DNA from: Acidimicrobiales bacterium | Lineage (GTDB): Bacteria; Actinomycetota; Acidimicrobiia; Acidimicrobiales; Poriferisodalaceae | Reading direction: 5' to 3' | Assembly (NCBI GenBank): GCA_009843525.1 | Contig: VYDH01000016.1 | Coordinates: 1-64,000 of the forward strand | Length of the DNA stretch: 64,000 nucleotides | In this document: positions 1 to 64,000 of the stretch, in pieces | Numbering within the stretch: the stretch's first letter is position 1 | How the letters are laid out: every line of letters begins with the position of its first letter | The notes under the pieces: model-generated | The model's database searches: none | Told to the model about the DNA's origin: nothing | Seen by the model: only the letters and a program-made list of their open reading frames with translations | Translations under genes and position numbers: made by a program

Positions 1-52
1 ATCTTCGACACCATGGCCGCATATATGCAACAAATTCCCCACTCAGGACACT

Positions 53-54
<2 letters not shown>
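1..54 (+). CDS. Possible 3' end of an upstream gene (partial)
   Basis: Frame 1 is open from the window edge to a TAG at 52-54 and would encode the last 17 residues of a protein (ending IPHSGH). The stretch is too short to recognise. It is listed because it is the only open frame before the repeat and promoter of eno. It may equally be noncoding. Confidence 0.25.
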
Positions 55-1443
<1,389 letters not shown>

Positions 1444-1487
1444 ACCCCGTTTGCCAGAGGCACAGCACCCATGAAGCCCCCGAGCCC

Positions 1488-1889
1488 ATGAGTACGGCGC
1501 CGGCGGACCTGCCGACGCAAGCTCGCCGTCGGGACGGTCGACCTCGACCTCTGGCGGTGCTCATCAGCTTGGTGATCGTGGTGAGCGCCGTCGGCCTGCT
1601 GGCGGTGCTGCTGTTCCCTTGGCAGTCGCTGACGTCTCAGCGGCGCAGCATTGACCACGCCGCCGACACGCTCGAGCGGCTGCAGGCGGAGACATCCCAC
1701 CTGGCTGTCCAAGTGGCCGAGGCCAAGGATCCGGTGGTGGTGGAGCGGATCGCGCGTGAGCAGCTCTCGCTGGTGCGCGAGGGTGACACCCTGTATCGCC
1801 TCAATGTGGATCCTGCCGACGTGATCACGCTGCCGTCGTCGTGGCCGCTGCCGGGCGTGGCCCACCTGCTCGGCGACGGCGAGGGTTGA
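1488..1889 (+). CDS. FtsB/DivIC-family septum formation initiator
   Basis: This 133-residue bitopic membrane protein has a short basic cytoplasmic N-terminus (to about residue 22), one transmembrane segment (about 22-43, rich in V, L, I and A), and then an extracytoplasmic coiled-coil stretch (about 50-80). The conserved DivIC-type pattern of a proline or valine followed by ER-I-AREQL lies near residues 82-92. Family members form the FtsQ-FtsB-FtsL divisome subcomplex. Its place right after eno matches the actinobacterial order in which this gene sits between eno and a DUF501 gene (Rv1023-Rv1026 in Mycobacterium tuberculosis). Here DUF501 is about 13.9 kb away. Confidence 0.85.
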   Translation: MSTAPADLPTQARRRDGRPRPLAVLISLVIVVSAVGLLAVLLFPWQSLTSQRRSIDHAADTLERLQAETSHLAVQVAEAKDPVVVERIAREQLSLVREGDTLYRLNVDPADVITLPSSWPLPGVAHLLGDGEG

Positions 1890-1912
1890 CGCGTCGCTTT
1901 CCGCCCATGCTG

Positions 1913-1950
1913 GCTCCGCTCACGGGACGCTCGGGCCCGGGGGCTCAGCC
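1913..1950 (+). repeat. Dispersed intergenic repeat, copy 1
   Basis: This GC-rich segment between the ftsB-like gene and the TetR gene contains gctcacgggacgctcgggcc followed by cgggggctcagcc. Closely similar segments occur at 2632-2669 (same strand) and 10846-10909 (opposite strand), always between genes. Confidence 0.6.
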
Positions 1951-1956
1951 TCTGAG

Positions 1957-2544
1957 CTAGTCGGTCATGATCTGCAGGGCCCGCCCGATGATCGCATTGC
2001 GGTGAGCGTCGGGCTCCACACCGCTCTGCTCGAGCGACAGGCGGATCGTGCCCACCGCGGCCGCCGCACGGATCCGATCCTCGACTTCGGGAGCAGATCC
2101 GGTGAGCCAGGCAAAGAGGTCTCTGGCTTGGGCTCGCAGCCGTTGACCGACCGCGCTCTGCTGAACGTCGACGTCGTCGGCGACGAGCCGGAACGCCACG
2201 ATGTCGCGGGCCAGCAGGTCGAAGTAGCGATCGAGCACCTCCCGCAGGGCCTCCGGCGTCGGCTCCAGTTGGGCCATCCTGGCGATGATCGTCTCGCCGT
2301 CGCGTTCCATCGGGGCCAAGACCCCAGCGAGCACGTCTTCTTTCCCGGTGAAGTGGTAGTAGAGCGCCGCAGGCGTGAGGCCGAGTCCCGAGGTGAGCTG
2401 CCGGATCGACGTACCGCGGTAGCCCTGCCGGGCGAACAGGTCACGGGCCCGCTGCAGGATCGAGTCATGTGTGTCCGGCTGCACCGGTTCGCATGCGCGT
2501 TCGGAAGCGCTGCCAGTACCTGGTAAGGCCTGCTCGCCGGCCAC
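1957..2544 (-). CDS. TetR/AcrR-family transcriptional regulator
   Basis: This 195-residue protein has an N-terminal helix-turn-helix of the TetR type (about residues 25-70, with motifs GYRGTSIRQL and LTPAALYYHFTGKEDVL). A helical C-terminal ligand/dimerisation domain follows. It is divergent from coxS and the molybdenum-hydroxylase-like genes, separated by 288 nt, so it may regulate them, itself, or both; the ligand cannot be inferred. The GTG start at 2544 is supported by a TAGTTT box 6 nt upstream. A second long open frame overlaps on the same strand but lacks the family pattern and is a shadow. Confidence 0.9.
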   Translation of the reverse strand: MAGEQALPGTGSASERACEPVQPDTHDSILQRARDLFARQGYRGTSIRQLTSGLGLTPAALYYHFTGKEDVLAGVLAPMERDGETIIARMAQLEPTPEALREVLDRYFDLLARDIVAFRLVADDVDVQQSAVGQRLRAQARDLFAWLTGSAPEVEDRIRAAAAVGTIRLSLEQSGVEPDAHRNAIIGRALQIMTD

Positions 2545-2550
2545 ATCGCC

Positions 2551-2556
2551 AAACTA
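2551..2556 (-). promoter_or_regulatory. Putative -10 box of the TetR gene
   Basis: Read on the minus strand the hexamer is TAGTTT, 6 nt before the GTG start at 2544. It implies a leaderless regulator transcript. Confidence 0.45.
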
Positions 2557-2631
2557 CTGCCGGGCTTGCGAGCCGCCTGTCAACAGAGGTCACGCCGGCA
2601 GCGAGCCGGGCCGCGATCCCGCCAATTGTTG

Positions 2632-2669
2632 CCCGCTCTTGTTCGCTTCGCTCACGGGCCGCTCGGGCC
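2632..2669 (+). repeat. Dispersed intergenic repeat, copy 2
   Basis: The segment contains cccgctcttgtt and then gctcacgggccgctcgggcc. It matches copy 3 (10846-10909, inverted) over both blocks and copy 1 over the second block. It lies in the 288-nt gap between the TetR gene and coxS, which shows no other feature apart from the coxS ribosome binding site. Confidence 0.6.
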
Positions 2670-2832
2670 ACGGCTGCGCCTGTCGGCGCAGCCTCCCCGT
2701 GTCTGCGCGTGACCGCCGCATGGTGCATGATGGTGCGCGCTCGGCCCTCGCGGCCGCGTGCAACGCCGCCCGGCCTCACGGCCGCGGAACAATATGCTCG
2801 GCCCCGAGGCCGACGAGACGGGAGAGGTCATA

Positions 2833-3303
2833 GTGGAGATCAGCGTCACGGTGAACGGTGAGACTCGTACCGGCGATGTCGAACCGCGCACGCTGCTCGT
2901 GTACTGGCTGCGGGACGACCTGCGGCTGACAGGCACGAACATCGGCTGCGATACGTCCTCGTGCGGCGCCTGCACAGTGCATGTGAACGGCGAATCGGTG
3001 AAATCGTGCACGATGCTGGCGGTGCAGGCTGACGGCGAGGACATCCTGACCATCGAGGGCTTGGCGCCGTCCGAAGACGAACTGCATCCGATGCAGGAAG
3101 CCTTCCGCCAGAACCACGGCCTGCAGTGCGGCTACTGCACTCCCGGCATGGTTATGGCGGCCGTATCACTGCTCGAGGAGAATCCCGACCCGTCCGAGCG
3201 AGAAGTCCGCTTGGGACTGGAAGGGAACCTGTGCCGCTGCACGGGGTACCACAACATCGTCAAATCGGTGCTGGCCTGCGCGGCCGGCGAGACAGCGGCC
3301 TGA
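2833..3303 (+). CDS. coxS: Molybdenum hydroxylase small subunit, 2Fe-2S (CoxS-like)
   Basis: This 156-residue iron-sulfur subunit belongs to the CO dehydrogenase/xanthine dehydrogenase type of enzyme and passes electrons between the molybdopterin and FAD subunits. The plant-type [2Fe-2S] cysteines are C39, C44, C47 and C59 (pattern [10 protein letters not shown]...SC). The C-terminal helical [2Fe-2S] cysteines are C99, C102, C134 and C136 (CGYC, CRC). The GTG start at 2833 is chosen because GGGAGAGG lies just upstream and the protein then begins at the conserved beta-strand. The next gene, coxM, follows after 13 nt. No large (CoxL/XdhB-type) subunit gene is adjacent or elsewhere in the window, so the substrate is unknown. 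Confidence 0.93.
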
Positions 3304-3316
3304 GGGGAGCGCAGCA

Positions 3317-4144
3317 ATGATTCCTGCAGCATTCGACTACGTACGGGCCGACTCTGCGGAGGAGGCCATAGCGCTGCTCGGCGAGCATGGCGACGAGGCC
3401 AAGCTGCTGGCCGGCGGCCATTCGCTGCTGCCGATGATGAAGCTCCGCTTGGCGGTGCCGAGCGTGCTCGTGGACATCGGCCGTGTCAGCGATCTCAGCT
3501 ACATCAACGATGGCGGCGATCACATCGCTGTCGGCGCGCTCACTCGCCACCGTGCGCTGGAGACCAGTGAGCTGCTGGCGGCCGAGTGCCCGCTGCTCGG
3601 CCATGTCGCCGGCGAGGTGGGCGACCCGCAGGTGCGTCACCGCGGCACCATCGGCGGCTCGCTGGCTCACTCGGATCCAGCGTCCGACTTGCCGGCGGCC
3701 GTGCTTGCCTTGGGCGGCACCCTCGTTGCGCAAGGTCCGAACGGCAGCCGTGAGATCTCTGCCGGCGACTTCTTCACCGGCTACTTCGAATCGGCGCTGG
3801 CCGACGACGAGATGCTGACCGAGATCCGGGTTCCGAAGGCTCCCGGCAGCGGCTGGAACTACCAGAAGTTCAACCGGCGGGCCCAGGACTGGGCAATCGT
3901 CGGCGCTGCCGCGGTGACCGTCAACGGTGGCACGAATGTGGCGCTGGTGAACATGGGCTCAGTGCCGCTGCGTGCCAGTGCGGTCGAGGCGGCGCTGGCA
4001 GGCGGGGCCTCTGCTGCTGATGCTGCCGAGCAGGCCGCCGAGGGCACGGATGCCCCCACGGATCTGAACGCCACGCCGGACTACCGCAACCACCTCGCTC
4101 GGGTGCTCACCCGCCGAGCACTCGAAGCAGCCGGCGTCTCCTAG
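3317..4144 (+). CDS. coxM: Molybdenum hydroxylase medium subunit, FAD-binding (CoxM-like)
   Basis: This 275-residue FAD subunit of the xanthine dehydrogenase/CO dehydrogenase family takes electrons from the iron-sulfur subunit. It shows the FAD-contact motifs LAGGHSLLPMMKLRL (about residues 31-45) and TIGGSLAHSDPASDLP (about 110-125). The usual CoxM C-terminal domain ends at a convergent SDR gene. GAGGGGAG lies just before the ATG. It is clearly co-transcribed with coxS, and the length is typical of the family. Confidence 0.93.
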   Translation: MIPAAFDYVRADSAEEAIALLGEHGDEAKLLAGGHSLLPMMKLRLAVPSVLVDIGRVSDLSYINDGGDHIAVGALTRHRALETSELLAAECPLLGHVAGEVGDPQVRHRGTIGGSLAHSDPASDLPAAVLALGGTLVAQGPNGSREISAGDFFTGYFESALADDEMLTEIRVPKAPGSGWNYQKFNRRAQDWAIVGAAAVTVNGGTNVALVNMGSVPLRASAVEAALAGGASAADAAEQAAEGTDAPTDLNATPDYRNHLARVLTRRALEAAGVS

Positions 4145-4155
4145 GTCGGCTCTCA

Positions 4156-4182
4156 GGCGGGAGCCCGCCGGGCAGCTGCCCG
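4156..4182. terminator. Possible bidirectional terminator between convergent genes
   Basis: A short hairpin (ggcgg-gagc-ccgcc, 4156-4169) overlaps a perfect 14-base palindrome cgggcagctgcccg (4169-4182), just after the coxM stop. There is no T-run, so termination here is inferred from position and structure only. Confidence 0.35.
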
Positions 4183-4203
4183 AACGCGGCTCGGCAAAAG
4201 CGA

Positions 4204-4947
4204 TCAGTCCAGCAGGCCGGTGGCTTGGCCGCCGTCGATGAGCAGGCCAGTGCCGGTGATGAACTTGGCTTGCTCGCTGCACAGGAACGCGACTGCGCTG
4301 CCGAAGTCGTCAGACTCGCCGCAGATGCCCATCGGGTTGCTCTGGCCTGCCTGATCTCGGTCCATCATCTTGGAGACACGATCGGTCCAATGCGAGCCGG
4401 GCTGAGCCGAGTTCACCGTCACCCCGTCGGCCGCCACTTCCCTGGCCGTGATCTTGAGGAAACTGGTCAACCCGGCTCGTGCGACCGAGCTGGCGAGCAG
4501 GAACGGGATGGGCTGCTTGACGCCGACACTGGTGATGGCGCACACCCGACCCCAGCCGCGCTCGCGCATCGGCGGGATGGCAACCCGGCACATTTCGATC
4601 ATGGCCTTGCAGTTCATGTCGAAGGCCATCTGGTAGGCGTCGATCTCGGTGCTCTCGAACATGCCGGGAGGCGGGCCGCCGGCATTGGTGACCAGGATGT
4701 CCACTGAGCCGAGCCCGGCAATGGCCTGCTCGACGAAGCTGCGTCCTTCGGCGGGGTTGCTCAGGTCGGCCGTGATGGCCAGCACCTCGCCCTCGATCTC
4801 TGCGGCCGCCGCCGCTAGACGGTCAGGGTCGCGGCCGCAGATGGCCACCCGCACGCCGTCGGCGGCGAGCGCTTTCGCCGAGCCGAGTCCCAACCCGGCC
4901 GATCCTGCGGCCACCGCTGCAGTGCGTCCCGCAATTCCCAAGTCCAT
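4204..4947 (-). CDS. SDR-family protein with atypical active site
   Basis: This 247-residue Rossmann-fold protein of the short-chain dehydrogenase/reductase family has an N-terminal nucleotide-binding glycine motif (AAGSAGLGLGSA, about residues 13-24), an NAGG motif near 90, and the C-terminal GLLIDGG. The usual catalytic YxxxK is missing: the matching segment reads LLASSVARAG, with no tyrosine and arginine in place of lysine. This is typical of a divergent SDR subgroup whose reaction is not established. It is convergent with coxM. GGGGAAG lies 6 nt before the ATG at 4947, so this gene is probably translated from a leadered transcript. Confidence 0.88.
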   Translation of the reverse strand: MDLGIAGRTAAVAAGSAGLGLGSAKALAADGVRVAICGRDPDRLAAAAAEIEGEVLAITADLSNPAEGRSFVEQAIAGLGSVDILVTNAGGPPPGMFESTEIDAYQMAFDMNCKAMIEMCRVAIPPMRERGWGRVCAITSVGVKQPIPFLLASSVARAGLTSFLKITAREVAADGVTVNSAQPGSHWTDRVSKMMDRDQAGQSNPMGICGESDDFGSAVAFLCSEQAKFITGTGLLIDGGQATGLLD

Positions 4948-5070
4948 CGTCGCTTCCCCTGTCTCGACCCGCTGTGGCTATACCAAGCTGGTGTGTGGTC
5001 GCCCGGAACCGTAGCCAACCCCCGCACGGCGATGCGTGCCTGCGAGCCCCACCGTAGGACTCGTGCGCCG

Positions 5071-5076
5071 TAGCAT
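5071..5076 (+). promoter_or_regulatory. Putative -10 box of the desaturase gene
   Basis: TAGCAT ends 6 nt before the GTG start at 5083 and supports that start. Confidence 0.5.
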
Positions 5077-5082
5077 CGAAGC

Positions 5083-6099
5083 GTGAGCGCGACTGCGGCA
5101 CCGCCGACGCACGACGACCTCGTGGCGAAGATGACCGGCGGCATGATGCGCTCGGACCTGCCCCGGTTCGAGGGCTCGGACCGCCTGCGTCCAGATGGAC
5201 GGCCGCGGCCGGAGTTTCGGGCTGAGCTGCGTCGCATTCCCAATGCGATCAATGCACTGGAGGCGCTGCTCACGATGGCGGCGCCGGTGGCCGTCATCGC
5301 CGCGGTGGTTGCTATCGGGCACTGGCTCGCTGTCGTTGCTGCTGTGCCTGTCATCGGCACGCTGCAGCTGCGGATGTTCGTGCTGCACCACGAGGCGGCG
5401 CACCGGCTGCTGTTCTCGAACCGCTGGCTGAATGACCGGATCGGGATCAACCTGGTGGGTTGGTTCCCGTTCGGCACCGGCGCTCACCACTACCGCCGGG
5501 GCCACGCCAACCACCACCGCGACGAGTTCGGCCCCCGGGAGCCCGACTTCCTGCTGTACTCGTTCTACCCGATCGCCTGGCGGTCGCTCCGTCGAAAGTT
5601 CGTGCGGGATGCGGTGGGCGTGTCGGCATGGCGCATCGTCAAGCCCCGGTTCACCGGCTTGGTCAAGCTCAAGTTCCTGCCGCTCAGCCTGCGGTTCTTC
5701 GCCGGTCAGGCGATCGTGTTCACAGCGTTCTGGCTCGCAGGGCACCCATGGCTGTACCTGTTCTTGTGGGCGGTTCCCTTCTTCACCTGGTATCAGATCA
5801 TCAACCGGCTGCGGGCCATCGCCGAGCATGGCGGCATGACCCGTACCCCCGACCGTCGCAATACCACGCATCACATCCGCCAGAGCTGGCTGGCCCGGGT
5901 GCTGTTCGTGCCGTACCACGTCGGTCACCACCTGGCACACCATGTTGACTCCGGCGTGCCGGCCCGCAACCTGCGCCGGTTGAACAGTGCACTGATCGAA
6001 GACGGTTACCTGCCAGCCGACGCCTCGTGGCCGACCTACCGCTCGCTCTGGCGGGCGCTCGCCGCTGGGTCACCCGAGCCCGCTTCGCAGCAGTCCTAG
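5083..6099 (+). CDS. Membrane fatty-acid desaturase family protein
   Basis: This 338-residue integral membrane di-iron enzyme probably introduces a double bond into, or hydroxylates, an acyl chain or related lipid. It has the three histidine boxes of the family: HHEAAH at residue 102, HANHH near 140 and HHLAHH near 282. Hydrophobic segments lie at about 55-95 and 200-235. The gene is divergent from the SDR at 4204-4947. No adjacent ferredoxin or reductase gene identifies its electron donor. It could also act on carotenoids or sterol-like lipids. Confidence 0.88.
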   Translation: MSATAAPPTHDDLVAKMTGGMMRSDLPRFEGSDRLRPDGRPRPEFRAELRRIPNAINALEALLTMAAPVAVIAAVVAIGHWLAVVAAVPVIGTLQLRMFVLHHEAAHRLLFSNRWLNDRIGINLVGWFPFGTGAHHYRRGHANHHRDEFGPREPDFLLYSFYPIAWRSLRRKFVRDAVGVSAWRIVKPRFTGLVKLKFLPLSLRFFAGQAIVFTAFWLAGHPWLYLFLWAVPFFTWYQIINRLRAIAEHGGMTRTPDRRNTTHHIRQSWLARVLFVPYHVGHHLAHHVDSGVPARNLRRLNSALIEDGYLPADASWPTYRSLWRALAAGSPEPASQQS

Positions 6100-6142
6100 G
6101 GCGCCGGCGGGGACGGGCCGACGGGTCAGGGCCGCCGTCGAA

Positions 6143-6148
6143 TACGTT
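6143..6148 (+). promoter_or_regulatory. Putative -10 box of the aldo/keto reductase gene
   Basis: TACGTT ends 8 nt before the ATG at 6157 but only 2 nt before the alternative GTG at 6151. This favours the ATG as the real start. Confidence 0.45.
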
Positions 6149-6156
6149 TCGTGGCC

Positions 6157-7194
6157 ATGTCGCGACTGAAATCCACCCAGCTCGGTTCGAACTGCGGTCT
6201 CCAGGTGTCGGAGCTCTGCTTGGGAACCATGAACTTCGGCGTGCCCGGACGGGGCCACCAGGGCGACTGGACCCTGGGCGTCGAGCAGGCCCGCCCCATC
6301 TTCGAGGCCGCCATCGAGCGCGGCCTGTACTACTTCGACTGCGCCGATGTCTACGGGGTGGGTGCGTCGGAAGAGGTGGTGGGCCAGATCCTGCGCGAGC
6401 TGCTGCCGCGCGAGCAGTACGTGCTCACCACCAAGGTGTCGATTCCGATGGGGCGCAATCCCAACGAGGGCGGCCTGAGCCGCAAGCACATCATGGAGGG
6501 GGTCGACAACTCGCTGCGCCGCCTCGGCGTCGACTATGTGGACCAGCTGATCATCCACCGCCACCCCCACGGCATCCCCGGAAGCGCCGACACGCCGATC
6601 GCTGAGTCTTTGGAGGCATTACACGATGTGGTCAAGGCGGGCAAGGCGCTGTACCTCGGCGGCTCGTCGATGTTCGCGTGGCAGTTCGCGGAGCTGCAGC
6701 TCACCGCCGAGATGCACGGCTGGACCAAGTTCGTGTCGATGCAGAACCACTACAACCTCATCTATCGCGAGGAGGAGCGGGAGATGAACCCGTACTGCGT
6801 CAGCACGGGAGTCGCACTGACGCCCTGGTCGCCGCTGGCGCGGGGCATTCTCACCGGGTCCTACCAAGGCAGCCTCGACGCCGGCACAACCGACCGCTCC
6901 AAGGGCCAGGACCGTGCTCGCACCGAAAGCCTCTACCTGGGCGAGCGCGACTTCGACATCGCTGCGCGGGTGTCCGAGCTGGCCGAGCGACTCGATGTGC
7001 GCCCCGCCCAGATCGCCTTGGCGTGGCTCACCAACAAACCCGAGATCACCGCCCCCGTGGTCGGCGTGTCCAAGATCAGCCAGCTCGACCAGCTTGCCGA
7101 GGCCACCACCATCGAGCTGAGCGCGGACGACACGACCTACCTGGAAGAGCTCTACCAGCCCGTCGACAACCTGCTCTCGCTCGGCACCAGCTGA
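6157..7194 (+). CDS. Aldo/keto reductase
   Basis: This 345-residue TIM-barrel NAD(P)H-dependent oxidoreductase reduces an aldehyde or ketone of unknown identity. The catalytic aspartate and tyrosine lie in YFDCADVYG (about residues 63-71), the lysine in LTTKVSIP (about 92) and the histidine in LIIHRHP (about 133). The C-terminal cofactor segment includes TAPVVGVSK near 300. The length and the N-terminal GLQVSELCLGTMNFG pattern are typical of the AKR families that resemble the potassium-channel beta subunit. It stands alone in its own short transcription unit. Confidence 0.92.
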   Translation: MSRLKSTQLGSNCGLQVSELCLGTMNFGVPGRGHQGDWTLGVEQARPIFEAAIERGLYYFDCADVYGVGASEEVVGQILRELLPREQYVLTTKVSIPMGRNPNEGGLSRKHIMEGVDNSLRRLGVDYVDQLIIHRHPHGIPGSADTPIAESLEALHDVVKAGKALYLGGSSMFAWQFAELQLTAEMHGWTKFVSMQNHYNLIYREEEREMNPYCVSTGVALTPWSPLARGILTGSYQGSLDAGTTDRSKGQDRARTESLYLGERDFDIAARVSELAERLDVRPAQIALAWLTNKPEITAPVVGVSKISQLDQLAEATTIELSADDTTYLEELYQPVDNLLSLGTS

Positions 7195-7254
7195 CACCGA
7201 AGAGCGGTCCGCCGATGCGCGACGGCGGCCGCCAAGCGCAACTGGGCACACCAC

Positions 7255-7260
7255 TAGCGT
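7255..7260 (+). promoter_or_regulatory. Putative -10 box of an EamA gene
   Basis: TAGCGT ends 9 nt before the ATG at 7270. Confidence 0.4.
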
Positions 7261-7269
7261 GCGATTCGC

Positions 7270-8097
7270 ATGCCGGTGCTGCTGGGCGCTGCGGCGTCGG
7301 TCTTGATCGGCGTATCCGACTACTTCGGTCGTTACTGCAGCCGACGCGCGCGGGCCATGACCGCAGTCGGCACCGCGTTCATGGGCGGACTGGTCGTGAC
7401 GGTGGTGCTGCTGTTGCTGGTGCCGGGCTCGCCCGGCGGCGCGGCCCTCGCGCTCGGGGCTGTATCGGGAGTCTTGATGGCGCTCGCGCTCTCGGCGATG
7501 TGGCACAGCATGGCCGTGTCCTCCGCAGCGATCGCCTCGCCGGTGGTCGCCGCCTCCACCGCGCTGGGGCCGCTGGCATACGGGCTCGCGGCTGGCGAGC
7601 GGCCCTCGTCGGTGGTGGCCGCAGGCATCGCCGTGACCATCGCCGGGTTGCTGGCCGCGGTCATCGTGCCGGACTTGCGCGGAGACATCGGGCGCGGCAT
7701 CGCCTTCGCACTGCTGGCGGGAGTCTCGTTCGCGACAGCCACGGTGCTGTTGGGCGAGACCAATCTTGACAGCGGCATGTGGCCGGCGGTCACCCAGCGG
7801 ACGGCGGCGCTGGCGTGCATGCTGGCGGTGACCAGGGTCCGGCGGATACCGCAGATACTGCCTCCCTCGCTCCGCCTCGCTGGCTTCGCAGGGGGAGTGG
7901 CCGGCGGGGCCGGCATGGGCGCCTTCATCGCCGGGCTGCAACGCGGCCCGCTCAGCGAAGTCGCCGTCGCAGCGTCGCTGTATCCGGTGGTGACGATCGC
8001 TCTGGCGGTGCTCTTCGATGACGACACGCTGCGCTGGTGGCAGGGCATCGGCATCGCTGCGGCACTGGCCGGCACGTCGATGATCGCCGTGGGCTGA
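7270..8097 (+). CDS. EamA/DMT-superfamily transporter
   Basis: This 275-residue polytopic membrane protein has about ten hydrophobic helices in two related halves, as in the drug/metabolite transporter superfamily. The second half ends with a segment that resembles the conserved EamA end (PVVTIALAVLFDDDTLRWWQ, about residues 238-257). It is probably a metabolite exporter; neither the substrate nor the coupling ion can be read from the sequence. It lies between an aldo/keto reductase and a TPR protein on the same strand, with no overlap. Confidence 0.85.
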   Translation: MPVLLGAAASVLIGVSDYFGRYCSRRARAMTAVGTAFMGGLVVTVVLLLLVPGSPGGAALALGAVSGVLMALALSAMWHSMAVSSAAIASPVVAASTALGPLAYGLAAGERPSSVVAAGIAVTIAGLLAAVIVPDLRGDIGRGIAFALLAGVSFATATVLLGETNLDSGMWPAVTQRTAALACMLAVTRVRRIPQILPPSLRLAGFAGGVAGGAGMGAFIAGLQRGPLSEVAVAASLYPVVTIALAVLFDDDTLRWWQGIGIAAALAGTSMIAVG

Positions 8098-8231
8098 GCA
8101 CGACAGGCGGTCGAGTCCTGAACTTGCCCGCATCTGCGAGTTGAACAATTTTCATGACTCTTGCCGAATTCGTGAGAGATACTGGGCTATTGGGGAACAG
8201 CCCGACGGCCAGGGGGATTCGGAACACCGCG

Positions 8232-9899
8232 ATGGCGTACTTCGATCTGGGCTCGTATCGCTGGCCGGTCACGACGTCTGACGCCGAAGCCCAGCTCTGG
8301 TTCGACCGCGGCATGGCGTGGTGCTACGGCTTCCATCATGAAGAGGCGATCGCCTGCTTCGAGCGCGCACTGTTGCACGACGTCAACTTCGCCATGGCGC
8401 ACTGGGGCATCGCGTACGCCGTCGGCCCGAACTACAACAAGCCGTGGGAAGATTTCGATGAGGACGATCTGCGCTCTTCGCTCGACCGGGCACGGACCGA
8501 GGCAGCGGCGGCCGCGTCTGCCTCAGCCGGCACCGGTGATCTCGAACGCGCGCTGATCGGCGCGCTGGCGTGCCGCTACCCGTCGCAGCCCGAAGCGCCC
8601 GACGAAGACGACTTCCGGCGATGGAACAACGCGTACGCGGACGCAATGCGCGAGGTCCACCGGTCGCACCGCGGCGACCTGGATGTCTGCTCCCTGTTCG
8701 CCGAGGCGATCATGAACCGCACCCCTTGGGAGCTGTGGGACCTGGTCACCGGAGAGCCGGCGGAGGGCGCGGGCACGCTTGAGGCGGTCGATGTGCTGGA
8801 GACTGCCTTCGAGACGCTCGACGCCGAAGGCGCCAACCGTCACCTGGGCTTGCTGCACATGTACATCCATCTCATGGAGATGTCGCCGCATCCTGAGCGG
8901 GCCTTGCCCGCCGGCGACCGGCTCGTCGATCTGGCGCCCGACGCAGGGCACCTGGTCCATATGCCGACCCATATCGACGTGCTGTGCGGCCACTACCACA
9001 ACGTCGTCACCCGCAACTCGGCCGCCATCGTGGCCGACCGGAAGTATCTGGACCTCAAGGGTCCCATGAACTTCTATTCCGCCTACCGCTGCCATGACTA
9101 CCACTTCAAGGTGTATGGGGCGATGCTGGCCGGCCAGTACACCCCAGCCCTTGAGGCGGCCGAGGAGATGAACCGCACGCTGCCGGAGGAACTGCTGCGA
9201 ACCGGCTCGCCGCCCATGGCCGACTGGCTGGAAGGGTTCGTGGCGATCAAGCAGCACGTGTTCGTGCGCTTTGGCAAGTGGCACGAGATCCTCGACCAGC
9301 ACCTGCCCTTCGACCAACAGTTCTATTGCGTCACCACCGCCATGATGCGCTACGCCCGCACGGTTGCCTACGCCTCGCTGAGCCAGGTTGACGATGCGCT
9401 GGCCGAACGTGAGGAATTCCTCGCCGCCAAGGCCCAGGTGCTGCCCAGCCGCACGCTGTTCAACAACACCGGTCTGGACATCCTCACCGTGGCAGAGGCC
9501 ATGCTGAACGGCGAGGTGGAGTACCGGTGCGGCAACTTCGACGTCGCGTTCAATCATCTTCGCCACGCGGTGGAGCTCGACGACAACCTGCCCTACGACG
9601 AGCCTTGGGGCTGGATGCAGCCGACACGCCATGCGCTGGCCGCGTTGCTGTCGGAGCAAGGCCAGTACGACGAGGCCGAGGCGCTGTACAGAGCCGACTT
9701 GGGCTTGGACGATCAGCTGCGCCGGCCCTGCCAGCACCCCGACAACGTCTGGAGCCTGCACGGTCTGCACGAGTGCCTCGTGCGGCGAGGGGAGACGGTG
9801 GAGGAACCGCTGATTCGCCAGCGCCTCGATCTCGCCATCGCACGGGCAGACGTGCCCATCACAGCGTCCTGCTTCTGCCGGTTGGAAACGATCTCATAG
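8232..9899 (+). CDS. Tetratricopeptide-repeat protein
   Basis: This soluble, all-helical protein of 555 residues has TPR-like units. One near the N-terminus (FDRGMAWCYGFHHEEAIACFERAL) precedes a histidine-rich central region (residues about 210-290), and another lies near the C-terminus (LLSEQGQYDEAEALYRADL). Its function is unknown; such proteins usually mediate protein contacts. I prefer the ATG at 8232 (MAYFDLGSYRWPV) because relatives I recall begin this way. An in-frame ATG at 8154 would add 26 residues and lacks a clear ribosome binding site. The moxR-like gene follows 31 nt downstream. Confidence 0.8.
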   Translation: MAYFDLGSYRWPVTTSDAEAQLWFDRGMAWCYGFHHEEAIACFERALLHDVNFAMAHWGIAYAVGPNYNKPWEDFDEDDLRSSLDRARTEAAAAASASAGTGDLERALIGALACRYPSQPEAPDEDDFRRWNNAYADAMREVHRSHRGDLDVCSLFAEAIMNRTPWELWDLVTGEPAEGAGTLEAVDVLETAFETLDAEGANRHLGLLHMYIHLMEMSPHPERALPAGDRLVDLAPDAGHLVHMPTHIDVLCGHYHNVVTRNSAAIVADRKYLDLKGPMNFYSAYRCHDYHFKVYGAMLAGQYTPALEAAEEMNRTLPEELLRTGSPPMADWLEGFVAIKQHVFVRFGKWHEILDQHLPFDQQFYCVTTAMMRYARTVAYASLSQVDDALAEREEFLAAKAQVLPSRTLFNNTGLDILTVAEAMLNGEVEYRCGNFDVAFNHLRHAVELDDNLPYDEPWGWMQPTRHALAALLSEQGQYDEAEALYRADLGLDDQLRRPCQHPDNVWSLHGLHECLVRRGETVEEPLIRQRLDLAIARADVPITASCFCRLETIS

Positions 9900-9916
9900 C
9901 GCGGCCTGCGAAGCCG

Positions 9917-9922
9917 TAGCCT
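9917..9922 (+). promoter_or_regulatory. Putative -10 box of the moxR-like gene
   Basis: TAGCCT ends 8 nt before the GTG at 9931. This favours that GTG over the TTG at 9922, which overlaps the hexamer. Confidence 0.45.
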
Positions 9923-9930
9923 TGGCCGCT

Positions 9931-10836
9931 GTGTTCACGGCGCCCGGTACTACTGCTGATGTCTCGGCGGCGCTGACTGAGCATGGCTACCTGCCCGACG
10001 AAGGGCTGTCGACGGTGGTGTACCTGTCGGTCACCATGGGTCGTCCCCTCTTCCTGGAGGGCGATGCCGGCGTGGGCAAGACCGAGTTGGCAAAGGTGCT
10101 CGCGGCCTGGATCGGCGGGGAGTTCATCCGCCTGCAGTGCTACGAGGGCATCGACGCCGCTCAGGCGCTCTACGAATGGGACTACACGCGCCAGCTCCTC
10201 CACTTGCGCACCGCAGAGGCTGCGGGACGCGCTGCGGCCGACGCCGAGGCCATCGAGGACGAGCTGTATTCGGAACGCTTTCTGATCCGCCGGCCGCTGC
10301 TGCGGGCTATCGATCACGACGACGTCACGCCCGCAGTGCTGCTGATCGACGAAGTGGATCGGGCCGACGACGAGTTCGAGGCCTTCCTGCTCGAGGTGCT
10401 GTCGGACTTCACGGTCACCGTGCCCGAGCTGGGCACCATCACAGCGGCCCGGCCACCGCTTGTGGTGGTCACCTCCAACCGGACCCGCGACGTGCACGAT
10501 GCGCTCAAGCGCCGCTGCCTGTACCACTGGGTCTCGCACCCGTCGGTCGACCGTGAGGTCGAGATCGTCAAGCTCAAGTTGCCTGACGTGGACGGCGCGC
10601 TCGCACGGCAGGTGGCCTCCGCCGTGTCGGTGATGCGCGAGATGCGGCTGTACAAGCCCCCGGGTGTGGCCGAGACCATCGACTGGGCCACGGCCTTGGG
10701 GCGTCTCGGTGCCGCCGAATTGGACACTCCCATGCTTGAAGCCACGCTGGGGACGGTGCTGAAGTACCGCGAGGACCAGCAACGGGTCACATCGGTCGGG
10801 ATGGAGATGATCATGGCCGCCGTCGCCGAGGCCTGA
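9931..10836 (+). CDS. MoxR-family AAA+ ATPase (CoxD-like)
   Basis: This 301-residue AAA+ ATPase has a Walker A GDAGVGKTE at about residues 44-52 and a Walker B LLIDEVDR near 137. A sensor-1 asparagine lies in VVTSNRTRD near 190, and a C-terminal lid domain follows. In CO dehydrogenase clusters the equivalent protein, CoxD, works with the VWA protein CoxE to mature the Cu/Mo active site. The next gene here is a CoxE-like VWA protein, so a chaperone role for a molybdenum hydroxylase is the natural inference. Confidence 0.9.
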   Translation: MFTAPGTTADVSAALTEHGYLPDEGLSTVVYLSVTMGRPLFLEGDAGVGKTELAKVLAAWIGGEFIRLQCYEGIDAAQALYEWDYTRQLLHLRTAEAAGRAAADAEAIEDELYSERFLIRRPLLRAIDHDDVTPAVLLIDEVDRADDEFEAFLLEVLSDFTVTVPELGTITAARPPLVVVTSNRTRDVHDALKRRCLYHWVSHPSVDREVEIVKLKLPDVDGALARQVASAVSVMREMRLYKPPGVAETIDWATALGRLGAAELDTPMLEATLGTVLKYREDQQRVTSVGMEMIMAAVAEA

Positions 10837-10845
10837 GGGCCGCGT

Positions 10846-10909
10846 GGCTGAGCCCCGGGCCCGAGCGGCCCGTGAGCCCAATCGCATCAGCACGGGGAAC
10901 AAGAGCGGG
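10846..10909 (-). repeat. Dispersed intergenic repeat, copy 3 (inverted)
   Basis: Two blocks match the other copies in inverted orientation: ggctgagccccgggcccgag continuing to cggcccgtgagccc (10846-10879), and aacaagagcggg (10898-10909). It lies between the moxR-like and coxE-like genes. Confidence 0.55.
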
Positions 10910-10914
10910 ACGCC

Positions 10915-12087
10915 ATGAGCGGCGCCACCGGCACGGATCTCGGTGCCCCCGCGCCGGCACCCGACGGCCACGTCAACGAGCCTGAGCGCCTGGCTTCAGC
11001 CTTCTCGTCGATCCTGCGTGGCGCGGGGCTGACCGTCACCATCCGCCGTGTCATGGCATTCACCGAAGCGCTGCGACTGCTGGGAGTTGCCAGCCGTGAA
11101 GACGTGTACTGGGCAGGCCGCGCAACGCTGGTGGGCAGTCCGGCTGACATCGGTGTCTACGACCGGGCCTTCGCGGTGTTCTGGGAAGGCCGTGCGCCTA
11201 GCGGGATCATCGTGGAGCTGCCGCCGATCTCGGTGACCCTGGCCACCGACACCGACGACGACAGCGCTGCATCGCCGCCAGGCGACGGCGATGAGCCCGA
11301 TGCCGGCCCGACACTGCGGGTCCGCTACAGCGATGTCGAGACGCTGCGCCACAAAGACTTCGCCGATTGCAGCGATGGCGAGCTGTCCGAGCTGCATGCC
11401 CTGATGGGCGAGCTGCGCTTCCAGGCAGTCACCCGTCGCTCGCGGCGGGCCGTTCGGGCCAAGCGCATCTCCCGGCGGCCGGACCTGCGTCGCACCATCC
11501 GCCGTGCGCTGAGGACGGGCGGCGAGGCCATCCGGCGCGAGTTCCTGGTCGGCGACCGCAAGCCGCGCCGTTTGGTGCTGCTGCTCGACGTGTCGGGCTC
11601 CATGGAGCCCTACGCCCGGGCGCTGGTGCGGTTCGCCCACGCCGCGGTGATCGGCCGCACCCGGGTGGAGGCGTTCACGATCGGCACCCGGCTCACCCGG
11701 GTCACCCGCGAGCTGTCATCCCGTGACCCCGACGCCGGGTTGGCGGCCGCTGCCGACTCGGTGCAGGACTGGTCGGGCGGCACTCGGCTGGGCGCGACGC
11801 TGCATGAATTCAACGATCGCTGGGGAGTGCGGGGCCATGCGCGCGGGGCCATCGTGGTGATCTGCTCGGACGGCTGGGACCGCGGTGCACCTGACGAACT
11901 GGCCGAGCAGATGGCCCGCCTGCACCTGGTGACCCACCGGCTGGTCTGGGTCAACCCGCTGAAGCACACCCCTGGCTACGCGCCGTTGGCTCGTGGCATG
12001 GCTGCGGCGTTGCCGCACGTCGACGAGTTCATCGAAGGCCATTCCTTCGATTCGCTCGAACACCTGGCTGCTGCCATCGCGGCCTGA
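10915..12087 (+). CDS. coxE: VWA-domain protein, CoxE-like
   Basis: This 390-residue soluble protein of the CoxE/VWA family has a variable N-terminus and an acidic, low-complexity segment (about residues 105-130). It then has a basic linker and a C-terminal von Willebrand factor A domain with the metal-binding DVSGSM motif near residue 224. In known aerobic CO dehydrogenase systems CoxE partners the MoxR-type ATPase during cofactor maturation, and the preceding gene supplies that partner. The gap between them contains one copy of a dispersed repeat. Confidence 0.88.
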   Translation: MSGATGTDLGAPAPAPDGHVNEPERLASAFSSILRGAGLTVTIRRVMAFTEALRLLGVASREDVYWAGRATLVGSPADIGVYDRAFAVFWEGRAPSGIIVELPPISVTLATDTDDDSAASPPGDGDEPDAGPTLRVRYSDVETLRHKDFADCSDGELSELHALMGELRFQAVTRRSRRAVRAKRISRRPDLRRTIRRALRTGGEAIRREFLVGDRKPRRLVLLLDVSGSMEPYARALVRFAHAAVIGRTRVEAFTIGTRLTRVTRELSSRDPDAGLAAAADSVQDWSGGTRLGATLHEFNDRWGVRGHARGAIVVICSDGWDRGAPDELAEQMARLHLVTHRLVWVNPLKHTPGYAPLARGMAAALPHVDEFIEGHSFDSLEHLAAAIAA

Positions 12088-12162
12088 GACCGGCCGAACC
12101 GCACGATCACCCGACGCACGACCCTCCGATGCCGCAACAATGTCAATAGGGAGACTGGGGAC

Positions 12163-12476
<314 letters not shown>

Positions 12477-12480
<4 letters not shown>

Positions 12481-13268
12481 GTGAGGCTGCGGGCATCTAC
12501 GAGGCATTCCGGGACGCCATCCGCGCCGAAGAGCCCGTCGCGCTCGCCACGATCATCGACGGCCCAGACGCCGGCGAGAAACTGCTCGTCCAGCCTGGCG
12601 AAGCGGCACTCGGCACCCTCGGCGACCCCGATCTCGACAGGGTGGTGGAGCGCGACGCCTTGGGGATGCTGGACGCTGGCATCAGCGAGGTGCGCCACTA
12701 CGGCCAGCACGGCGAAGCTCGCCAGATGGACCTCAGCGTGTTCGTCGAGTGCCACGCCCGGCGCCCGCACATGGTCATCTTCGGCGCCGTCGACTTCACC
12801 CGGGCGCTCGCCTCCCAGGCCAAGCTGCTCGGCTACCGCGTCACGGTGTGCGACGCAAGAGAGGTCTTCGCGACGAAGCGCCGCTTCCCGATGGCCGACG
12901 AGGTCGTCGTCGACTGGCCCAATCGCCTGCTCGACCGCATCGGCGACGAGCTGGGTCCCCGCGATGCGGTGTGCGTGCTCACTCACGACCACAAGTTCGA
13001 CGTGCCCGCCATCGTCGGCGCCTTGCCCACTCGGGTCGGCTACCTCGGGGCGATGGGTTCGCGCACAACCCACGAGAAGCGAACCGAGCGCCTCCGCGAG
13101 GCTGGCGTCGCCGACGAAGATCTAGAACGGGTTATGGCCCCGATCGGCCTCGACATCGGCGGCCGCACGCCCGAAGAAACGGCCGTGTCGATCGTGGCCG
13201 AGATCATCGCCTCGCACACCGGCCGCCAAGCCCCCCGTCTCAAGGACGGCGAAGGCCGCATCCACTGA
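12477..13268 (+). CDS. XdhC/CoxI-family protein, Rossmann C-terminal domain
   Basis: This 263-residue partner of the preceding gene has a middle segment of the XdhC family (about residues 1-95). A Rossmann-like XdhC_C domain follows, with HMVIFGAVDFTRAL near 98, VVDWPNR near 142 and GYLGAMGSRTTHEKR near 186. The GTG start (12477) overlaps the upstream TGA (GTGA), which fixes the start and implies coupling. It would help to load the molybdenum cofactor into a hydroxylase whose large subunit is not in this window. Confidence 0.88.
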
Positions 13269-13288
13269 ATCCGGCAGCGGTCGCCCGG

Positions 13289-13294
13289 TAGCGT
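13289..13294 (+). promoter_or_regulatory. Putative -10 box of the acyl-CoA dehydrogenase gene
   Basis: TAGCGT ends 7 nt before the ATG at 13302. Confidence 0.5.
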
Positions 13295-13301
13295 CGGCGC
13301 G

Positions 13302-14468
13302 ATGGACTTCACCCAAAACGAGGACCACGAGGCGATCCGCGAGGGCGTGCGGCGCGTCTGTGCGGACTTCCCCGACGAGTACTGGCGCGAGCGCGACGAG
13401 CAGCACGAGTTCCCCTGGGACTTCTACAACGCAATGGCGGAAGGCGGCTGGGTCGGCATCGCCATTCCGGAGGAGTACGGCGGCGGAGGTCAAGGCATCA
13501 CCGAGGCGTCGATCGTGCTGGAGGAGGTGGCTGCCAGCGGTGCGGCCATGAACGGCTGCTCGGCCCTGCACCTGTCGATCTTCGGCATGGAACCGGTGCG
13601 CAAGTACGGCTCGGAAGCGCTGGCCAAGGAGATCCTGCCGGGCGTTGCCGACGGCTCCATCCACGCCGCCTTCGGCGTCACCGAACCCGACGCTGGCACC
13701 GACACCACCTCGATCCGCACCCGAGCCGAGCGCGACGGCGACGAGTACGTGATCACCGGGGCCAAGGTGTGGACCACCAAGGCCCCCTACTGCGATGTGT
13801 GCCTGCTGCTGGTGCGCACCACACCCAAGGAGCTGTGCGACGGCCCGACCCAAGGCATGACCCTGCTGCTGGTGGACTTGCAGGATCCTGCGGTCGACAT
13901 CACCCCGATCCCCAAGGTCGGCCGCAACGCGGTGGTCTCGTGCGAGGTCCGCTACGACGGGCTGCGCGTGCCGGTGGACCGCCGGGTCGGCGAGGAGGGC
14001 GAAGGTTTCCGCTACATCCTCGACGGTCTCAATCCGGAGCGGATCTTGATCTCCGGCGAAGCGCTGGGCATCGGCCGGGTCGCATTGCGCCGCGCCGCTG
14101 AGTACGCCAAGAGCCGGGTGATCTTCGGTCGTCCGATCGGCCAGAACCAGGGCATCGCCTTCCCGCTGGCTGACAGCCATGCCCGCCTGCACGCGGCCGA
14201 ATTGGTGGTGCGCGACGCATCGTGGCGCTACGACAACGATCTGCCCTGCGGCGAGCAAGCCAATCTGGCCAAGTATCTGGCGTCGGAGGCAGCATTCGAG
14301 TGCGCCGACCGGGCCATGCAGACCCACGGCGGCTTCGGCTACGCCAAGGAATACGACGTGGAGCGCTACTGGCGCGAGGCCCGGCTGATGAAGATTGCGC
14401 CGGTCAGCCAGGAGATGGTCATGAACTTCGTGTCATCCAAGGTGCTCGGCTTGCCGCGCTCGTACTAG
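13302..14468 (+). CDS. Acyl-CoA dehydrogenase
   Basis: This 388-residue flavoenzyme oxidises an acyl-CoA to the enoyl-CoA and passes electrons to electron-transfer flavoprotein. It has the helical N-terminal domain (1-120), then FGVTEPDAGTDTTS (about residues 125-138), the beta-domain, and a C-terminal helical domain. The latter contains QTHGGFGYAKEYDVERYWREARL (about 340-362), the FAD/active-site signature of the family. The substrate chain is not predictable. It lies among molybdenum-hydroxylase accessory genes but has its own promoter-like hexamer. Confidence 0.95.
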   Translation: MDFTQNEDHEAIREGVRRVCADFPDEYWRERDEQHEFPWDFYNAMAEGGWVGIAIPEEYGGGGQGITEASIVLEEVAASGAAMNGCSALHLSIFGMEPVRKYGSEALAKEILPGVADGSIHAAFGVTEPDAGTDTTSIRTRAERDGDEYVITGAKVWTTKAPYCDVCLLLVRTTPKELCDGPTQGMTLLLVDLQDPAVDITPIPKVGRNAVVSCEVRYDGLRVPVDRRVGEEGEGFRYILDGLNPERILISGEALGIGRVALRRAAEYAKSRVIFGRPIGQNQGIAFPLADSHARLHAAELVVRDASWRYDNDLPCGEQANLAKYLASEAAFECADRAMQTHGGFGYAKEYDVERYWREARLMKIAPVSQEMVMNFVSSKVLGLPRSY

Positions 14469-14490
14469 CCAGGCTCAGGGTCGTCTGCCA

Positions 14491-15057
14491 GTGTCCACGG
14501 CGGGAGTGCTGCTGGCAGCGGGAGCTGGCACCCGGTTCGCAGGCCCGCAGCACAAGCTGCTGGCGGAACTCGACGGCGAGAGCGTGGTGAGTCGTGCCTT
14601 GGGGTCGCTGCTCGGGGCGTCGCTCGATGCCGTCGCGGTGGTCACGGGAGCGGTGGATGTCTCCGGGGTGCTTGCAGCGATCGGCGGCGACATTGCCGTG
14701 ATCGACAATGATCGCTGGGAATCGGGCATTGCGTCATCGGTTCGCTGCGCTGCGTCGTGGGCGGCCCGGCAGGGCCACGACGCGATCGTGGTGGGCCTCG
14801 CCGACCAGCCGTTTGTGACGGCGGCGGCGTGGCAGGCCGTCGCCGACTGCGCGGCGCCCATCGCCGTTGGCACCTACGGCGGCCGGCGGCGCAACCCGGT
14901 CCGGCTGGCACGCGAGGTCTGGCCGCTGTTGCCGTACGGCGGCGACGACGGCGGCCGGACGGTGATGCGGCGATTTCCGGAAATCGTGGTGCCGATAACC
15001 TGCGAAGGGCTACCCGACGACATCGACACCGTGGAGGATCTGCGCAGATGGAGCTGA
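14491..15057 (+). CDS. Nucleotidyltransferase, MocA/MobA-like
   Basis: This 188-residue GT-A-fold protein begins with the nucleotide-binding LLAAGAGTRF motif (about residues 6-15). It has the VVGLADQPFV motif near 101, as in MobA/MocA enzymes that attach CMP or GMP to the molybdenum cofactor. Such genes commonly accompany xanthine and CO dehydrogenase clusters, which fits here. The last 10 nt overlap the start of coxG, so the two are coupled. The GTG start gives the expected N-terminus. Confidence 0.85.
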   Translation: MSTAGVLLAAGAGTRFAGPQHKLLAELDGESVVSRALGSLLGASLDAVAVVTGAVDVSGVLAAIGGDIAVIDNDRWESGIASSVRCAASWAARQGHDAIVVGLADQPFVTAAAWQAVADCAAPIAVGTYGGRRRNPVRLAREVWPLLPYGGDDGGRTVMRRFPEIVVPITCEGLPDDIDTVEDLRRWS

Positions 15058-15737
15058 AGAGCGAATTCCGTGTCGGCATACCCCTCGAGCAGGCGTGGAG
15101 CACGCTGACCGATGTCGAGTTCATCGCGCCCTGCATGCCGGGCGCGCAGCTCACCGAGGTCGACGGCGATGAATTCAAGGGTGGCGTGAAGATCAAGGTG
15201 GGCCCGATCACGGCGCAATACAAGGGCTCCGCGAAGTTCGTCGAGCTCGACGAAGCCAACCGCCGGATCGTGCTCGAGGCGTCCGGCCGTGACTCTCGCG
15301 GCGCGGGCAACGCAGCCGCAGAGGTGACCGCCGAGATGACGCCCGACGGCGATGGCACGGTCGTGTCGATCGCCACCGACCTGAAGGTCACCGGCAAGGT
15401 GGCGCAGTTCGGACGTGGGGTGATGGCCGATGTCACCGAGAAGCTCATCGGTCAGTTCGTGGATTCGCTCGAACAGAAGCTGTCCGAGCTCGGCGACCAG
15501 GATGATGCTGGCGCCGCTGCGGACGATGCTCCGGCGGATGACGCCGAGGCGTCCGACGAGACAGGCGAGGCGCCAGCTTCGTCGGGCCCACGCCAGATCG
15601 AGATGGCCGAGCCTGAACCGGTCGACCTGCTCGAGACAGCGGGCCGGCCCATGCTCAAGCGCATCTTGGCACCGCTCGCGGTGGTGGTGTTCTTCCTGTT
15701 CAACCGTCGCCGCAGGCGCAAGCGCCGCCAAGGCTGA
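15048..15737 (+). CDS. coxG: CoxG-like SRPBCC protein with membrane anchor
   Basis: This 229-residue protein has an N-terminal SRPBCC/CoxG domain (residues 1-150: FRVGIPLEQAWSTLTD, FIAPCMPGAQL, RGVMADVTEKLIGQF). An acidic, alanine-rich linker (about 155-200) and one C-terminal hydrophobic segment (about 205-219) follow, and it ends in a strongly basic tail. Such proteins recruit the CO dehydrogenase type of enzyme to the membrane. The ATG at 15048 lies inside the end of the preceding gene. It closes the molybdenum-hydroxylase-related block. Confidence 0.88.
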   Translation: MELKSEFRVGIPLEQAWSTLTDVEFIAPCMPGAQLTEVDGDEFKGGVKIKVGPITAQYKGSAKFVELDEANRRIVLEASGRDSRGAGNAAAEVTAEMTPDGDGTVVSIATDLKVTGKVAQFGRGVMADVTEKLIGQFVDSLEQKLSELGDQDDAGAAADDAPADDAEASDETGEAPASSGPRQIEMAEPEPVDLLETAGRPMLKRILAPLAVVVFFLFNRRRRRKRRQG

Positions 15738-15769
15738 GGGCTTGCCTGCCGGCTCAGCCTCGTAGGGCG

Positions 15770-16324
15770 TTGCTCGTTCGTTGCGCCCCGGGCGCACCCC
15801 TGACGCCCGCTCACATTGACGAGGTGGCCGCCCTGCTCGGCCGCCCGCCCCAGTGCGCTTTCGATGTGGCCGTCGCGCATGACGACGGGCGGCCGGCGGT
15901 GATCGCCAATGCTCCGCTGCTCGATGACGGGCGCCCGATGCCCACCCGCTACTGGCTGGTCGACGTCGACCTGCGGCGGCGGGTGTCCCAGCTCGAGGGC
16001 GATGGCGGCGTCCGGGCGGCTGAGGCGGCGGTCGCTCCCGAGGCACTCGCCGCGGCGCATGATCGCTACGCCTCCGAACGAGACGCGCTGGTGCCCCAGG
16101 GTCACAGCGGACCGCGCCCGACGGGCGGCATCGGGGGGACGGCGCGAGGCGTGAAGTGCCTGCACGCCCACCTGGCCTACAGACTGGCGGGTGGCGATGA
16201 TCCCGTCGGCGATTGGGTGCTGGCACAGCTCGGCGACATTGGCGTGTCATCGGCCGCCGAAGGCGCTGCGACCGTATCTGCACCCACTCAATCGGTATCC
16301 GTGGCGGGCTCTGATGGCCGTTGA
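15770..16324 (+). CDS. DUF501-family protein
   Basis: This 184-residue protein of the actinobacterial DUF501 family has conserved features near RPPQCAFDVA, PTRYWLVD and GGTARGVKCLHAHLAY (about residues 120-137). The molecular function is unknown. In actinobacteria the gene is normally found between an ftsB-like gene and ppx; here it keeps ppx as its overlapping neighbour (11 nt) but is separated from eno and ftsB. The start is weakly defined; the TTG at 15770 is the first usable codon. Confidence 0.87.
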   Translation: MLVRCAPGAPLTPAHIDEVAALLGRPPQCAFDVAVAHDDGRPAVIANAPLLDDGRPMPTRYWLVDVDLRRRVSQLEGDGGVRAAEAAVAPEALAAAHDRYASERDALVPQGHSGPRPTGGIGGTARGVKCLHAHLAYRLAGGDDPVGDWVLAQLGDIGVSSAAEGAATVSAPTQSVSVAGSDGR

Positions 16325-17432
16325 GCCGTCGCCAGCTCCGGTTGCGGTCGTGGACTGCGGGACGAACTCCACGCGCCTGCTCATCGACGACGGCACGGGG
16401 CTGGGGCAGCGGCTGCTGCGCATCACCGGGCTCGGGCGGGGTGTCGATGCCGGAGGTCGGCTCCGCGACGACGCCATCGGCCGCGTCGTCGACGTGCTGC
16501 GGGAATACCGCCAGATCATCGAAGACCGCCAGGCGACCGCGGTGCGGGCCGTCGCGACCAGTGCTGCGCGCGATGCCGCGAACGGAGCTGAGTTCCTGCA
16601 GCGGGCGAGCGACGCGCTCGGCACCGACGTCGAGCGGCTGGATGGCGACGCCGAGGCCGCGTACGGATTTGCCGGGGCTACCACCGGCCTCGCCGGCGTT
16701 TCCGGCCACGGCACGTCATCCGATCCCGACGCGCCCACAGACTCAGCTCTCGCGGAGAGAAGCGCTGCGCTGGTGCTCGACATCGGCGGCGGCTCCACGG
16801 AGTTCGCCTACGGCACGCCGTCGACAGACGCCCGTCCGGATGCCGCGACCTCTGTGGACATGGGCTCAGTGCGGTGGACGGAGAGGTTTCTGGCGTCGGA
16901 TCCTCCCCGGCCTGAGGAGTTGAGTTCGGCGATCTCGGTGGCGCGTCTGCACCTGGACGACGTCGAACGTGATCATCCGGTGATCGCGCAGGGTGCCGCG
17001 GCGGCACGGCTCGTGGGTATCGCCGGGACAGTCACAACGGTGGCCGCGGTCGAGATCGGCCTCGATCCCTACGATCCTGAAGTCATCGACGGGTTCGTGC
17101 TGAGTCGGGCCGCGGCAGAGGATGTCTTCCGCACGCTGGCCACCGAGCGGCTGGCTGACCGCGTCCACAATCCGGGACTGCACATCGATCGGGCGCCTGT
17201 GATCGTGGGCGGCTGCTGCATCCTCGTTGCGGTCATGCGTCATTGGGACATCGACGAGTGCATCGTGCGCGAGCGCGATCTCCTCGACGGCATAGCGGCT
17301 GAGCTCCGCGAAGCGCAGGCCAGTCCAGTGGCTGAGCTCCGCGAAGCGCAGGCCAGTCCAGCGGCTGAGCTCCGCGAAGCGCAGGCCAGTCCAGCGGCTG
17401 AGCTCCGCGAAGGCACCGATGCCGCTCGGTGA
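16314..17432 (+). CDS. ppx: Exopolyphosphatase / pppGpp phosphatase family
   Basis: This 372-residue protein of the ASKHA-fold Ppx/GppA family hydrolyses polyphosphate or pppGpp. It has the phosphate-1 motif VVDCGTNSTRLL (about residues 12-23), the ATSAARDA motif near 82, the LDIGGGSTEF phosphate-2 motif near 157, and GIAGTVTTVAAVE near 236. The ATG overlaps the end of the DUF501 gene. The last 45 residues are odd: three perfect or near-perfect copies of an 11-residue unit (AELREAQASPA) plus a partial fourth, encoded by 33-bp tandem repeats. These lie beyond the conserved fold. Confidence 0.92.
   Translation: MAVEPSPAPVAVVDCGTNSTRLLIDDGTGLGQRLLRITGLGRGVDAGGRLRDDAIGRVVDVLREYRQIIEDRQATAVRAVATSAARDAANGAEFLQRASDALGTDVERLDGDAEAAYGFAGATTGLAGVSGHGTSSDPDAPTDSALAERSAALVLDIGGGSTEFAYGTPSTDARPDAATSVDMGSVRWTERFLASDPPRPEELSSAISVARLHLDDVERDHPVIAQGAAAARLVGIAGTVTTVAAVEIGLDPYDPEVIDGFVLSRAAAEDVFRTLATERLADRVHNPGLHIDRAPVIVGGCCILVAVMRHWDIDECIVRERDLLDGIAAELREAQASPVAELREAQASPAAELREAQASPAAELREGTDAAR
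17295..17412 (+). repeat. 33-bp tandem repeats inside the 3' end of ppx
   Basis: Units begin at 17295, 17328, 17361 and 17394 (the last one partial). Each starts g(c/t)ggctgagctccgcgaagc and ends ggccagtcca. I see a single base difference among the three full units, at the second base of unit 2. The unit length is a multiple of three, so changes in copy number keep the reading frame. Confidence 0.95.
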
Positions 17433-17450
17433 GCGCAGGCGGCGCGCCAG

Positions 17451-17456
17451 TACTGT
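17451..17456 (+). promoter_or_regulatory. Putative -10 box of the acetyltransferase gene
   Basis: TACTGT ends 7 nt before the GTG at 17464 and supports that start over the earlier in-frame codon at 17419, which overlaps ppx. Confidence 0.45.
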
Positions 17457-17463
17457 GCGCAGC

Positions 17464-18090
17464 GTGAGTCGACTGCGCACTGAGCGGCTTGAGCTTCGCC
17501 CGCTCGTGCCGTCAGACTTCGCCCAGTGGAACGAAGTCCGCGAACGGTGCCGCGACTGGCTGGCAAAGTGGGAGCCTCGCCCGCCCGCCAGCGCGCCCGA
17601 TCCGTCGCGCGACCCCCAAGCGTTCGCCAATCGCTGCCGCGTCCGTGAACGTGAGCGCTCGCTGGGCACGGCGTTCGACTTCGGCCTCTGGCACGACGGC
17701 TGGTTCTGCGGCGAGATCAATGTCTCACATGTGGCGCGTGGGGCATTCCAGAGCGCCCATGTGGGCTACTGGATCGACGAACGGCGGGCCGGCAAGGGAC
17801 TGGTCGCCGAAGGACTGCTGGCGGTGTTCGGGTTCGCCTTCGATCAGGTCGGCTTGCACCGCGTGCAGGTGTCGATCATGCCGCGCAACGCTGCCAGCCT
17901 GCGGGTGGTGGAGAAGCTGGGATTGCGCTCGGAGGGAATCGCGAAGGGATACATCCAGATCGCCGGCGTGTGGGAAGACCACGAGCGCTTTGGCCTGACG
18001 CTGGAGGAATGGCGGACCCGCCGAGAAGAGATGGCGGCGCGACTACGGGCTGCGCGGCTGGGTCGTGCTCCGATGCCAACGGACGGGTAG
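17464..18090 (+). CDS. GNAT-family N-acetyltransferase, RimJ/RimL type
   Basis: This 208-residue GNAT-fold acetyltransferase begins with the RLRTERLELRPL pattern typical of the RimJ group. It has the acetyl-CoA-binding region VGYWIDERRAGKGLVAEGL (about residues 97-115) and the RNAASLRVVEKLG motif near 140. Members acetylate protein N-termini (ribosomal proteins S5 or L12) or small molecules, and the target here is open. The next gene is on the opposite strand. Confidence 0.92.
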   Translation: MSRLRTERLELRPLVPSDFAQWNEVRERCRDWLAKWEPRPPASAPDPSRDPQAFANRCRVRERERSLGTAFDFGLWHDGWFCGEINVSHVARGAFQSAHVGYWIDERRAGKGLVAEGLLAVFGFAFDQVGLHRVQVSIMPRNAASLRVVEKLGLRSEGIAKGYIQIAGVWEDHERFGLTLEEWRTRREEMAARLRAARLGRAPMPTDG

Positions 18091-18137
18091 GCGGCAGCCG
18101 CGATACAGCCTGTCGGCAGCGGCCCGAGCAGTCCGGC

Positions 18138-19097
18138 TCAGTCGTCGGGGTCTGACAGCCAGACCTGACCCGGCTCGCAATCGGCCGAGATCGGGCACCA
18201 ACGGCACGGCGGGCCGGGCACGCGCCGCGGCTCACGTCTGTCCGTGCGCAAGGTGATGAGTCGGCCGATGCCGTCCACGGTGCGACGCAGCGCGCTGTCG
18301 AGCACCTCGGCAGTCACTGCCTCGTGCTCGATGCGGCCCTCGGCGACGTAGAACGAGCCGATGCCCAGCGGCGGAACACCCACGGAGAGCGTCTCGACGA
18401 GGGCGTAGAACCGCAGGTCTTCCGGGTCGGTCGGTGTGCGTGATCCGGTCTTGAGGTCGATGATGACCTTGCCGGCGCGCTGGAGATGGTCGGGTCCACC
18501 CAGCGGCGCGGGCGATCCGAGCGTGAGGTCGTACTTGCCGCTGAGCACGAAGGCACCGCCGCACAGCCGTGCGCGGGCACGGACTTCGGCGGCGGGCCGC
18601 CAGGCACGCTGCATCGGCGGGAAGGTCTCGCCGAAGCGGGTGAGCAGCGCAACGCAGTTGGCTGTCAGATCGGCGCGCTCGCCGTCCGATGCCTCGGCCA
18701 GGAAGCTGCCGAGGTTGTCGTCGTCGGCGACGAGACGCTCGAGCGCAGCGTCGACCGCTTCTTCAGGTTCGAAGCGCCGATGGGTGGACAGTTCGACGGC
18801 CTTGTGCAGCACCGTTCCGCGCGCAGTCGGCACTGTCCATGCGAACGGGGTGTCTGCATCGGCGAGATGTCGCGCTTCGCAACCGAACACACCGGCGAGG
18901 TCTCGTTTGGACACCCACAGGCCGCGGCCGTCGATGCCGCGAGCCGCGTCGGCGAGTTCGGTCAGCGCTGCTTCAGCGTCGTTGCGCAGCTCGTTGGCAA
19001 AGCCGGCCGGGTAGGCGGGACGGTGCTCTGCGGGCGTGCGGATTGCGTCCAGCGTGGCCTGTTGGGCAGGCAGCAATCCCGGAGCGGTCTCAGCCAT
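18138..19097 (-). CDS. RecB-family PD-(D/E)XK nuclease with cysteine cluster
   Basis: This 319-residue stand-alone nuclease domain resembles the exonuclease module of RecB/AddB/Cas4. A histidine lies in VLHKAVE (about residue 98), the first acidic residue in SGKYDLTLG (about 190), and the core IDLKTG near 217. It ends with CRWCPISADC (about 296-305); with C71 in FGCEARHL, these cysteines could hold a 4Fe-4S cluster, as in Cas4 and AddB. No CRISPR array or cas gene is nearby, so a general DNA-processing role is more likely than adaptation. It is convergent with the acetyltransferase gene. Confidence 0.85.
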   Translation of the reverse strand: MAETAPGLLPAQQATLDAIRTPAEHRPAYPAGFANELRNDAEAALTELADAARGIDGRGLWVSKRDLAGVFGCEARHLADADTPFAWTVPTARGTVLHKAVELSTHRRFEPEEAVDAALERLVADDDNLGSFLAEASDGERADLTANCVALLTRFGETFPPMQRAWRPAAEVRARARLCGGAFVLSGKYDLTLGSPAPLGGPDHLQRAGKVIIDLKTGSRTPTDPEDLRFYALVETLSVGVPPLGIGSFYVAEGRIEHEAVTAEVLDSALRRTVDGIGRLITLRTDRREPRRVPGPPCRWCPISADCEPGQVWLSDPDD

Positions 19098-19175
19098 GTG
19101 TGCTCATTGTTGCCGTCCCCGCACCCGCTCCGGCACCCGCCCTTTGGTGTCACACCCCCTGGCGATGATGGGCAC

Positions 19176-19655
19176 ATGCCAGCAACACCCCGCACCCACC
19201 CTCCCGCAGCGCTCCGGCTGGTCGATGCCTCGCCGGCTCGCGACCGGCCGCACCGTGCCGGCGGCCCCTCCACCCGTCCCCAACGAGGTGCCGGCGATCG
19301 AGCCCCCGATCTCTCGGGCCGTTTCGTCTTGACAGTGCGATCGCTCGCGATGGCGGCTCGTTCGCTGGGCCTGAGCGCTCCGAGCTTTCAGAGCCCGCCC
19401 CGCTCCGACGAGCTTGACCGTTGCATCCAGCGCATGCCTTCTGGCGACTGTGTCGTAGCCGTACGAGTGCGCGGACGCCCCTTCGGCGCTGTCGTGGCCG
19501 ATGCCATCGAGGGCATCATGGTCTGCAACGAACTGAGCGCCGAGGCGGCCGGGGCGGTGCGCGACGAACTGTGGCGGGAGGCTGCGGCCGTCAGCAGTGG
19601 CGGAGATGTACGCGGTCATCCCGAGGCGTCGTTTCCGCTGGACGAGGCTGCCTGA
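19176..19655 (+). CDS. Hypothetical protein
   Basis: This 159-residue protein belongs to no family I recognise. The N-terminal third is rich in P, R and A and probably disordered. The C-terminal two thirds (from about residue 50: VLTVRSLAMAARSLGLSAPSF and RMPSGDCVVAVRVRGRPFG) looks folded and resembles small actinobacterial conserved hypotheticals. The start is the ATG at 19176. The gene is divergent from the RecB-like nuclease and lies 72 nt before tRNA-Leu. Confidence 0.55.
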   Translation: MPATPRTHPPAALRLVDASPARDRPHRAGGPSTRPQRGAGDRAPDLSGRFVLTVRSLAMAARSLGLSAPSFQSPPRSDELDRCIQRMPSGDCVVAVRVRGRPFGAVVADAIEGIMVCNELSAEAAGAVRDELWREAAAVSSGGDVRGHPEASFPLDEAA

Positions 19656-19727
19656 GCACCGGGGAGTCGCCGTTCACGCATGGAGCGAGCATGATGGGCT
19701 CCGCGCGCTCGCATGCCGTGCTGGCTG

Positions 19728-19813
19728 GCCCGGGTGGCGGAACTGGCAGACGCAGAGGGCTTAAACCCCTCGGCTCCTTCGGGAGCGTGCGGGTTCGAAT
19801 CCCGCCCCGGGCA
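19728..19813 (+). tRNA. tRNA-Leu (anticodon UAA)
   Basis: The acceptor arms GCCCGGG and CCCGGGC pair perfectly. The anticodon stem GAGGG/CCCTC holds the loop CTTAAAC, which gives anticodon UAA. A long variable arm (CGGCTCCTTCGGGAGCG) marks it as a class II tRNA, and the T-arm carries GGTTCGAATCC. The 3' CCA is not fully encoded. Confidence 0.97.
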
Positions 19814-19958
19814 CCTCAAGCGGAGCGCTGCGCCGCGAAAGCGCTTGGCGTCGGCGACCAGCGTCAGCTACGCATGGGGGCGAGGCGAGCGCTCAGCGCC
19901 TTGTGGCTACACTTGTGGGCACAACGGATGTGCGACACCAGCGACGATAGGACGTCCG

Positions 19959-20300
19959 ATGAGATCAGTAGGAGTACGGGAATTCCGTGATCGCGCGACC
20001 CAGTTGATCGCGTCCGGGGAGACGCTTGTTGTCGAGAAGCGTGGCGAGCCCGTCGGCTTTTTTGTGCCGATCGTCGCCAAGGATCGCCGTGCTGGCGCGG
20101 CGGCACTCGAACGCTTGGGCGAGACCGTGAGAGGCGTTCTCGCAAAGACCGGCCTTACTGAGGACGATCTTGTAGCGGAGTTCACCGGAACAGATCTCGC
20201 CGTCGAAGCTGATGATGGTGGGGACGAGGCGGTCGTGGTGAGTTCCCGGATTCTTCCAACCAGCGAGGATCCATCGTCGCAGCATGCGCCTCGTCGTTGA
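19959..20300 (+). CDS. Phd/YefM-family antitoxin
   Basis: This 113-residue protein has the Phd/YefM N-terminal fold: VGVREFRDRATQLIASGETLVVEKRGEPVGFFVPI at residues 4-38. Its C-terminal half would wrap the toxin. Its end overlaps the PIN toxin gene by 17 nt, the standard toxin-antitoxin arrangement. It probably represses its own promoter; a TACACT hexamer at 19908-19913 would give a short leader. The pair lies just downstream of a tRNA gene, a common site for acquired DNA, but no integrase or repeated tRNA end is visible. Confidence 0.9.
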   Translation: MRSVGVREFRDRATQLIASGETLVVEKRGEPVGFFVPIVAKDRRAGAAALERLGETVRGVLAKTGLTEDDLVAEFTGTDLAVEADDGGDEAVVVSSRILPTSEDPSSQHAPRR

Positions 20301-20736
20301 CACAAGCGTCTTGGTCGGTGAGTTGCTGCGCGAGCGGGGTCGGCAGCGGTTGGCCGATCGGCACATCGACCTGTACCTGCCAGAACGCATGTGGCACGAG
20401 ACGCTTCGGGAGATTCCCCGCCGTGCGGAGGCATTTGGTCGTCATCGAGGATTGAACTCGGACGAAATCAGCGAACTGTCGGACCGCTGTCTGCAAGTCA
20501 TCGCCCTGAACTGCACCGTCGTTGCCGAAGCCGTCTACTCGGCATGGGAAGACCAAGCCCGAGAGCGCTCGATTCGTGATCCGAGCGATTGGCCAGTTGT
20601 TGCATGCGCGTTGGCGCTCGACGTGGGTGTGTGGACGACGGACAGAGACTTCCTCGGCACCGGCGTGCCCACGTGGACGACACAAACACTCGATCTCTGG
20701 ATTCAGCGAACAGAGGCGAGCCGATCCGAGCACTAG
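20284..20736 (+). CDS. PIN-domain toxin (VapC-like ribonuclease)
   Basis: This 150-residue PIN-domain protein shows the expected acidic residues: D6 in VVDTSVLV, glutamates near 36-43, an aspartate in RDPSDWPVVACAL near 100, and D near 117 in WTTDRDF. Members cleave RNA when released from their antitoxin. The ATG lies inside the upstream antitoxin gene, so translation is coupled. The exact RNA target is not predictable. Confidence 0.92.
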   Translation: MRLVVDTSVLVGELLRERGRQRLADRHIDLYLPERMWHETLREIPRRAEAFGRHRGLNSDEISELSDRCLQVIALNCTVVAEAVYSAWEDQARERSIRDPSDWPVVACALALDVGVWTTDRDFLGTGVPTWTTQTLDLWIQRTEASRSEH

Positions 20737-20790
20737 AAGACTTGCCGCAATTCGCTCCTGAGTCATGTGGCGTCGCGAGTAGTCTGCATT

Positions 20791-20856
20791 GAGAGGCCAG
20801 CCGCCCCGAGCTTGGCAGACGTACCGCAAATGGCGTCACTCGGGGGGCTGGCCCTC
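20791..20856. repeat. Long imperfect inverted repeat between convergent genes
   Basis: Arms at 20791-20810 (gagaggccagccgccccgag) and 20839-20856 (ctcggggggctggccctc) pair over 18 bases with two single-base bulges around a 28-nt loop. It lies between the PIN toxin gene and the convergent ApbA-type gene. It may be a bidirectional terminator, although no T-run is seen, or a small mobile-element remnant. Confidence 0.6.
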
Positions 20857-20886
20857 CGGCGAACCTAGATTCAGCAGCGACGAATC

Positions 20887-21927
20887 TCACATGGGTCTTG
20901 TGGCGGCGGCGCGCAGTGAGGAAACGGTTTCGGTACCCGGTCCTAGCCGGCGGGCTGCAGCGTCGTGGCACAGTTCGTTCAGGATCCGGTTGAGCGGCGT
21001 GGCGATGCCGAATCTCTGCCCGAGTTCGCAAATGCGGCCGTTGAAATGCTCCACCTCGACGGTCGGTCGCCGGAAGTGCAGGTCCTGCCACGTGGACGGG
21101 TAGCTGTGCATCACCGGGTCCGAATCGCCGCGGGGCTCGCGTTGGCCTGGCCTGCGCATGCGCTCGATCCATGAACGCAGGTCCTTGCCGTCGTCCATCA
21201 CCGGCGAGATTCCCGCTGCGTCCAGCACGTCGGCTGCTTCTTCCTGCAGATCGGCCATGAAGAAGCGGGTTTCCTCCGCGCAGAACCACTCCTGCACGGG
21301 CAGGTCGATCAGGGCCGAGAACGCATTCGTCAGGTTCAGCACAAGCTTTCCCCACTTGGCGTCGGCCACGTTCTCGTCGATGGCGGCGTTCATCTCGGCC
21401 GCCACCAAGTCGTCCACGACGGCAGCGCACAGGTCGTCGGACCCGGTAGGCCAGCATCCGATTTGCGCCCGCCGTGCGCCGGTATGGGTGACCACGCCGG
21501 GCTTGTCGATGCGAGCGCCGATCCGCACCATCACGCCATAGGCCAGGAAACCCTGGTCGGTCAGCCATTCCTCGTTGGTGACGCTGTTCTGGAAGCAGAA
21601 CAGCGGTACGCCGTCGTACAACTCCCGATGCCGCTCAATGGCCTCGAACGTGTGCTGTGTCTTCATGGCCAGCAGCACGACGGTGTTCGAGTCGACCGGC
21701 AGCTCTTGGGCGCGGCGAGCCGCCGGCAGCCGGAAATGACCCTCGGTGTAACCCGAGATGTGCAGCCCATCGCTCTGCAGCGCGGCGAGATGATCGCCTC
21801 GGGCAATGAGTGCCACCGAGCGCCCTGCTTGGGTCAGCCTGGCCCCCAGCACGCAGCCGATGGCACCGGCCCCGTGCACGATGTAGTTCAGATCGGGCCG
21901 TGCGCCGGGGGCTGGGTGGGCTGTCAC
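20887..21927 (-). CDS. Ketopantoate reductase family (ApbA/PanE-like)
   Basis: This 346-residue NADPH-dependent reductase has the N-terminal Rossmann motif HGAGAIGCVLGARL (about residues 18-31). A catalytic lysine probably lies in KWGKLVLNLTNA (about 190), in the ketopantoate-reductase C-terminal domain. PanE makes pantoate for coenzyme A synthesis, but this family includes many enzymes with other 2-oxo substrates, and no pan gene is adjacent. The GTG at 21927 is the start. It is divergent from the P450 gene, 94 nt away. Confidence 0.88.
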   Translation of the reverse strand: MTAHPAPGARPDLNYIVHGAGAIGCVLGARLTQAGRSVALIARGDHLAALQSDGLHISGYTEGHFRLPAARRAQELPVDSNTVVLLAMKTQHTFEAIERHRELYDGVPLFCFQNSVTNEEWLTDQGFLAYGVMVRIGARIDKPGVVTHTGARRAQIGCWPTGSDDLCAAVVDDLVAAEMNAAIDENVADAKWGKLVLNLTNAFSALIDLPVQEWFCAEETRFFMADLQEEAADVLDAAGISPVMDDGKDLRSWIERMRRPGQREPRGDSDPVMHSYPSTWQDLHFRRPTVEVEHFNGRICELGQRFGIATPLNRILNELCHDAAARRLGPGTETVSSLRAAATRPM

Positions 21928-22009
21928 GGCGATACATCGTGCCAGATGGCCACGCGTGCGGCCCGCGATGTCCCGCGGTGGGCAGTGCTTGCCGTTCGCG
22001 AGGTGGCGC

Positions 22010-22015
22010 TACCGT
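22010..22015 (+). promoter_or_regulatory. Putative -10 box of the P450 gene
   Basis: TACCGT ends 6 nt before the ATG at 22022 and supports that start over the in-frame codon at 21956. Confidence 0.45.
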
Positions 22016-22021
22016 GCTGCC

Positions 22022-23290
22022 ATGCGCGAGTGGAACACCGACCTGCCCAACTTGATGGAACCGTGGTTCTGGACGCAGCCTGCAGACGAGATCGATTCGG
22101 TCATCGCGCGCTATCACGCCGAAGCGCCCCTGGACTGGTTCGAGGAGCCTTATTTCTCGGAATGGGTGGCACCGAGCCCCGGCTACTGGTGCGTCACCCG
22201 CCACGAGGACATCGCGACAGTCTCACGCAACACCGAAGTCTTCAGCTCCGCGAGAGGCATCACTCTGGGCGACAACCCGCCGGAGTTCACCGAGTTCTTC
22301 AGTTCCATGATCGCCATGGACGACCCTCGTCACGCACGGCTGCGCCGCATCGTGGCCAAGGGCTTCACGCCCAAGATGCTCGAGCAGCTCGACGGCGGCA
22401 TCCGTGAAGGCGCACGGGAGATCGTGAACTCGATCTGCGAGCAGGGCAGCTGCGAGTTCGTGTGGGACGTGGCGGCTGCGCTGCCGCTGCGCATCGTGTG
22501 CGACCTCATGGGCATACCCGGTTCTGAGTACAAGTTCGTCTTCGATCGCACCAACATCATCCTGGGCATCTCCGACCCCGACTTCCAGCCGCCCGACGGC
22601 GACCTCGCCACAGCGCTGCTGCAAGCCGGTGCCGACTTGGCCGAGCTCATGAAGGAAGTCGCCGCAGCCAAGCAGGGGGGCGACGGCACCGACCTCACCA
22701 GCATGATCGTGAACGCCGAGCTCGAAGATGACCGTCTCAGCGAAGCCGATCTCGCCAGCTTCTTCGTGCTGCTGGTGGTGGCCGGCAACGAGACCACCCG
22801 CAATTCGACTGCTTGGGGGCTCAAGTTCCTTACCGACAACCCCGACCAACGCGCCATCTGGGCGGACGACTTCGAGGGAGTTGCGCCTACCGCCGTCGAG
22901 GAGATCGTCCGGGTTGCCAGTCCGGTGAGCTACATGCGCCGCTCGGTGACCCGCGACATCGAGTGCGGCGGTCGTCAGATGCGTGAGGGCGACAAGGTGG
23001 CGATGTTCTACATCGCCGCAAATCGCGACCCCGCAGTGTTCGACGAGCCCTTCAAGTTCGACGTGCTGCGCGACCCCAATCCGCAGTACGGCTTCGGCGG
23101 CCCCGGACCGCACTTCTGCCTCGGCGCGCACCTGGCAAGGCGCCAGATCACCACGATGTACCGGGAGCTGTTCACCCGGCTGCCTGACATCGTTGCCGTG
23201 GGTGAGCCGGACCTGTTGCAGGCGTCGTTCATCCACGGCGTCAAGCGCCTCGACGCCGAGTTCACGCCCGCTGCACCGATGGCAGCCTGA
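22022..23290 (+). CDS. Cytochrome P450
   Basis: This 422-residue soluble bacterial P450 monooxygenase has the oxygen-activating I-helix motif VVAGNETTRN (about residues 255-264). The ExxR pair lies in EEIVRVASPVSYMRR, and the haem-binding loop FGGPGPHFCLGAHLARR carries the axial ligand C366. The overall pattern resembles actinobacterial CYP125/CYP142-like enzymes that hydroxylate sterol or terpenoid side chains, but the substrate cannot be assigned from sequence alone. No ferredoxin gene is adjacent. Confidence 0.94.
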   Translation: MREWNTDLPNLMEPWFWTQPADEIDSVIARYHAEAPLDWFEEPYFSEWVAPSPGYWCVTRHEDIATVSRNTEVFSSARGITLGDNPPEFTEFFSSMIAMDDPRHARLRRIVAKGFTPKMLEQLDGGIREGAREIVNSICEQGSCEFVWDVAAALPLRIVCDLMGIPGSEYKFVFDRTNIILGISDPDFQPPDGDLATALLQAGADLAELMKEVAAAKQGGDGTDLTSMIVNAELEDDRLSEADLASFFVLLVVAGNETTRNSTAWGLKFLTDNPDQRAIWADDFEGVAPTAVEEIVRVASPVSYMRRSVTRDIECGGRQMREGDKVAMFYIAANRDPAVFDEPFKFDVLRDPNPQYGFGGPGPHFCLGAHLARRQITTMYRELFTRLPDIVAVGEPDLLQASFIHGVKRLDAEFTPAAPMAA

Positions 23291-23334
23291 GCACCTCGAG
23301 ACCGGCGACCTGACCCCTTCATCACGCTGCCCCG

Positions 23335-23340
23335 TAGCGT
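23335..23340 (+). promoter_or_regulatory. Putative -10 box of the inositol-phosphate synthase gene
   Basis: TAGCGT ends 7 nt before the ATG at 23348. Confidence 0.5.
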
Positions 23341-23347
23341 TCTTGCC

Positions 23348-24649
23348 ATGAACCGACCGCAGATCGCACCGGCGACCGGCAAGCTCGGCGTGCTCACGCC
23401 CGGCATGGGAGCCGTGGCCACCACGTTCATTGCCGGGGTGCTGGCAGCGCGCGCTGGATTGGCGGAGCCGATCGGCTCGGTCAGCCAGATGGCCCACATC
23501 CGTCTCGGCGGCCGAGCCGACGGCCGTAACCCGCTCATCCGTGACTTCGTGTCTCTGGCGTCACTTGACGACCTCGTGTTCGGTGGCTGGGATCCCATCA
23601 CGCCCAATGCGCTCGAGGGCGCCCGCACGGCCGGCGTGCTGGAAGACCGCGATCTCGGCGTCATCTCGCGCGAGCTGGAAGGCATCGTGGCGATGGATGC
23701 CGTGTTCGACACGCGCTGGGTGAGCCGACTGGAGGGCACCCGCACCAAGCCCCCGATGGGCAAGCTCGAAGCAGCCCAGGCGCTGATGACCGACATCGAG
23801 CGTTTCCGGGCCGAGAACGAATGCGAGCGGTTGGTGATGGTGTGGTGCGGCTCCACCGAGGCATACCAGGAGCCATCTGATGTGCACGCCAGCGTGGAGG
23901 CCTTCGAGGCCGGTTTGGCGGCCGATGACGGCAACATCTCGCCCAGCCAGATCTACGCCTACGCAGCGTTGATGAGCGACGTGCCGTTCGCCAACGGCGC
24001 GCCGAATCTGACCGTCGACATACCGGCCATGACCGAGCTGGCGCAGCGCCGTGGCGTGCCCATCGCCGGCAAGGACTTCAAAACCGGCCAAACGCTGATG
24101 AAGACGCTGGTGGCACCCGGCCTGAAAGCCCGGATGCTGGGGCTGCGCGGCTGGTACTCCACCAACATCCTGGGCAACCGCGACGGCGAGGTGCTGGACG
24201 ATCCCGAGAACTTCAAGACCAAGGAGACGTCGAAGCTCGGCGTGCTGGGCACGATCCTGCAGCCGGAGACCTATCCCGAGCTCTACAGCGAGATCGACCA
24301 CGTGGTGCGGATCAACTACTACCCGCCCCGCGGCGACAACAAGGAGGGCTGGGACAACATCGACATCTTCGGCTGGCTCGGCTACCCGATGCAGATCAAG
24401 ATCGACTTCCTGTGCCGCGACTCGATCCTGGCGGCACCGATCGTGCTCGACCTGGCGTTGTTCTTGGATCTGGCCCAGCGTGCCGGCCAAGGCGGCGTGC
24501 AGGAGTGGCTGTCGTTCTACCTCAAGGCTCCCCAATCGGCCGATCCGGCAGGGCCCGAGCACGACCTGTTCATCCAGCAGACCAAGCTGAAGAACACCCT
24601 GCGCGAGTGGATGGGCGAGGAGCCAGTCACCCACTCCGAGGCCGGCTGA
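23348..24649 (+). CDS. ino1: Inositol-3-phosphate synthase
   Basis: This 433-residue enzyme converts glucose 6-phosphate to 1L-myo-inositol 3-phosphate using bound NAD+. It feeds phosphatidylinositol and, in actinobacteria, mycothiol synthesis. Visible signatures are the N-terminal LGVLTPGMGAVATTFIAGV (about residues 12-30), the central AGKDFKTGQTLMKT (about 240-253) and the adjacent STNILGNRDGEVL near 275. It is longer than the mycobacterial enzyme (about 370 residues) and looks like the larger bacterial/eukaryotic-type form. It is monocistronic and followed by a regulatory-looking intergenic region. Confidence 0.95.
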   Translation: MNRPQIAPATGKLGVLTPGMGAVATTFIAGVLAARAGLAEPIGSVSQMAHIRLGGRADGRNPLIRDFVSLASLDDLVFGGWDPITPNALEGARTAGVLEDRDLGVISRELEGIVAMDAVFDTRWVSRLEGTRTKPPMGKLEAAQALMTDIERFRAENECERLVMVWCGSTEAYQEPSDVHASVEAFEAGLAADDGNISPSQIYAYAALMSDVPFANGAPNLTVDIPAMTELAQRRGVPIAGKDFKTGQTLMKTLVAPGLKARMLGLRGWYSTNILGNRDGEVLDDPENFKTKETSKLGVLGTILQPETYPELYSEIDHVVRINYYPPRGDNKEGWDNIDIFGWLGYPMQIKIDFLCRDSILAAPIVLDLALFLDLAQRAGQGGVQEWLSFYLKAPQSADPAGPEHDLFIQQTKLKNTLREWMGEEPVTHSEAG

Positions 24650-24681
24650 ACGCATCGCCCGACAACTCGTTCATCCACTTC

Positions 24682-24714
24682 TCAGGTTCGCTTCAGGGTC
24701 CTCTCAGGTTCATT
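24682..24714 (+). promoter_or_regulatory. Three 11-bp direct repeats, likely response-regulator sites
   Basis: tcaggttcgct (24682), tcagggtcctc (24693) and tcaggttcatt (24704) are head-to-tail copies at exact 11-bp spacing, about one DNA helical turn each. This is the geometry of OmpR/PhoB-type response-regulator boxes. The array lies 48 bp before the gene for a secreted protein. Confidence 0.65.
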
Positions 24715-24724
24715 CGCCACCCTC

Positions 24725-24741
24725 GGGGTTGTCGCAACCCC
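24725..24741. promoter_or_regulatory. Perfect 7-bp inverted repeat (operator or hairpin)
   Basis: ggggttg-tcg-caacccc lies 20 bp before the ATG of the secreted-protein gene and just after the triple direct repeat. It could be an operator, or an RNA hairpin in the leader close to the ribosome binding site (gaaagga). Confidence 0.5.
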
Positions 24742-24761
24742 TCGGCGAAAGGACTGGCGGC

Positions 24762-25373
24762 ATGACTGACATCGGCGAATTCGACGAGTCCATGAGGACA
24801 CCGAGGCGCAAGGCCACCCGAGGCCGCCTGATAGCGCTGTTGATGGCATTGCTTTTGGCGGCCACGGCCATGATGGCGTTCAGTGCAGGGAGCGCAAGCG
24901 CGCAGACCCAGAACGACAACGGCGATTCCAACCAGCAGCAAGCTGACGACGACGCAGACGACTCCGGGGGCACTTGCGACAGGCACGGCACACGCCGGGG
25001 CGGCGGCCACTGGCGTGTCGGAGCGAGTGACACGCTGACCGGGGTGCTTGGCATCGACGCCGAGGCCCTGCGCGCCAAGCTCAAGGACGGCTCGACGCTC
25101 GCCGACATCGCTGCTGAGCAGGGCGTGGCGGTGTCCGACGTAGTCGACGCCCTCGTGACAGCGGTCACCGACAGGGCGGCCGAGCACGACCGTGAGATCG
25201 ATGTCGACGCCGTGACCGAGCGAATCACCGCATGGGTCAACGGCGAGAAGCCCGAGCAGGCCGAAGACTGGTCCGGCGAGGGTCGTCGGCACGGCGGGAC
25301 GCGCTTCGGCGGCAAGGGCTTCGGCGGCCATGGCCACGGCAGCAATGCAGGAGCGTGGTCGACCTCGACCTAG
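24762..25373 (+). CDS. Secreted or anchored hypothetical protein, Gly/His-rich tail
   Basis: This 203-residue protein has a basic cytoplasmic start, one hydrophobic segment at about residues 22-45 (LIALLMALLLAATAMMAFSA) and a likely signal cleavage after ASA near 49. An acidic low-complexity stretch (about 52-72) and a small helical domain (about 85-165, DTLTGVLGIDAEALRAKLKDG) follow. It ends with a tail rich in glycine and histidine (about 172-198) that could bind metal. The helical domain recalls repeats seen in secreted actinobacterial proteins of unknown function. The triple 11-bp repeat upstream suggests control by a two-component regulator. Confidence 0.75.
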   Translation: MTDIGEFDESMRTPRRKATRGRLIALLMALLLAATAMMAFSAGSASAQTQNDNGDSNQQQADDDADDSGGTCDRHGTRRGGGHWRVGASDTLTGVLGIDAEALRAKLKDGSTLADIAAEQGVAVSDVVDALVTAVTDRAAEHDREIDVDAVTERITAWVNGEKPEQAEDWSGEGRRHGGTRFGGKGFGGHGHGSNAGAWSTST

Positions 25374-25459
25374 AACCAGTCTGCGCTTGGCGTCGCAGAC
25401 TCACGAAGCGGGCCGGTTCCCTCTCCGCCGGCCCGCTTCGGCGCGTGCGGGCAAGCCAG

Positions 25460-25465
25460 TACCTT
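25460..25465 (+). promoter_or_regulatory. Putative -10 box of the 2-oxoglutarate oxygenase gene
   Basis: TACCTT ends 6 nt before the GTG at 25472 and supports that start. Confidence 0.45.
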
Positions 25466-25471
25466 GCGTCC

Positions 25472-26407
25472 GTGGTCGCTGGCAGCACGACGATTCCCGT
25501 CATCGACATCTCACCGAGTGCATCCGCTGAGGAGGCGTGTGCACGGATCGACGCAGCGTGCCGGGGCATCGGCTTCTTTGCCATCACCGGCCACGGTGTT
25601 GCGGGCGAGCTGCTCGACGGCGTGCTCGATGTGGCTCGGCAGTTCTTCGCCCAGGCGCTTGCACACAAGAACTCGCTGGCGATCGAGCTGTCGGACCATC
25701 ACCGGGGCTACGCCGGCGTGGAGGGCGAGCTGCTGCAGCCAGGTCTTCGAGCCGACTACAAGGAAACCCTCGACTTCGGCCCCGAAGTGCCGCTTGACGA
25801 CCCCCAGCGTTCGCCGCTGGAAGGACCGAACCAATGGCCCGACCTGCCGGGCTTCCGTGACGCCGTCGAGGCCTACCAAGCTGCTGTGCTGGAAGCGGCG
25901 AAGCGGCTGCTGCGCCTGATCGCGCAAGCGCTCCGCCAGGATCGGTCGTTCTTCGACCAGCGCTTCGAGCGCCCGCTGGTCGGTACACGACTCATCCGGT
26001 ACCCGGCGGTGGCCGAACCGCGGCCCGACCAGCTGGGCTGCGGTGCGCACAGCGACTACGGCTGCGTCACCCTGCTGCACATCGACGGCACCGCCGGACT
26101 GCAGCTCGCCGACATCGACGGCAGGTGGCACGACGTCATCGCGCCGCCCGGCAGCTTCATCGTGAACCTGGGCGACATGCTCGCCCGCTGGACCAACGAC
26201 CGGTACCGCGCCACCGTTCACCGTGTGCAATCGCCGCGCATTGCCGACCGTTACTCGGTGCCGACGTTCGTCAACCCGTCCTACGACACCATCGTGGAGT
26301 GCCTGCCGAGCTGCCTCGGCGAAGGCGAACAGCCGAAGGACCCCACGACCACCTCGGGTGCCTACCTGCAATCTCGGTTCGACGAGACATTCGCCTACCG
26401 CCAGTAG
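25472..26407 (+). CDS. Isopenicillin-N-synthase-like 2-oxoglutarate/Fe(II) oxygenase
   Basis: This 311-residue double-stranded beta-helix oxygenase of the IPNS/DIOX group has an N-terminal IPVIDIS motif and GFFAITGHGV near residue 35. Iron ligands are H193 and D195 (GAHSDYG) and H250 (ATVHRV). The RYSVPTF motif near 260 would hold the co-substrate carboxylate. Members hydroxylate or desaturate small molecules. The similar length and motifs of plant-like and bacterial members prevent a substrate assignment. It is convergent with a methyltransferase gene. Confidence 0.92.
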   Translation: MVAGSTTIPVIDISPSASAEEACARIDAACRGIGFFAITGHGVAGELLDGVLDVARQFFAQALAHKNSLAIELSDHHRGYAGVEGELLQPGLRADYKETLDFGPEVPLDDPQRSPLEGPNQWPDLPGFRDAVEAYQAAVLEAAKRLLRLIAQALRQDRSFFDQRFERPLVGTRLIRYPAVAEPRPDQLGCGAHSDYGCVTLLHIDGTAGLQLADIDGRWHDVIAPPGSFIVNLGDMLARWTNDRYRATVHRVQSPRIADRYSVPTFVNPSYDTIVECLPSCLGEGEQPKDPTTTSGAYLQSRFDETFAYRQ

Positions 26408-26448
26408 CCGCCGGCGGCCTCAGGCGCATCGCCCCCGAGCCGCCCGGC

Positions 26449-27135
26449 TCACACCACGGTGAAGACGGCGATGCGTGTCCAGCGGTCGGGGTCGTCGGGA
26501 TCCGCGCCGCCGTAGATGGGTCGCAACTCGAAGTCGAGCCCGCTGATCTGCCCGGCCGACTGGCGCTGTGCCAGCCAGTCGCCGAAACCGACTTCGGCGA
26601 AGTGTGCCGAGTTGATGCCCACGCTGCAGCGCGCACCGGATCGCGCCACCCGCAGCAACTCGATGATCGGTTCCGGGCCGAGATGGCCATGAGTGAACGC
26701 ACCGGCGCTCACGATGCCGGCGTAGGCGTCGCTGCCGAGATCGAGGCGGCCAGTGAGGTCAGCTTCGAAGAGCTGCCGGTAGGTCGCGCGCCCCTCGTGC
26801 ATCTTGGCGGCGGCCTTCGCCAGCATCTCAGGCGAGATGTCGATGCCGTCGATCACCCCGACACCCAGCCGTGCCAGCTCGGCACCGACCACACCCGTTC
26901 CGCAGCCCACATCGAGCACCGGCCCATCGAGACCGTCGCGAAGGTTCTCACCGCCGCAGAAAGCGGCCGCCACATGCAGGTGGTACTCGTAGTCGTTCTC
27001 AGCGAGAAAGACCGACTCGTAGGTCTCTGCCCACGAGGCATACAGCTTGCGGTTGTCCTCGGGGCCGTCGACGGCGTACGCGTCGTCGAGTCCGATGCGC
27101 GTCGCTGCGGAGTCCGTCGAAGATTGCTCGGTCAT
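26449..27135 (-). CDS. Class I SAM-dependent methyltransferase
   Basis: This 228-residue Rossmann-fold methyltransferase has the SAM-binding motif I VLDVGCGTGVVGAELA (about residues 70-85), the acidic DGIDISPEML motif near 95, and a post-I segment EADLTGRLDL near 123. The N-terminal region (DDAYAVDGPEDNRKLYASWAETYE) matches a group of small-molecule methyltransferases. The substrate is unknown. The ATG at 27135 is supported by a TAGCGT box 9 nt upstream. Confidence 0.9.
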   Translation of the reverse strand: MTEQSSTDSAATRIGLDDAYAVDGPEDNRKLYASWAETYESVFLAENDYEYHLHVAAAFCGGENLRDGLDGPVLDVGCGTGVVGAELARLGVGVIDGIDISPEMLAKAAAKMHEGRATYRQLFEADLTGRLDLGSDAYAGIVSAGAFTHGHLGPEPIIELLRVARSGARCSVGINSAHFAEVGFGDWLAQRQSAGQISGLDFELRPIYGGADPDDPDRWTRIAVFTVV

Positions 27136-27144
27136 AGTTGCGAG

Positions 27145-27150
27145 ACGCTA
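27145..27150 (-). promoter_or_regulatory. Putative -10 box of the methyltransferase gene
   Basis: Read on the minus strand the hexamer is TAGCGT, 9 nt before the ATG at 27135. Confidence 0.4.
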
Positions 27151-27219
27151 GTGCTGCCGTTATCTGCGCAGGAGTGCCGTTGGGCGCTGCGGTGTTGCGC
27201 AGAGAAGCGAGTCGATACC

Positions 27220-29262
27220 TCAGACGAGCAGCGGGTCGGTCAGCACTTCCACCAAGGCGGGACCCGGGTGAGCCAAGGCCTCGCTGAGCGCAGTGTCCAG
27301 CTCGTCCGCCGCCGTCACCTGGCGGCCCATCGCCCCGCACAGCTCCGCGAACTCAGCGAAGCTCGGGTTGTGCAGCGAGGTCTGCCAGACGTCGAACTCG
27401 GCCGCTCGCTGCTCCTTGGAGATCTTTCCCAACTCGCCGTTGTTGAGCAGCACATGGGTGATGCCCATCCCGTACTTGACGGCCGTTGTCAGTTCCATGG
27501 CGTACTGGCCGAAGCCGCCGTCGCCCGACACCGAGACCACCGGCCGGCCGGCCCAGAGCGAACCGTCTGCGCCCCCAGCGCTGACCGGCGCACGCTGGGT
27601 CGCGACCCAGCAACCCATTGCGGCCGGGAACGCGAAGCCGATCGACCCCAGGTAGCCCGACATCAGCACGGTCTGGCCGCACGGCTCGAAGTAGCGGCCG
27701 AACGAGTACGCGTGGTTGCCGACGTCCACGGTCATGACGGCATCAGCCGGCACAAGGCGACTCAGGGCCTCGAACACGACCGCCGAGTTCACGCCGCTGC
27801 TGCGGTCGTCGACCTGCCGGCGCTGCTTCTCGGCCCGCCAGATGTCCCAGCGCGCTGCCACCTCGGCGGCGGCCGACGGGCTGCCGGCCCTGCTTGCGAG
27901 CGCCCCGACCAGCGCCCGGGCCGCCACCCCTGCGTCGGCCAGCATCGGCACGGTCACCGCATGGAACCTGCCCAGCGCCATCGGGTCGAAATCCACCTGC
28001 ACGATCGGCTTGTACGACGCGATGCCGGTGTGGTTGGCGAACGACACGCCGAAGGTCACCAGCGCGTCGGCCTCGTTCATGAACCAGCTCGCGATCGGGG
28101 TGCCCGACCGGCCGAGCACGCCGCAGGCCAGCGGGTGCTGGTCGGCAATCAGTCCCTTGCCCTTGAAGGTCGTGGCCACCGGCGCATCGATGGCCTCGGC
28201 CAGCGCCACGATGTCGTCGATGCCGCTGCGGGCACCGTGACCCACAACGATCATCGGCCGCTTCGAACCCGACAGCACGTCTGCGGCCGCGTCAAGCGCA
28301 TCGGCTGCAGGCGACACGCGGCGGTCACCGGTGCGGCCCTGCGGCGAGCCGGCCGGTCGCTCGGGCGCAGCCGCCGGCAACACCTGCACTTCATCCGGCA
28401 GCACGAGGTGCGCCACGTCGCGCTCCACCAAGGCGGTCTTGCAGGCCAGATTCATCAGCTCGGCTGCGTCGGAGCCCGCTTGGACTGTCGCCGAGTAGCG
28501 GGATACGTCGGCGAAAGCCGCGGAGAGGTCGGTGTCCTGGAAGGCGCCCCGGCCCCGGACGCTCGACGGCACTTGGCCCGACAGCGCGAGCACTGGCGCA
28601 CGGTCCATCTTTGCGTCGTACAACCCCGTGAGCAGGTTGGTGCTGCCGGGCCCGGCGATAGCGAAACACGCTGCAAGGCCTCCCGTCAGCTTTCCGTAGG
28701 CGGTGGCGGCGAACGAGGCGGCACCTTCGTGCCGCACCCCGATGAATCGCAGCGAGCCCTCGGCCTCGGCCTCGCGCAGGGCATCTGCGAATCCCAAGTT
28801 GGAGTGCCCGACCATGCCGAACACCCACGTCACGCCCCAGGCCGTCATTGTCTCGACGAGCTGGTCAGACACGGTGCGGGACCGGCTGGGGGCGATCGGC
28901 AGCGCGACGTACACGCCGTCGGACCTGACTTCGGTGCGGTAGGCGGCCGGTGCGTCGTCAAACGGCGGCGGCGGGGTGCCGTTACGTGGCGAATAGTCGT
29001 AGCCGTGCCACGGGCAGCGCAGCCATCCCCCCTCGATGCTGCCCTCGCCCAAGGGACCGCCCTGGTGGGGGCACGCGTTCGCGAGACACCCGAAGCCCGA
29101 CTCCGTTCGAGTGACGCACAAGCTCTCACGCTCGACCGTGACCGTCGTGACGCGGCCCACGTCGAGCTCGTCGACGCCAATGAGCCGGTGCCACGCGAAC
29201 TCGCTGGCGGGCAGCGCTGGCACTGCGGCGCTGGGCGTCGGATGCTGGGATGTGTCGCTCAT
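27220..29262 (-). CDS. Rieske domain fused to thiamine-diphosphate-dependent enzyme
   Basis: This 680-residue fusion begins with an N-terminal Rieske [2Fe-2S] domain (about residues 20-120), with ligands in ACPHQGG and CPWHGYDY. A complete ThDP enzyme of the acetolactate synthase/pyruvate oxidase type follows. Its pyrimidine domain has the activating glutamate in GVRHEGAASFAA near 177; a central domain comes next, and the PP domain has VSGDGGFGQYAMEL near 585 and VLLNN about 25 residues later. ThDP enzymes decarboxylate 2-oxo acids. The Rieske centre suggests that electrons leave through an Fe-S route instead of, or with, a flavin. GGGGCGAG precedes the ATG. The fusion looks intact and is unusual. 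Confidence 0.9.
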   Translation of the reverse strand: MSDTSQHPTPSAAVPALPASEFAWHRLIGVDELDVGRVTTVTVERESLCVTRTESGFGCLANACPHQGGPLGEGSIEGGWLRCPWHGYDYSPRNGTPPPPFDDAPAAYRTEVRSDGVYVALPIAPSRSRTVSDQLVETMTAWGVTWVFGMVGHSNLGFADALREAEAEGSLRFIGVRHEGAASFAATAYGKLTGGLAACFAIAGPGSTNLLTGLYDAKMDRAPVLALSGQVPSSVRGRGAFQDTDLSAAFADVSRYSATVQAGSDAAELMNLACKTALVERDVAHLVLPDEVQVLPAAAPERPAGSPQGRTGDRRVSPAADALDAAADVLSGSKRPMIVVGHGARSGIDDIVALAEAIDAPVATTFKGKGLIADQHPLACGVLGRSGTPIASWFMNEADALVTFGVSFANHTGIASYKPIVQVDFDPMALGRFHAVTVPMLADAGVAARALVGALASRAGSPSAAAEVAARWDIWRAEKQRRQVDDRSSGVNSAVVFEALSRLVPADAVMTVDVGNHAYSFGRYFEPCGQTVLMSGYLGSIGFAFPAAMGCWVATQRAPVSAGGADGSLWAGRPVVSVSGDGGFGQYAMELTTAVKYGMGITHVLLNNGELGKISKEQRAAEFDVWQTSLHNPSFAEFAELCGAMGRQVTAADELDTALSEALAHPGPALVEVLTDPLLV

Positions 29263-29353
29263 CGCTCGCCCCTGTTCAACTAGCGCTCATCGTCGCACAC
29301 CGCCCAGGAGCATCCGTAGTCGCGAAGCGACGCCAGACACCTCTGCGCGGCTC

Positions 29354-29359
29354 TAGCGT
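29354..29359 (+). promoter_or_regulatory. Putative -10 box of the four-gene operon
   Basis: TAGCGT ends 7 nt before the GTG at 29367, the first gene of an operon reaching 32909. Confidence 0.5.
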
Positions 29360-29366
29360 TTCCGGC

Positions 29367-29855
29367 GTGCTCTTCCTCGTGCGTCACGCTTCCGCAGGCG
29401 ATCGGCGTGCCTGGCGGGGCGACGACAGCGCGCGACCGCTGGATCCGATGGGCCACGCGCAGGCGGAGGCCATCGCAGCGGCGCTCGCCTCAGCACCGAT
29501 CCTGCGCATGCTGTCGAGCCCCAGCGTTCGCTGCGTCCAGACGATCGAGCCGCTTGCGGCGCAACTCGGCCTCGACATCGAGATCTCCGCCGAGCTGGCC
29601 GAGGGCGCCGACGGCTGGCGAACCGAAGCGTTGGTGGAGCGCCTGTGCGGCGAGACGGGCCACAGCGTGCTGTGCAGCCACGGCGACGTCATACCGGAGG
29701 TGCTCTGGCGCTTGTCCTACCGTGGCATCGACGTGAACCCCACACGCTGCAAGAAGGCGTCGGTGTGGGAACTGCATGTCGCCGACGGCACCGTCAGCCA
29801 TGGCCTCTACCGGTCCCCTCGAAGTCTCGGTGCGCGTGTGGAGGACCTGACGTGA
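29367..29855 (+). CDS. Histidine phosphatase family protein (SixA-like)
   Basis: This 162-residue phosphatase begins with the catalytic VRHASAG motif (the RHG/RHA nucleophile histidine at residue 7). It has LSSPSVRCVQTIEPLA near 50 and a second catalytic histidine in LCSHGDVIPE near 108. SixA-like members remove phosphate from phosphohistidine or small molecules. The GTG at 29367 gives the motif its usual N-terminal position. It heads an operon in which each junction overlaps; the next gene starts in its stop codon (GTGA). Confidence 0.9.
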   Translation: MLFLVRHASAGDRRAWRGDDSARPLDPMGHAQAEAIAAALASAPILRMLSSPSVRCVQTIEPLAAQLGLDIEISAELAEGADGWRTEALVERLCGETGHSVLCSHGDVIPEVLWRLSYRGIDVNPTRCKKASVWELHVADGTVSHGLYRSPRSLGARVEDLT

Positions 29856-31054
29856 GGGCGAGCCGGCACTACTACGTCGAGTCGTTCGACACGATCTCGC
29901 TAGCGCCGTACCGGATCAGCAGATCGCCGTTCGCGCATCGCTACACAACCCCCGAGACCGTCCACGCGGTGTACTGCAACCGGCTGTACCCGATGAAGTC
30001 GAGCTTCGACGAGGATCCCATCCCGGCCTACTGGAAGCTGCGCGAGGGCGTCCTGCTGTACGACGTGCCTGAGATGCCCCTGGCAATCGAAGGTCCCGAT
30101 GCCGCGCGGCTGCTTGAGTGCGTCCTGGCGTGCAGGGTCACCGACCTCGGCGTTGGCCGATGCCGGTACGGGCTCGGGTGCAACGACGACGGCGCGATCC
30201 TGATGGACGGGGTGCTGATGCGCCTCGCCGAGGACCGCTTCTGGTACGTCATCGCCAACGGCGACTTTCTGAGCTGGCTGAAGGCGCACGCTATTGGGCT
30301 CGATGTCGAGGTTTTCGACCCTCGCTCACGGGTGTTGCAGATCCAGGGACCCACGTCGCTCGATGTGGCCGATGCGGCGATCCGCGGCGGGCTGCCAGCC
30401 GATTTCCGCTACTTCCGCGCCGGTTACTTCGAGGTCTGCGGCCAGACGCTGTGGGTGTCTCGCACGGGCTGGACGGGCGAGGCCGGCATCGAGATCTACT
30501 GCAACAGCGGGCCCGAGCTCACCGACTACGACGCACTGTGGGACGGCCTGTTCGCCTGCGGCGAACGCTTCGGCATGGAATTCAGCACCGGGTCGTCCAT
30601 GGGGATCCGACGTATCGAAGCCGGAATCCTGGACAACGGCAGCGACATCGAACCCGACCTGACGCCCTTCGGCGCTGGCCTCGGCCAATTCGTCCGGCTC
30701 GACAAGGAGGATTTCATCGGCAAGGCCGCGCTGGAGCGCGCCGATCGCAGCCAGCTGCTGTTCGGCCTGATCTGCCCCACGGCGATGCCCGAGCCTGGCA
30801 TGGGCATCAGCTACGCAGATCGCCAGGTCGGGCACGTCACCATCGGCACCTGGTCGCCCACGCTCGATACCGGCGTCGGCTATGTGCGCTTCGACCAATC
30901 GCTCCCCGGCGACGACTGGCTCGCCAAGACCGTCCGCCTGCACGACCATGACGGCACGCCGCACGCGGCGACCGTCGACACGCTGCCTTTCATTGACAAG
31001 CAAAAGCAGTTGCCGCGCGTCGTCTGGGGCGGCCCGGCCGCAGCCGCCGACTGA
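29852..31054 (+). CDS. GcvT/aminomethyltransferase-family protein (DmdA-like)
   Basis: This 400-residue protein of the GcvT fold binds tetrahydrofolate and removes a methyl or methylene group from a small substrate. Conserved features are LREGVLLYDVPEMPLAIEGPDAARLL (about residues 60-85), LQIQGPTSLDVA near 160, SRTGWTGEAGIEIYC near 200, and the C-terminal LDKEDFIGKAAL near 285. The N-terminal layout resembles DMSP demethylase (DmdA) and dimethylglycine-type demethylases rather than the glycine cleavage T protein. No gcvH or gcvP is present. It is coupled to genes on both sides by 4-nt and 1-nt overlaps. Confidence 0.87.
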   Translation: MRASRHYYVESFDTISLAPYRISRSPFAHRYTTPETVHAVYCNRLYPMKSSFDEDPIPAYWKLREGVLLYDVPEMPLAIEGPDAARLLECVLACRVTDLGVGRCRYGLGCNDDGAILMDGVLMRLAEDRFWYVIANGDFLSWLKAHAIGLDVEVFDPRSRVLQIQGPTSLDVADAAIRGGLPADFRYFRAGYFEVCGQTLWVSRTGWTGEAGIEIYCNSGPELTDYDALWDGLFACGERFGMEFSTGSSMGIRRIEAGILDNGSDIEPDLTPFGAGLGQFVRLDKEDFIGKAALERADRSQLLFGLICPTAMPEPGMGISYADRQVGHVTIGTWSPTLDTGVGYVRFDQSLPGDDWLAKTVRLHDHDGTPHAATVDTLPFIDKQKQLPRVVWGGPAAAAD

Positions 31055-32034
31055 TGCTGACGCTCGACGCGGCGGCGGTGCAACAGTCCACGCCGTGGCA
31101 CGAGCTGATGGAGGCAATCGAGCGCCTGCTGGTCGACCGCAACGCCTCGGTGCCGCAACGAGAAATCCATGACGTCGGCCTGCCGGACGGCGGGACAGGT
31201 TCGCTGCTGGTGATGCCCGCCTGGGTGGACCGCGAGGTGCTCGGGGTGAAGGCGGTGACCTACTACCCCTCCAATGCCGGCACAGACCTGCCGACCATCA
31301 GCGCCGGCTACCTGCTGTTTGACGGTCAAACCGGGCAGCTCTGCGCAGTGCTCGACGGTGACGAGCTCACGCTGCGGCGCACTGCAGCGGTTTCTGCTCT
31401 CGCCGCCGACCGTCTGGCCCGCCCAAACGCCCGGCGCTTGCTGGTGGTCGGCACCGGCAACTTGGCGCCGAACCTGGCGCTCGCCCACGCCGCCGTCCGC
31501 TGTTTCGACGTCGTCGAGGTCTGGGGTCGCAGCCCGCAGCGCGCCGCCGCCACGGCGCAGCAGCTCGTCGATCATGGTCTGCCGGCGCAGCCAGCCGGTT
31601 CACTTGAGGAGTCCATCGAGCGAGCCGACGTCGTCTCCTGCGCCACGGGTGCCACCAGCCCGCTGGTGCGCGGTGCCCTTGTGCGGCCGGGCACGCACAT
31701 CGATCTGGTCGGGGCATTCCGGGCCGACATGCGCGAGGCCGACGACGAGGCCGTCAGCCGGGCGACGCTGTTCGTCGACACGCTCGACGGCGCGCTCGGG
31801 GCGGGAGACCTGGCACAGCCGCTCGATGCCGGCGTGATCTCCGTCAGCGACGTCGCTGCCGACCTGGCGTCGCTCGCCGCCGGCCGCCACCCGGGACGCA
31901 CCTCCGACAGTGAGATCACCCTGTTCAAGTCGGTCGGCTTCGCACTGTCCGATCTGGCCGCCGCCAGGCTCGTGCATCGCCGGATCGCATCCGGTGCAGT
32001 GGGCTCACCAGATGCGGGTGCATCACACTCGTGA
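31054..32034 (+). CDS. Ornithine cyclodeaminase / mu-crystallin family
   Basis: This 326-residue NAD(P)-binding protein has a central Rossmann motif VVGTGNLAPNLALAHA (about residues 131-146) and the LRRTAAVSALAADRL segment just before it. SCATGATSPLVRG near 195 is a family feature. Members include ornithine cyclodeaminase, alanine dehydrogenase (archaeal type), ketimine reductase and imino-acid dehydrogenases. Its ATG overlaps the upstream stop by one base. Next to a demethylase-like protein, a role in breakdown of a methylated amino acid is plausible but unproven. Confidence 0.92.
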   Translation: MLTLDAAAVQQSTPWHELMEAIERLLVDRNASVPQREIHDVGLPDGGTGSLLVMPAWVDREVLGVKAVTYYPSNAGTDLPTISAGYLLFDGQTGQLCAVLDGDELTLRRTAAVSALAADRLARPNARRLLVVGTGNLAPNLALAHAAVRCFDVVEVWGRSPQRAAATAQQLVDHGLPAQPAGSLEESIERADVVSCATGATSPLVRGALVRPGTHIDLVGAFRADMREADDEAVSRATLFVDTLDGALGAGDLAQPLDAGVISVSDVAADLASLAAGRHPGRTSDSEITLFKSVGFALSDLAAARLVHRRIASGAVGSPDAGASHS

Positions 32035-32909
32035 TGGTCCGAACCGGCAGCCGACGCCTCGGCTGGGGCCTCGCAGCCCTCGGCATGCTGCTGGTGTCCA
32101 CGGATTCGCTGTGGGTTCGTGTCTCCGGCGCCGATGCGCTCGACATCGCCTTCGTCGTGAGCGTGTTGTCGCTGGTGCTCTACGGCACCATGGCCATCCG
32201 CCAGGCGTCGGCGTCGTGGGCATCGTTGCGGGCTGATACCTGGCCGCTGCTGGTGATCGGGGTGCTCGGCGCGATCAGCCAGCTCACGTTCATCTCGGCC
32301 ATCACCCATACCGAGGTGCCCAACGTGGTGGCGATCGTGGCCGCAGCGCCGGTGTTGGCGGCGGCGTTCGCGTGGGTGGCTCTGCGTGAGCGCACGTCGC
32401 CGCGGGTGGCCGTGGGCATCGCGCTGACCGTGGTGGGCATCGGCATGGTGGTGTCCACGTCGATCGGCTCGCCCAACCTCCTCGGCGACTTCCTGGCTCT
32501 CATCGCGGTGATCTGCTTTGCCGCCAGCACGGTCATCTGGCGCCGCCATCGGGACATGAGCCGTATCGTCGGCCTGTCGCTCGCGGCGGTGCTCGTGGTG
32601 ATTCCCACGGCGTTCGCGGCCGATCTCGGCGCGCTCGACGCCAAGGCATGGGCGGCAATCTTCGCCATGGGCCTGGTCTGCAATCCGCTCGGGCGCTTGT
32701 CCTACAGCAATGCCCCCAGGTACGCGCCGGCCAGCGAGGTAGCGCTCTTCGCCCCGGTCGAAACCGTCGCAGGCATCGTGTGGGCTGCGCTGTTCCTCAA
32801 CGAGTACCCAGCGCTGGTCACGCTGGGCGGAGCCGTGGTGGTGATCTTCGGCATGCTGTACGCGACGGTGCTGGACCGCAGGGGCGCGGTGGCATTCGGC
32901 AGCGACTGA
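32031..32909 (+). CDS. EamA/DMT-superfamily transporter
   Basis: This 292-residue polytopic protein has about ten transmembrane helices in two EamA halves (about residues 10-145 and 160-285). It overlaps the preceding gene by 4 nt, and a second start (ATG at 32034) is equally possible. As the last gene of the operon it may export or import the metabolite handled by the GcvT-like and cyclodeaminase-like enzymes. There is no motif that tells the direction or the substrate. Confidence 0.87.
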   Translation: MMVRTGSRRLGWGLAALGMLLVSTDSLWVRVSGADALDIAFVVSVLSLVLYGTMAIRQASASWASLRADTWPLLVIGVLGAISQLTFISAITHTEVPNVVAIVAAAPVLAAAFAWVALRERTSPRVAVGIALTVVGIGMVVSTSIGSPNLLGDFLALIAVICFAASTVIWRRHRDMSRIVGLSLAAVLVVIPTAFAADLGALDAKAWAAIFAMGLVCNPLGRLSYSNAPRYAPASEVALFAPVETVAGIVWAALFLNEYPALVTLGGAVVVIFGMLYATVLDRRGAVAFGSD

Positions 32910-32963
32910 CGACTGCTGGTTCGCAAGGGGCCGTTCGGGTCTTCGCTCTGCGAGCCGCTCGGA

Positions 32964-32969
32964 TACTGT
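32964..32969 (+). promoter_or_regulatory. Putative -10 box of ppk2
   Basis: TACTGT ends 8 nt before the ATG at 32978. Confidence 0.45.
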
Positions 32970-32977
32970 CCGAACCC

Positions 32978-33799
32978 ATGGGGTCCCCCGACGACGCTCC
33001 CTCCGGGCCTCCGAAACGCAAGAGTCGCCTGCCTCGCAAGAAATACGAGCGTGAGCTTGAGCTGCTGCAACAAGAGCTGGCCCACCTCCAGCGCTGGATC
33101 CGTCACCAGGGGCTGAAGGTCGTCGTCATCTTCGAGGGCCGCGACGCCGCCGGCAAAGGCAGCACGATCAAGCGCATCATCCGGCGGCTGAACCCCCGCA
33201 TAGTTCGCGTCGTGGCACTGGGCACGCCCAGCGACCGCGAGAAAACCCAGTGGTGGTTCCAGCGCTACGTAGAGGAGCTGCCAGCGGCGGGCGAGATGGT
33301 GATCTTCGATCGCAGCTGGTACAACCGCGGCCTCGTCGAGCCGGTGATGGGCTTCTGCACCGACGACGAGTACGAGGAGTTCCTGCGCTCGTGCCCCGAG
33401 TTCGAGCGGATGCTGGTGCGCTCGGGCATCATCCTGATCAAGTACTGGTTCTCGATCAGCGACGAGGAGCAGGAGCGCCGCTTCCAACGACGCATTTCCG
33501 ACCCGGCTCGCCGCTGGAAGCTCTCACCGATGGATCTCGAGGCCCGTACGCGCTGGGTGGACTTCTCACGCGCCAAGGACACCCTGTTCGCGCATACCGA
33601 CATCAAGCAGGCACCATGGTGGGTTGTCGAGGCCGACGACAAGCGCGCCGCGCACCTCAACTGCATCGCCCACCTGCTGTCGCAGATGCCCTACGAAAAG
33701 GTGCCCTGGGAGCACGTCGATCTGCCCGATCGGGGCGCAGCCGGCGGCTATGTGCGCCCGCCGATCACCGACCAGACCTTCGTGCCCGAGCTGTTCTGA
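32978..33799 (+). CDS. ppk2: Polyphosphate kinase 2
   Basis: This 273-residue class I PPK2 transfers phosphate between polyphosphate and nucleoside diphosphates. It has the Walker A GRDAAGKGSTIKR (about residues 50-62), PSDREKTQWWFQRYVEELP near 85, the Walker B IFDRSWYNRG near 110, and the lid segment with RRISDPARRWKLSP near 175. Together with ppx at 16.3-17.4 kb it shows an active polyphosphate economy. Start at the ATG after a promoter-like hexamer; an earlier in-frame start would overlap the transporter gene. Confidence 0.95.
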   Translation: MGSPDDAPSGPPKRKSRLPRKKYERELELLQQELAHLQRWIRHQGLKVVVIFEGRDAAGKGSTIKRIIRRLNPRIVRVVALGTPSDREKTQWWFQRYVEELPAAGEMVIFDRSWYNRGLVEPVMGFCTDDEYEEFLRSCPEFERMLVRSGIILIKYWFSISDEEQERRFQRRISDPARRWKLSPMDLEARTRWVDFSRAKDTLFAHTDIKQAPWWVVEADDKRAAHLNCIAHLLSQMPYEKVPWEHVDLPDRGAAGGYVRPPITDQTFVPELF

Positions 33800-33810
33800 G
33801 CTGGGCGAGC

Positions 33811-35454
33811 TCAGGCCTCAGTCCGCGATTCCATATTGATCTCGAGCAGCCGGGCCGCGATGGTCCGGGCTTCGTCGAAGCTTCCGACGAAGTGGTCGCC
33901 GGGCACCCGGTGCAGCACATCCAGTGATTGCAGGCTGCCGGAGGGCAGGTTCTCGAGCCCGATCACGATGCACTCCGTGTCGTGCTCCATTGCAGCGTCG
34001 ATGAGCTGCTCCACCACCAGAGCGGCGCTGTCGTCGACGTAGCTCGTCTCGGTGAAGTCCAAGATGACGACCTCGTGCTCGACGATGTCCTTGCTGATGG
34101 CGATGCGCAATCGGTTCGAGGAAGCGATGGTGAAGCTGCCGCGCATCTTGACCATGCCGACGCGGGCCGTGAACGCGTCGAACTGGCTGATGTCCACCCG
34201 GTCGCTGTCGGCGAAGAACACCGCGTCGAGCATCGGCACCGACAAGACGCTGTCGAGCTCGAGGCGCTCGAATCGGCGGCTGGCTGCCAGCGCTGCAGCG
34301 ACAACGCCAGCGGCGATGGCCACCAGCAGGTCGACGAACACCGTGAGACCGAGCGTGAGCAGCATCACCAGCACATGCTCGGGCTGCACCCGGTAGAGGT
34401 GCGTGATGAGCCGCCAGTCGATGAGGCTGAGCCCCAGCCACAGCAGGATTCCCGCGAGTACCGCGTACGGGATGGCGTCGATGAGACCGCTCAGCACGAT
34501 GATCAGCACGAGTGCGATCACCGCCGACGCGGCGCCGGCGACTCGGGTCTGCGCGCCGGCTCGGACGTTGGCCAACGTCGCGCTGGGCGACCCGGCGCCC
34601 GGCAGGCCGCCGAACATGGCCGCGACCGCATTGCCGAGACCCACGCCGATCATCTCTCGATTCGGATCGTGCTGCTGGCCCGTCATGGAATCGGCGTGCG
34701 AAGCGTTCATCAGGCTGTTCATCGCGCCGATCAGGGCGATGGTCACGGCGGCACCCACAGCGCCCCAGAAGCCGCCGGCGGGCATCTCCATTGCCCAGAA
34801 GGACGGGGCCTCGACGACGTCGGCGATGCGCGGAGCCCCATCGAACACGACAGCACCCACGATGGCGCCGACAACGAGAGCACCGGGAACACGCGGCACA
34901 TAGCGCCGGAGCTGCCTCGGCCAGCCCGCGCAAATCACGAACGTGGTGACCGCCAGGCCGAACGCGTGGAAATCCATGTCGCTGGCGGCGTCGTCCCAGT
35001 GACGGATGGAGTCGATGGGGTTGCCCAGGATCGGATCGGCGCCGAAGAACGGCAGCACTTGCAGCAGCACCAGCATCACGCCGATGCCGCTGATGAAGCC
35101 CGATGTCACCGAGTACGGCGTGTACTGCACGAGGCTGCCGAGCCGCAGCAGCCCCATCAGCGCCTGCAGCACACCGGCGATGAAGATGATGACGAGGGCC
35201 TCAACCGGGGTGTCGGCGTAGCGCACCAGCACGAACGACACGGCAATCGCCATCGGCGCTGTTGCCGCCGAGATCTGCACCCGGGAGCCGCCCAGCACCG
35301 CAGCGATGAACCCGACGGCGACCGCGCCCCACAGTCCTGCAATGGGACCGAGTCCGGACACCACACCGAACGCGAGCGCCAGCGGCAGCACGACTATCGC
35401 GGAGACAAGGCCGGCCCCCAGATCGGCACGAAGGCGACCGCTGTCGTAGTTCAT
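33811..35454 (-). CDS. SulP-family anion transporter with STAS domain
   Basis: This 547-residue membrane protein of the SLC26/SulP family has about 12-14 transmembrane segments in residues 10-410, starting SAIVVLPLALAFGVVSGLGPIAGLWGA. The conserved MNSLMNASHADSMTGQQHDPNREM lies in the middle, and a cytoplasmic STAS domain (about 425-540) sits at the C-terminus. Members carry sulfate, bicarbonate or dicarboxylates. No carbonic anhydrase or sulfur gene is adjacent, so the anion is unknown. It is convergent with ppk2, only 11 nt apart. Confidence 0.93.
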   Translation of the reverse strand: MNYDSGRLRADLGAGLVSAIVVLPLALAFGVVSGLGPIAGLWGAVAVGFIAAVLGGSRVQISAATAPMAIAVSFVLVRYADTPVEALVIIFIAGVLQALMGLLRLGSLVQYTPYSVTSGFISGIGVMLVLLQVLPFFGADPILGNPIDSIRHWDDAASDMDFHAFGLAVTTFVICAGWPRQLRRYVPRVPGALVVGAIVGAVVFDGAPRIADVVEAPSFWAMEMPAGGFWGAVGAAVTIALIGAMNSLMNASHADSMTGQQHDPNREMIGVGLGNAVAAMFGGLPGAGSPSATLANVRAGAQTRVAGAASAVIALVLIIVLSGLIDAIPYAVLAGILLWLGLSLIDWRLITHLYRVQPEHVLVMLLTLGLTVFVDLLVAIAAGVVAAALAASRRFERLELDSVLSVPMLDAVFFADSDRVDISQFDAFTARVGMVKMRGSFTIASSNRLRIAISKDIVEHEVVILDFTETSYVDDSAALVVEQLIDAAMEHDTECIVIGLENLPSGSLQSLDVLHRVPGDHFVGSFDEARTIAARLLEINMESRTEA

Positions 35455-35532
35455 CTCAGACCTCGCCGCGTGGTATGCGCCCGCGGGTCACAGTAGTTCA
35501 CTGCCGAGCGAACTCAGCCGATGTGTTTGATG

Positions 35533-35558
35533 GTGGGGTTGAGCAAACTCAACCCCAC
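35533..35558 (-). terminator. Perfect 11-bp hairpin at the 3' end of an SDR gene
   Basis: gtggggttgag-caaa-ctcaaccccac is a perfect inverted repeat overlapping the last codons and stop of the minus-strand SDR gene. Structure and place suggest transcription termination, but the bases after it on the minus strand are not T-rich. Confidence 0.45.
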
Positions 35559-36292
35559 ATGCCCCCGTCGACGGTGAATTCTTGACCGGTGCAGTAGCTG
35601 CTGGCGTCTGAGGCCAGGAACAGCACCACGCGGCCGACCTCGGCGGGCTCGGCGATACGGCGCAGCGGCACCTGTCGCAGCACCCGCCGCGTACGGTCGT
35701 CGTCCTCGGTGAACACGCTGGTCTGCGCCAGCATCTCGGTGTCGATATAGCCGGGATGCACCGAGTTGACGCGCACGTTGCGGCGGCCGAGCTCCTTGGC
35801 CGCCGACTTGGTCATGCCGCGCACGGCCCATTTGCTGGCGCTGTAGGCGAACGACCCCATCGTGCCCATGAGGCCTGCGACCGAGCTGATGTTGATGATC
35901 GAACCGGATTCGGCATCCGCCATGGCGGCCCCGACCTTCTGCATGCCCAGAAACACGCCGCGGGCGTTGATAGCCAGCATGCGGTCGTAGTCAGCCACCG
36001 AGGTGTTCATGAGGCCAGCTCCCTGGAAGATGCCCGCGTTGTTCACCAGGACATCGATGCGGCCGTGCCGGCCCATGACGTCGGCAACCACCGCGTCCCA
36101 ATCGGCCTCGGCGGCCACGTCGTGATGCAGGTACTCGCAGCCCACCTCGGCGGCGGTCTGCCCGCCTTCGTCGTCGAGCACGTCGGTGAGCACCACCGTC
36201 GCGCCCTCGTCAACAAAGAGCTGGCCCTCGACGGCACCCTGCCCTCGTGCGCCGCCGGTGATGATCGCAACCCGTCCGTCCAGAACGCCCAT
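35549..36292 (-). CDS. SDR-family oxidoreductase (3-oxoacyl reductase-like)
   Basis: This 247-residue classical short-chain dehydrogenase has the NAD(P) motif TGGARGQGAVEG (about residues 11-22), NNAGI near 86, catalytic SSV near 137 and YSASK near 152. HPGYIDTEM near 183 and the C-terminal EFTVDGGMWG complete the fold. The substrate is probably an alcohol or ketone such as a hydroxysteroid or 3-hydroxyacyl group. GGGGAGA before the ATG suggests a leadered transcript. Confidence 0.92.
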   Translation of the reverse strand: MGVLDGRVAIITGGARGQGAVEGQLFVDEGATVVLTDVLDDEGGQTAAEVGCEYLHHDVAAEADWDAVVADVMGRHGRIDVLVNNAGIFQGAGLMNTSVADYDRMLAINARGVFLGMQKVGAAMADAESGSIINISSVAGLMGTMGSFAYSASKWAVRGMTKSAAKELGRRNVRVNSVHPGYIDTEMLAQTSVFTEDDDRTRRVLRQVPLRRIAEPAEVGRVVLFLASDASSYCTGQEFTVDGGMWG

Positions 36293-36422
36293 CTGTTGTC
36301 TCCCCGTGTCAAATGTGATCGGCGAAGGCGGTCTGCCCCTCGCCGCGCCCGCGCGCGAGCGACGGCGAGACCCTAGACCTCGACGCCCGCAGGTGCCGTT
36401 GTCCCCGGGCTTCCGGGATCGC

Positions 36423-37490
36423 TCAGGAGCGTTCGGCGCGGCCCAGCTCAGCGAGTATGGCCGAGAGCTGCTCGCCGTCGTCAGGCGTGTTGACAGGGAT
36501 CGAGAACTCGATGCGGTCGATGTGGGGGCCGTAGCGCTCACCCAGCAAACCGCCGATCTGGTCGTAGGTGCCGACGGTGGCGATGGTGTGGAGCATCTCG
36601 TCGGACACGATCGCCGAGATCTCATCCCAGCGCTGTGCCTTCGACAGCACCGCGGCCTGGGTGGCCTCATCAGTCCAGCCGTGCACGTCGAACGCTGCCC
36701 GGTAGGCGGGGGTGGACAGGTAGAAGCCGACTCGCTCGCGCACGGTGCGGGCCACCGCAGCCAGCGTCGCCTCATCGGGAGCCGTGGCCACCAGCGGCTT
36801 CATGCACCAGTTCACGGCGGCGGCGTTGCGCCCGGCACGCTCGGCCCCTCTGGCCACCGCCGGTGCCATGACCTCGGTGATGTACTTCGGCGAGCACACC
36901 GGGTGCAGCCGGATGCCGTCGGCCACCTCGCCGGCCACCCCGCACATGTTGGGATTGATGGCTGCGATGTGCACCGGAATGTCGGGGTGGGCGATGGGAC
37001 CGGGGTCGAACAGCGGCACCATCAGATTGAGCCGGTAGTGCTCGCTCTGGAAGTCGAGCGGCGTGCGCTCCTGCCAGCAGCGCCACACCGCACGCAGGGC
37101 GCCCACGTAGTCGCGCATCCACGGACCCGGCGCCGACCACTCCATGCCGTACCGGCGGCGAATGTGTCCACGCACCTGGCTTCCCAGCCCCAAGATGGCC
37201 CGACCTGCCGAGGCCTTCTGCAGCGTCCATGCCGACAGCGCCGTGACGGTGGGCGAGCGCGGGAATGCCATGGCCACCGAGGTGCCCAGACTCAGCGTGG
37301 ACGTCGCCACCGCCGCCATGGCGAGCAGCTGGTAGGGGTCATCCTTGGTTTCCTCCACCACGAGGGCGTCGTAGCCCAGTGCTTCTACCTGCGCCGCGGC
37401 GTCGCCGATCGTGGTGACGTCGAGCGGCACGTCGGGCGCTCGCAATCCCGGGTCCAGCTTGCCCAGCGGCAGCAGCGTCTCTGATTTCAT
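36423..37490 (-). CDS. LLM-class (F420-type) oxidoreductase
   Basis: This 355-residue luciferase-like TIM-barrel protein is of the kind that uses reduced F420 or FMN in actinobacteria. Features include ALGYDALVVEETKDDPY near residue 36, LSLGTSVAMAFPRSPTVTA near 67, ILGLGSQVRGHIRRRYG near 95 and VHIAAINPNMC near 172. It most resembles the F420-dependent group around TIGR03617-like proteins, which is a judgement by eye. The substrate is unknown. Gene order and strand match the dehydrogenase next to it. Confidence 0.88.
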   Translation of the reverse strand: MKSETLLPLGKLDPGLRAPDVPLDVTTIGDAAAQVEALGYDALVVEETKDDPYQLLAMAAVATSTLSLGTSVAMAFPRSPTVTALSAWTLQKASAGRAILGLGSQVRGHIRRRYGMEWSAPGPWMRDYVGALRAVWRCWQERTPLDFQSEHYRLNLMVPLFDPGPIAHPDIPVHIAAINPNMCGVAGEVADGIRLHPVCSPKYITEVMAPAVARGAERAGRNAAAVNWCMKPLVATAPDEATLAAVARTVRERVGFYLSTPAYRAAFDVHGWTDEATQAAVLSKAQRWDEISAIVSDEMLHTIATVGTYDQIGGLLGERYGPHIDRIEFSIPVNTPDDGEQLSAILAELGRAERS

Positions 37491-37535
37491 GACTCAGCCT
37501 TCATGACCCGATCTCCGTGGCTCAGGTTTCTCGGT

Positions 37536-38549
37536 TCAGCCCTGCACACCCAGCCGCGGCGTCCCGCCGGCGAGGAAGGTTGCGAGCTGGTCGATGAAGA
37601 GGTCGTCGTTGCGGGAGGCCATCCCGCTTCCGGCCCCTCCGATGTGGGTGGTCATCACTACGTTGGGGTGCTTCCACAGCGGGCTGCCCTCGGGCAGCGG
37701 CTCCGCATCGAACACGTCGAGCACCGCAGTCGCCGCCCGGTCGCCGTCCAGCCAGACGAGCAGGTCGTCGGTGTCGATGACCGCCCCTCGGGACACATTC
37801 ACCAGCACCACGTCGTCACGCAACGCCGACAGGAATTCGGCATCGACGAGCCCGCGGGTCTCGTCGGTGAGCGGGCAGGCCAACACCACCACATCGGCGA
37901 GCGGCAGCTCTTCGGCTATGCCCTCCATCGTCACCATCGCGTCGGCGGCCTCCAGGTCTGTCGCGCCGGCGACGCTGCGGCGGGCACCTACTACCACGGC
38001 GCCGAAGGGACGGGCCAGCGCCGCAACCTTGCGACCGATGGATCCGAATCCGATCACCAGCCAGCGGCTGCCCCGCACCTCTCTCCATGGCACCTGCAGC
38101 CACTCGCCGGCCCGGCGACGATCGATGCGCCCTTCCCAGCCGTGAAACGTGTGCAGCACCAGCGACATGGTGTGCTCGGCGGTGGCGTCGTTGGGAGCGT
38201 CGCTGCGGCTCAGCTGGACGCCCGCGCTCAGAAGCTGCTGGAAAGGCGGTGCATCGGTGCCGGCAAGACAGGCCTGAGTCCAGCGCAACGTCCCGGGAGC
38301 AAGCGCCGCGTCGACGAAGGCAGCCAGGTTGCCGCCGAACAGCAAGCCGATCGAGACCCAGGCGGCAACGGGCGCATAGGTGGCGTCGCCGGTCGGCATG
38401 CCGTCCGCGCCAGCGATCTGTGAGCCGTCGGGCAGGGTGATGCCGTCGCGGCTCCACAGCAGCGGCGTGAGGTCGTGATCGAGCGCCGCCAGCCGGTCGG
38501 CGAGATGGGCGTAGTCGTCGGCTGGCAACAGCACCTGGTGAGTATTCAC
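37536..38549 (-). CDS. D-isomer 2-hydroxyacid dehydrogenase
   Basis: This 337-residue NAD-binding protein has the GFGSIGRKVAALARPFG Rossmann motif (about residues 170-186) and DVVVLACPLTDETRGL near 235. LVNVSRGAVIDTDDL near 263 carries the catalytic arginine region; the glutamate lies in FDAEPLPEGSPLW near 293 and the catalytic histidine in TTHIGG near 310. Members reduce 2-oxo acids to D-2-hydroxy acids or act in the glyoxylate and serine pathways. The GTG at 38549 is used as start; the longer open frame upstream has no family similarity. Confidence 0.92.
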   Translation of the reverse strand: MNTHQVLLPADDYAHLADRLAALDHDLTPLLWSRDGITLPDGSQIAGADGMPTGDATYAPVAAWVSIGLLFGGNLAAFVDAALAPGTLRWTQACLAGTDAPPFQQLLSAGVQLSRSDAPNDATAEHTMSLVLHTFHGWEGRIDRRRAGEWLQVPWREVRGSRWLVIGFGSIGRKVAALARPFGAVVVGARRSVAGATDLEAADAMVTMEGIAEELPLADVVVLACPLTDETRGLVDAEFLSALRDDVVLVNVSRGAVIDTDDLLVWLDGDRAATAVLDVFDAEPLPEGSPLWKHPNVVMTTHIGGAGSGMASRNDDLFIDQLATFLAGGTPRLGVQG

Positions 38550-38592
38550 GCTGGAACGCTCGGCACTCCGAACGGCAAGCGCCGAGCGGCCA

Positions 38593-38598
38593 TAGGGT
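38593..38598 (+). promoter_or_regulatory. Putative -10 box of an MFS gene
   Basis: TAGGGT ends 8 nt before the ATG at 38607 and supports that start over the in-frame ATG at 38475, which overlaps the divergent gene. Confidence 0.45.
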
Positions 38599-38606
38599 TC
38601 GCAGCG

Positions 38607-39908
38607 ATGCGAACGGCCGGAGATCCCGTCGTGCACGCTGGAGCAGCCGCCGAAGCCGTGGTGCCCTCCGGCGCCGACGACGGCCCGCTGCAGCGCCTGG
38701 GCCTGAACTTCGTGCTGGTCGCCACCATGATCCTCGGCCCGATTCCGATGATGCTGCCGGCCGTGATGGCGGTTGATCTCATTGCCGCCCTGCAGATCAC
38801 CACCGGCGCCTTCAGCGTGGCGCTGACGGCCAACACGATCGTCGCAGCACTGTTCGCACCGCTGTCGGGCCGTCTCACCGATCGCGTCGGACCCAAGCTG
38901 TCGACGGTGCTGACCATTGCCACAGCCGGGATCGGCATGTTCGGGATGGCATTCGCCACCAACCTCTGGGTGCTCATGGCGTCGGCAGGGTTCGCCGGCC
39001 TCGGGCAGGGCTGGTGCAACCCGGCCACCAACAAGCTCATCGCCGAGCGGGTGCCCGCTGGGCGCCGCGGCACCATCACCGGACTCAAGCAGTCGGGCGT
39101 CATGTTCGGCATCTTCCTGTCTGGCTCCACGCTGCCGACGCTGGCCGTCTGGTTCGGTTGGCGGACTGCGATGGGCATCTATGGCGCGGCGGCGCTGGTG
39201 TGTGCGCTGGGCATCCAGCTGTGGATGCGCCCTGATGCCGACCCGAACGCTGAGGAACAAGCCGAGTACGAGGCGCCGCCGGGAGCGGTGTTCGCCGTCA
39301 AGCCGCTGCATCCCCGGCCAGTGCGGATGGCGCTCGCCGAGCGCGTCTACATCACGAAGATCGCCTGGTTCTCGCTGCTCATGGGAGGCGTGGTGGGCGG
39401 CGTGGGCCGATTTCAGGTGCTCTTCGCCGAGCAGTCTTTGGGCTGGACCAACTTCTGGGCCGGCATGGCCAGCGCGCTTGCGGGCATTACCGCAGCAGGG
39501 TCGCGCATCTGGTGGGCCCGCCTCACCGAGACCCGGGTCCGCCCGGCCAGTGCGCTCGCCATCCAGTCCGCGTTCACCGTGGTCGCCATGGCGCTGCTGC
39601 TGGCAACCACGTCCGTCCATGGCTCGCTGATGTGGGTGATGTCGCTGCTGGCGGGCTTCACGATGATGTCGTGGAACGCCGTGGCGATGCTGGCCATCAT
39701 CACCGGCGTTCCGGTCGCCCTCGCCGGGCGGGCGTCGGGAATCGTGATGCTCGGCTTCATGTCGGGATTGAGCATCGGCGGCCTCGCCGCGGGGTACGTC
39801 ATCGAGTGGACAGGCGGATTCGACACGGTCTGGCTGGCCTTTGCCGTCTGTGCCGCGGGCGCTTCGGTTCTGGCGATGACCATGCGCCGCCGCCGCGCCG
39901 TCATGTGA
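38607..39908 (+). CDS. MFS transporter
   Basis: This 433-residue major facilitator has twelve predicted helices. The motif-A-like loop SGRLTDRVGPKLSTVL (about residues 90-105) and the conserved GWRTAMGIYG segment near 186 are visible. It is divergent from the hydroxyacid dehydrogenase and precedes homogentisate dioxygenase, so uptake of an aromatic or hydroxy acid is a possibility, not a demonstrated function. Confidence 0.9.
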   Translation: MRTAGDPVVHAGAAAEAVVPSGADDGPLQRLGLNFVLVATMILGPIPMMLPAVMAVDLIAALQITTGAFSVALTANTIVAALFAPLSGRLTDRVGPKLSTVLTIATAGIGMFGMAFATNLWVLMASAGFAGLGQGWCNPATNKLIAERVPAGRRGTITGLKQSGVMFGIFLSGSTLPTLAVWFGWRTAMGIYGAAALVCALGIQLWMRPDADPNAEEQAEYEAPPGAVFAVKPLHPRPVRMALAERVYITKIAWFSLLMGGVVGGVGRFQVLFAEQSLGWTNFWAGMASALAGITAAGSRIWWARLTETRVRPASALAIQSAFTVVAMALLLATTSVHGSLMWVMSLLAGFTMMSWNAVAMLAIITGVPVALAGRASGIVMLGFMSGLSIGGLAAGYVIEWTGGFDTVWLAFAVCAAGASVLAMTMRRRRAVM

Positions 39909-39954
39909 GCAAGCGCCGACATCGGGGAGCCGAAGGGGGTTCGGCGGCCCGATC

Positions 39955-39960
39955 TAGGCT
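39955..39960 (+). promoter_or_regulatory. Putative -10 box of hmgA
   Basis: TAGGCT ends 7 nt before the ATG at 39968. Confidence 0.5.
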
Positions 39961-39967
39961 GGCATCC

Positions 39968-41290
39968 ATGGGGGATGACTTCGGGGTCGAGTATCAGAGC
40001 GGGTTCGGCAACGAGCACGCCACCGAGGCCGAGCCGGGTGTGCTGCCTCTCGGCCAGAACAGCCCTCAGCGCGTCGCCCACGATCTCTACACCGAGCAGC
40101 TCACCGGCAGCGCTTTCACGGTCGCCCGCGCCGATGCGATGCGCACCTGGATGTACCGCATCCGCCCGTCCGTGCGCCACGTCAGCGGCCTGCGCGACAT
40201 CGATCCGGGCAGCATCCGCACCTCGCCGTGCCGGGAGGGTTCTCCTCCCGTGGCACAGCTGCGCTGGAGCCCGGTCAACATTCCGACCGAACCCTGCACG
40301 TGGCTGGAAGGGCTCTGCACGCTGGCTGCGAACGGCGATGCCCACACCCAGTGCGGAGCCGCAACTCACCTGTACTTCGCCAACCGCTCGATGGAAGACG
40401 AGGTGTTCGCCAACGCCGACGGCGAGATGCTGATGGTCCCCCAGCAGGGGACGCTGCGGCTCGTCACCGAGATGGGCACGCTGACCGTCGGCCCGGCGGA
40501 GATGGCCACGGTTCCCCGCGGGGTGAAGTTCCGGGTGGAGCTGATGGAGGAATCAGCCCGGGGCTACGTGTGCGAGAACTACGGGGCGCCGTTCCGGCTG
40601 CCCGACCCGGGCCTGATCGGCGTGGACGCGCTCGCCATGCCCCGGGACTTCCTGTACCCGGTGGCCAGTTACGAGGCCGACGACCGCCCGACCCGGCTGG
40701 TCTTCAAGCACGACGGCCGCCTGCTCGAGACGCATCTGCCGCACTCGCCGCTGGACGTGGTGGCGTGGCACGGCAACTTCGCTCCTTACAAGTACGACCT
40801 GCGCAATTACTGTCCGCTCGGGCCGCTGCTGTTCGACCACCCGGCGCCGTCCATCTGGACGCTGCTGACCTCGCCGTCGGAGTCCCCGGGCACTGCCAAT
40901 GTCGACTTCGTGCTGTTTCGCGAGCGCTGGGCGGTGCAGGAGCACACGTTCCGGCCGCCCTGGTACCACTCCAACGTGATGAGCGAGCTGATGGGCCTGG
41001 TCGAGGGCACCTATGACGCCAAGCCCGAAGGGGGCTTCCTGCCCGGCGGCGTCAGCATCCACAACGCTTTCCTGCCCCACGGCCCCGACATCGAGGCCTA
41101 CGACGCAGGCACCACGGCCGAGCTCGAGCCGCGGCGGATGGCCGACATGCTGGCCTTCATGTTCGAGTCCCGCTACGCATGGATCCCCACCGCGTGGGCT
41201 GCGGGCCTGGCCGAGTTGCAGGACGACTACGCCGCCGCCTGGTCGCCGCTGGACGACCGCAGCACCCTGCGCCGCAACGGCGACGGCTGA
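39968..41290 (+). CDS. hmgA: Homogentisate 1,2-dioxygenase
   Basis: This 440-residue Fe(II) ring-cleaving enzyme of tyrosine and phenylalanine breakdown makes maleylacetoacetate. The N-terminal YQSGFGNEHATEA (about residues 7-19) is diagnostic. HGNFAPYKYDLRNY lies near 263, iron ligands in PPWYHSNVMSELMG near 328-341, and the third ligand in FLPHGPD near 365. The length is normal. The fahA and maiA partners are not in the window. The start is the first ATG with family similarity; the longer open frame upstream is a shadow of the MFS gene. Confidence 0.97.
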   Translation: MGDDFGVEYQSGFGNEHATEAEPGVLPLGQNSPQRVAHDLYTEQLTGSAFTVARADAMRTWMYRIRPSVRHVSGLRDIDPGSIRTSPCREGSPPVAQLRWSPVNIPTEPCTWLEGLCTLAANGDAHTQCGAATHLYFANRSMEDEVFANADGEMLMVPQQGTLRLVTEMGTLTVGPAEMATVPRGVKFRVELMEESARGYVCENYGAPFRLPDPGLIGVDALAMPRDFLYPVASYEADDRPTRLVFKHDGRLLETHLPHSPLDVVAWHGNFAPYKYDLRNYCPLGPLLFDHPAPSIWTLLTSPSESPGTANVDFVLFRERWAVQEHTFRPPWYHSNVMSELMGLVEGTYDAKPEGGFLPGGVSIHNAFLPHGPDIEAYDAGTTAELEPRRMADMLAFMFESRYAWIPTAWAAGLAELQDDYAAAWSPLDDRSTLRRNGDG

Positions 41291-41317
41291 TCGCTCGTCC
41301 CGCCAGAGCGTCGACTG

Positions 41318-42130
41318 ATGGCTGCGACACGAGCGAGTGCTGATCTGGGGGGCCGGGTGGCGATCGTCACCGGTGCGGGTGCACGCGCGGACGGGATCGG
41401 CAACGGGCGGGCTGCGGCGATCCTGCTGGCCGAGGCCGGAGCGCATGTGCTGGCGGTGGATCGCAAGCCCGCGCTCGCCGAGGCAACCGCCGAGATGATC
41501 AGCGCCGAGGGAGGCAGCGCCGCCGCTATCGGCGCCGATGTGACCGTTGAAGCCGATTGCGAGGCAATGGTGAAGGTTGCGCTCGACCGGTGGGGCCGGC
41601 TGGACATCTTGGTCAACAACGTGGGCATCGGCAGCGACGGCACCGTGGTGACGGGCGCTGTCGATGCGTGGCAGCGAGTGATGGACGTGAACCTGACTTC
41701 GATGGTGCTGGCGTCACGCCACGCCATCCCGGCGATGAACTCTCACTCGGGTGGGGGAGCGATCGTCAACATCTCGTCCATTTCGGCGCTGCGGCCGCGC
41801 GGCATGACGGCCTACTCGACCTCCAAGGGGGCGATCATGGCGCTCACCGCCGCCATGGCCGTCGACCACGGCACCGAGGGCGTGCGGGTGAACTGCGTGG
41901 CTCCCGGGCCCGTGCGCACGCCGATGGTGGGCGGCGACGACATGCCCGACGAGCTTGCCGAGGCCCGTCGACGGGCCAGCGTGCTGAAGATCGAGGGCAA
42001 CGGCTGGGATATCGGCGCGGCGGTGCGGTTCCTGTGCACCGACGAGGCCCGCTACATCACCGGCCACACGCTGGTCGTCGACGGCGGCGTGACCCTGCGA
42101 GGCCCGTCACGCGCCTCGCCGCGGGGCTGA
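41318..42130 (+). CDS. SDR-family oxidoreductase
   Basis: This 270-residue classical SDR has the nucleotide motif TGAGARADGIGNG (about residues 18-30; longer than usual between the glycines), NNVGIG near 96, ISSISA near 148 and catalytic YSTSK near 163. VAPGPVRTPMVGG lies near 190 and HTLVVDGG at the end. The substrate is unknown. It lies 27 nt after hmgA on the same strand and may be co-transcribed with it. Confidence 0.92.
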   Translation: MAATRASADLGGRVAIVTGAGARADGIGNGRAAAILLAEAGAHVLAVDRKPALAEATAEMISAEGGSAAAIGADVTVEADCEAMVKVALDRWGRLDILVNNVGIGSDGTVVTGAVDAWQRVMDVNLTSMVLASRHAIPAMNSHSGGGAIVNISSISALRPRGMTAYSTSKGAIMALTAAMAVDHGTEGVRVNCVAPGPVRTPMVGGDDMPDELAEARRRASVLKIEGNGWDIGAAVRFLCTDEARYITGHTLVVDGGVTLRGPSRASPRG

Positions 42131-42199
42131 GCGGGCCGCAGCCGTCATGCGCCTCGCTGGCTGAGCCGGTCACGGGCCGCCACGCGCCGCGCCGATCGG

Positions 42200-43582
42200 C
42201 TACACCCGCTGCTGGCGGAAGCCGCTGGCGTAGTGCGTCTCGGGCAGGCGCCGATGGCCGAAGAGCTTCTCTCGCAGCGTTCCCGGCTGGTATTCCCGCT
42301 GCACCAGTCCTCGCTCGCGCAGAACCGGCACGACGCCGTCGATGAAGTCGACGAACGTGCCGGGGGTGGTGGCATACACCAGGTTGAAGCCGTCCACGCC
42401 CTGGTCCAGGCGACGCTGCATGCCATCCGCGATCTGCTCGGGCGATCCCACCAGGAACTGGCCGGCCATGTTCAGCTTGATGAGGTCCCCGAAGGTGCGC
42501 GTGCCCGGCCGGGCTGAATCCAGCAGCGATTTCACCGGGCCCCGTACGCCCTCGGTGCGCAGCGTCTCGAGCGGCTGGTCGGGATCGATGTGGCTGAGGT
42601 CCACGTTGAGGTTGCCGCTGAGATGCGCCAGGCCGGCCTCCAGCGAGAGCGTTTCGAGATAGTCGGCGTGCTTGGCCTTCGCCTCGGCCTCGGTGCCGCC
42701 CACGATGGGGGACAGGCCGGCGATGATCTTCACGTCATCGGGATGGCGTCCGGCTGCAGCGACCCGGCGCTTGATGTCTGCAGCGATGCGCTCGAGTCCC
42801 CGAGAGGCTGCCACTACGAAGACGCACTCGGCGTGCTTGGCGGCGAAGTCCCGTCCTCGATCCGACGAGCCGGCTTGGTATATCACCGGTGTGCGCTGCG
42901 GCGACGGCTCGGCCAGGTGCGGGCCCGCCACGGTGTAGTACGGGCCTTGGTGGTCGATCGGCCGGATGCCGGCCGGATCGGCATAGACACCGCGCTCGGT
43001 GTCGGCCAGCACCGCGTCGTCAGACCAACTGCCCTCCCAGAGCTTGTAGCAGACGTCCAGGTAGTCCTCAGCTCGCTCGTAACGAGTGTCGTGCTTCGGC
43101 AGCGCCTCGTAGCCGAGGCTCTGTGCACCGTTCTGCAGGTATGACGTGACCACGTTCCACGCCACACGCCCGCCGGTGAGGTGATCGAGCGTGGTGATCT
43201 GGCGGGAGAACGTGAACGGGTGCGCCTGCAGCACGTTGCTGGTGAACGCAAACCCGAGATGCTCGGTGACCGTCGCCATCGCGGGGATCAGCAGCATCGG
43301 GTCGTTGACGGGCACCTGCATGCCCTCGCGCAGCACGGTGTCGGCACTGCCCCGGTAGGTGTCGTACAGCCCGATCACGTCGGCCAGGAAGACGGCGTCG
43401 AAGCAGCCCGCCTCGCAGATGCGGGCCAGCTCCAGCCATGGCTCCAGCGAGGTGTATTCCCGCTGGCGGGTGTCGGCGCGCACCCACAGTCCCTGCTGGA
43501 TGTGGCTGACGCAGTTCATGGTGAACGCGTTCAGGATGATGCGCCGCCCGTCCGACCCGTCTGCCCCCGCGTCCGCCGCCAC
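42200..43582 (-). CDS. NtaA/SnaA/DszA-type flavin monooxygenase (LLM class)
   Basis: This 460-residue luciferase-like monooxygenase belongs to the NtaA/SnaA/DszA group, which uses FMNH2 from a separate reductase to oxidise amines or thio compounds. Diagnostic stretches are WLELARICEAGCFDAVFLADVIG (about residues 48-70), LDHLTGGRVAWNVVTSYLQN near 131 and RTPVIYQAGSSDRGRDFAAKHAE near 235. The GTG at 43582 is preceded by GAGACT at 6 nt, a possible variant promoter box. It is convergent with the SDR gene. Confidence 0.93.
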   Translation of the reverse strand: MAADAGADGSDGRRIILNAFTMNCVSHIQQGLWVRADTRQREYTSLEPWLELARICEAGCFDAVFLADVIGLYDTYRGSADTVLREGMQVPVNDPMLLIPAMATVTEHLGFAFTSNVLQAHPFTFSRQITTLDHLTGGRVAWNVVTSYLQNGAQSLGYEALPKHDTRYERAEDYLDVCYKLWEGSWSDDAVLADTERGVYADPAGIRPIDHQGPYYTVAGPHLAEPSPQRTPVIYQAGSSDRGRDFAAKHAECVFVVAASRGLERIAADIKRRVAAAGRHPDDVKIIAGLSPIVGGTEAEAKAKHADYLETLSLEAGLAHLSGNLNVDLSHIDPDQPLETLRTEGVRGPVKSLLDSARPGTRTFGDLIKLNMAGQFLVGSPEQIADGMQRRLDQGVDGFNLVYATTPGTFVDFIDGVVPVLRERGLVQREYQPGTLREKLFGHRRLPETHYASGFRQQRV

Positions 43583-43624
43583 GGCGTCAGTCTCGCATCA
43601 CTCGCTGTGAGCTGTCCCGACCCG

Positions 43625-44383
43625 TCAGCGAGAGTTGGGGCTGGGGGCTGCGAGATAGCTGTCGACGATCTCGGCAGGGTCGCCGGCGGCCCGGATGCGG
43701 CCCTCGTCCAGCCAGACCACCCGGTCGCAGAAGCGCCGGATCTCGTTCATGTTGTGGGTGACCAGCACCACCGACCCCGAGGCTGAGCGCACGTCGTCGA
43801 TGCGTTCGGCCGCCAGCCGCCGGAACTCCTCGTCGCCCACCGTCAGCGCCTCGTCGATCAGCAGGATCTCGGGAATGCGGGCGGTGGCGATGGCAAAGCG
43901 CAGCCGGGCGCGCATGCCCGAGGAGTACGTGCGCATCGGCCGGTCGATGTCGGCACGCAGCCCGGCGAAGTCGATGATCTCGTCCATCCGGCGCTCCACT
44001 TCGGCACGGGTGAACCCCAACGCCAGACCGCCGATCAGGATGTTGCGCCGCCCCGAGAGCGCCGGTCGCAGCACCGATGACACCCCGAGCAGCGACGGCC
44101 GCGACCGTCCCCGGATGGTGCCCGAGCGCAGCGGCAGCAGCCCGGTCATCGCGGCGAGCAGCGTCGACTTGCCCGCACCGTTCGGCCCGATCAGCCCCAG
44201 CGTCTCGCGCTCGAACAGATCCAGCGTCACGCCTTGCACTGCGGGGATCATGCGGTGCTGGCGACGCACCCGGCCCCGGGCAAAGCCCTGCTTGAGACCC
44301 ATGGCCGGCTCCTCGAACACCCGGTAGCTGACGTGGGCGTCGCGTACCTCGACGGTGACATCGGGATTGCCAGAGTCAGTCAT
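43625..44383 (-). CDS. Polysaccharide ABC exporter, ATP-binding subunit (Wzt/TagH-like)
   Basis: This 252-residue ABC ATPase has Walker A GPNGAGKST (about residues 66-74), the signature YSSGMRARLRFA near 157, Walker B ILLIDEAL near 178 and the switch histidine in VTHNMNE near 214. The segment with LSGRRNILIGGLALG is typical of the Wzt/TagH exporters of O-antigen and teichoic acid, which bind undecaprenyl-linked glycans. It overlaps the permease gene by 4 nt (ATGA). It lacks the extra C-terminal glycan-binding domain of some Wzt proteins. Confidence 0.93.
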   Translation of the reverse strand: MTDSGNPDVTVEVRDAHVSYRVFEEPAMGLKQGFARGRVRRQHRMIPAVQGVTLDLFERETLGLIGPNGAGKSTLLAAMTGLLPLRSGTIRGRSRPSLLGVSSVLRPALSGRRNILIGGLALGFTRAEVERRMDEIIDFAGLRADIDRPMRTYSSGMRARLRFAIATARIPEILLIDEALTVGDEEFRRLAAERIDDVRSASGSVVLVTHNMNEIRRFCDRVVWLDEGRIRAAGDPAEIVDSYLAAPSPNSR

Positions 44384-45249
44384 GCGCCGAGCCTCTGCTC
44401 GGACCGGTGGAACACGACGAAACCCAGCGCCGGCATCACGATGCACCACAGCACCAGGCCGGCGACGACCCACAGATCCACTGGCTCGCCCAGCAGGCAC
44501 CAGCGCGCACAGGTGATCACGTCGTAGACCGGGTTGAGCGCGAAGGCACGCCGCCACGCCGTGCTCTGCACGAACGCATCGACGCTGAAGATCACGCCCG
44601 AGCCATAGAACAGCAGCCGGAACAGGTGCGGCAGGATCTGGCGCAGGTCGCGCATAGTCGTGCCGATACGGGCCACCAGCAGCGCAACGCCGAAATTGAA
44701 GGCGAACTGTGCCACCAGCACGGCCGGCAGCACCAGCCAACGCAGCGTCGGCAGCTCGCCGGTGGCGAGCACCGCCAGCAGCGCCAGCACCAGCGCGGGC
44801 ACGAACGCGGCGGTCTGCCCGTTGACCGATGCCGCTGGCAGCAGGATGCGCGGGAACTGGATCGATCGGATCAGGCCCAGGTTCTGGGTGATCGAGCCCG
44901 ACGCTTCCAGCGTGACGCGCTGGGTGAGGTGGAACAGCACCACGCCGATGATGAGGAACCCCAGGAAGTTGTCGACCCCGCGCCGGGTGTCGATGATGAC
45001 GCCGAAGACCAGGAAGTACACGCCCACCAGCAGGGCAGGATTCACCAGATGCCAGAGCTGGCCCAGCGTGGTGTCCATGTTCTGGGCCCGGAGATCCTGC
45101 GCGGGCACCACGATGGCGAACTCCCGACGTCTCCACGCTTCGCGCAGGTAGGCCAGCGTCGACGGACGGGACGTCAAGTCGATGAGGGGCCGGGCTGCTG
45201 CCTCGCCTCCGTCGTCGGCTGTGCTGGTTGTGCCTCCTTCGTCGGCCAT
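44380..45249 (-). CDS. Polysaccharide ABC exporter, permease subunit (Wzm/TagG-like)
   Basis: This 289-residue ABC-2-type permease has six hydrophobic segments after a cytoplasmic N-terminus that includes DLRAQNMDTTLGQLWHLVNP, the typical Wzm/TagG amphipathic entry. It forms a homodimer with the ATPase encoded next to it and moves a lipid-linked polysaccharide across the membrane. Two ATGs are possible (45258 and 45249). A TAGGAT box overlaps the first and lies 7 nt before the second, so the second is chosen. It is divergent from the glycosyltransferase gene. Confidence 0.92.
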   Translation of the reverse strand: MADEGGTTSTADDGGEAAARPLIDLTSRPSTLAYLREAWRRREFAIVVPAQDLRAQNMDTTLGQLWHLVNPALLVGVYFLVFGVIIDTRRGVDNFLGFLIIGVVLFHLTQRVTLEASGSITQNLGLIRSIQFPRILLPAASVNGQTAAFVPALVLALLAVLATGELPTLRWLVLPAVLVAQFAFNFGVALLVARIGTTMRDLRQILPHLFRLLFYGSGVIFSVDAFVQSTAWRRAFALNPVYDVITCARWCLLGEPVDLWVVAGLVLWCIVMPALGFVVFHRSEQRLGA

Positions 45250-45256
45250 GCGGGTC

Positions 45257-45262
45257 ATCCTA
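45257..45262 (-). promoter_or_regulatory. Putative -10 box of the ABC exporter genes
   Basis: Read on the minus strand the hexamer is TAGGAT, 7 nt before the ATG at 45249. It excludes the overlapping ATG at 45258 as the start of a leaderless transcript. Confidence 0.5.
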
Positions 45263-45369
45263 CGAAGGCCGTCCCAGTGCCCTTGTGCCCGGCAGAGGCA
45301 GCCAGCGGGGGCATACTCACGCCGCTGAGTGATGTCCGGCGACGGACGTCTGACCGCAACGGACCGCCT

Positions 45370-48300
45370 GTGTTCACACTGCCGCCTCACCGCCCCACGC
45401 CTCCGCCCGCAGACGTGCGGGGCAATGACTGGCGCTCGCTGGGGGTGGCCCCGCTGGACGTGTTCGAGCCGCTGCTGCCGGTGACGGTCGTGGTGCCCTA
45501 CTACGAGGCGCCCGAAGCGCTGGCACTGACGCTGGCCGGTCTCGAGCGCCAGACCTACCCCTTGGACCTCTTCGAGGTGATCGTGGTGGACGACGGCTCG
45601 GATCCGCCGCTCGATCTTGCTGCGCTCGACATGCCTGCACCTAGCTCGCTGAGCCTGCGAGTCGTCCACCAGGAAGACCTCGGCTTCGGCCTGGCCCGGG
45701 CGCGCAACAACGGGGCGCGTGCCGCCCAAGGCGACGTGCTGGTCTTCCTGGACTGCGACATGGTGCCCGAGGCCGATTGGCTGGCTGCACACGCCCGCTG
45801 GCACCACGCCGCCAGCGACCTGCTGACGCTGGGGTTCCGCTACCACGTCGAAGCGGACGGCATCGGAGCAGCCGATGTGCGTGACCGGGACGCGACGCTC
45901 GCTGACCTCTTCGAGGGACGGCCGGTCCAGCGCCCGGAGTGGATTGAGCGCCGCATGGAGGCCACGGATGACCTGGCCTCAGACGCAGATGACGTCTTCC
46001 GGGCGGTCACTGGCGGCAACTTTGCCGTCTCGAAGGATTTCTTCACCGCAGCCGGCTGCTTTGACGAGTCGTTCACGCAATGGGGCTCAGAAGACGTCGA
46101 GTTCGGCTGGCGTGCCTACGCGCTCGGGGCCGTGTTGGTGCCCGAGCGCTCTGCGCTGTGCTGGCATCAGGGCGAAGGTGCGGTGCTGAGCGAGGACGAG
46201 TCGATCAGCCTCACCCAGCAGCGCGACAAGCTCTCGCACCTCATTCCTGACCGGCGGCTGCGCACCTCGCCTCCCGGTCGCTCATATACCGTCCCGCAGT
46301 TCGTGGTGACCGTGGAGCCGGGACACGCCGACGAGGAAGGCGTGCTGGACACGGTTGAGCAGGTGCTGGCCGCCAACGCGCACGATTTGGTGGTGTGGGT
46401 CGACGAGCGACCCGATGAGCAGTTCGAACGGCTCCGACGCCTGCTCGACCCCGACCCGCGAGTGGGCGTGGGCTCGGCGGGAGGCGCAGCGCTCGCCCAT
46501 CCAGCAGCGGCATTTCACGTTCGGGTTCCCGCTGGCGCGCGGGTCCGCCCCCGGATGCTTGACCGCCTCCAGAACCAGCTCGGCACTGCCGCCGCGGGCG
46601 AGTCGGATCTGGCCTCGGGCCATCGAGTCGGCATCGCACGCGGCTGGGCAGTCCACCGTGCTCGGCGGTCGGGCAGAGCGGCTGCCGAATTCGGCACGGT
46701 CGTCGAGCTGGACGTCGACAGCCTGCAGGTCACCCAGGAGGCCAAGCCCCAAGGCTGGCTCGCCGGCAAGCTGCACGGACCCGCCCGGCGATTCCTGCGC
46801 TTATGGGCCCGGACGCGTCGGCACTTGGGGACGCTGTTTGTCGCGGTGCGACGCATCAGGCGGCCCGGGGATGTTGCCCGCCTGGTCGGGACGATCGCGC
46901 GGGCGGTGTGGTGGCGTGTCAAGAACCTTCGCTGGAAGTTCCGCAGCGTCATGTGGGCCTTGCGACGCGCCCGCCGACGATGGCCCAGACGTCTCAAGAT
47001 ATGGCTGGGGCTGCTGCCCCGCACCGAACGCTACCTGCAACGCTTGGCGCGCTATCCCCTGGGCGGAGAGCTGGCAGCCACCGGCCGCATAGCGTCATCG
47101 GTGTTTGCCGCGTCCACCCGAGTGGCGTCCCGGCTCGGCGACGACGGCGATCACCACACTGATGTCCTCGTCGCGGACTCACTCAGGGTGGCCGAGGCAG
47201 TCTTGAGGGGAACTGCGGGGGATCGCAAGCCTGCGGTGGCTGTGCTGTCGGAACTGCCGTCGCAGCTGAGCGTGCAGGCCTTCAATCCCGAGGCCGTCAA
47301 CCCGATCGGTTGGTCGGCGACGTGCGACGGAGGAACTGCGACCTTGGGTTCGCAGCTGTCGCTGTCGCGGGGCACAGTGTTCAGCCTGCAAATCGGCGGT
47401 GAGCTGTTGGCCGATTTGCGTTCACGCCACCACCTTGAGGACCAGGCGGCCGACCACCGCAACACCGCGGAGCGGGCCGGAGCGCTGGCAGCCCTAGCGG
47501 CCGCCGGAGTGCTCGTGCATCTTGCGGAGCCAGACTCGGAGCTGGCTGCGTGCCTGGGCCTCAAGCTGACCGACCTGATGGCCTCGGCAGAGGTGGTCGA
47601 TGCCGATGCGCACCGTCGCGAACAGCTCAGCATCGCCATGCGGCGCTGCGCGTTGCGCGATCACTCGCTGCGAGCTCGCGCCCGCCAAGCACTGTCGGCC
47701 GTCGACTTGGGCGCAACGCTGCCGGACGTGTCGATTCTGGCGCCGACGCGGCGACCGGATCGCGTCGCCGATGTCATCGCAACCGTCGGCAGTCAGACAT
47801 ACCCCCGCCTCGAGCTCGTGCTGGGGCTGCACGGCGACGGGTTCGACAGCGATGCCGAGATCGAGGCACTGGCCGGCGATCTCGATGCCTCGCTTCGCAT
47901 CGTGCGTGTCGACGGTTCGCAGACCCTCGGTGGAGTCCTTCGCGCTGCAGCCGACGCGGCGGGCGGATCCTTGATCACCAAGATGGACGACGACGACTAC
48001 TACGGCGCCGAGCACATCTGGGATCTGGTGCTGGCGCACGAGTACTCGGGGGCGGAGCTGATCGGCAAGTCCGCCGAGTACGTGTACCTGGAACGGCTCG
48101 ACACGACTGTGCGAGACCAGAACCGCCAGAAGTTCTCCGAGCGGTACATCCCGTTCGTGGGCGTCTCGGGCGGCGTGCTGATGATCTCCCGCCACGATCT
48201 CGATGCAGCCGGGGGCTGGCGGCGGGTGCCGCGGCGGGTCGACATCGCCCTGGCCCACGACGTCACACTGGCCGGCGGGCGCATCTACTGGACCCACGGT

Positions 48301-48429
48301 GCCGGCTACCTGCGGGTGCGCCACGGCGACGAGCACACCTGGAACGTCGAGGACAGCCACTTCCTCGGCCGGGCCAGCGAGGTGCGCGACGGCTGCGACC
48401 TGCGCTTCGCGGGCGTCGATGAGGCCTGA
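45370..48429 (+). CDS. Two-domain family 2 glycosyltransferase
   Basis: This protein of about 1019 residues has two GT-A glycosyltransferase modules. The first (about residues 35-300) has VVVPYYEAPEALALTL, VVDDGSDPP and FLDCDMVPE as its DxD region, and ends with WGSEDVEFGWRAYALG, which holds the ED base motif. A basic helical linker (about 450-560) and an unassigned region follow. The second module (about 780-1010) has SILAPTRRPDRV and KMDDDDYY. It probably builds the surface glycan exported by the adjacent ABC transporter, with each module adding one sugar. The GTG at 45370 is the last start before the conserved domain; the much longer frame upstream only mirrors the permease gene. Confidence 0.87.
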   Translation: MFTLPPHRPTPPPADVRGNDWRSLGVAPLDVFEPLLPVTVVVPYYEAPEALALTLAGLERQTYPLDLFEVIVVDDGSDPPLDLAALDMPAPSSLSLRVVHQEDLGFGLARARNNGARAAQGDVLVFLDCDMVPEADWLAAHARWHHAASDLLTLGFRYHVEADGIGAADVRDRDATLADLFEGRPVQRPEWIERRMEATDDLASDADDVFRAVTGGNFAVSKDFFTAAGCFDESFTQWGSEDVEFGWRAYALGAVLVPERSALCWHQGEGAVLSEDESISLTQQRDKLSHLIPDRRLRTSPPGRSYTVPQFVVTVEPGHADEEGVLDTVEQVLAANAHDLVVWVDERPDEQFERLRRLLDPDPRVGVGSAGGAALAHPAAAFHVRVPAGARVRPRMLDRLQNQLGTAAAGESDLASGHRVGIARGWAVHRARRSGRAAAEFGTVVELDVDSLQVTQEAKPQGWLAGKLHGPARRFLRLWARTRRHLGTLFVAVRRIRRPGDVARLVGTIARAVWWRVKNLRWKFRSVMWALRRARRRWPRRLKIWLGLLPRTERYLQRLARYPLGGELAATGRIASSVFAASTRVASRLGDDGDHHTDVLVADSLRVAEAVLRGTAGDRKPAVAVLSELPSQLSVQAFNPEAVNPIGWSATCDGGTATLGSQLSLSRGTVFSLQIGGELLADLRSRHHLEDQAADHRNTAERAGALAALAAAGVLVHLAEPDSELAACLGLKLTDLMASAEVVDADAHRREQLSIAMRRCALRDHSLRARARQALSAVDLGATLPDVSILAPTRRPDRVADVIATVGSQTYPRLELVLGLHGDGFDSDAEIEALAGDLDASLRIVRVDGSQTLGGVLRAAADAAGGSLITKMDDDDYYGAEHIWDLVLAHEYSGAELIGKSAEYVYLERLDTTVRDQNRQKFSERYIPFVGVSGGVLMISRHDLDAAGGWRRVPRRVDIALAHDVTLAGGRIYWTHGAGYLRVRHGDEHTWNVEDSHFLGRASEVRDGCDLRFAGVDEA

Positions 48430-48456
48430 GACGGGACTTCCTGCGAGACTGGGGCC

Positions 48457-49401
48457 ATGAGCGGCACCTTGGACCTCACTTCGAACGAAACGGAACTCCA
48501 GCGCTATCTCGACGAAGTCGACGAGCACGGCTACTGCATCGTCGAAGGGGCCCTCGAACCGGCGCTCGTCACCGAGATCCGCGAGACCGTGGCCCGGGTG
48601 GAGGACGAGCTGAACGTTCAGCCGAAGGGGAACCGCATCGAGGGGTTCGCCACCAAGCGCATGTACAACCTGCTCCACAAGGACCGGTCGTTCTGGAAGC
48701 TGCCGATCCACCGCAACGTGCTGCCGTTCCCGCAGCGGCTGATGGAACCCGGAGCGATCCTGTCGGGCACTACGTGCATGCACATCGGCCCCGGCGAGGT
48801 GCACCAGGGCCTGCACTCCGACGACGGCCTGGTCGACCAGATCGACGTGCCGCGGCCCCGCCCACCGTTCATGGTCACGACCATCTGGGCGTTCACCGAC
48901 TTCACCGACGAGAACGGTGCCACCCGATTGGTCCCTGGCTCGCACCGCTTCGACCACGAGCCTCAGCCGGGCGAGAAGCCGGACTACATCGCAGCCGAGA
49001 TGCCGGCAGGCTCGGTGCTAGTGGTGAACGGCGGCACCTGGCACTGCGGCGGCGCCAACACGTCGGAAGACGACTGGCGGCTGGGCATCAGCGTTCAGTA
49101 CTGCCGGGGCTGGATGCGCCAGCAGCAGAACCAGTACTTCAGCCTCTCCCCAGAAGACGTCCGTGACATGCCCGACGAGCTGGCTGCGTTGTGCGGGTTC
49201 AGCCTGTACCGGGGGATCATGGGCCACATCGACGGCGCCAGCCCGGGCCGGTTCCTCGGTGCCGAGGGCCTTGCCGAGACCGCATATGCGGCGCGCATCA
49301 AGGCGATCGACGAGGGCGAAGAGATTGGCGGTATCGGCACCGCCGAGCCGCAGGCTGGCGGCAACGACGCAGTCGAACCTGAAGCCGCCGCGGCTGACTG
49401 A
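48457..49401 (+). CDS. Phytanoyl-CoA dioxygenase family protein (PhyH)
   Basis: This 314-residue 2-oxoglutarate/Fe(II) oxygenase has H and D ligands in GLHSDDG (about residue 111) and the distal histidine probably in GGTWHCGGAN near 195. The YCIVEGALEP start and FTDFTDENGATRLVPGSH near 150 are typical of PhyH proteins. Such enzymes hydroxylate branched acyl-CoAs, halogenated or phosphonate compounds, or natural products. A GAGACT hexamer lies 6 nt before the ATG. It is followed by an SDR after 30 nt. Confidence 0.9.
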   Translation: MSGTLDLTSNETELQRYLDEVDEHGYCIVEGALEPALVTEIRETVARVEDELNVQPKGNRIEGFATKRMYNLLHKDRSFWKLPIHRNVLPFPQRLMEPGAILSGTTCMHIGPGEVHQGLHSDDGLVDQIDVPRPRPPFMVTTIWAFTDFTDENGATRLVPGSHRFDHEPQPGEKPDYIAAEMPAGSVLVVNGGTWHCGGANTSEDDWRLGISVQYCRGWMRQQQNQYFSLSPEDVRDMPDELAALCGFSLYRGIMGHIDGASPGRFLGAEGLAETAYAARIKAIDEGEEIGGIGTAEPQAGGNDAVEPEAAAAD

Positions 49402-49431
49402 GCCCACCGACACGAAGAAGGAGCAGGCTCC

Positions 49432-50208
49432 ATGGAATTGCGCGATCGAGTTGCGATCATCACCGGCGGGGGCGGCGGCATCGGCGGGGCCACCGCACGG
49501 CACTGGATGGCCGAGGGTGCTCGCCACGTCGTCGTGGCCGACTACAACGCCGAAGCTGCGCTAGCCGTAGCGGACGAGATCGGATGCGAGGGCGTCGGGC
49601 TCGACGTCACCGACGAAGCGGCCGTTGCCGACCTGGTCGAACGCGCGCTCGACGCGCACGGCCCGATCGATGTGTTCTTCTCGAACGCCGGCGCTGGTGC
49701 CGAAGGCGGCGTTGACGCCTCCAATGACGCGTGGCAGTCCCAGTGGGAGCTGCACGTGATGAGCCACGTGTATGCCGCCCGTGCCGTGCTGCCCTCAATG
49801 CTGGCCCGAGGCGAGGGCTATCTGGTGCACACCGCCAGCGCAGCTGGGCTGCTGGCTGCCATGGGCTCTGCGCCGTACTCGGTCACCAAGGCCGCGTGCA
49901 TCAAGCTGGCCGAGATGGAGGCGATCCTACACGGCGACGACGGCATCCGGGTGTCGGTGCTGTGCCCGCAGGGCGTGAACACCGCCATGGCGCCCCAGCG
50001 GCTGGCCGACGGCGGCACCGACGGGATTGTCGAACCCGAGTTCGTGGCACAGGTCATCACCGAGGCCATGGCCGAAGAGCGCTTCCTGATCCTCTCCCAC
50101 CCCGAGGCCCAGACCTACGTGGAGCGCAAAGCGTCCGACCCGGACCGCTGGCTCCGGGGCATGCGCCGGCTGCGCGAGCGCTCGCTCGACCTGGAAGAAG
50201 GCGCCTGA
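49432..50208 (+). CDS. SDR-family oxidoreductase
   Basis: This 258-residue classical SDR has TGGGGGIGGATA (about residues 12-23), SNAGAG near 83, catalytic YSVTK near 148 and a C-terminal YVERKASDPDRWLRGMRRL extension. AAGAAGGAG lies 8 nt before the ATG, a strong ribosome binding site that fixes the start. It is probably co-transcribed with the PhyH gene and could oxidise the alcohol made by it. Confidence 0.92.
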   Translation: MELRDRVAIITGGGGGIGGATARHWMAEGARHVVVADYNAEAALAVADEIGCEGVGLDVTDEAAVADLVERALDAHGPIDVFFSNAGAGAEGGVDASNDAWQSQWELHVMSHVYAARAVLPSMLARGEGYLVHTASAAGLLAAMGSAPYSVTKAACIKLAEMEAILHGDDGIRVSVLCPQGVNTAMAPQRLADGGTDGIVEPEFVAQVITEAMAEERFLILSHPEAQTYVERKASDPDRWLRGMRRLRERSLDLEEGA

Positions 50209-50246
50209 TCGTCGAGGGCTTTCGAGCAACGCAGCGCCGCAAGTCG

Positions 50247-50252
50247 TAGCTT
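50247..50252 (+). promoter_or_regulatory. Putative -10 box of the selenoprotein gene
   Basis: TAGCTT ends 7 nt before the ATG at 50260, so the gene seems to have its own leaderless transcript. No comparable box lies before the GTG at 50725, which argues against a separate downstream gene. Confidence 0.5.
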
Positions 50253-50259
50253 TGCCGCC

Positions 50260-51405
50260 ATGGCTGATACCGATGTCAAGGCACTGACGGGCGGGCTCGA
50301 GCTGCCCGACTTCGAGACAACGGCGTTCACGACGCCACCGCCGCTGGCCGATGCCACCGTGGCCATCGTGACTTCGGCGTCGCTCCACCATCCCGACCAG
50401 GACGATTTCGAGCCGATCGACACCGGCTATCGCGTGCTCGACGGCGGCCGGCGCGACTACATGTGCGGCCACTGGAGCCCCAACTTCGACGCCACCGGGA
50501 TCGCCCTCGACCTCAACACGGTGTTCCCGATCGACCGCCTCGACGAGCTGGCCGCTGACGGAACCATCGGCCGGGTCTCCGATATTCACCTGTCCTACGC
50601 AGGCAACCAGTTCGACCTGTCCGGCGTGCGCATGGACTCCGGTCCTGCGGGCGCGAAGTTCCTGCGTGAGCAAGGGGTGGACATCGCCCTGTTCACCCCC
50701 GTCTGACCGCTGTGCACGCGTACCGTGAGTACGCTCGCCCACGTTTTCGAGGAAGCCGGAATCGCCACCGTGGCACTGGGTTCCATCGGCGCTCACATTC
50801 AGGGCACCGCCCCGCCGCGCGGGCTGTGGTGCGACTTCCCACTCGGGCGCCCGCTCGGCAAGCCCAACGACGCCGACTTCCAGCACCGGGTGCTGGCGCA
50901 CGCCTTCGGGCTGCTCACCTCCGATCAGCCTGTGGTGGAGAAGTTCGCCGAGTCGATCGACGACGACGGCACCAGCACCATGTCGTGCGAGCTGCCGCCG
51001 CGGCACGATCCCAGCCTGCATCCCGCAGTGGACGAGGCCAACGGCCTGCGGCAGGCCTACGACCGGGCCGTGGCCAAGCTGGGCAACCGCACGGGCGCCG
51101 GGCGCGTCGTGGCCGCCGATGACATCGGGGATGCCGTGCAGTCCTTTGTGCGCGTCGCCGAGGGAACGCCCTGGAAGGAAGCGGGTATTCCCGGCATCCC
51201 GGCCCGGGTGGCTCAGGACATCCGCGGCTACTACGAGACTGCCGCCCTCGCGCTTGCCGAACACGCTCCTGCCGCATGGGCGGGCGCGCGCTGGTTCTTC
51301 ACCTCCACCGAGGCGGGCCGCACGATCATGGCCGCCCGCAAGGCCATGGCCGACGCCGGCGAGAAGCAGCCCATCTGGTTCTTCCTCGCACCAGGCGACA
51401 TGTAG
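50260..51405 (+). CDS. GrdB/PrdB-family selenoprotein with in-frame UGA (Sec)
   Basis: This is one gene of 382 codons if the TGA at 50704-50706 is read as selenocysteine, U149 of about 381 residues. The two open stretches (50260-50703 and 50707-51405) are in the same frame, and together they cover a complete glycine/sarcosine/betaine reductase selenoprotein B (GRDB)-family protein. The UGA lies in FTPV-U-PLCTRT, and family members I recall have a cysteine there in a TPVCPxC motif, so Sec replaces a redox cysteine in a UxxC pair. Downstream FPLGRPLGKPNDADFQ, FVRVAEGTPWKEAGIPG and IRGYYETAALALAEH are family features. The substrate is unknown; GrdA and GrdC partners are not present. The final stop is TAG. 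The alternative is a Cys-to-stop pseudogene. The translation factors (selA, selB, selC, selD) are not in this window. Confidence 0.8.
50704..50706 (+). other. In-frame UGA codon, predicted selenocysteine
   Basis: This TGA interrupts a single reading frame; the frame then stays open for 698 bases. It is 9 bases before the resolving cysteine codon TGC (50713-50715), which gives U-P-L-C. A one-base change from TGC or TGT would create it, so pseudogene formation must be excluded by comparing close relatives. Confidence 0.75.
50718..50734 (+). promoter_or_regulatory. Candidate bacterial SECIS hairpin
   Basis: gcgtac-cgtga-gtacgc forms a perfect 6-bp stem with a 5-nt loop whose second base is G. 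The loop begins 17 nt after the UGA. Bacterial SECIS elements, as I recall the consensus, have a small apical loop with G in its first two positions, 16-37 nt from the UGA. It lies inside the coding region, as required for bacteria. Confidence 0.6.
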
Positions 51406-51409
51406 CGGA

Positions 51410-51426
51410 TGCCGCCTCGGGCGGCA
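51410..51426 (+). terminator. Hairpin after the selenoprotein gene
   Basis: tgccgcc-tcg-ggcggca, a perfect 7-bp stem, begins 4 nt after the TAG stop. Three A bases rather than a T-run follow, so it may act as a weak terminator or protect the transcript end. Confidence 0.4.
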
Positions 51427-51488
51427 AACCGCACACATGAAGCTCATCTCGTGACTGTGCCCATTAGGCGTCTGCCGGCGGCGTCCGC

Positions 51489-52790
51489 GTGTTGATCGGC
51501 CGGCCATTCCACGGCTGGCGCGTGGCGTGGGCCGGTTTCTGGGTGCTATTCATCGTGTACGGCCTGCAATTCAGCTACGGCACCTTCGAGGGCGCCATCA
51601 GCGCAGACACCGGCTGGTCAACCAACTGGCTGCAGCTCGCGTACGCGCTATACATCCTCAGCTACAGCGCCGTCAGCGTGTGGAGCGGGCAGCTCACCGA
51701 CCGGATCGGCCCCCGTCAGGTCATCGCCGTGGGCGCCCTGCTGCTGGCTGCCGGCTACCTGGTGCTGTCGTCTGCGCCGAGCTTGATGCTGGTCTTCATC
51801 GGGTTGGCGGTGATCGCGCCGCTCGGCATGTCGTCGTCGTGGGTGCCCGCGAATGCCACCGTCGTGCGCTGGTTCACCGCTCGGCGCGGCTTGGCGACGG
51901 GCATCGTGGGTTCGGGCGGCAGCGCCGGCGGGATCGTGGCACCGCCGATCGCCGCGTGGCTCGTCTCACAGTTCGGCTGGCGCACGGCGATCGCCGCGAT
52001 GGCCGTAGTGGGCGGCGTGTTCATGGCGGCCACCGCCATGCTGTTCGTGCGCGATCCCGAGTCGATCGGCCAGTATCCCGACGGTCGCACGCCGGATCCC
52101 GCCGACCGCCCGCTCGCCCGTTCGCGGGTCGTGTCGAGGCCGGCGGGATTCGTCGTGGAAGCCACCCGCAGCAGCGCCCCCGACGCCGAGAATCCCCGCA
52201 CGGCGTGGACGGCATCCGCAGCGTGGCGCACCTCGGTGTTCTGGCGCATCTTCGGGATGTTCGCCTTGACGTTCGTCGTCGTGTTCGTGCCGTTCGCACA
52301 CGGCGTTCAGTACGCCCGCAGCCTCGGCTTCTCCCTGCAATGGGCGTCAGGAGTCATCAGCTCGGTCGGCGTCGGGGGCCTCGTGGGGCGCATTGTGACC
52401 GGTCCATTGTCGGACCGCATCGACCGCCGTCGAGCCGTGGCTCTGGCGTTGGCGGTCGAAACGCTGTCGTTCGTCGGCATAGCCGTGGCCGACAATCTGG
52501 TGCTGCTGTACGCCTCGGCTATCGCGTTCGGATTGTCCTACGGCGGGAGCGTGGCGGTCTTCCCGGCGCTGGTCGCCGATTATTTCGGCCGTACCCATGC
52601 CGGTGCGATAGTGGGCCGCTTCTTCGCAACCGCAGGATCGTGCGCAGCGATCGGGCCGTACGTGGCGCAGTTGCTGCTGAATGCAACGGGGGGCTATGGC
52701 TGGACCTTCACCATGGCGGCAGTTGCCAATGCGTGTGCGCTGGGGCTCGCATTCACGCTGCCCCGTCCCGGTCTGCTGCCCAAGCGCTGA
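51489..52790 (+). CDS. MFS transporter
   Basis: This 433-residue major facilitator has twelve hydrophobic helices. It starts FHGWRVAWAGFWVLFIVYGLQFSYG, a beginning common in monocarboxylate-type (OFA/MCT-like) bacterial MFS proteins. It has the motif-A loop SGQLTDRIGPRQVIA near residue 66, a GWRTAIAAMAV segment near 163 and a long cytoplasmic loop at about 195-235. It lies 83 nt after the selenoprotein gene on the same strand and could carry its substrate; the link is by position only. The GTG at 51489 is the first usable start. Confidence 0.9.
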   Translation: MLIGRPFHGWRVAWAGFWVLFIVYGLQFSYGTFEGAISADTGWSTNWLQLAYALYILSYSAVSVWSGQLTDRIGPRQVIAVGALLLAAGYLVLSSAPSLMLVFIGLAVIAPLGMSSSWVPANATVVRWFTARRGLATGIVGSGGSAGGIVAPPIAAWLVSQFGWRTAIAAMAVVGGVFMAATAMLFVRDPESIGQYPDGRTPDPADRPLARSRVVSRPAGFVVEATRSSAPDAENPRTAWTASAAWRTSVFWRIFGMFALTFVVVFVPFAHGVQYARSLGFSLQWASGVISSVGVGGLVGRIVTGPLSDRIDRRRAVALALAVETLSFVGIAVADNLVLLYASAIAFGLSYGGSVAVFPALVADYFGRTHAGAIVGRFFATAGSCAAIGPYVAQLLLNATGGYGWTFTMAAVANACALGLAFTLPRPGLLPKR

Positions 52791-52828
52791 GCGCTCCAGC
52801 CTCCCGGGCAGCACTTTGGGCTGACGGG

Positions 52829-52834
52829 TAGCCT
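52829..52834 (+). promoter_or_regulatory. Putative -10 box of the oxidoreductase gene
   Basis: TAGCCT ends 5 nt before an ATG at 52840, and 47 nt before the ATG at 52882, which has a ribosome binding site. Either start fits; the first would be leaderless. Confidence 0.4.
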
Positions 52835-52881
52835 CGCAGATGGCCGTTACACCCGCCGCCGCGGCTCATGAGGGGGATTCG

Positions 52882-55800
52882 ATGGCACTCGCCGACTTCA
52901 AGCTCGAGGATCGCTTCGACCGCATGGAAGGCGATGTGGCCATGTCGGGCGTGCAGGCGCTGCTGCGCGTGCTGCTGGATCAGCTCCGGGCAGATCGCCG
53001 TGACGGGCTGAACAACGCGGCCATGGTGTCGGGCTACCGCGGGTCGCCGCTGGGCGGCATCGACTCGCTGATGACGACCAATGCCACCGAGCTCGAGCAG
53101 AACAACATCATCTTCGAGCCCGGCCTCAACGAGGATCTGGGCGCCACGATCGTGTGGGGAAGCCAGCTCTCGAACCGCAACTTCGAGGGCCGCTACGACG
53201 GTGTGCTCGGCATGTGGTACGGCAAGGCGCCGGGGGTCGACCGGTCTGGAGACGCCATCAAACATGCGAACGTCTGTGGCGTTGACCCCAAGGGTGGCGT
53301 GCTGCTCGTGGCCGGCGACGACCCCGCTTCGAAGTCGTCCACGCTGGCGTCTGAGTCCGAGCCCGTGCTCATCCACTTCCAGACGCCGATCCTGTATCCC
53401 GGCTCGGTCCAGGAGGTCATCGACTACGGCCGCTGGGGCTACGAGCTGTCCCGCTACAGCGGATTCTGGTCGGCGCTCAAGATCGTCACCAACGTGGCCG
53501 ACGGCTACGCGACCGTGCAGGTTGGCCCTGGCCGTGTCTCGGTCACGCGTCCCGAATTCGAATGGGAGGGCAAGCCCTGGGCGCACACCCAGCAGGACGC
53601 CCTGTTCGGCCCGAACGCGGTGCGCATGGAGCTCGAGATCCACGAGGGCCGCATGGTCGCAGTCGACGAGTTCGTGGCGGCCAACAAGCTCAATCGCCAG
53701 ACCGTTCCCACCCGCGACGCCCGGATCGGCCTCGTGGCCGCCGGCAAGACCCATTACGACCTGCGCGAGGCGCTCGACCGCATGGGATTCGACGACATCG
53801 AGCTGGAGCGCCGAGGCGTCCGCGTCTGGAAGCCAGCCGTGGTGTGGCCGCTCGAGCCCACCAGCCTGCGCGAGTTCGCCGATGGGCTCGATGTGATCGT
53901 CGCTGTGGAAGAGAAGCGCTCGATCATCGAGGCGCTCATGAAAGAGAACCTCTACGGCGTGGCCGGCGCGCCCGTCGTGCTCGGCAAGCGCGATCAGCAC
54001 GGCGGCTTCTGGTTCCCGGGCCACGGTGAGATGGACGCCGATCTCATCGCACGCAAGATCCGGCCGTTCCTGGTGGAGCGGCTCGGTCCCGAAGGCATCG
54101 GGCCGGCTGTGCCCGAGCGCATCACGATCCCGTTGGCGGTCACCACTTCCAAGGGCGAGAAGGCCGCCGGCCGCACGCCGGGGTTCTGCTCGGGCTGCCC
54201 GCACAACCGCTCCACCTGGGTGCCGGAGGGCTCCGAGGCAGGCGGCGGCATCGGCTGCCACGGCATGGCGGCCATGACGCCCACCCGCAACGTCCGCGGC
54301 ACGACTCAGATGGGCGGCGAAGGCTGCCAGTGGGTCGGCGCCGCGCCGTTCGTCACCATGGAGCACCGGTTTCAGAACATCGGCGACGGCACCTACCACC
54401 ACTCCGGCTCGCTGGCGCTGCGACAGGCGGTGGCCGCCGGCACCAACGTCACCTACAAGATCCTCTACAACGGCGCGGTCGCCATGACGGGCGGCCAGGA
54501 CATCGACGGCGGCATGGCCGTGCCCGAGCTGACCCGCTCGGTGCACGCCGAGGGCGTGGCCAAGGTGATGGTTGTCACCGACGACACCTCCAAGTACCCC
54601 GCCGATGCCGAGTTCGCTCCCGGCACCGACGTCTGGCACCGCGACCGCATGGACGAGGCGCAGCGCGTGCTGCGCGAGATCGAGGGCTGCACGGTCCTGA
54701 TCTATGACCAGGCGTGTGCGGCCGAGCTGCGGCGCGACCGCAAGCGCGGCAAGGTGGCCGAGCCCAACACGCGAGTGTTCATCAACGAGGCGGTCTGCGA
54801 GGGCTGCGGCGACTGCGGCGAGAAGTCGAGCTGCCTGAGCGTGCAGCCCATCGAGACCGAGTTCGGCCGCAAGACGCAGATACACCAGTCGTCGTGCAAT
54901 AAGGACTTCACCTGCCTCGACGGCGACTGCCCGGCGTTCATCGAGGTGGTGCCGGCGGGGAAGATCCCCACCAAGGCCACGGTGGCAATCGAGCACATCG
55001 GCGACAACCTGCCTGGGCCCGACCGTATCGACGAGGGCAACATCTTGATGATGGGCATCGGCGGCACGGGCGTGGTCACGGTGAACCAGATGCTGGCGAC
55101 GGCCGCCCTGCTCGACGGCAAGACGGCCAACGGCCTCGACCAGACCGGTCTTGCCCAGAAGGGCGGCCCGGTGCTGTCGAACCTCAAGGTTCGGCGCATG
55201 GGGTCGGACAACGGCAGCCCGAATGGCGACGGCCACTCTGCTGACGAGGCCGGGGGTGACGAGGCCAACAAGGTCGGGCTTGGCGAGGCCGACGCCTACA
55301 TCGTGTTCGACCTGCTGACCGGCACCAACCCGGCCAACCTCGACAAGGCCCTGGCCGGCAAGACGGTGGCCGTGGTGTCGTCGTCGAAGGTGCCCACCAC
55401 CTCGATGGTGCGCGACACCTCCGCCGAGTTCCCTGAGTGGACGGCGTTCCAGCGGGTGATCGACGAGTCCACCAGCCCCGAGCGCAACGTCTACTTCGAC
55501 GCCGGCACTTTGTCGGACAACCTGTTCCGCTCGCACATGCCGGCCAACGTGCTGGTGGTGGGCGCCGCCTACCAGGCGGGCGTGGTCCCGATCAGCGCTT
55601 CGGCGATCGAGCGAGCCATCGAGCTGAACGGCGTTGCGGTGGAGATGAACACCCAGGCGTTCCGCATCGGCCGCAAGATCGTGCTCGACCCCGACTTCCT
55701 GGTAACGCTCGAGGTCGAGCGGGTCGGCAAGGTGAAGCGTGAGATCGGCCCGTCAGGCCGTGAGCAGGACCTCATCGACGCAGTGCCCAACCAGTCCGAG

Positions 55801-56415
55801 GAACTGGCACGGCTGCTGCGGATCCGGGTGCCCGACTTGGTGGCCTACCAGAACCACGCATACGCAGCCGCCTACGCCAGCTTCATTGCCAAGGTGCGCG
55901 AGGCCGAGGCAGCGGCGGGCAGCGAGACAGCGCTCAGCGAGGCCGTGGCGACGTACCTGTACAAGCTGATGGCCTACAAGGACGAGTACGAGGTGGCCCG
56001 GCTGCACCGCTCCAAGGCGTTCCAGCAGGCTGTGCGCGACCAGTTCGGCGACAAGACCGATGTCACCTACAAGCTGCACCCGCCGATCATGCGTCGCATG
56101 GGCGTCGAGAAGAAGATCGGCCTCGGCCGCTCAGGTGACATGGCATTCGCACTGCTGGCGCGGATGAAGGGCCTGCGCGGCGGCGCGCTCGACGTCTTCG
56201 GCAGGACCGCTCACCGGAAGATGGAGCGTGAGCTGATCGACGAGTACCGCGGGATGATCGAACGGGCACTCGACACGCTGGGCGCAGGCGACGAAGCTGC
56301 CTACGCCCGGGCCGTCGAGATCGCCCGGCTTCCCGACATGATCCGCGGCTACGAGGAAATCAAGGAGAACAACGTCGAGCTGTTCCGGGCCCGCGCAACC
56401 GAACTCGGCGCTTGA
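52882..56415 (+). CDS. Indolepyruvate:ferredoxin oxidoreductase, fused IorA-IorB type
   Basis: This enzyme of about 1177 residues oxidatively decarboxylates aryl-2-oxo acids to acyl-CoA with ThDP and Fe-S clusters, using ferredoxin as acceptor. The N-terminal pyrimidine domain starts near SGYRGSPLGGIDS (about residue 47). FCSGCPHNRSTW lies near 430, and the PP domain near GGIGCHGMAAM. The ferredoxin-like motif CEGCGDCGEKSSC (about 640) is followed by QSSCNKDFTCLDGDCP. The gamma-type domain has MGIGGTGVVTVNQ near 720. The ATG at 52882 is preceded by AGGGGG at 5 nt and gives the N-terminus of homologues; a start at 52840 would add 14 residues. Its last 105 bases recur, diverged, at 59124-59228. 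Confidence 0.93.
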   Translation: MALADFKLEDRFDRMEGDVAMSGVQALLRVLLDQLRADRRDGLNNAAMVSGYRGSPLGGIDSLMTTNATELEQNNIIFEPGLNEDLGATIVWGSQLSNRNFEGRYDGVLGMWYGKAPGVDRSGDAIKHANVCGVDPKGGVLLVAGDDPASKSSTLASESEPVLIHFQTPILYPGSVQEVIDYGRWGYELSRYSGFWSALKIVTNVADGYATVQVGPGRVSVTRPEFEWEGKPWAHTQQDALFGPNAVRMELEIHEGRMVAVDEFVAANKLNRQTVPTRDARIGLVAAGKTHYDLREALDRMGFDDIELERRGVRVWKPAVVWPLEPTSLREFADGLDVIVAVEEKRSIIEALMKENLYGVAGAPVVLGKRDQHGGFWFPGHGEMDADLIARKIRPFLVERLGPEGIGPAVPERITIPLAVTTSKGEKAAGRTPGFCSGCPHNRSTWVPEGSEAGGGIGCHGMAAMTPTRNVRGTTQMGGEGCQWVGAAPFVTMEHRFQNIGDGTYHHSGSLALRQAVAAGTNVTYKILYNGAVAMTGGQDIDGGMAVPELTRSVHAEGVAKVMVVTDDTSKYPADAEFAPGTDVWHRDRMDEAQRVLREIEGCTVLIYDQACAAELRRDRKRGKVAEPNTRVFINEAVCEGCGDCGEKSSCLSVQPIETEFGRKTQIHQSSCNKDFTCLDGDCPAFIEVVPAGKIPTKATVAIEHIGDNLPGPDRIDEGNILMMGIGGTGVVTVNQMLATAALLDGKTANGLDQTGLAQKGGPVLSNLKVRRMGSDNGSPNGDGHSADEAGGDEANKVGLGEADAYIVFDLLTGTNPANLDKALAGKTVAVVSSSKVPTTSMVRDTSAEFPEWTAFQRVIDESTSPERNVYFDAGTLSDNLFRSHMPANVLVVGAAYQAGVVPISASAIERAIELNGVAVEMNTQAFRIGRKIVLDPDFLVTLEVERVGKVKREIGPSGREQDLIDAVPNQSEELARLLRIRVPDLVAYQNHAYAAAYASFIAKVREAEAAAGSETALSEAVATYLYKLMAYKDEYEVARLHRSKAFQQAVRDQFGDKTDVTYKLHPPIMRRMGVEKKIGLGRSGDMAFALLARMKGLRGGALDVFGRTAHRKMERELIDEYRGMIERALDTLGAGDEAAYARAVEIARLPDMIRGYEEIKENNVELFRARATELGA

Positions 56416-56416
56416 G

Positions 56417-56441
56417 CGTCGCCCTTAGGGCAGGGGCGACG
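56417..56441 (+). terminator. Hairpin just after the oxidoreductase stop
   Basis: cgtcgccc and gggcgacg form an 8-bp stem with a 9-nt loop. It starts 1 nt after the stop codon. There is no clear T-run. It is absent after the second copy of the gene end at 59228. Confidence 0.45.
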
Positions 56442-56444
56442 GTC

Positions 56445-56855
56445 GTGTTCGACTCGACCGAAGGAGTGCGCCCACCCAGTAGGAACGATCGCTGCCCCCG
56501 TTGCGGGCACGGTCACGAGCCTGGGCGACCGTCGCAGGCAACCCTCTCCGCCGAACAGCCCGAGTCCTGGAATCCCCTGATCGGTTCGAAGTGGGACTAT
56601 TGGCACAGCAAGTGCCGTCGGCAACACGAACGCGAACGCGCAAGAACCCGCGCGGACGAGCACCGACGTGATCCCCGAAGACTGGTGTATCAGCAGCAAC
56701 AGCGCGAGAAGCGCCGCGAGGAGTGGCGCACTGGCTCAACCAAAGACCGCATAGCGATCGTCATTGGCTGGGCGATAGCTGCCGGGGGCGCTGCTCTAGT
56801 CGTGGCGTGGGCATTCGTGGCCCTACGCGCAGTCCTGTCCGGCGTCTTCAACTGA
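56445..56855 (+). CDS. Hypothetical small protein with C-terminal membrane helix
   Basis: This 136-residue protein has an N-terminal CPRCGHGHEPG motif that could bind zinc (two cysteines, two histidines near residues 17-25). A very basic, glutamine- and arginine-rich helix follows (about 60-105), then one transmembrane segment near the C-terminus (IVIGWAIAAGGAALVVAWAFV). I do not recognise the family. The GTG at 56445 follows AGGGG and lies after the hairpin; an in-frame TTG at 56412 would overlap the upstream stop. It lies inside the island bounded by the duplicated gene end. Confidence 0.5.
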   Translation: MFDSTEGVRPPSRNDRCPRCGHGHEPGRPSQATLSAEQPESWNPLIGSKWDYWHSKCRRQHERERARTRADEHRRDPRRLVYQQQQREKRREEWRTGSTKDRIAIVIGWAIAAGGAALVVAWAFVALRAVLSGVFN

Positions 56856-57057
56856 TCCCACCCATGACGGAGCGAACGGCGGGGATCCTGTGAGTTGTGT
56901 CAACAGCCCCTACGGATCACCGTTGGCTCGGGCCTCCTAGCGGAAGCGCAGCCATCAGAATCCACTGTGGGCACCGCGCCGACAGTCGGGATCAGAGTGC
57001 TTCGCCGAGCATCGACTACGAGAGCACCTGAGCACTCATCGCTGTAGCGCGTGGCAG

Positions 57058-58935
57058 TCACCATGTGGCCACTGCTGGCTTCGACAACGCTTCGTCGAAC
57101 GGAAACACGGCCAAGCTGTCAGCCTGCACCAATTCGTAGTCGGTGGGCGCTTCGTCAGGTTCTTCCAGATCATCTGAGGGTTGTTTGCCCATCACGATCG
57201 CGATCTGACGAAGGAGCGCCGCTTGCCGCGTCATGAAATAGCTGTCGAAGTTGTCTGCCCACAGATGTTCGGGGGCGATCAGATGCGACTGTAGGTACTC
57301 AGCCAGAGTTTCTCTTGGCACGTTTCCTTGAGCGATTCTGCGTAAGTAATCGCTGGGAGCCGCGCCGCCGATGCTGCGGTTCGTGCTCGCTGCCAGCGGT
57401 GTCTTGTTGACGATCGAGTCGCAGCGTGCCGGTTCGATGCCTCGATCCTTGCACCACCGTTGTGGGAAGACGTGGTGGATATCGATGCTCGCGTCGAAGT
57501 AACCCGCGATCGAGGACTCCTCGCCGGTTTTCCAGTCTCGTGCGCCTTCGCGCAACAGCAAGGCGTAGATGCCCTTATAGGCCGCGCTTCTTCGGGTACG
57601 AAGCGTGAGTAATCGGCTGGCAGCGAACTGCGCGTCGTAGACGGTGCGAGGCTCGGGTCCGCCGTCGCGAATCCAGCTCAGCACTTCTGGCAGATCACGG
57701 GAAAATCGGGTTTCGGTCGAACCGCCGTACAGCTCGCCGAGGACGCCGCACCAGTACCACTGTGCGAGCCTGGCCCTCACGTGGTACGGCTCCCACTTAT
57801 GGCCTAGGACCGTGAGGATCGCGGCCAGAGGGATGAGCTGACTGCCGTAGGGCAGGAACCGCGCGTCATACAGATGTTGTGAGTGCAGGAACCGGGCTGC
57901 CGTCTCAAGTCCGCCGACCAGTGGATCGGCCCATCGCTTGTACTCGTCAAGTTGCAGGGCCAGCATGTCAGCGCGCCGACACCCAATACCGGGTGCCCGC
58001 TCTTCATCGGGGTGATCGCGAAGTGCAGCTTCCCTGCGTGCCCGGGTCGCGAGCAGCGTCACTGCTTGGACGAAGTCCGTGTTCGACACACCGGAGAGAA
58101 CCGAGTGAGCATGAATTGCCTGTTCTCGTTGCTCCCAGTCCTTGCGCAGCTGAAAATCATCGGCGGCGAAGGTGGCTGTCAATAACTCGAACACGGTGAG
58201 CGTCACACCGCCGGTGTTGACCTTTTCGAAGACTTGACAAACAGCCTCTTTGGGCGTGTCCTTGCCGAGCTCGATGACCGGCACTTGGTACTGCTCGAAA
58301 CGGTCGACGAAGTTCTGTTCGAACTCGTCCCACAGGTCCATCTTGTCTTCGGCGTGTTTCCAGTATTTCTGGAAACCTCGGCGCCAACCCGACGAGCGGA
58401 AGACCCTCGACAGCGGGAAGAGCATCTCTTCGTACTCCCGCTCCGGTGTGGAGTAGTCCTCCACACTGTCCCGCCCGAACTTCTTGATTTGCCGATCAGG
58501 CGGCAGTGACACGATGGCATCTTCGCGATCGACGTTCGGATCGAGCGCCAGCTGCATGTCGACGTAGTACCAGCGCTTGATCGGCTTGCCCCGCTGATCT
58601 CGCGTCTCCACCGGTTGGTCCAAGAACAACGACTGAAAGAGCGAGGTAAGGCGCTGTTGCCCGTCAAGCACTAGGCGGTCCGCGTCCCTCTTGGGCGAGG
58701 GCGGGGCGCCTTCAAGGGACCGCTGCTTGAAGCGGACGGATTGGCCCCCCGTCTCCAGCATCATCACCGCACCAATCGGAAACCCCAGTGAGATGCTGGC
58801 CAACAGGCTTCGGACGCGGTCGTCGTCCCAGATCCATCCCCGCTGGAAGTCCGGTAGCTGCGACTGGCCGTCGCGGGCCTCACCAAGAAGGTCACGCAGC
58901 GATTCCTTCTCGATGCCGTACTTCGTAACGCTCAC
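57058..58935 (-). CDS. DUF262/DUF1524 protein, GmrSD-like type IV restriction enzyme
   Basis: This 625-residue protein has an N-terminal DUF262 (ParB-like NTPase) domain with QLPDFQRGWIWDDDRVRSLL (about residues 26-45) and LVLDGQQRLTSLFQSLF near 85. A C-terminal DUF1524 HNH-type nuclease domain follows, with DIHHVFPQRWC near 484, an asparagine in VNKTPLAAS, and NRSIGG. GmrSD and BrxU proteins of this build cleave modified DNA, mostly of phages. The GTG start at 58935 has GGGGG at 6-8 nt; an ATG at 58989 would add 18 residues without family similarity. It is a lone gene that makes up most of the 2.7 kb island and looks lower in GC than its neighbours. About 200 nt on each side are without genes. 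Confidence 0.88.
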   Translation of the reverse strand: MSVTKYGIEKESLRDLLGEARDGQSQLPDFQRGWIWDDDRVRSLLASISLGFPIGAVMMLETGGQSVRFKQRSLEGAPPSPKRDADRLVLDGQQRLTSLFQSLFLDQPVETRDQRGKPIKRWYYVDMQLALDPNVDREDAIVSLPPDRQIKKFGRDSVEDYSTPEREYEEMLFPLSRVFRSSGWRRGFQKYWKHAEDKMDLWDEFEQNFVDRFEQYQVPVIELGKDTPKEAVCQVFEKVNTGGVTLTVFELLTATFAADDFQLRKDWEQREQAIHAHSVLSGVSNTDFVQAVTLLATRARREAALRDHPDEERAPGIGCRRADMLALQLDEYKRWADPLVGGLETAARFLHSQHLYDARFLPYGSQLIPLAAILTVLGHKWEPYHVRARLAQWYWCGVLGELYGGSTETRFSRDLPEVLSWIRDGGPEPRTVYDAQFAASRLLTLRTRRSAAYKGIYALLLREGARDWKTGEESSIAGYFDASIDIHHVFPQRWCKDRGIEPARCDSIVNKTPLAASTNRSIGGAAPSDYLRRIAQGNVPRETLAEYLQSHLIAPEHLWADNFDSYFMTRQAALLRQIAIVMGKQPSDDLEEPDEAPTDYELVQADSLAVFPFDEALSKPAVATW

Positions 58936-59123
58936 AGCACACCCCCAAGCCCTGTCGTCGGTCGCCAAACCGGAATGAAATCTATACATGGCCTCGCTGA
59001 TGACAATTCACCGGCCAAGCGCGTATCAGGTCCATTGGGGGGTTCACAGTGCCGTGTCAGTCGGGCTCCGGCGTATAGCTGTGGCGGTCGCAGAAGAAGA
59101 TCTGAGGCCTCCCGCAGCTGCGA

Positions 59124-59228
59124 GTGGTCGAGATTGCGCAGCTTCCCGACATCATCCGCGGCTACGAGGACATCAAGGAAGCCAACGTCGAGCGCTTCCG
59201 CACCTGCGCCGCCGAACTCGGCGCTTGA
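59124..59228 (+). pseudogene. Detached 3' end of the indolepyruvate oxidoreductase gene
   Basis: The 35 codons here (last residues include LPDIIRGYEDIKEANVERF and AAELGA, then TGA) match the final 35 codons of the intact gene (56311-56415). By my hand count 88 of 105 bases agree, with two identical 17-base blocks. Similarity stops sharply at 59124-59127 and no start codon or upstream domain precedes it. It is a remnant marking the far edge of the island with the DUF262 gene. Confidence 0.88.
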
Positions 59229-59389
59229 ACCTGGCCCGGCTTTGAGTCAACGCTGAGAACCGCCCCGATCAAGTACGGGCAACCTCCTCGGAGGGCGATC
59301 TCCGGCGCGACTTCGCAACGAGACAGAACGGTTTCAGACATTCTCGGACACATACCCGGAAAGGCCGGATTGCTCCCTTGGGGCCTCTC

Positions 59390-59395
59390 TAGCTT
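59390..59395 (+). promoter_or_regulatory. Putative -10 box of the third EamA gene
   Basis: TAGCTT ends 6 nt before the ATG at 59402. Confidence 0.5.
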
Positions 59396-59401
59396 GTCGC
59401 C

Positions 59402-60400
59402 ATGTCCCTTGGGGCTCGGCTGGGTCGCCCCCAGAAACCTGTGTCGACGGCCGTGGTGTGGATCGTCGCATGCGTCGTGGTGACTGCTTGGGGAGTCAAC
59501 TTCGCATTTGCCAAGGAGGCGCTGAACCAATTCGACGTGGGTGCGTTCAATCTCATTCGCTTCAGCTCGATGGGGGTTCTCGGGTGGGTCGTACTGAGTC
59601 TCACAGGCGGTGTCACACCGGTGCCCCGAGAGCATCGGGGGAGACTCTGTGCCGTCGCTGTCGTGGGCTTCTGTGGGTACGTCTTCGGATTCAGCGTCGG
59701 GCTGTCGCTCACCAGCGCCTTTTCGGCATCGTTGCTGCTGGCCGTGGTTCCTCTGTTCGTGATGTTGTTCACATCCTTGGGAAACCGCAGGTTCCCAGCG
59801 CCCAATTCCCTGGTTGCCGTAGCTGTAGCCGCCGCCGGCTGCGTGCTGTTCGTCACGGCTCGCACCTCGGTTTCAATTGGCTGGGGAGACCTCGTGACGC
59901 TGCTGGTCGCTGCGTCCTATGCGACGTATCTGCTCGCAATTCGTCCCTTGGTCGCCCACTTCAAGCCATTCACGCTGACGACCTACGCCACGACGATTGC
60001 CGCGGTTCCGATCGTCGCGCTCACGGTGCCAACGCTGGGGTCGCAGGATTGGAGCGGCGTCGACGCGACCGGCTGGGCTGCGATGAGCTGGGTGGTGATC
60101 GGACCGGTGTTCGTGGCGTGGTCCGTATGGAACTGGGTGCTCCGCCACCTCGACGCCGAACGGGTAGCGCCGTTGCTGTTCACGGTGCCGATTAAGAGCG
60201 GCGTCGCTGCGAGTTTCCTGCTTGACGAGCAGATCACTGGCGGCCAGGTCGCCGGGACAACTCTTGTGGTGGCCGGCCTCCTGTTGAACCGACGCGCCAC
60301 CCGCGTTCAAGATCGTCTGGAGCGACGAGCAGTGTCGCCGTACGATCCGGAGCAGCGACCTGCGGCCGGACTGCGGCGCGGGCGAACTGCGGGAGGATGA
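59402..60400 (+). CDS. EamA/DMT-superfamily transporter
   Basis: This 332-residue membrane protein has ten predicted helices. The first EamA half (about residues 15-140) begins VWIVACVVVTAWGVNFAFAKEAL, and the second (about 160-300) contains RHLDAERVAPLLFTVPIKSGVAA. A basic C-terminal tail follows. It resembles the YddG/PecM-like exporters in its helix pattern. Its substrate is unknown. It begins 173 nt after the remnant gene end, in its own transcription unit. Confidence 0.9.
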   Translation: MSLGARLGRPQKPVSTAVVWIVACVVVTAWGVNFAFAKEALNQFDVGAFNLIRFSSMGVLGWVVLSLTGGVTPVPREHRGRLCAVAVVGFCGYVFGFSVGLSLTSAFSASLLLAVVPLFVMLFTSLGNRRFPAPNSLVAVAVAAAGCVLFVTARTSVSIGWGDLVTLLVAASYATYLLAIRPLVAHFKPFTLTTYATTIAAVPIVALTVPTLGSQDWSGVDATGWAAMSWVVIGPVFVAWSVWNWVLRHLDAERVAPLLFTVPIKSGVAASFLLDEQITGGQVAGTTLVVAGLLLNRRATRVQDRLERRAVSPYDPEQRPAAGLRRGRTAGG

Positions 60401-60461
60401 GTGACGGCTGCGAACCGCGACACGGCTGCATCCCTAGCCGAGTCGCTCGCCTGGGCACCGG

Positions 60462-60821
60462 CTAGCTCAGCCACCAGACCCAGGTATCGCCGTCGACAGG
60501 AGGCGCTGCGAGGAAGCGGCGCAGCGCCTCGATGAGGTTGTTCGGATATGCGACCGAGCCCCGGTAGAAGCGTGTGCTTGCGGTGATGATGATGCCGCAA
60601 TGAGCATTGCCTTCTGAGCGACTGAGGTGGGCGAGTCTGAGGAAATCGCCGTTGTCCTCGGTGACCATCGTTCTGCCGGCTTCGACAGCAACCGCGAGCA
60701 ACCTGGCGTCTGGGCTGCCGCGCAGTGTGCCGTCCTCCGCCAGCGCGACGGCATCCCAGCCGTCGGCGCGCAACGCTTCGGCAACCCGCGGTGAGTGCAT
60801 CTCGTCGATGAGCAGGCGCAC
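60462..60821 (-). CDS. DUF5615 PIN-like toxin
   Basis: This 119-residue PIN-like protein of the DUF5615 (Mut7-C-like) group has LLIDEMHSPRVAEALR (residues 3-18), an acidic residue in WDAVALAEDG and D near 57 in VTEDNGDFLRLA. Such proteins are toxins paired with DUF433-type antitoxins, and that partner is encoded 43 nt upstream. The GTG at 60821 starts the conserved beta strand. RNA cleavage is the expected activity. Confidence 0.87.
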   Translation of the reverse strand: MRLLIDEMHSPRVAEALRADGWDAVALAEDGTLRGSPDARLLAVAVEAGRTMVTEDNGDFLRLAHLSRSEGNAHCGIIITASTRFYRGSVAYPNNLIEALRRFLAAPPVDGDTWVWWLS

Positions 60822-60864
60822 GTCGCTCAGTGTCCGGTGGCAATCGGGTCCCGCCGCGTCCTGA

Positions 60865-61287
60865 TCAGGTTGCGAGCAGTTCTTGCTCGCGCAGCCATGC
60901 CGATTCCATCTCTGCGGAGGTCCGTTTCCGTTCGGCGACGTCCTTGTCGATCTCGTCGGTGAATTCGGCGTAGTACGCGAGCGCGGCGTCTACCTGAGTC
61001 AGGCTCAGGTTCATCAGATCGGCAGTCCGGGCGCGGCGTTGCTCGGTCGGCACGTCCCCGCCGATCAGCATGTCGATGACCCACACAACCAGTGGACCTC
61101 CCACGAGCGCCGGATAGCGCCCCGTGGTCTGCTGTCGGAAGTGGATGAGGGGGTGATTCTCCATGCGCAGTCCTTCGTCGATCAGGCGCTGCGCGAGCGT
61201 AGAGATCGAGACGCTGCGCCGACGAGCGGTTTTCTTGAGCCGCTCGTGGAGCAGCGTGTTGGTGAATCTGATCGAGACGACCGGCAC
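60865..61287 (-). CDS. DUF433-like antitoxin with ribbon-helix-helix start
   Basis: This 140-residue protein has an N-terminal ribbon-helix-helix-like DNA-binding part (VSIRFTNTLLHERLKKTARRR, about residues 4-24). A C-terminal DUF433-like module follows (MLIGGD near 89, LSLTQVDAALAYYAEFTDEIDKD near 108-130). It should neutralise the DUF5615 toxin encoded next and repress their operon. A TACGCT box 6 nt before the GTG at 61287 supports the start. It is divergent from the cystathionine beta-synthase gene, 144 nt away. Confidence 0.85.
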   Translation of the reverse strand: MPVVSIRFTNTLLHERLKKTARRRSVSISTLAQRLIDEGLRMENHPLIHFRQQTTGRYPALVGGPLVVWVIDMLIGGDVPTEQRRARTADLMNLSLTQVDAALAYYAEFTDEIDKDVAERKRTSAEMESAWLREQELLAT

Positions 61288-61293
61288 GACGAC

Positions 61294-61299
61294 AGCGTA
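61294..61299 (-). promoter_or_regulatory. Putative -10 box of the DUF433/DUF5615 operon
   Basis: Read on the minus strand the hexamer is TACGCT, 6 nt before the GTG at 61287. Confidence 0.45.
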
Positions 61300-61417
61300 G
61301 TCATCAGTCGCCGCGCGGCGTCTACCTGCGTCAGGCTCGAGATCCGCGGCGCCGGGTTGTGTTCGAGGGGAGACGTTCTGCAGCGCCGCGTTCGGGGCAG
61401 CGTGAGCCAATGCTTCC

Positions 61418-61423
61418 TAGGCT
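61418..61423 (+). promoter_or_regulatory. Putative -10 box of the cystathionine beta-synthase gene
   Basis: TAGGCT ends 8 nt before the GTG at 61432. Confidence 0.5.
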
Positions 61424-61431
61424 GTGACGCC

Positions 61432-62835
61432 GTGAGTGACGCCAGTCGGGAGCCGACGCCGATGCCCGAGGCCCTGAAGGGCTTGGACATTGCACCGTCG
61501 GTTCTGGACCTTGTGGGTCGCACGCCGATGGTTCGGCTGAGGAAGGTCGAGCCGCATATCGCAACGCCGGTCGTCGCCAAGCTGGAGACCGCCAACCCCG
61601 GCGGCTCGGTGAAAGACCGCGCCGCAGTGGCGATGATCGACGCCGCCGAAGCTGACGGCTTGCTGCAGCCGGGCGGCGTGATAGTGGAGCCCACTTCGGG
61701 CAACACCGGCGTGGGCCTTGCCGTGGTTGCTGCGCAGCGCGGTTACCGCTGCATCTTCGTATGCACCGACAAGGTGGCGCCTGAGAAGATGGCGCTGTTG
61801 CGGGCCTATGGCGCAGAGGTGGTGGTCTGCCCGGTGGCGGTTGCGCCCGACGATCCACGCTCGTACTACTCGACCGCGGAGCGCTTGAGGAGCGAGACGC
61901 CGGGTGCCTACTCGCCGAACCAGTACGGCAACCCGAGAAACCCCCGAGCGCACTACGAAACGACCGGACCAGAGATCTGGGCACAGACCGAGGGCCGCAT
62001 CACCCACTTCGTGGCCGGTGCAGGTACAGGTGGCACCGTCGCCGGCGTAGGTCGCTATCTCAAAGAACAGGATCCCGGCATTCAGGTCGTGATCGCTGAC
62101 CCGCCGGAGTCGGTGTATGTCGGCGGAGACGGGCGGCCCTACTTGGTGGAAGGCATCGGCGAAGACTTCTGGCCGTCCACCTACGATCCCGGCGTCGTCG
62201 ACCGTGGAATTCCCGTGACCGATGCCGAGTCGTTCGCGATGGCACGTCGGGTTGCCCGGCGCGAGGGCCTGCTGATCGGCGGTTCTGGCGGTACGGCTGT
62301 GACAGGCGCATTCGCCGTTGCCGCGGAACTCGATGCCGCCGGCCGCTCGGAGGAGTCGTTAGTGGTCACGCTCATTCCGGACTCGGGCCGTGGCTACCTC
62401 AGTCGGGTGTTCGACGACGAGTGGATGGCACAGATGGGGTTCCTGCCGCAGGTGCCCGGGCCTGGAACGGTGAGCGGTCTCGTCCACGGCGAGTTCGTGT
62501 TCGTACGGCCCGACGACACCGTGGCCGCTGCGCGGCGATGCATGGATCGGGCGGAATTGCGTGCCGTTCCGGTGTGCACGGGCGAGATGCCACTGGCCGC
62601 TGCTCAGGTCGTGGGCTCGGTGGCCCAAGAAGGGCTGCTGGCGGTGGAGGGCGGCGCAACGGTGTCTGCGGCGATCGAACCGCCTCTGCCTGCGGTCGGC
62701 ATCGGAGAACCAGTCGGTCGAATCGCCGAGCTGCTGGCCCGAGCCGACCTGCTCGCGGGACCCGAGGCGGTCGTGGTCTATGACCAGGGCAGGCCAGTCG
62801 CGACGCTGGGCGCGGACGCAATCGGAGGCAGCTGA
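61432..62835 (+). CDS. Cystathionine beta-synthase (PLP, CBS-domain tail)
   Basis: This 467-residue PLP enzyme of fold type II joins serine and homocysteine, or a related pair, to cystathionine. The PLP lysine lies in NPGGSVKDRAA (about residue 63) and the substrate loop in EPTSGNTGVGLA near 87. The phosphate-binding glycines are in GAGTGGTVAGVG near 197. The C-terminal part (about 350-465) resembles a pair of CBS regulatory motifs, found in CBS but not in O-acetylserine sulfhydrylase. The GTG at 61432 is used; an ATG at 61462 is possible. Its stop overlaps the start of the next gene (TGATG), a lyase/synthase of the same pathway. Confidence 0.92.
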   Translation: MSDASREPTPMPEALKGLDIAPSVLDLVGRTPMVRLRKVEPHIATPVVAKLETANPGGSVKDRAAVAMIDAAEADGLLQPGGVIVEPTSGNTGVGLAVVAAQRGYRCIFVCTDKVAPEKMALLRAYGAEVVVCPVAVAPDDPRSYYSTAERLRSETPGAYSPNQYGNPRNPRAHYETTGPEIWAQTEGRITHFVAGAGTGGTVAGVGRYLKEQDPGIQVVIADPPESVYVGGDGRPYLVEGIGEDFWPSTYDPGVVDRGIPVTDAESFAMARRVARREGLLIGGSGGTAVTGAFAVAAELDAAGRSEESLVVTLIPDSGRGYLSRVFDDEWMAQMGFLPQVPGPGTVSGLVHGEFVFVRPDDTVAAARRCMDRAELRAVPVCTGEMPLAAAQVVGSVAQEGLLAVEGGATVSAAIEPPLPAVGIGEPVGRIAELLARADLLAGPEAVVVYDQGRPVATLGADAIGGS

Positions 62836-64000
62836 TGCTGGGCGGCGATCCGCAGGTGTCGGGCTTCGAGGACCCCGACGAGTTCGGCTTCGAGACGCGG
62901 GCGATCCGGGCGGGCCAGCCCCACGACCCCTACACGGGTGCGGTCGTCACGCCGATCTCGCTGGCCACCACCTTCGCCCAGGAAGCCGTCGGCCGGCCCC
63001 GGCACGGCTACGAGTACGGCCGAACGGGAAACCCGACCCGTCACGCCTACCAGGTCTGCGTGGCGTCGCTGGAAGGCGCCCGGCACGGGTTCGCGTTCGC
63101 CAGCGGGCTGGCGGCGTCGGATGCGCTTCTGCGAGTGCTGCGCCCAGGCGACAGTCTGCTGCTCGGAGATGACGCCTACGGAGGAACGTTCCGCCTGATC
63201 GACAAGGTGTTCGGCAACGCGGGCGTGGGGCTCGCTGCGGTCGATCTCACCGCCCCGGACAAAATCCGCGACGCCTGGACGCCGAGCACCCGCATGGTGT
63301 GGCTGGAGACGCCCACCAACCCGCTGCTCACGGTGTTCGACATCGAAGCCATCTGTGCCGTCACGCACGAGCTGGGCGGCATCGTGGTGGTGGACAACAC
63401 GTTCGCCACGCCCTACCTGCAGCAGCCGCTTGCGTTCGGTGCCGACGCCGTCGTGCACTCGGCCACCAAGTACCTCGGCGGTCACAGCGACGTGGTCGGC
63501 GGCTTCGTGGCCACCAACGACGACGAGATGGCCGACCACCTCGTCTATACGCAGAACGCCGTGGGCGCCGTTCCCAGCCCGTTCGATTGCTACTTGACCC
63601 TTCGCGGCATCAAGACGCTCGGCGTGCGAATGGACCGCCACTGTGCAAACGCTCAAGCAGTGGTCGAACTACTGGAGGAGCACCCGGCGGTGCGGTCTGT
63701 GCTGTACCCCGGGCTTGTTGATCATCTCGGGCACGACATCGCCTGCCGCCAGATGAGCGGCTTCGGCGGCATGCTGTCGTTCCGGCTGCACGGCGGGCGA
63801 GCAGCTGCCGAGCAGATCGCGGCGTCGACCAAGGTCTTCACGCTGGCGGAATCGCTGGGCGCAGTCGAATCGCTGATCGAGCATCCCGGAGCGATGACCC
63901 ACGCGTCGGCCGCAGGTTCGGCCCTGGAGGTGCCCGACGACCTTGTCCGGCTGTCGGTAGGGCTCGAAACGGTCTCGGATTTGCTGGACGATCTCGGCGC
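62835..64000 (+). CDS. Cystathionine gamma-lyase/synthase (truncated by window end)
   Basis: This PLP enzyme of the Cys/Met metabolism family is seen over its first 388 residues and continues beyond the window. RAIRAGQPHDPYTGAVVTPI (about residues 22-41), YEYGRTGNPTR near 57, VVVDNTFATPYLQQPL near 185 and the PLP lysine in HSATKYLGGHSDVVGG near 211 are clear. It acts with the upstream beta-synthase in transsulfuration between homocysteine and cysteine. Gamma-lyase and gamma-synthase cannot be told apart here; the beta-synthase partner favours the lyase direction. Its ATG shares one base with the upstream stop. Confidence 0.93.
   Translation, partial: MLGGDPQVSGFEDPDEFGFETRAIRAGQPHDPYTGAVVTPISLATTFAQEAVGRPRHGYEYGRTGNPTRHAYQVCVASLEGARHGFAFASGLAASDALLRVLRPGDSLLLGDDAYGGTFRLIDKVFGNAGVGLAAVDLTAPDKIRDAWTPSTRMVWLETPTNPLLTVFDIEAICAVTHELGGIVVVDNTFATPYLQQPLAFGADAVVHSATKYLGGHSDVVGGFVATNDDEMADHLVYTQNAVGAVPSPFDCYLTLRGIKTLGVRMDRHCANAQAVVELLEEHPAVRSVLYPGLVDHLGHDIACRQMSGFGGMLSFRLHGGRAAAEQIAASTKVFTLAESLGAVESLIEHPGAMTHASAAGSALEVPDDLVRLSVGLETVSDLLDDLG

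Follow-up and report, generated by a model that had tools for sequence, protein, structure and literature searches.

A PrdB/GrdB-like gene with an in-frame UGA in an Acidimicrobiales bacterium: a probable selenoprotein without detected reductase partners

The question raised by this locus is whether a reading frame interrupted by a single TGA represents one gene, two genes or the remains of one. The window, that is, the whole stretch of 64,000 nucleotides which was analysed (contig VYDH01000016.1 of an Acidimicrobiales bacterium), contains at 50260-51405 on the forward strand a single frame whose sole interruption is the TGA at 50704-50706. In a plain ORF listing this frame appears as a stretch of 148 aa starting with ATG (50260..50706) and, in the same frame, another of 226 aa starting with GTG (50725..51405), much as described in an earlier note on this DNA, where two open stretches separated only by this TGA were reported and a gene caller was expected to return two genes. 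Read through conceptually, the frame encodes 381 aa up to a TAG terminator at 51403-51405, the single TGA falling at residue 149. The context of the putative selenocysteine (Sec149) is FTPV-U-PLCTRTV, in which TPV-U-PLC (residues 146-152) constitutes the UxxC motif that the note had also recognized. The gene and its elements are the following:

50260..51405, + strand: PrdB/GrdB-like gene of a probable selenoprotein of 381 aa, Sec149 included (ORFs, homology, TGA conservation and dN/dS)
50704..50706, + strand: in-frame UGA, putative Sec149 of UxxC (TGA in 53/55 class genomes with a long homologue and in 80/80 named-genome loci, taken as the best 80 of 373)
50713..50715, + strand: Cys152, second residue of UxxC (invariant in 35/35 aligned sequences, from 35 of the 55 genomes)
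50718..50734, + strand: putative bacterial SECIS upper hairpin, GCGUAC-CGUGA-GUACGC (11 nt past the UGA, its loop 17 nt past the UGA)
50938..51402, + strand: C-terminal, mainly helical extension, residues ~227-381 (without family match; the PrdB profile ends at residue 216 and helices are predicted after 250)

The best NCBIfam match of the read-through product is PrdB, the selenocysteine subunit of D-proline reductase (TIGR04483; 1e-31, residues 27-216), followed by GrdF, GrdH, TIGR01918 and GrdB. These five models match all 35 members of alignment A1, which was drawn from 35 of the 55 class genomes having a match at E <= 1e-91 (hereafter, the long family), TIGR04483 reaching 6.6e-41 at best; Pfam GRDB (PF07355) is likewise matched by 35/35 members at E <= 1, with a best E of 1.1e-10. 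Nevertheless, the description as a complete GRDB-family protein given in the earlier note went too far, since the window protein scores 16.8 bits with PF07355, below the gathering cut-off of 22, and 110.2 bits with TIGR04483, below the curated cut-off of 300, and no family match past residue ~220 was found with the NCBIfam and Pfam profiles. The window protein shares with PrdB both the UxxC motif, a PrdB feature, and homology over residues 27-216, but it comprises 381 aa compared with the 238 positions of the PrdB model and adds the C-terminal extension. As for protein B of the glycine, sarcosine and betaine reductases (GrdB, GrdF and GrdH; PF07355, TIGR01918), the homology corresponds to the C-terminal part of the models (positions ~268-409 of 431-435), while the N-terminal half is missing, as is the third Cys of UxxCxxC, the GrdB motif given in the sections consulted of a 2026 review (PMC13188914), residue 155 being Thr in 35/35 A1 sequences. 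In the predicted model (mean pLDDT 92.3), an alpha/beta part is followed by helices, and UxxC sits between strand 142-146 and helix 152-165. The Pfam GRDB profile (347 positions) matches until model position 345 at residue 146, just before Sec, presumably as a result of UGA truncation in the sequences from which it was built.

The classical reductases work with partner subunits, and these were searched for through PF04723 (GrdA) and PF09338 (GrdE/GrdG-type, which may cover PrdA as well; PrdA was searched for through this profile only). Neither profile matched anything in the own genome or in the 55 genomes of the long family; elsewhere in the sample of 395 genomes of the class (probably Acidimicrobiia), 25 were positive for PF04723 and 24 for PF09338. 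The absence of a GrdA partner, already proposed in the earlier note, was thus borne out, with the reservation that, in an assembly of 43 contigs (3.34 Mb) which is 93.8% complete, a missing partner is not certain. Two PF09338 proteins were checked, giving sarcosine reductase GrdG as the best match, the fluoroacetate reductase model as the next one, and PrdA weakly (~1e-11 to 1e-12). The fluoroacetate reductase (NCBIfam FarE, NF053623) shows, by its name, that the annotated substrates of the wider reductase family are not limited to amines; the Far models match PF09338 proteins of other class genomes and give no match to the window protein. The GrdA genes of the 25 positive class genomes carry an in-frame TGA, and some class relatives (e.g. 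L192-L195) seem to possess classical glycine/sarcosine/betaine-type reductases.

Could the protein still be a true subunit of a D-proline, glycine, sarcosine or betaine reductase, its partners being distant or having been missed? The PrdB and GrdB-type profiles do match every A1 member, and the search for PrdA depended on PF09338. However, the partner families are absent from the own genome and from the 55 long-family genomes, in a class where both occur, the scores are far under the curated cut-offs, and Thr replaces the third Cys of UxxCxxC, all of which makes such a subunit improbable. In fact, as neither GrdA nor a GrdE/GrdG-type partner was found, in which respect the window protein differs from GrdB/GrdF/GrdH and, as regards a PF09338-type partner, from PrdB, the gene probably does not encode a classical Stickland-type amino-acid reductase.

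The TGA itself is widely conserved. Some match to the protein was found in 132 of the 395 class genomes (at most 4 candidates were scored per genome). Within the long family, exactly one in-frame TGA falls within the match in 53 of the 55 genomes and none in the other two (G158, G194), and the same codon is TGA in all 80 named-genome loci, the best 80 of 373 confirmed. Outside the class, the phylum sample yielded a long homologue with TGA (L198) and another with Cys (L200, TPACPMC). The Cys which the earlier note had placed at this site (TPVCPxC) was therefore met with in L200, as well as in two short paralogues (L094 with TGC, L095 with TGT). The two non-UGA class homologues (L092, L093), which are related, carry Ala in an open frame; as both bear one genus label, a single event is probably responsible. 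The earlier note had named relatives with TGC or TGT, decay of the gene and failure of the homologues to align as signs that would speak against it: the relatives keep TGA, the homologues align across the UGA position, and no sign of decay was seen, dN/dS being low on both sides. Two further PrdB-like genes with an in-frame TGA (L021, L022), located in the own genome, have the motifs UPVCHQT.

To measure selection, the coding sequence was compared with its seven closest orthologues from named genomes, which are 89-96% identical. In all seven comparisons dN/dS was 0.07-0.14 before the UGA and 0.04-0.14 after it, and the codons downstream of the UGA are under purifying selection. These data also bear on the possibility of two separate proteins, one of 148 aa ending at the UGA and another of 226 aa initiated at the GTG at 50725. 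A GTG start does exist, and selenoproteins usually show a mix of termination and selenocysteine insertion. Nevertheless, codons 150-155, which lie between the TGA and the GTG and would belong to neither protein, show no amino-acid change in 7/7 comparisons, P150, C152, R154 and T155 are invariant in 35/35 A1 sequences, and a single PrdB profile match (27-216) spans the site; two independent products are, then, very unlikely.

Downstream of the UGA lies a hairpin with a 6-bp stem and a 5-nt loop (G then U), which begins 11 nt after the UGA, the UGA-loop spacing being 17 nt. It falls within the limits for bacterial SECIS elements as stated in the sections consulted of the 2026 review (stem of 4-16 bp, loop of 3-9 nt with G in the first two places, spacing of 16-37 nt, MFE <= -7.5; PMC13188914), and is like the common consensus in stem, loop and spacing, with no notable difference. 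All six pairs form at the same offset in 52 of the 53 long-family UGA genes, and five in the remaining one; synonymous-codon draws from the same genes (n=2000) yielded 0.41 genes with 6/6 pairs on average and never more than 5, although the strength of this statistic is qualitative only, since the draws take related sequences as independent. Moreover, the third base of the Arg codon covaries with the facing codon, the combinations being CGT-ACG (20), CGC-GTG (26) and CGC-GCG (7), so that a switch among Thr, Val and Ala at the protein level is accompanied by a matching silent change of the Arg codon. Among the named loci (best 80 of 373), 70/80 keep 6/6 pairs and 10/80 keep 5/6, all ten losing the outermost pair (one because of an N), and in the two Ala homologues the stem is down to 3/6 pairs. 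The loop G and MFE limits are satisfied by 53/53 UGA genes, but the MFE limit does not discriminate, since both Ala homologues pass it too (-8.4). With regard to folding energy, the 60-nt stretch is no stabler than its shuffles (z +1.43), the 35-nt stretch gives z +0.54 with another hairpin as its minimum-energy fold, and it is only the 17-mer taken by itself that is unusually stable (z -3.28).

The machinery for selenocysteine insertion is present as well. selA, selB, selD and the tRNA-Sec gene, which the earlier note had proposed to look for, were all found in the own genome: selB scores above its curated cut-off with selA immediately before it, the tRNA-Sec has the anticodon tca, and selD carries its own in-frame TGA (L010). 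At the class level, a selA match was obtained in 276 of the 395 genomes, 256 of them exceeding the cut-off, and in 119 of the 132 genomes with any protein match (hand count). Within the long family, 51 of the 53 UGA genomes have one (hand count from two tables), the exceptions being G174 (70% complete) and G188 (79% complete); the Ala genomes, 64% and 80% complete, both lacked a selA match.

The UGA might also be read as some other amino acid or passed by leaky read-through. Against this stand the full set of selA, selB, selD and tRNA-Sec, the covarying SECIS, the Cys found at the site in L200, and the Ala homologues, in which a reduced stem coincides with genomes, themselves incomplete, without a selA match; a reading other than selenocysteine is hardly to be expected. 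That the TGA is a sequencing error or the true stop of a decaying pseudogene, as the two listed ORFs and the loss of the Sec codon in two homologues might suggest, is practically negligible in view of the same TGA in 53/55 class genomes and 80/80 named loci (best 80 of 373), the low dN/dS on both sides and the covarying SECIS.

Taken on its sequence, therefore, the split gene is almost certainly intact and encodes a selenium-containing protein, and it is highly probable that the locus is one selenoprotein gene whose product is a solo relative of PrdB/GrdB. Its surroundings in the window are formed by four genes:

48457..49401, + strand: PhyH-type Fe(II)/2-oxoglutarate dioxygenase, two genes upstream (PF05721, 6.6e-25; a recurrent neighbour in close relatives)
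49432..50208, + strand: short-chain dehydrogenase (SDR), directly upstream (PF00106, 1.6e-38)
51489..52790, + strand: MFS transporter, directly downstream (PF07690, 1.5e-53)
52840..56415, + strand: 2-oxoacid:ferredoxin oxidoreductase-like protein, POR + DUF6537 (PF20169, PF01558; same cluster in 20/80 named loci, best 80 of 373)

The resulting order is PhyH-SDR-selenoprotein gene-MFS-POR. Judging from the record titles of the best 80 of 373 loci, the close clade consists of Acidimicrobiia and Gammaproteobacteria, with a few other labels. Of these best 80 loci, 29 have a same-strand PhyH gene upstream, which in 27 of them ends within 1.8 kb, 20 encode the POR/DUF6537 protein downstream, and 22 contain an SDR belonging to one cluster, in some cases at other distances or on the opposite strand; some contigs are too short to tell for such counts. 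In L122 an EamA transporter gene sits between the SDR and the selenoprotein gene. The PhyH of the gammaproteobacterial locus L166 shares only 25% identity with the window PhyH, so that the pairing with PhyH may have two origins. In the wider family, an HMM seeded from the close-clade PhyH detected it in 3 of 38 contexts, always at least 3.3 kb away, and the PhyH setting is not conserved family-wide. Four loci (L137, L146, L156 and L160) have two amidohydrolase genes and a HalD-like oxygenase gene upstream (assigned by clusters, with Pfam on the L156 copies). The own genome also contains cytochrome oxidase subunit 1 (COX1), which is consistent with aerobic life but no proof of it.

Concerning its function, the solo PrdB/GrdB-like protein may be envisaged as an oxidoreductase in which an alpha/beta domain (~27-230) would carry Sec149-x-x-Cys152 just before a helix, and in which the helical C-terminal extension may replace the usual partner subunit. 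The site itself speaks for a UxxC redox or nucleophilic selenol; beyond this, we infer that the selenolate of Sec149 would attack or reduce a small metabolite, that the intermediate would be resolved by Cys152 through formation of a selenenyl sulfide, and that a cellular thiol system would re-reduce the selenoenzyme. Only tentatively can the protein of the closest clade be placed in a catabolic pathway of a cell respiring oxygen, in which the products of the PhyH oxygenase, dehydrogenase and transporter genes, all oriented like its own gene, would also take part. It is also conceivable, though rather doubtful, that these proteins form a distinct, oxygen-compatible subfamily of selenoenzymes which cleave bonds reductively in the manner of PrdB/GrdB, the fused C-terminal domain acting as substitute for the pyruvoyl partner, and which would thereby supply the reductive step in a pathway that an Fe(II)/2-oxoglutarate oxygenase initiates.

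PrdB-like UxxC selenoproteins are described as abundant in two reports on marine metagenomes, one from 2005 with 42 genes (PMC1088965) and another from 2008 with 235 Sec and 110 Cys forms (PMC2398784). As far as these descriptions go, in which a host lineage is not given, the window protein shares with them the UxxC motif, the PrdB name and the marine setting, which means that this kind of selenoprotein was already known and that the solo long form would be a variant of it. According to the parts consulted of the 2026 review (PMC13188914), aerobic bacteria rarely keep selenoproteins; in contrast, a selA match is present in 276 and a long homologue in 55 of the 395 class genomes. Furthermore, genes of this type are easily missed: ORF calling divides this one in two, and its match to Pfam GRDB stops just before Sec. 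The locus offers a clean test case of what a GrdB-like selenocysteine site does without its usual partners.
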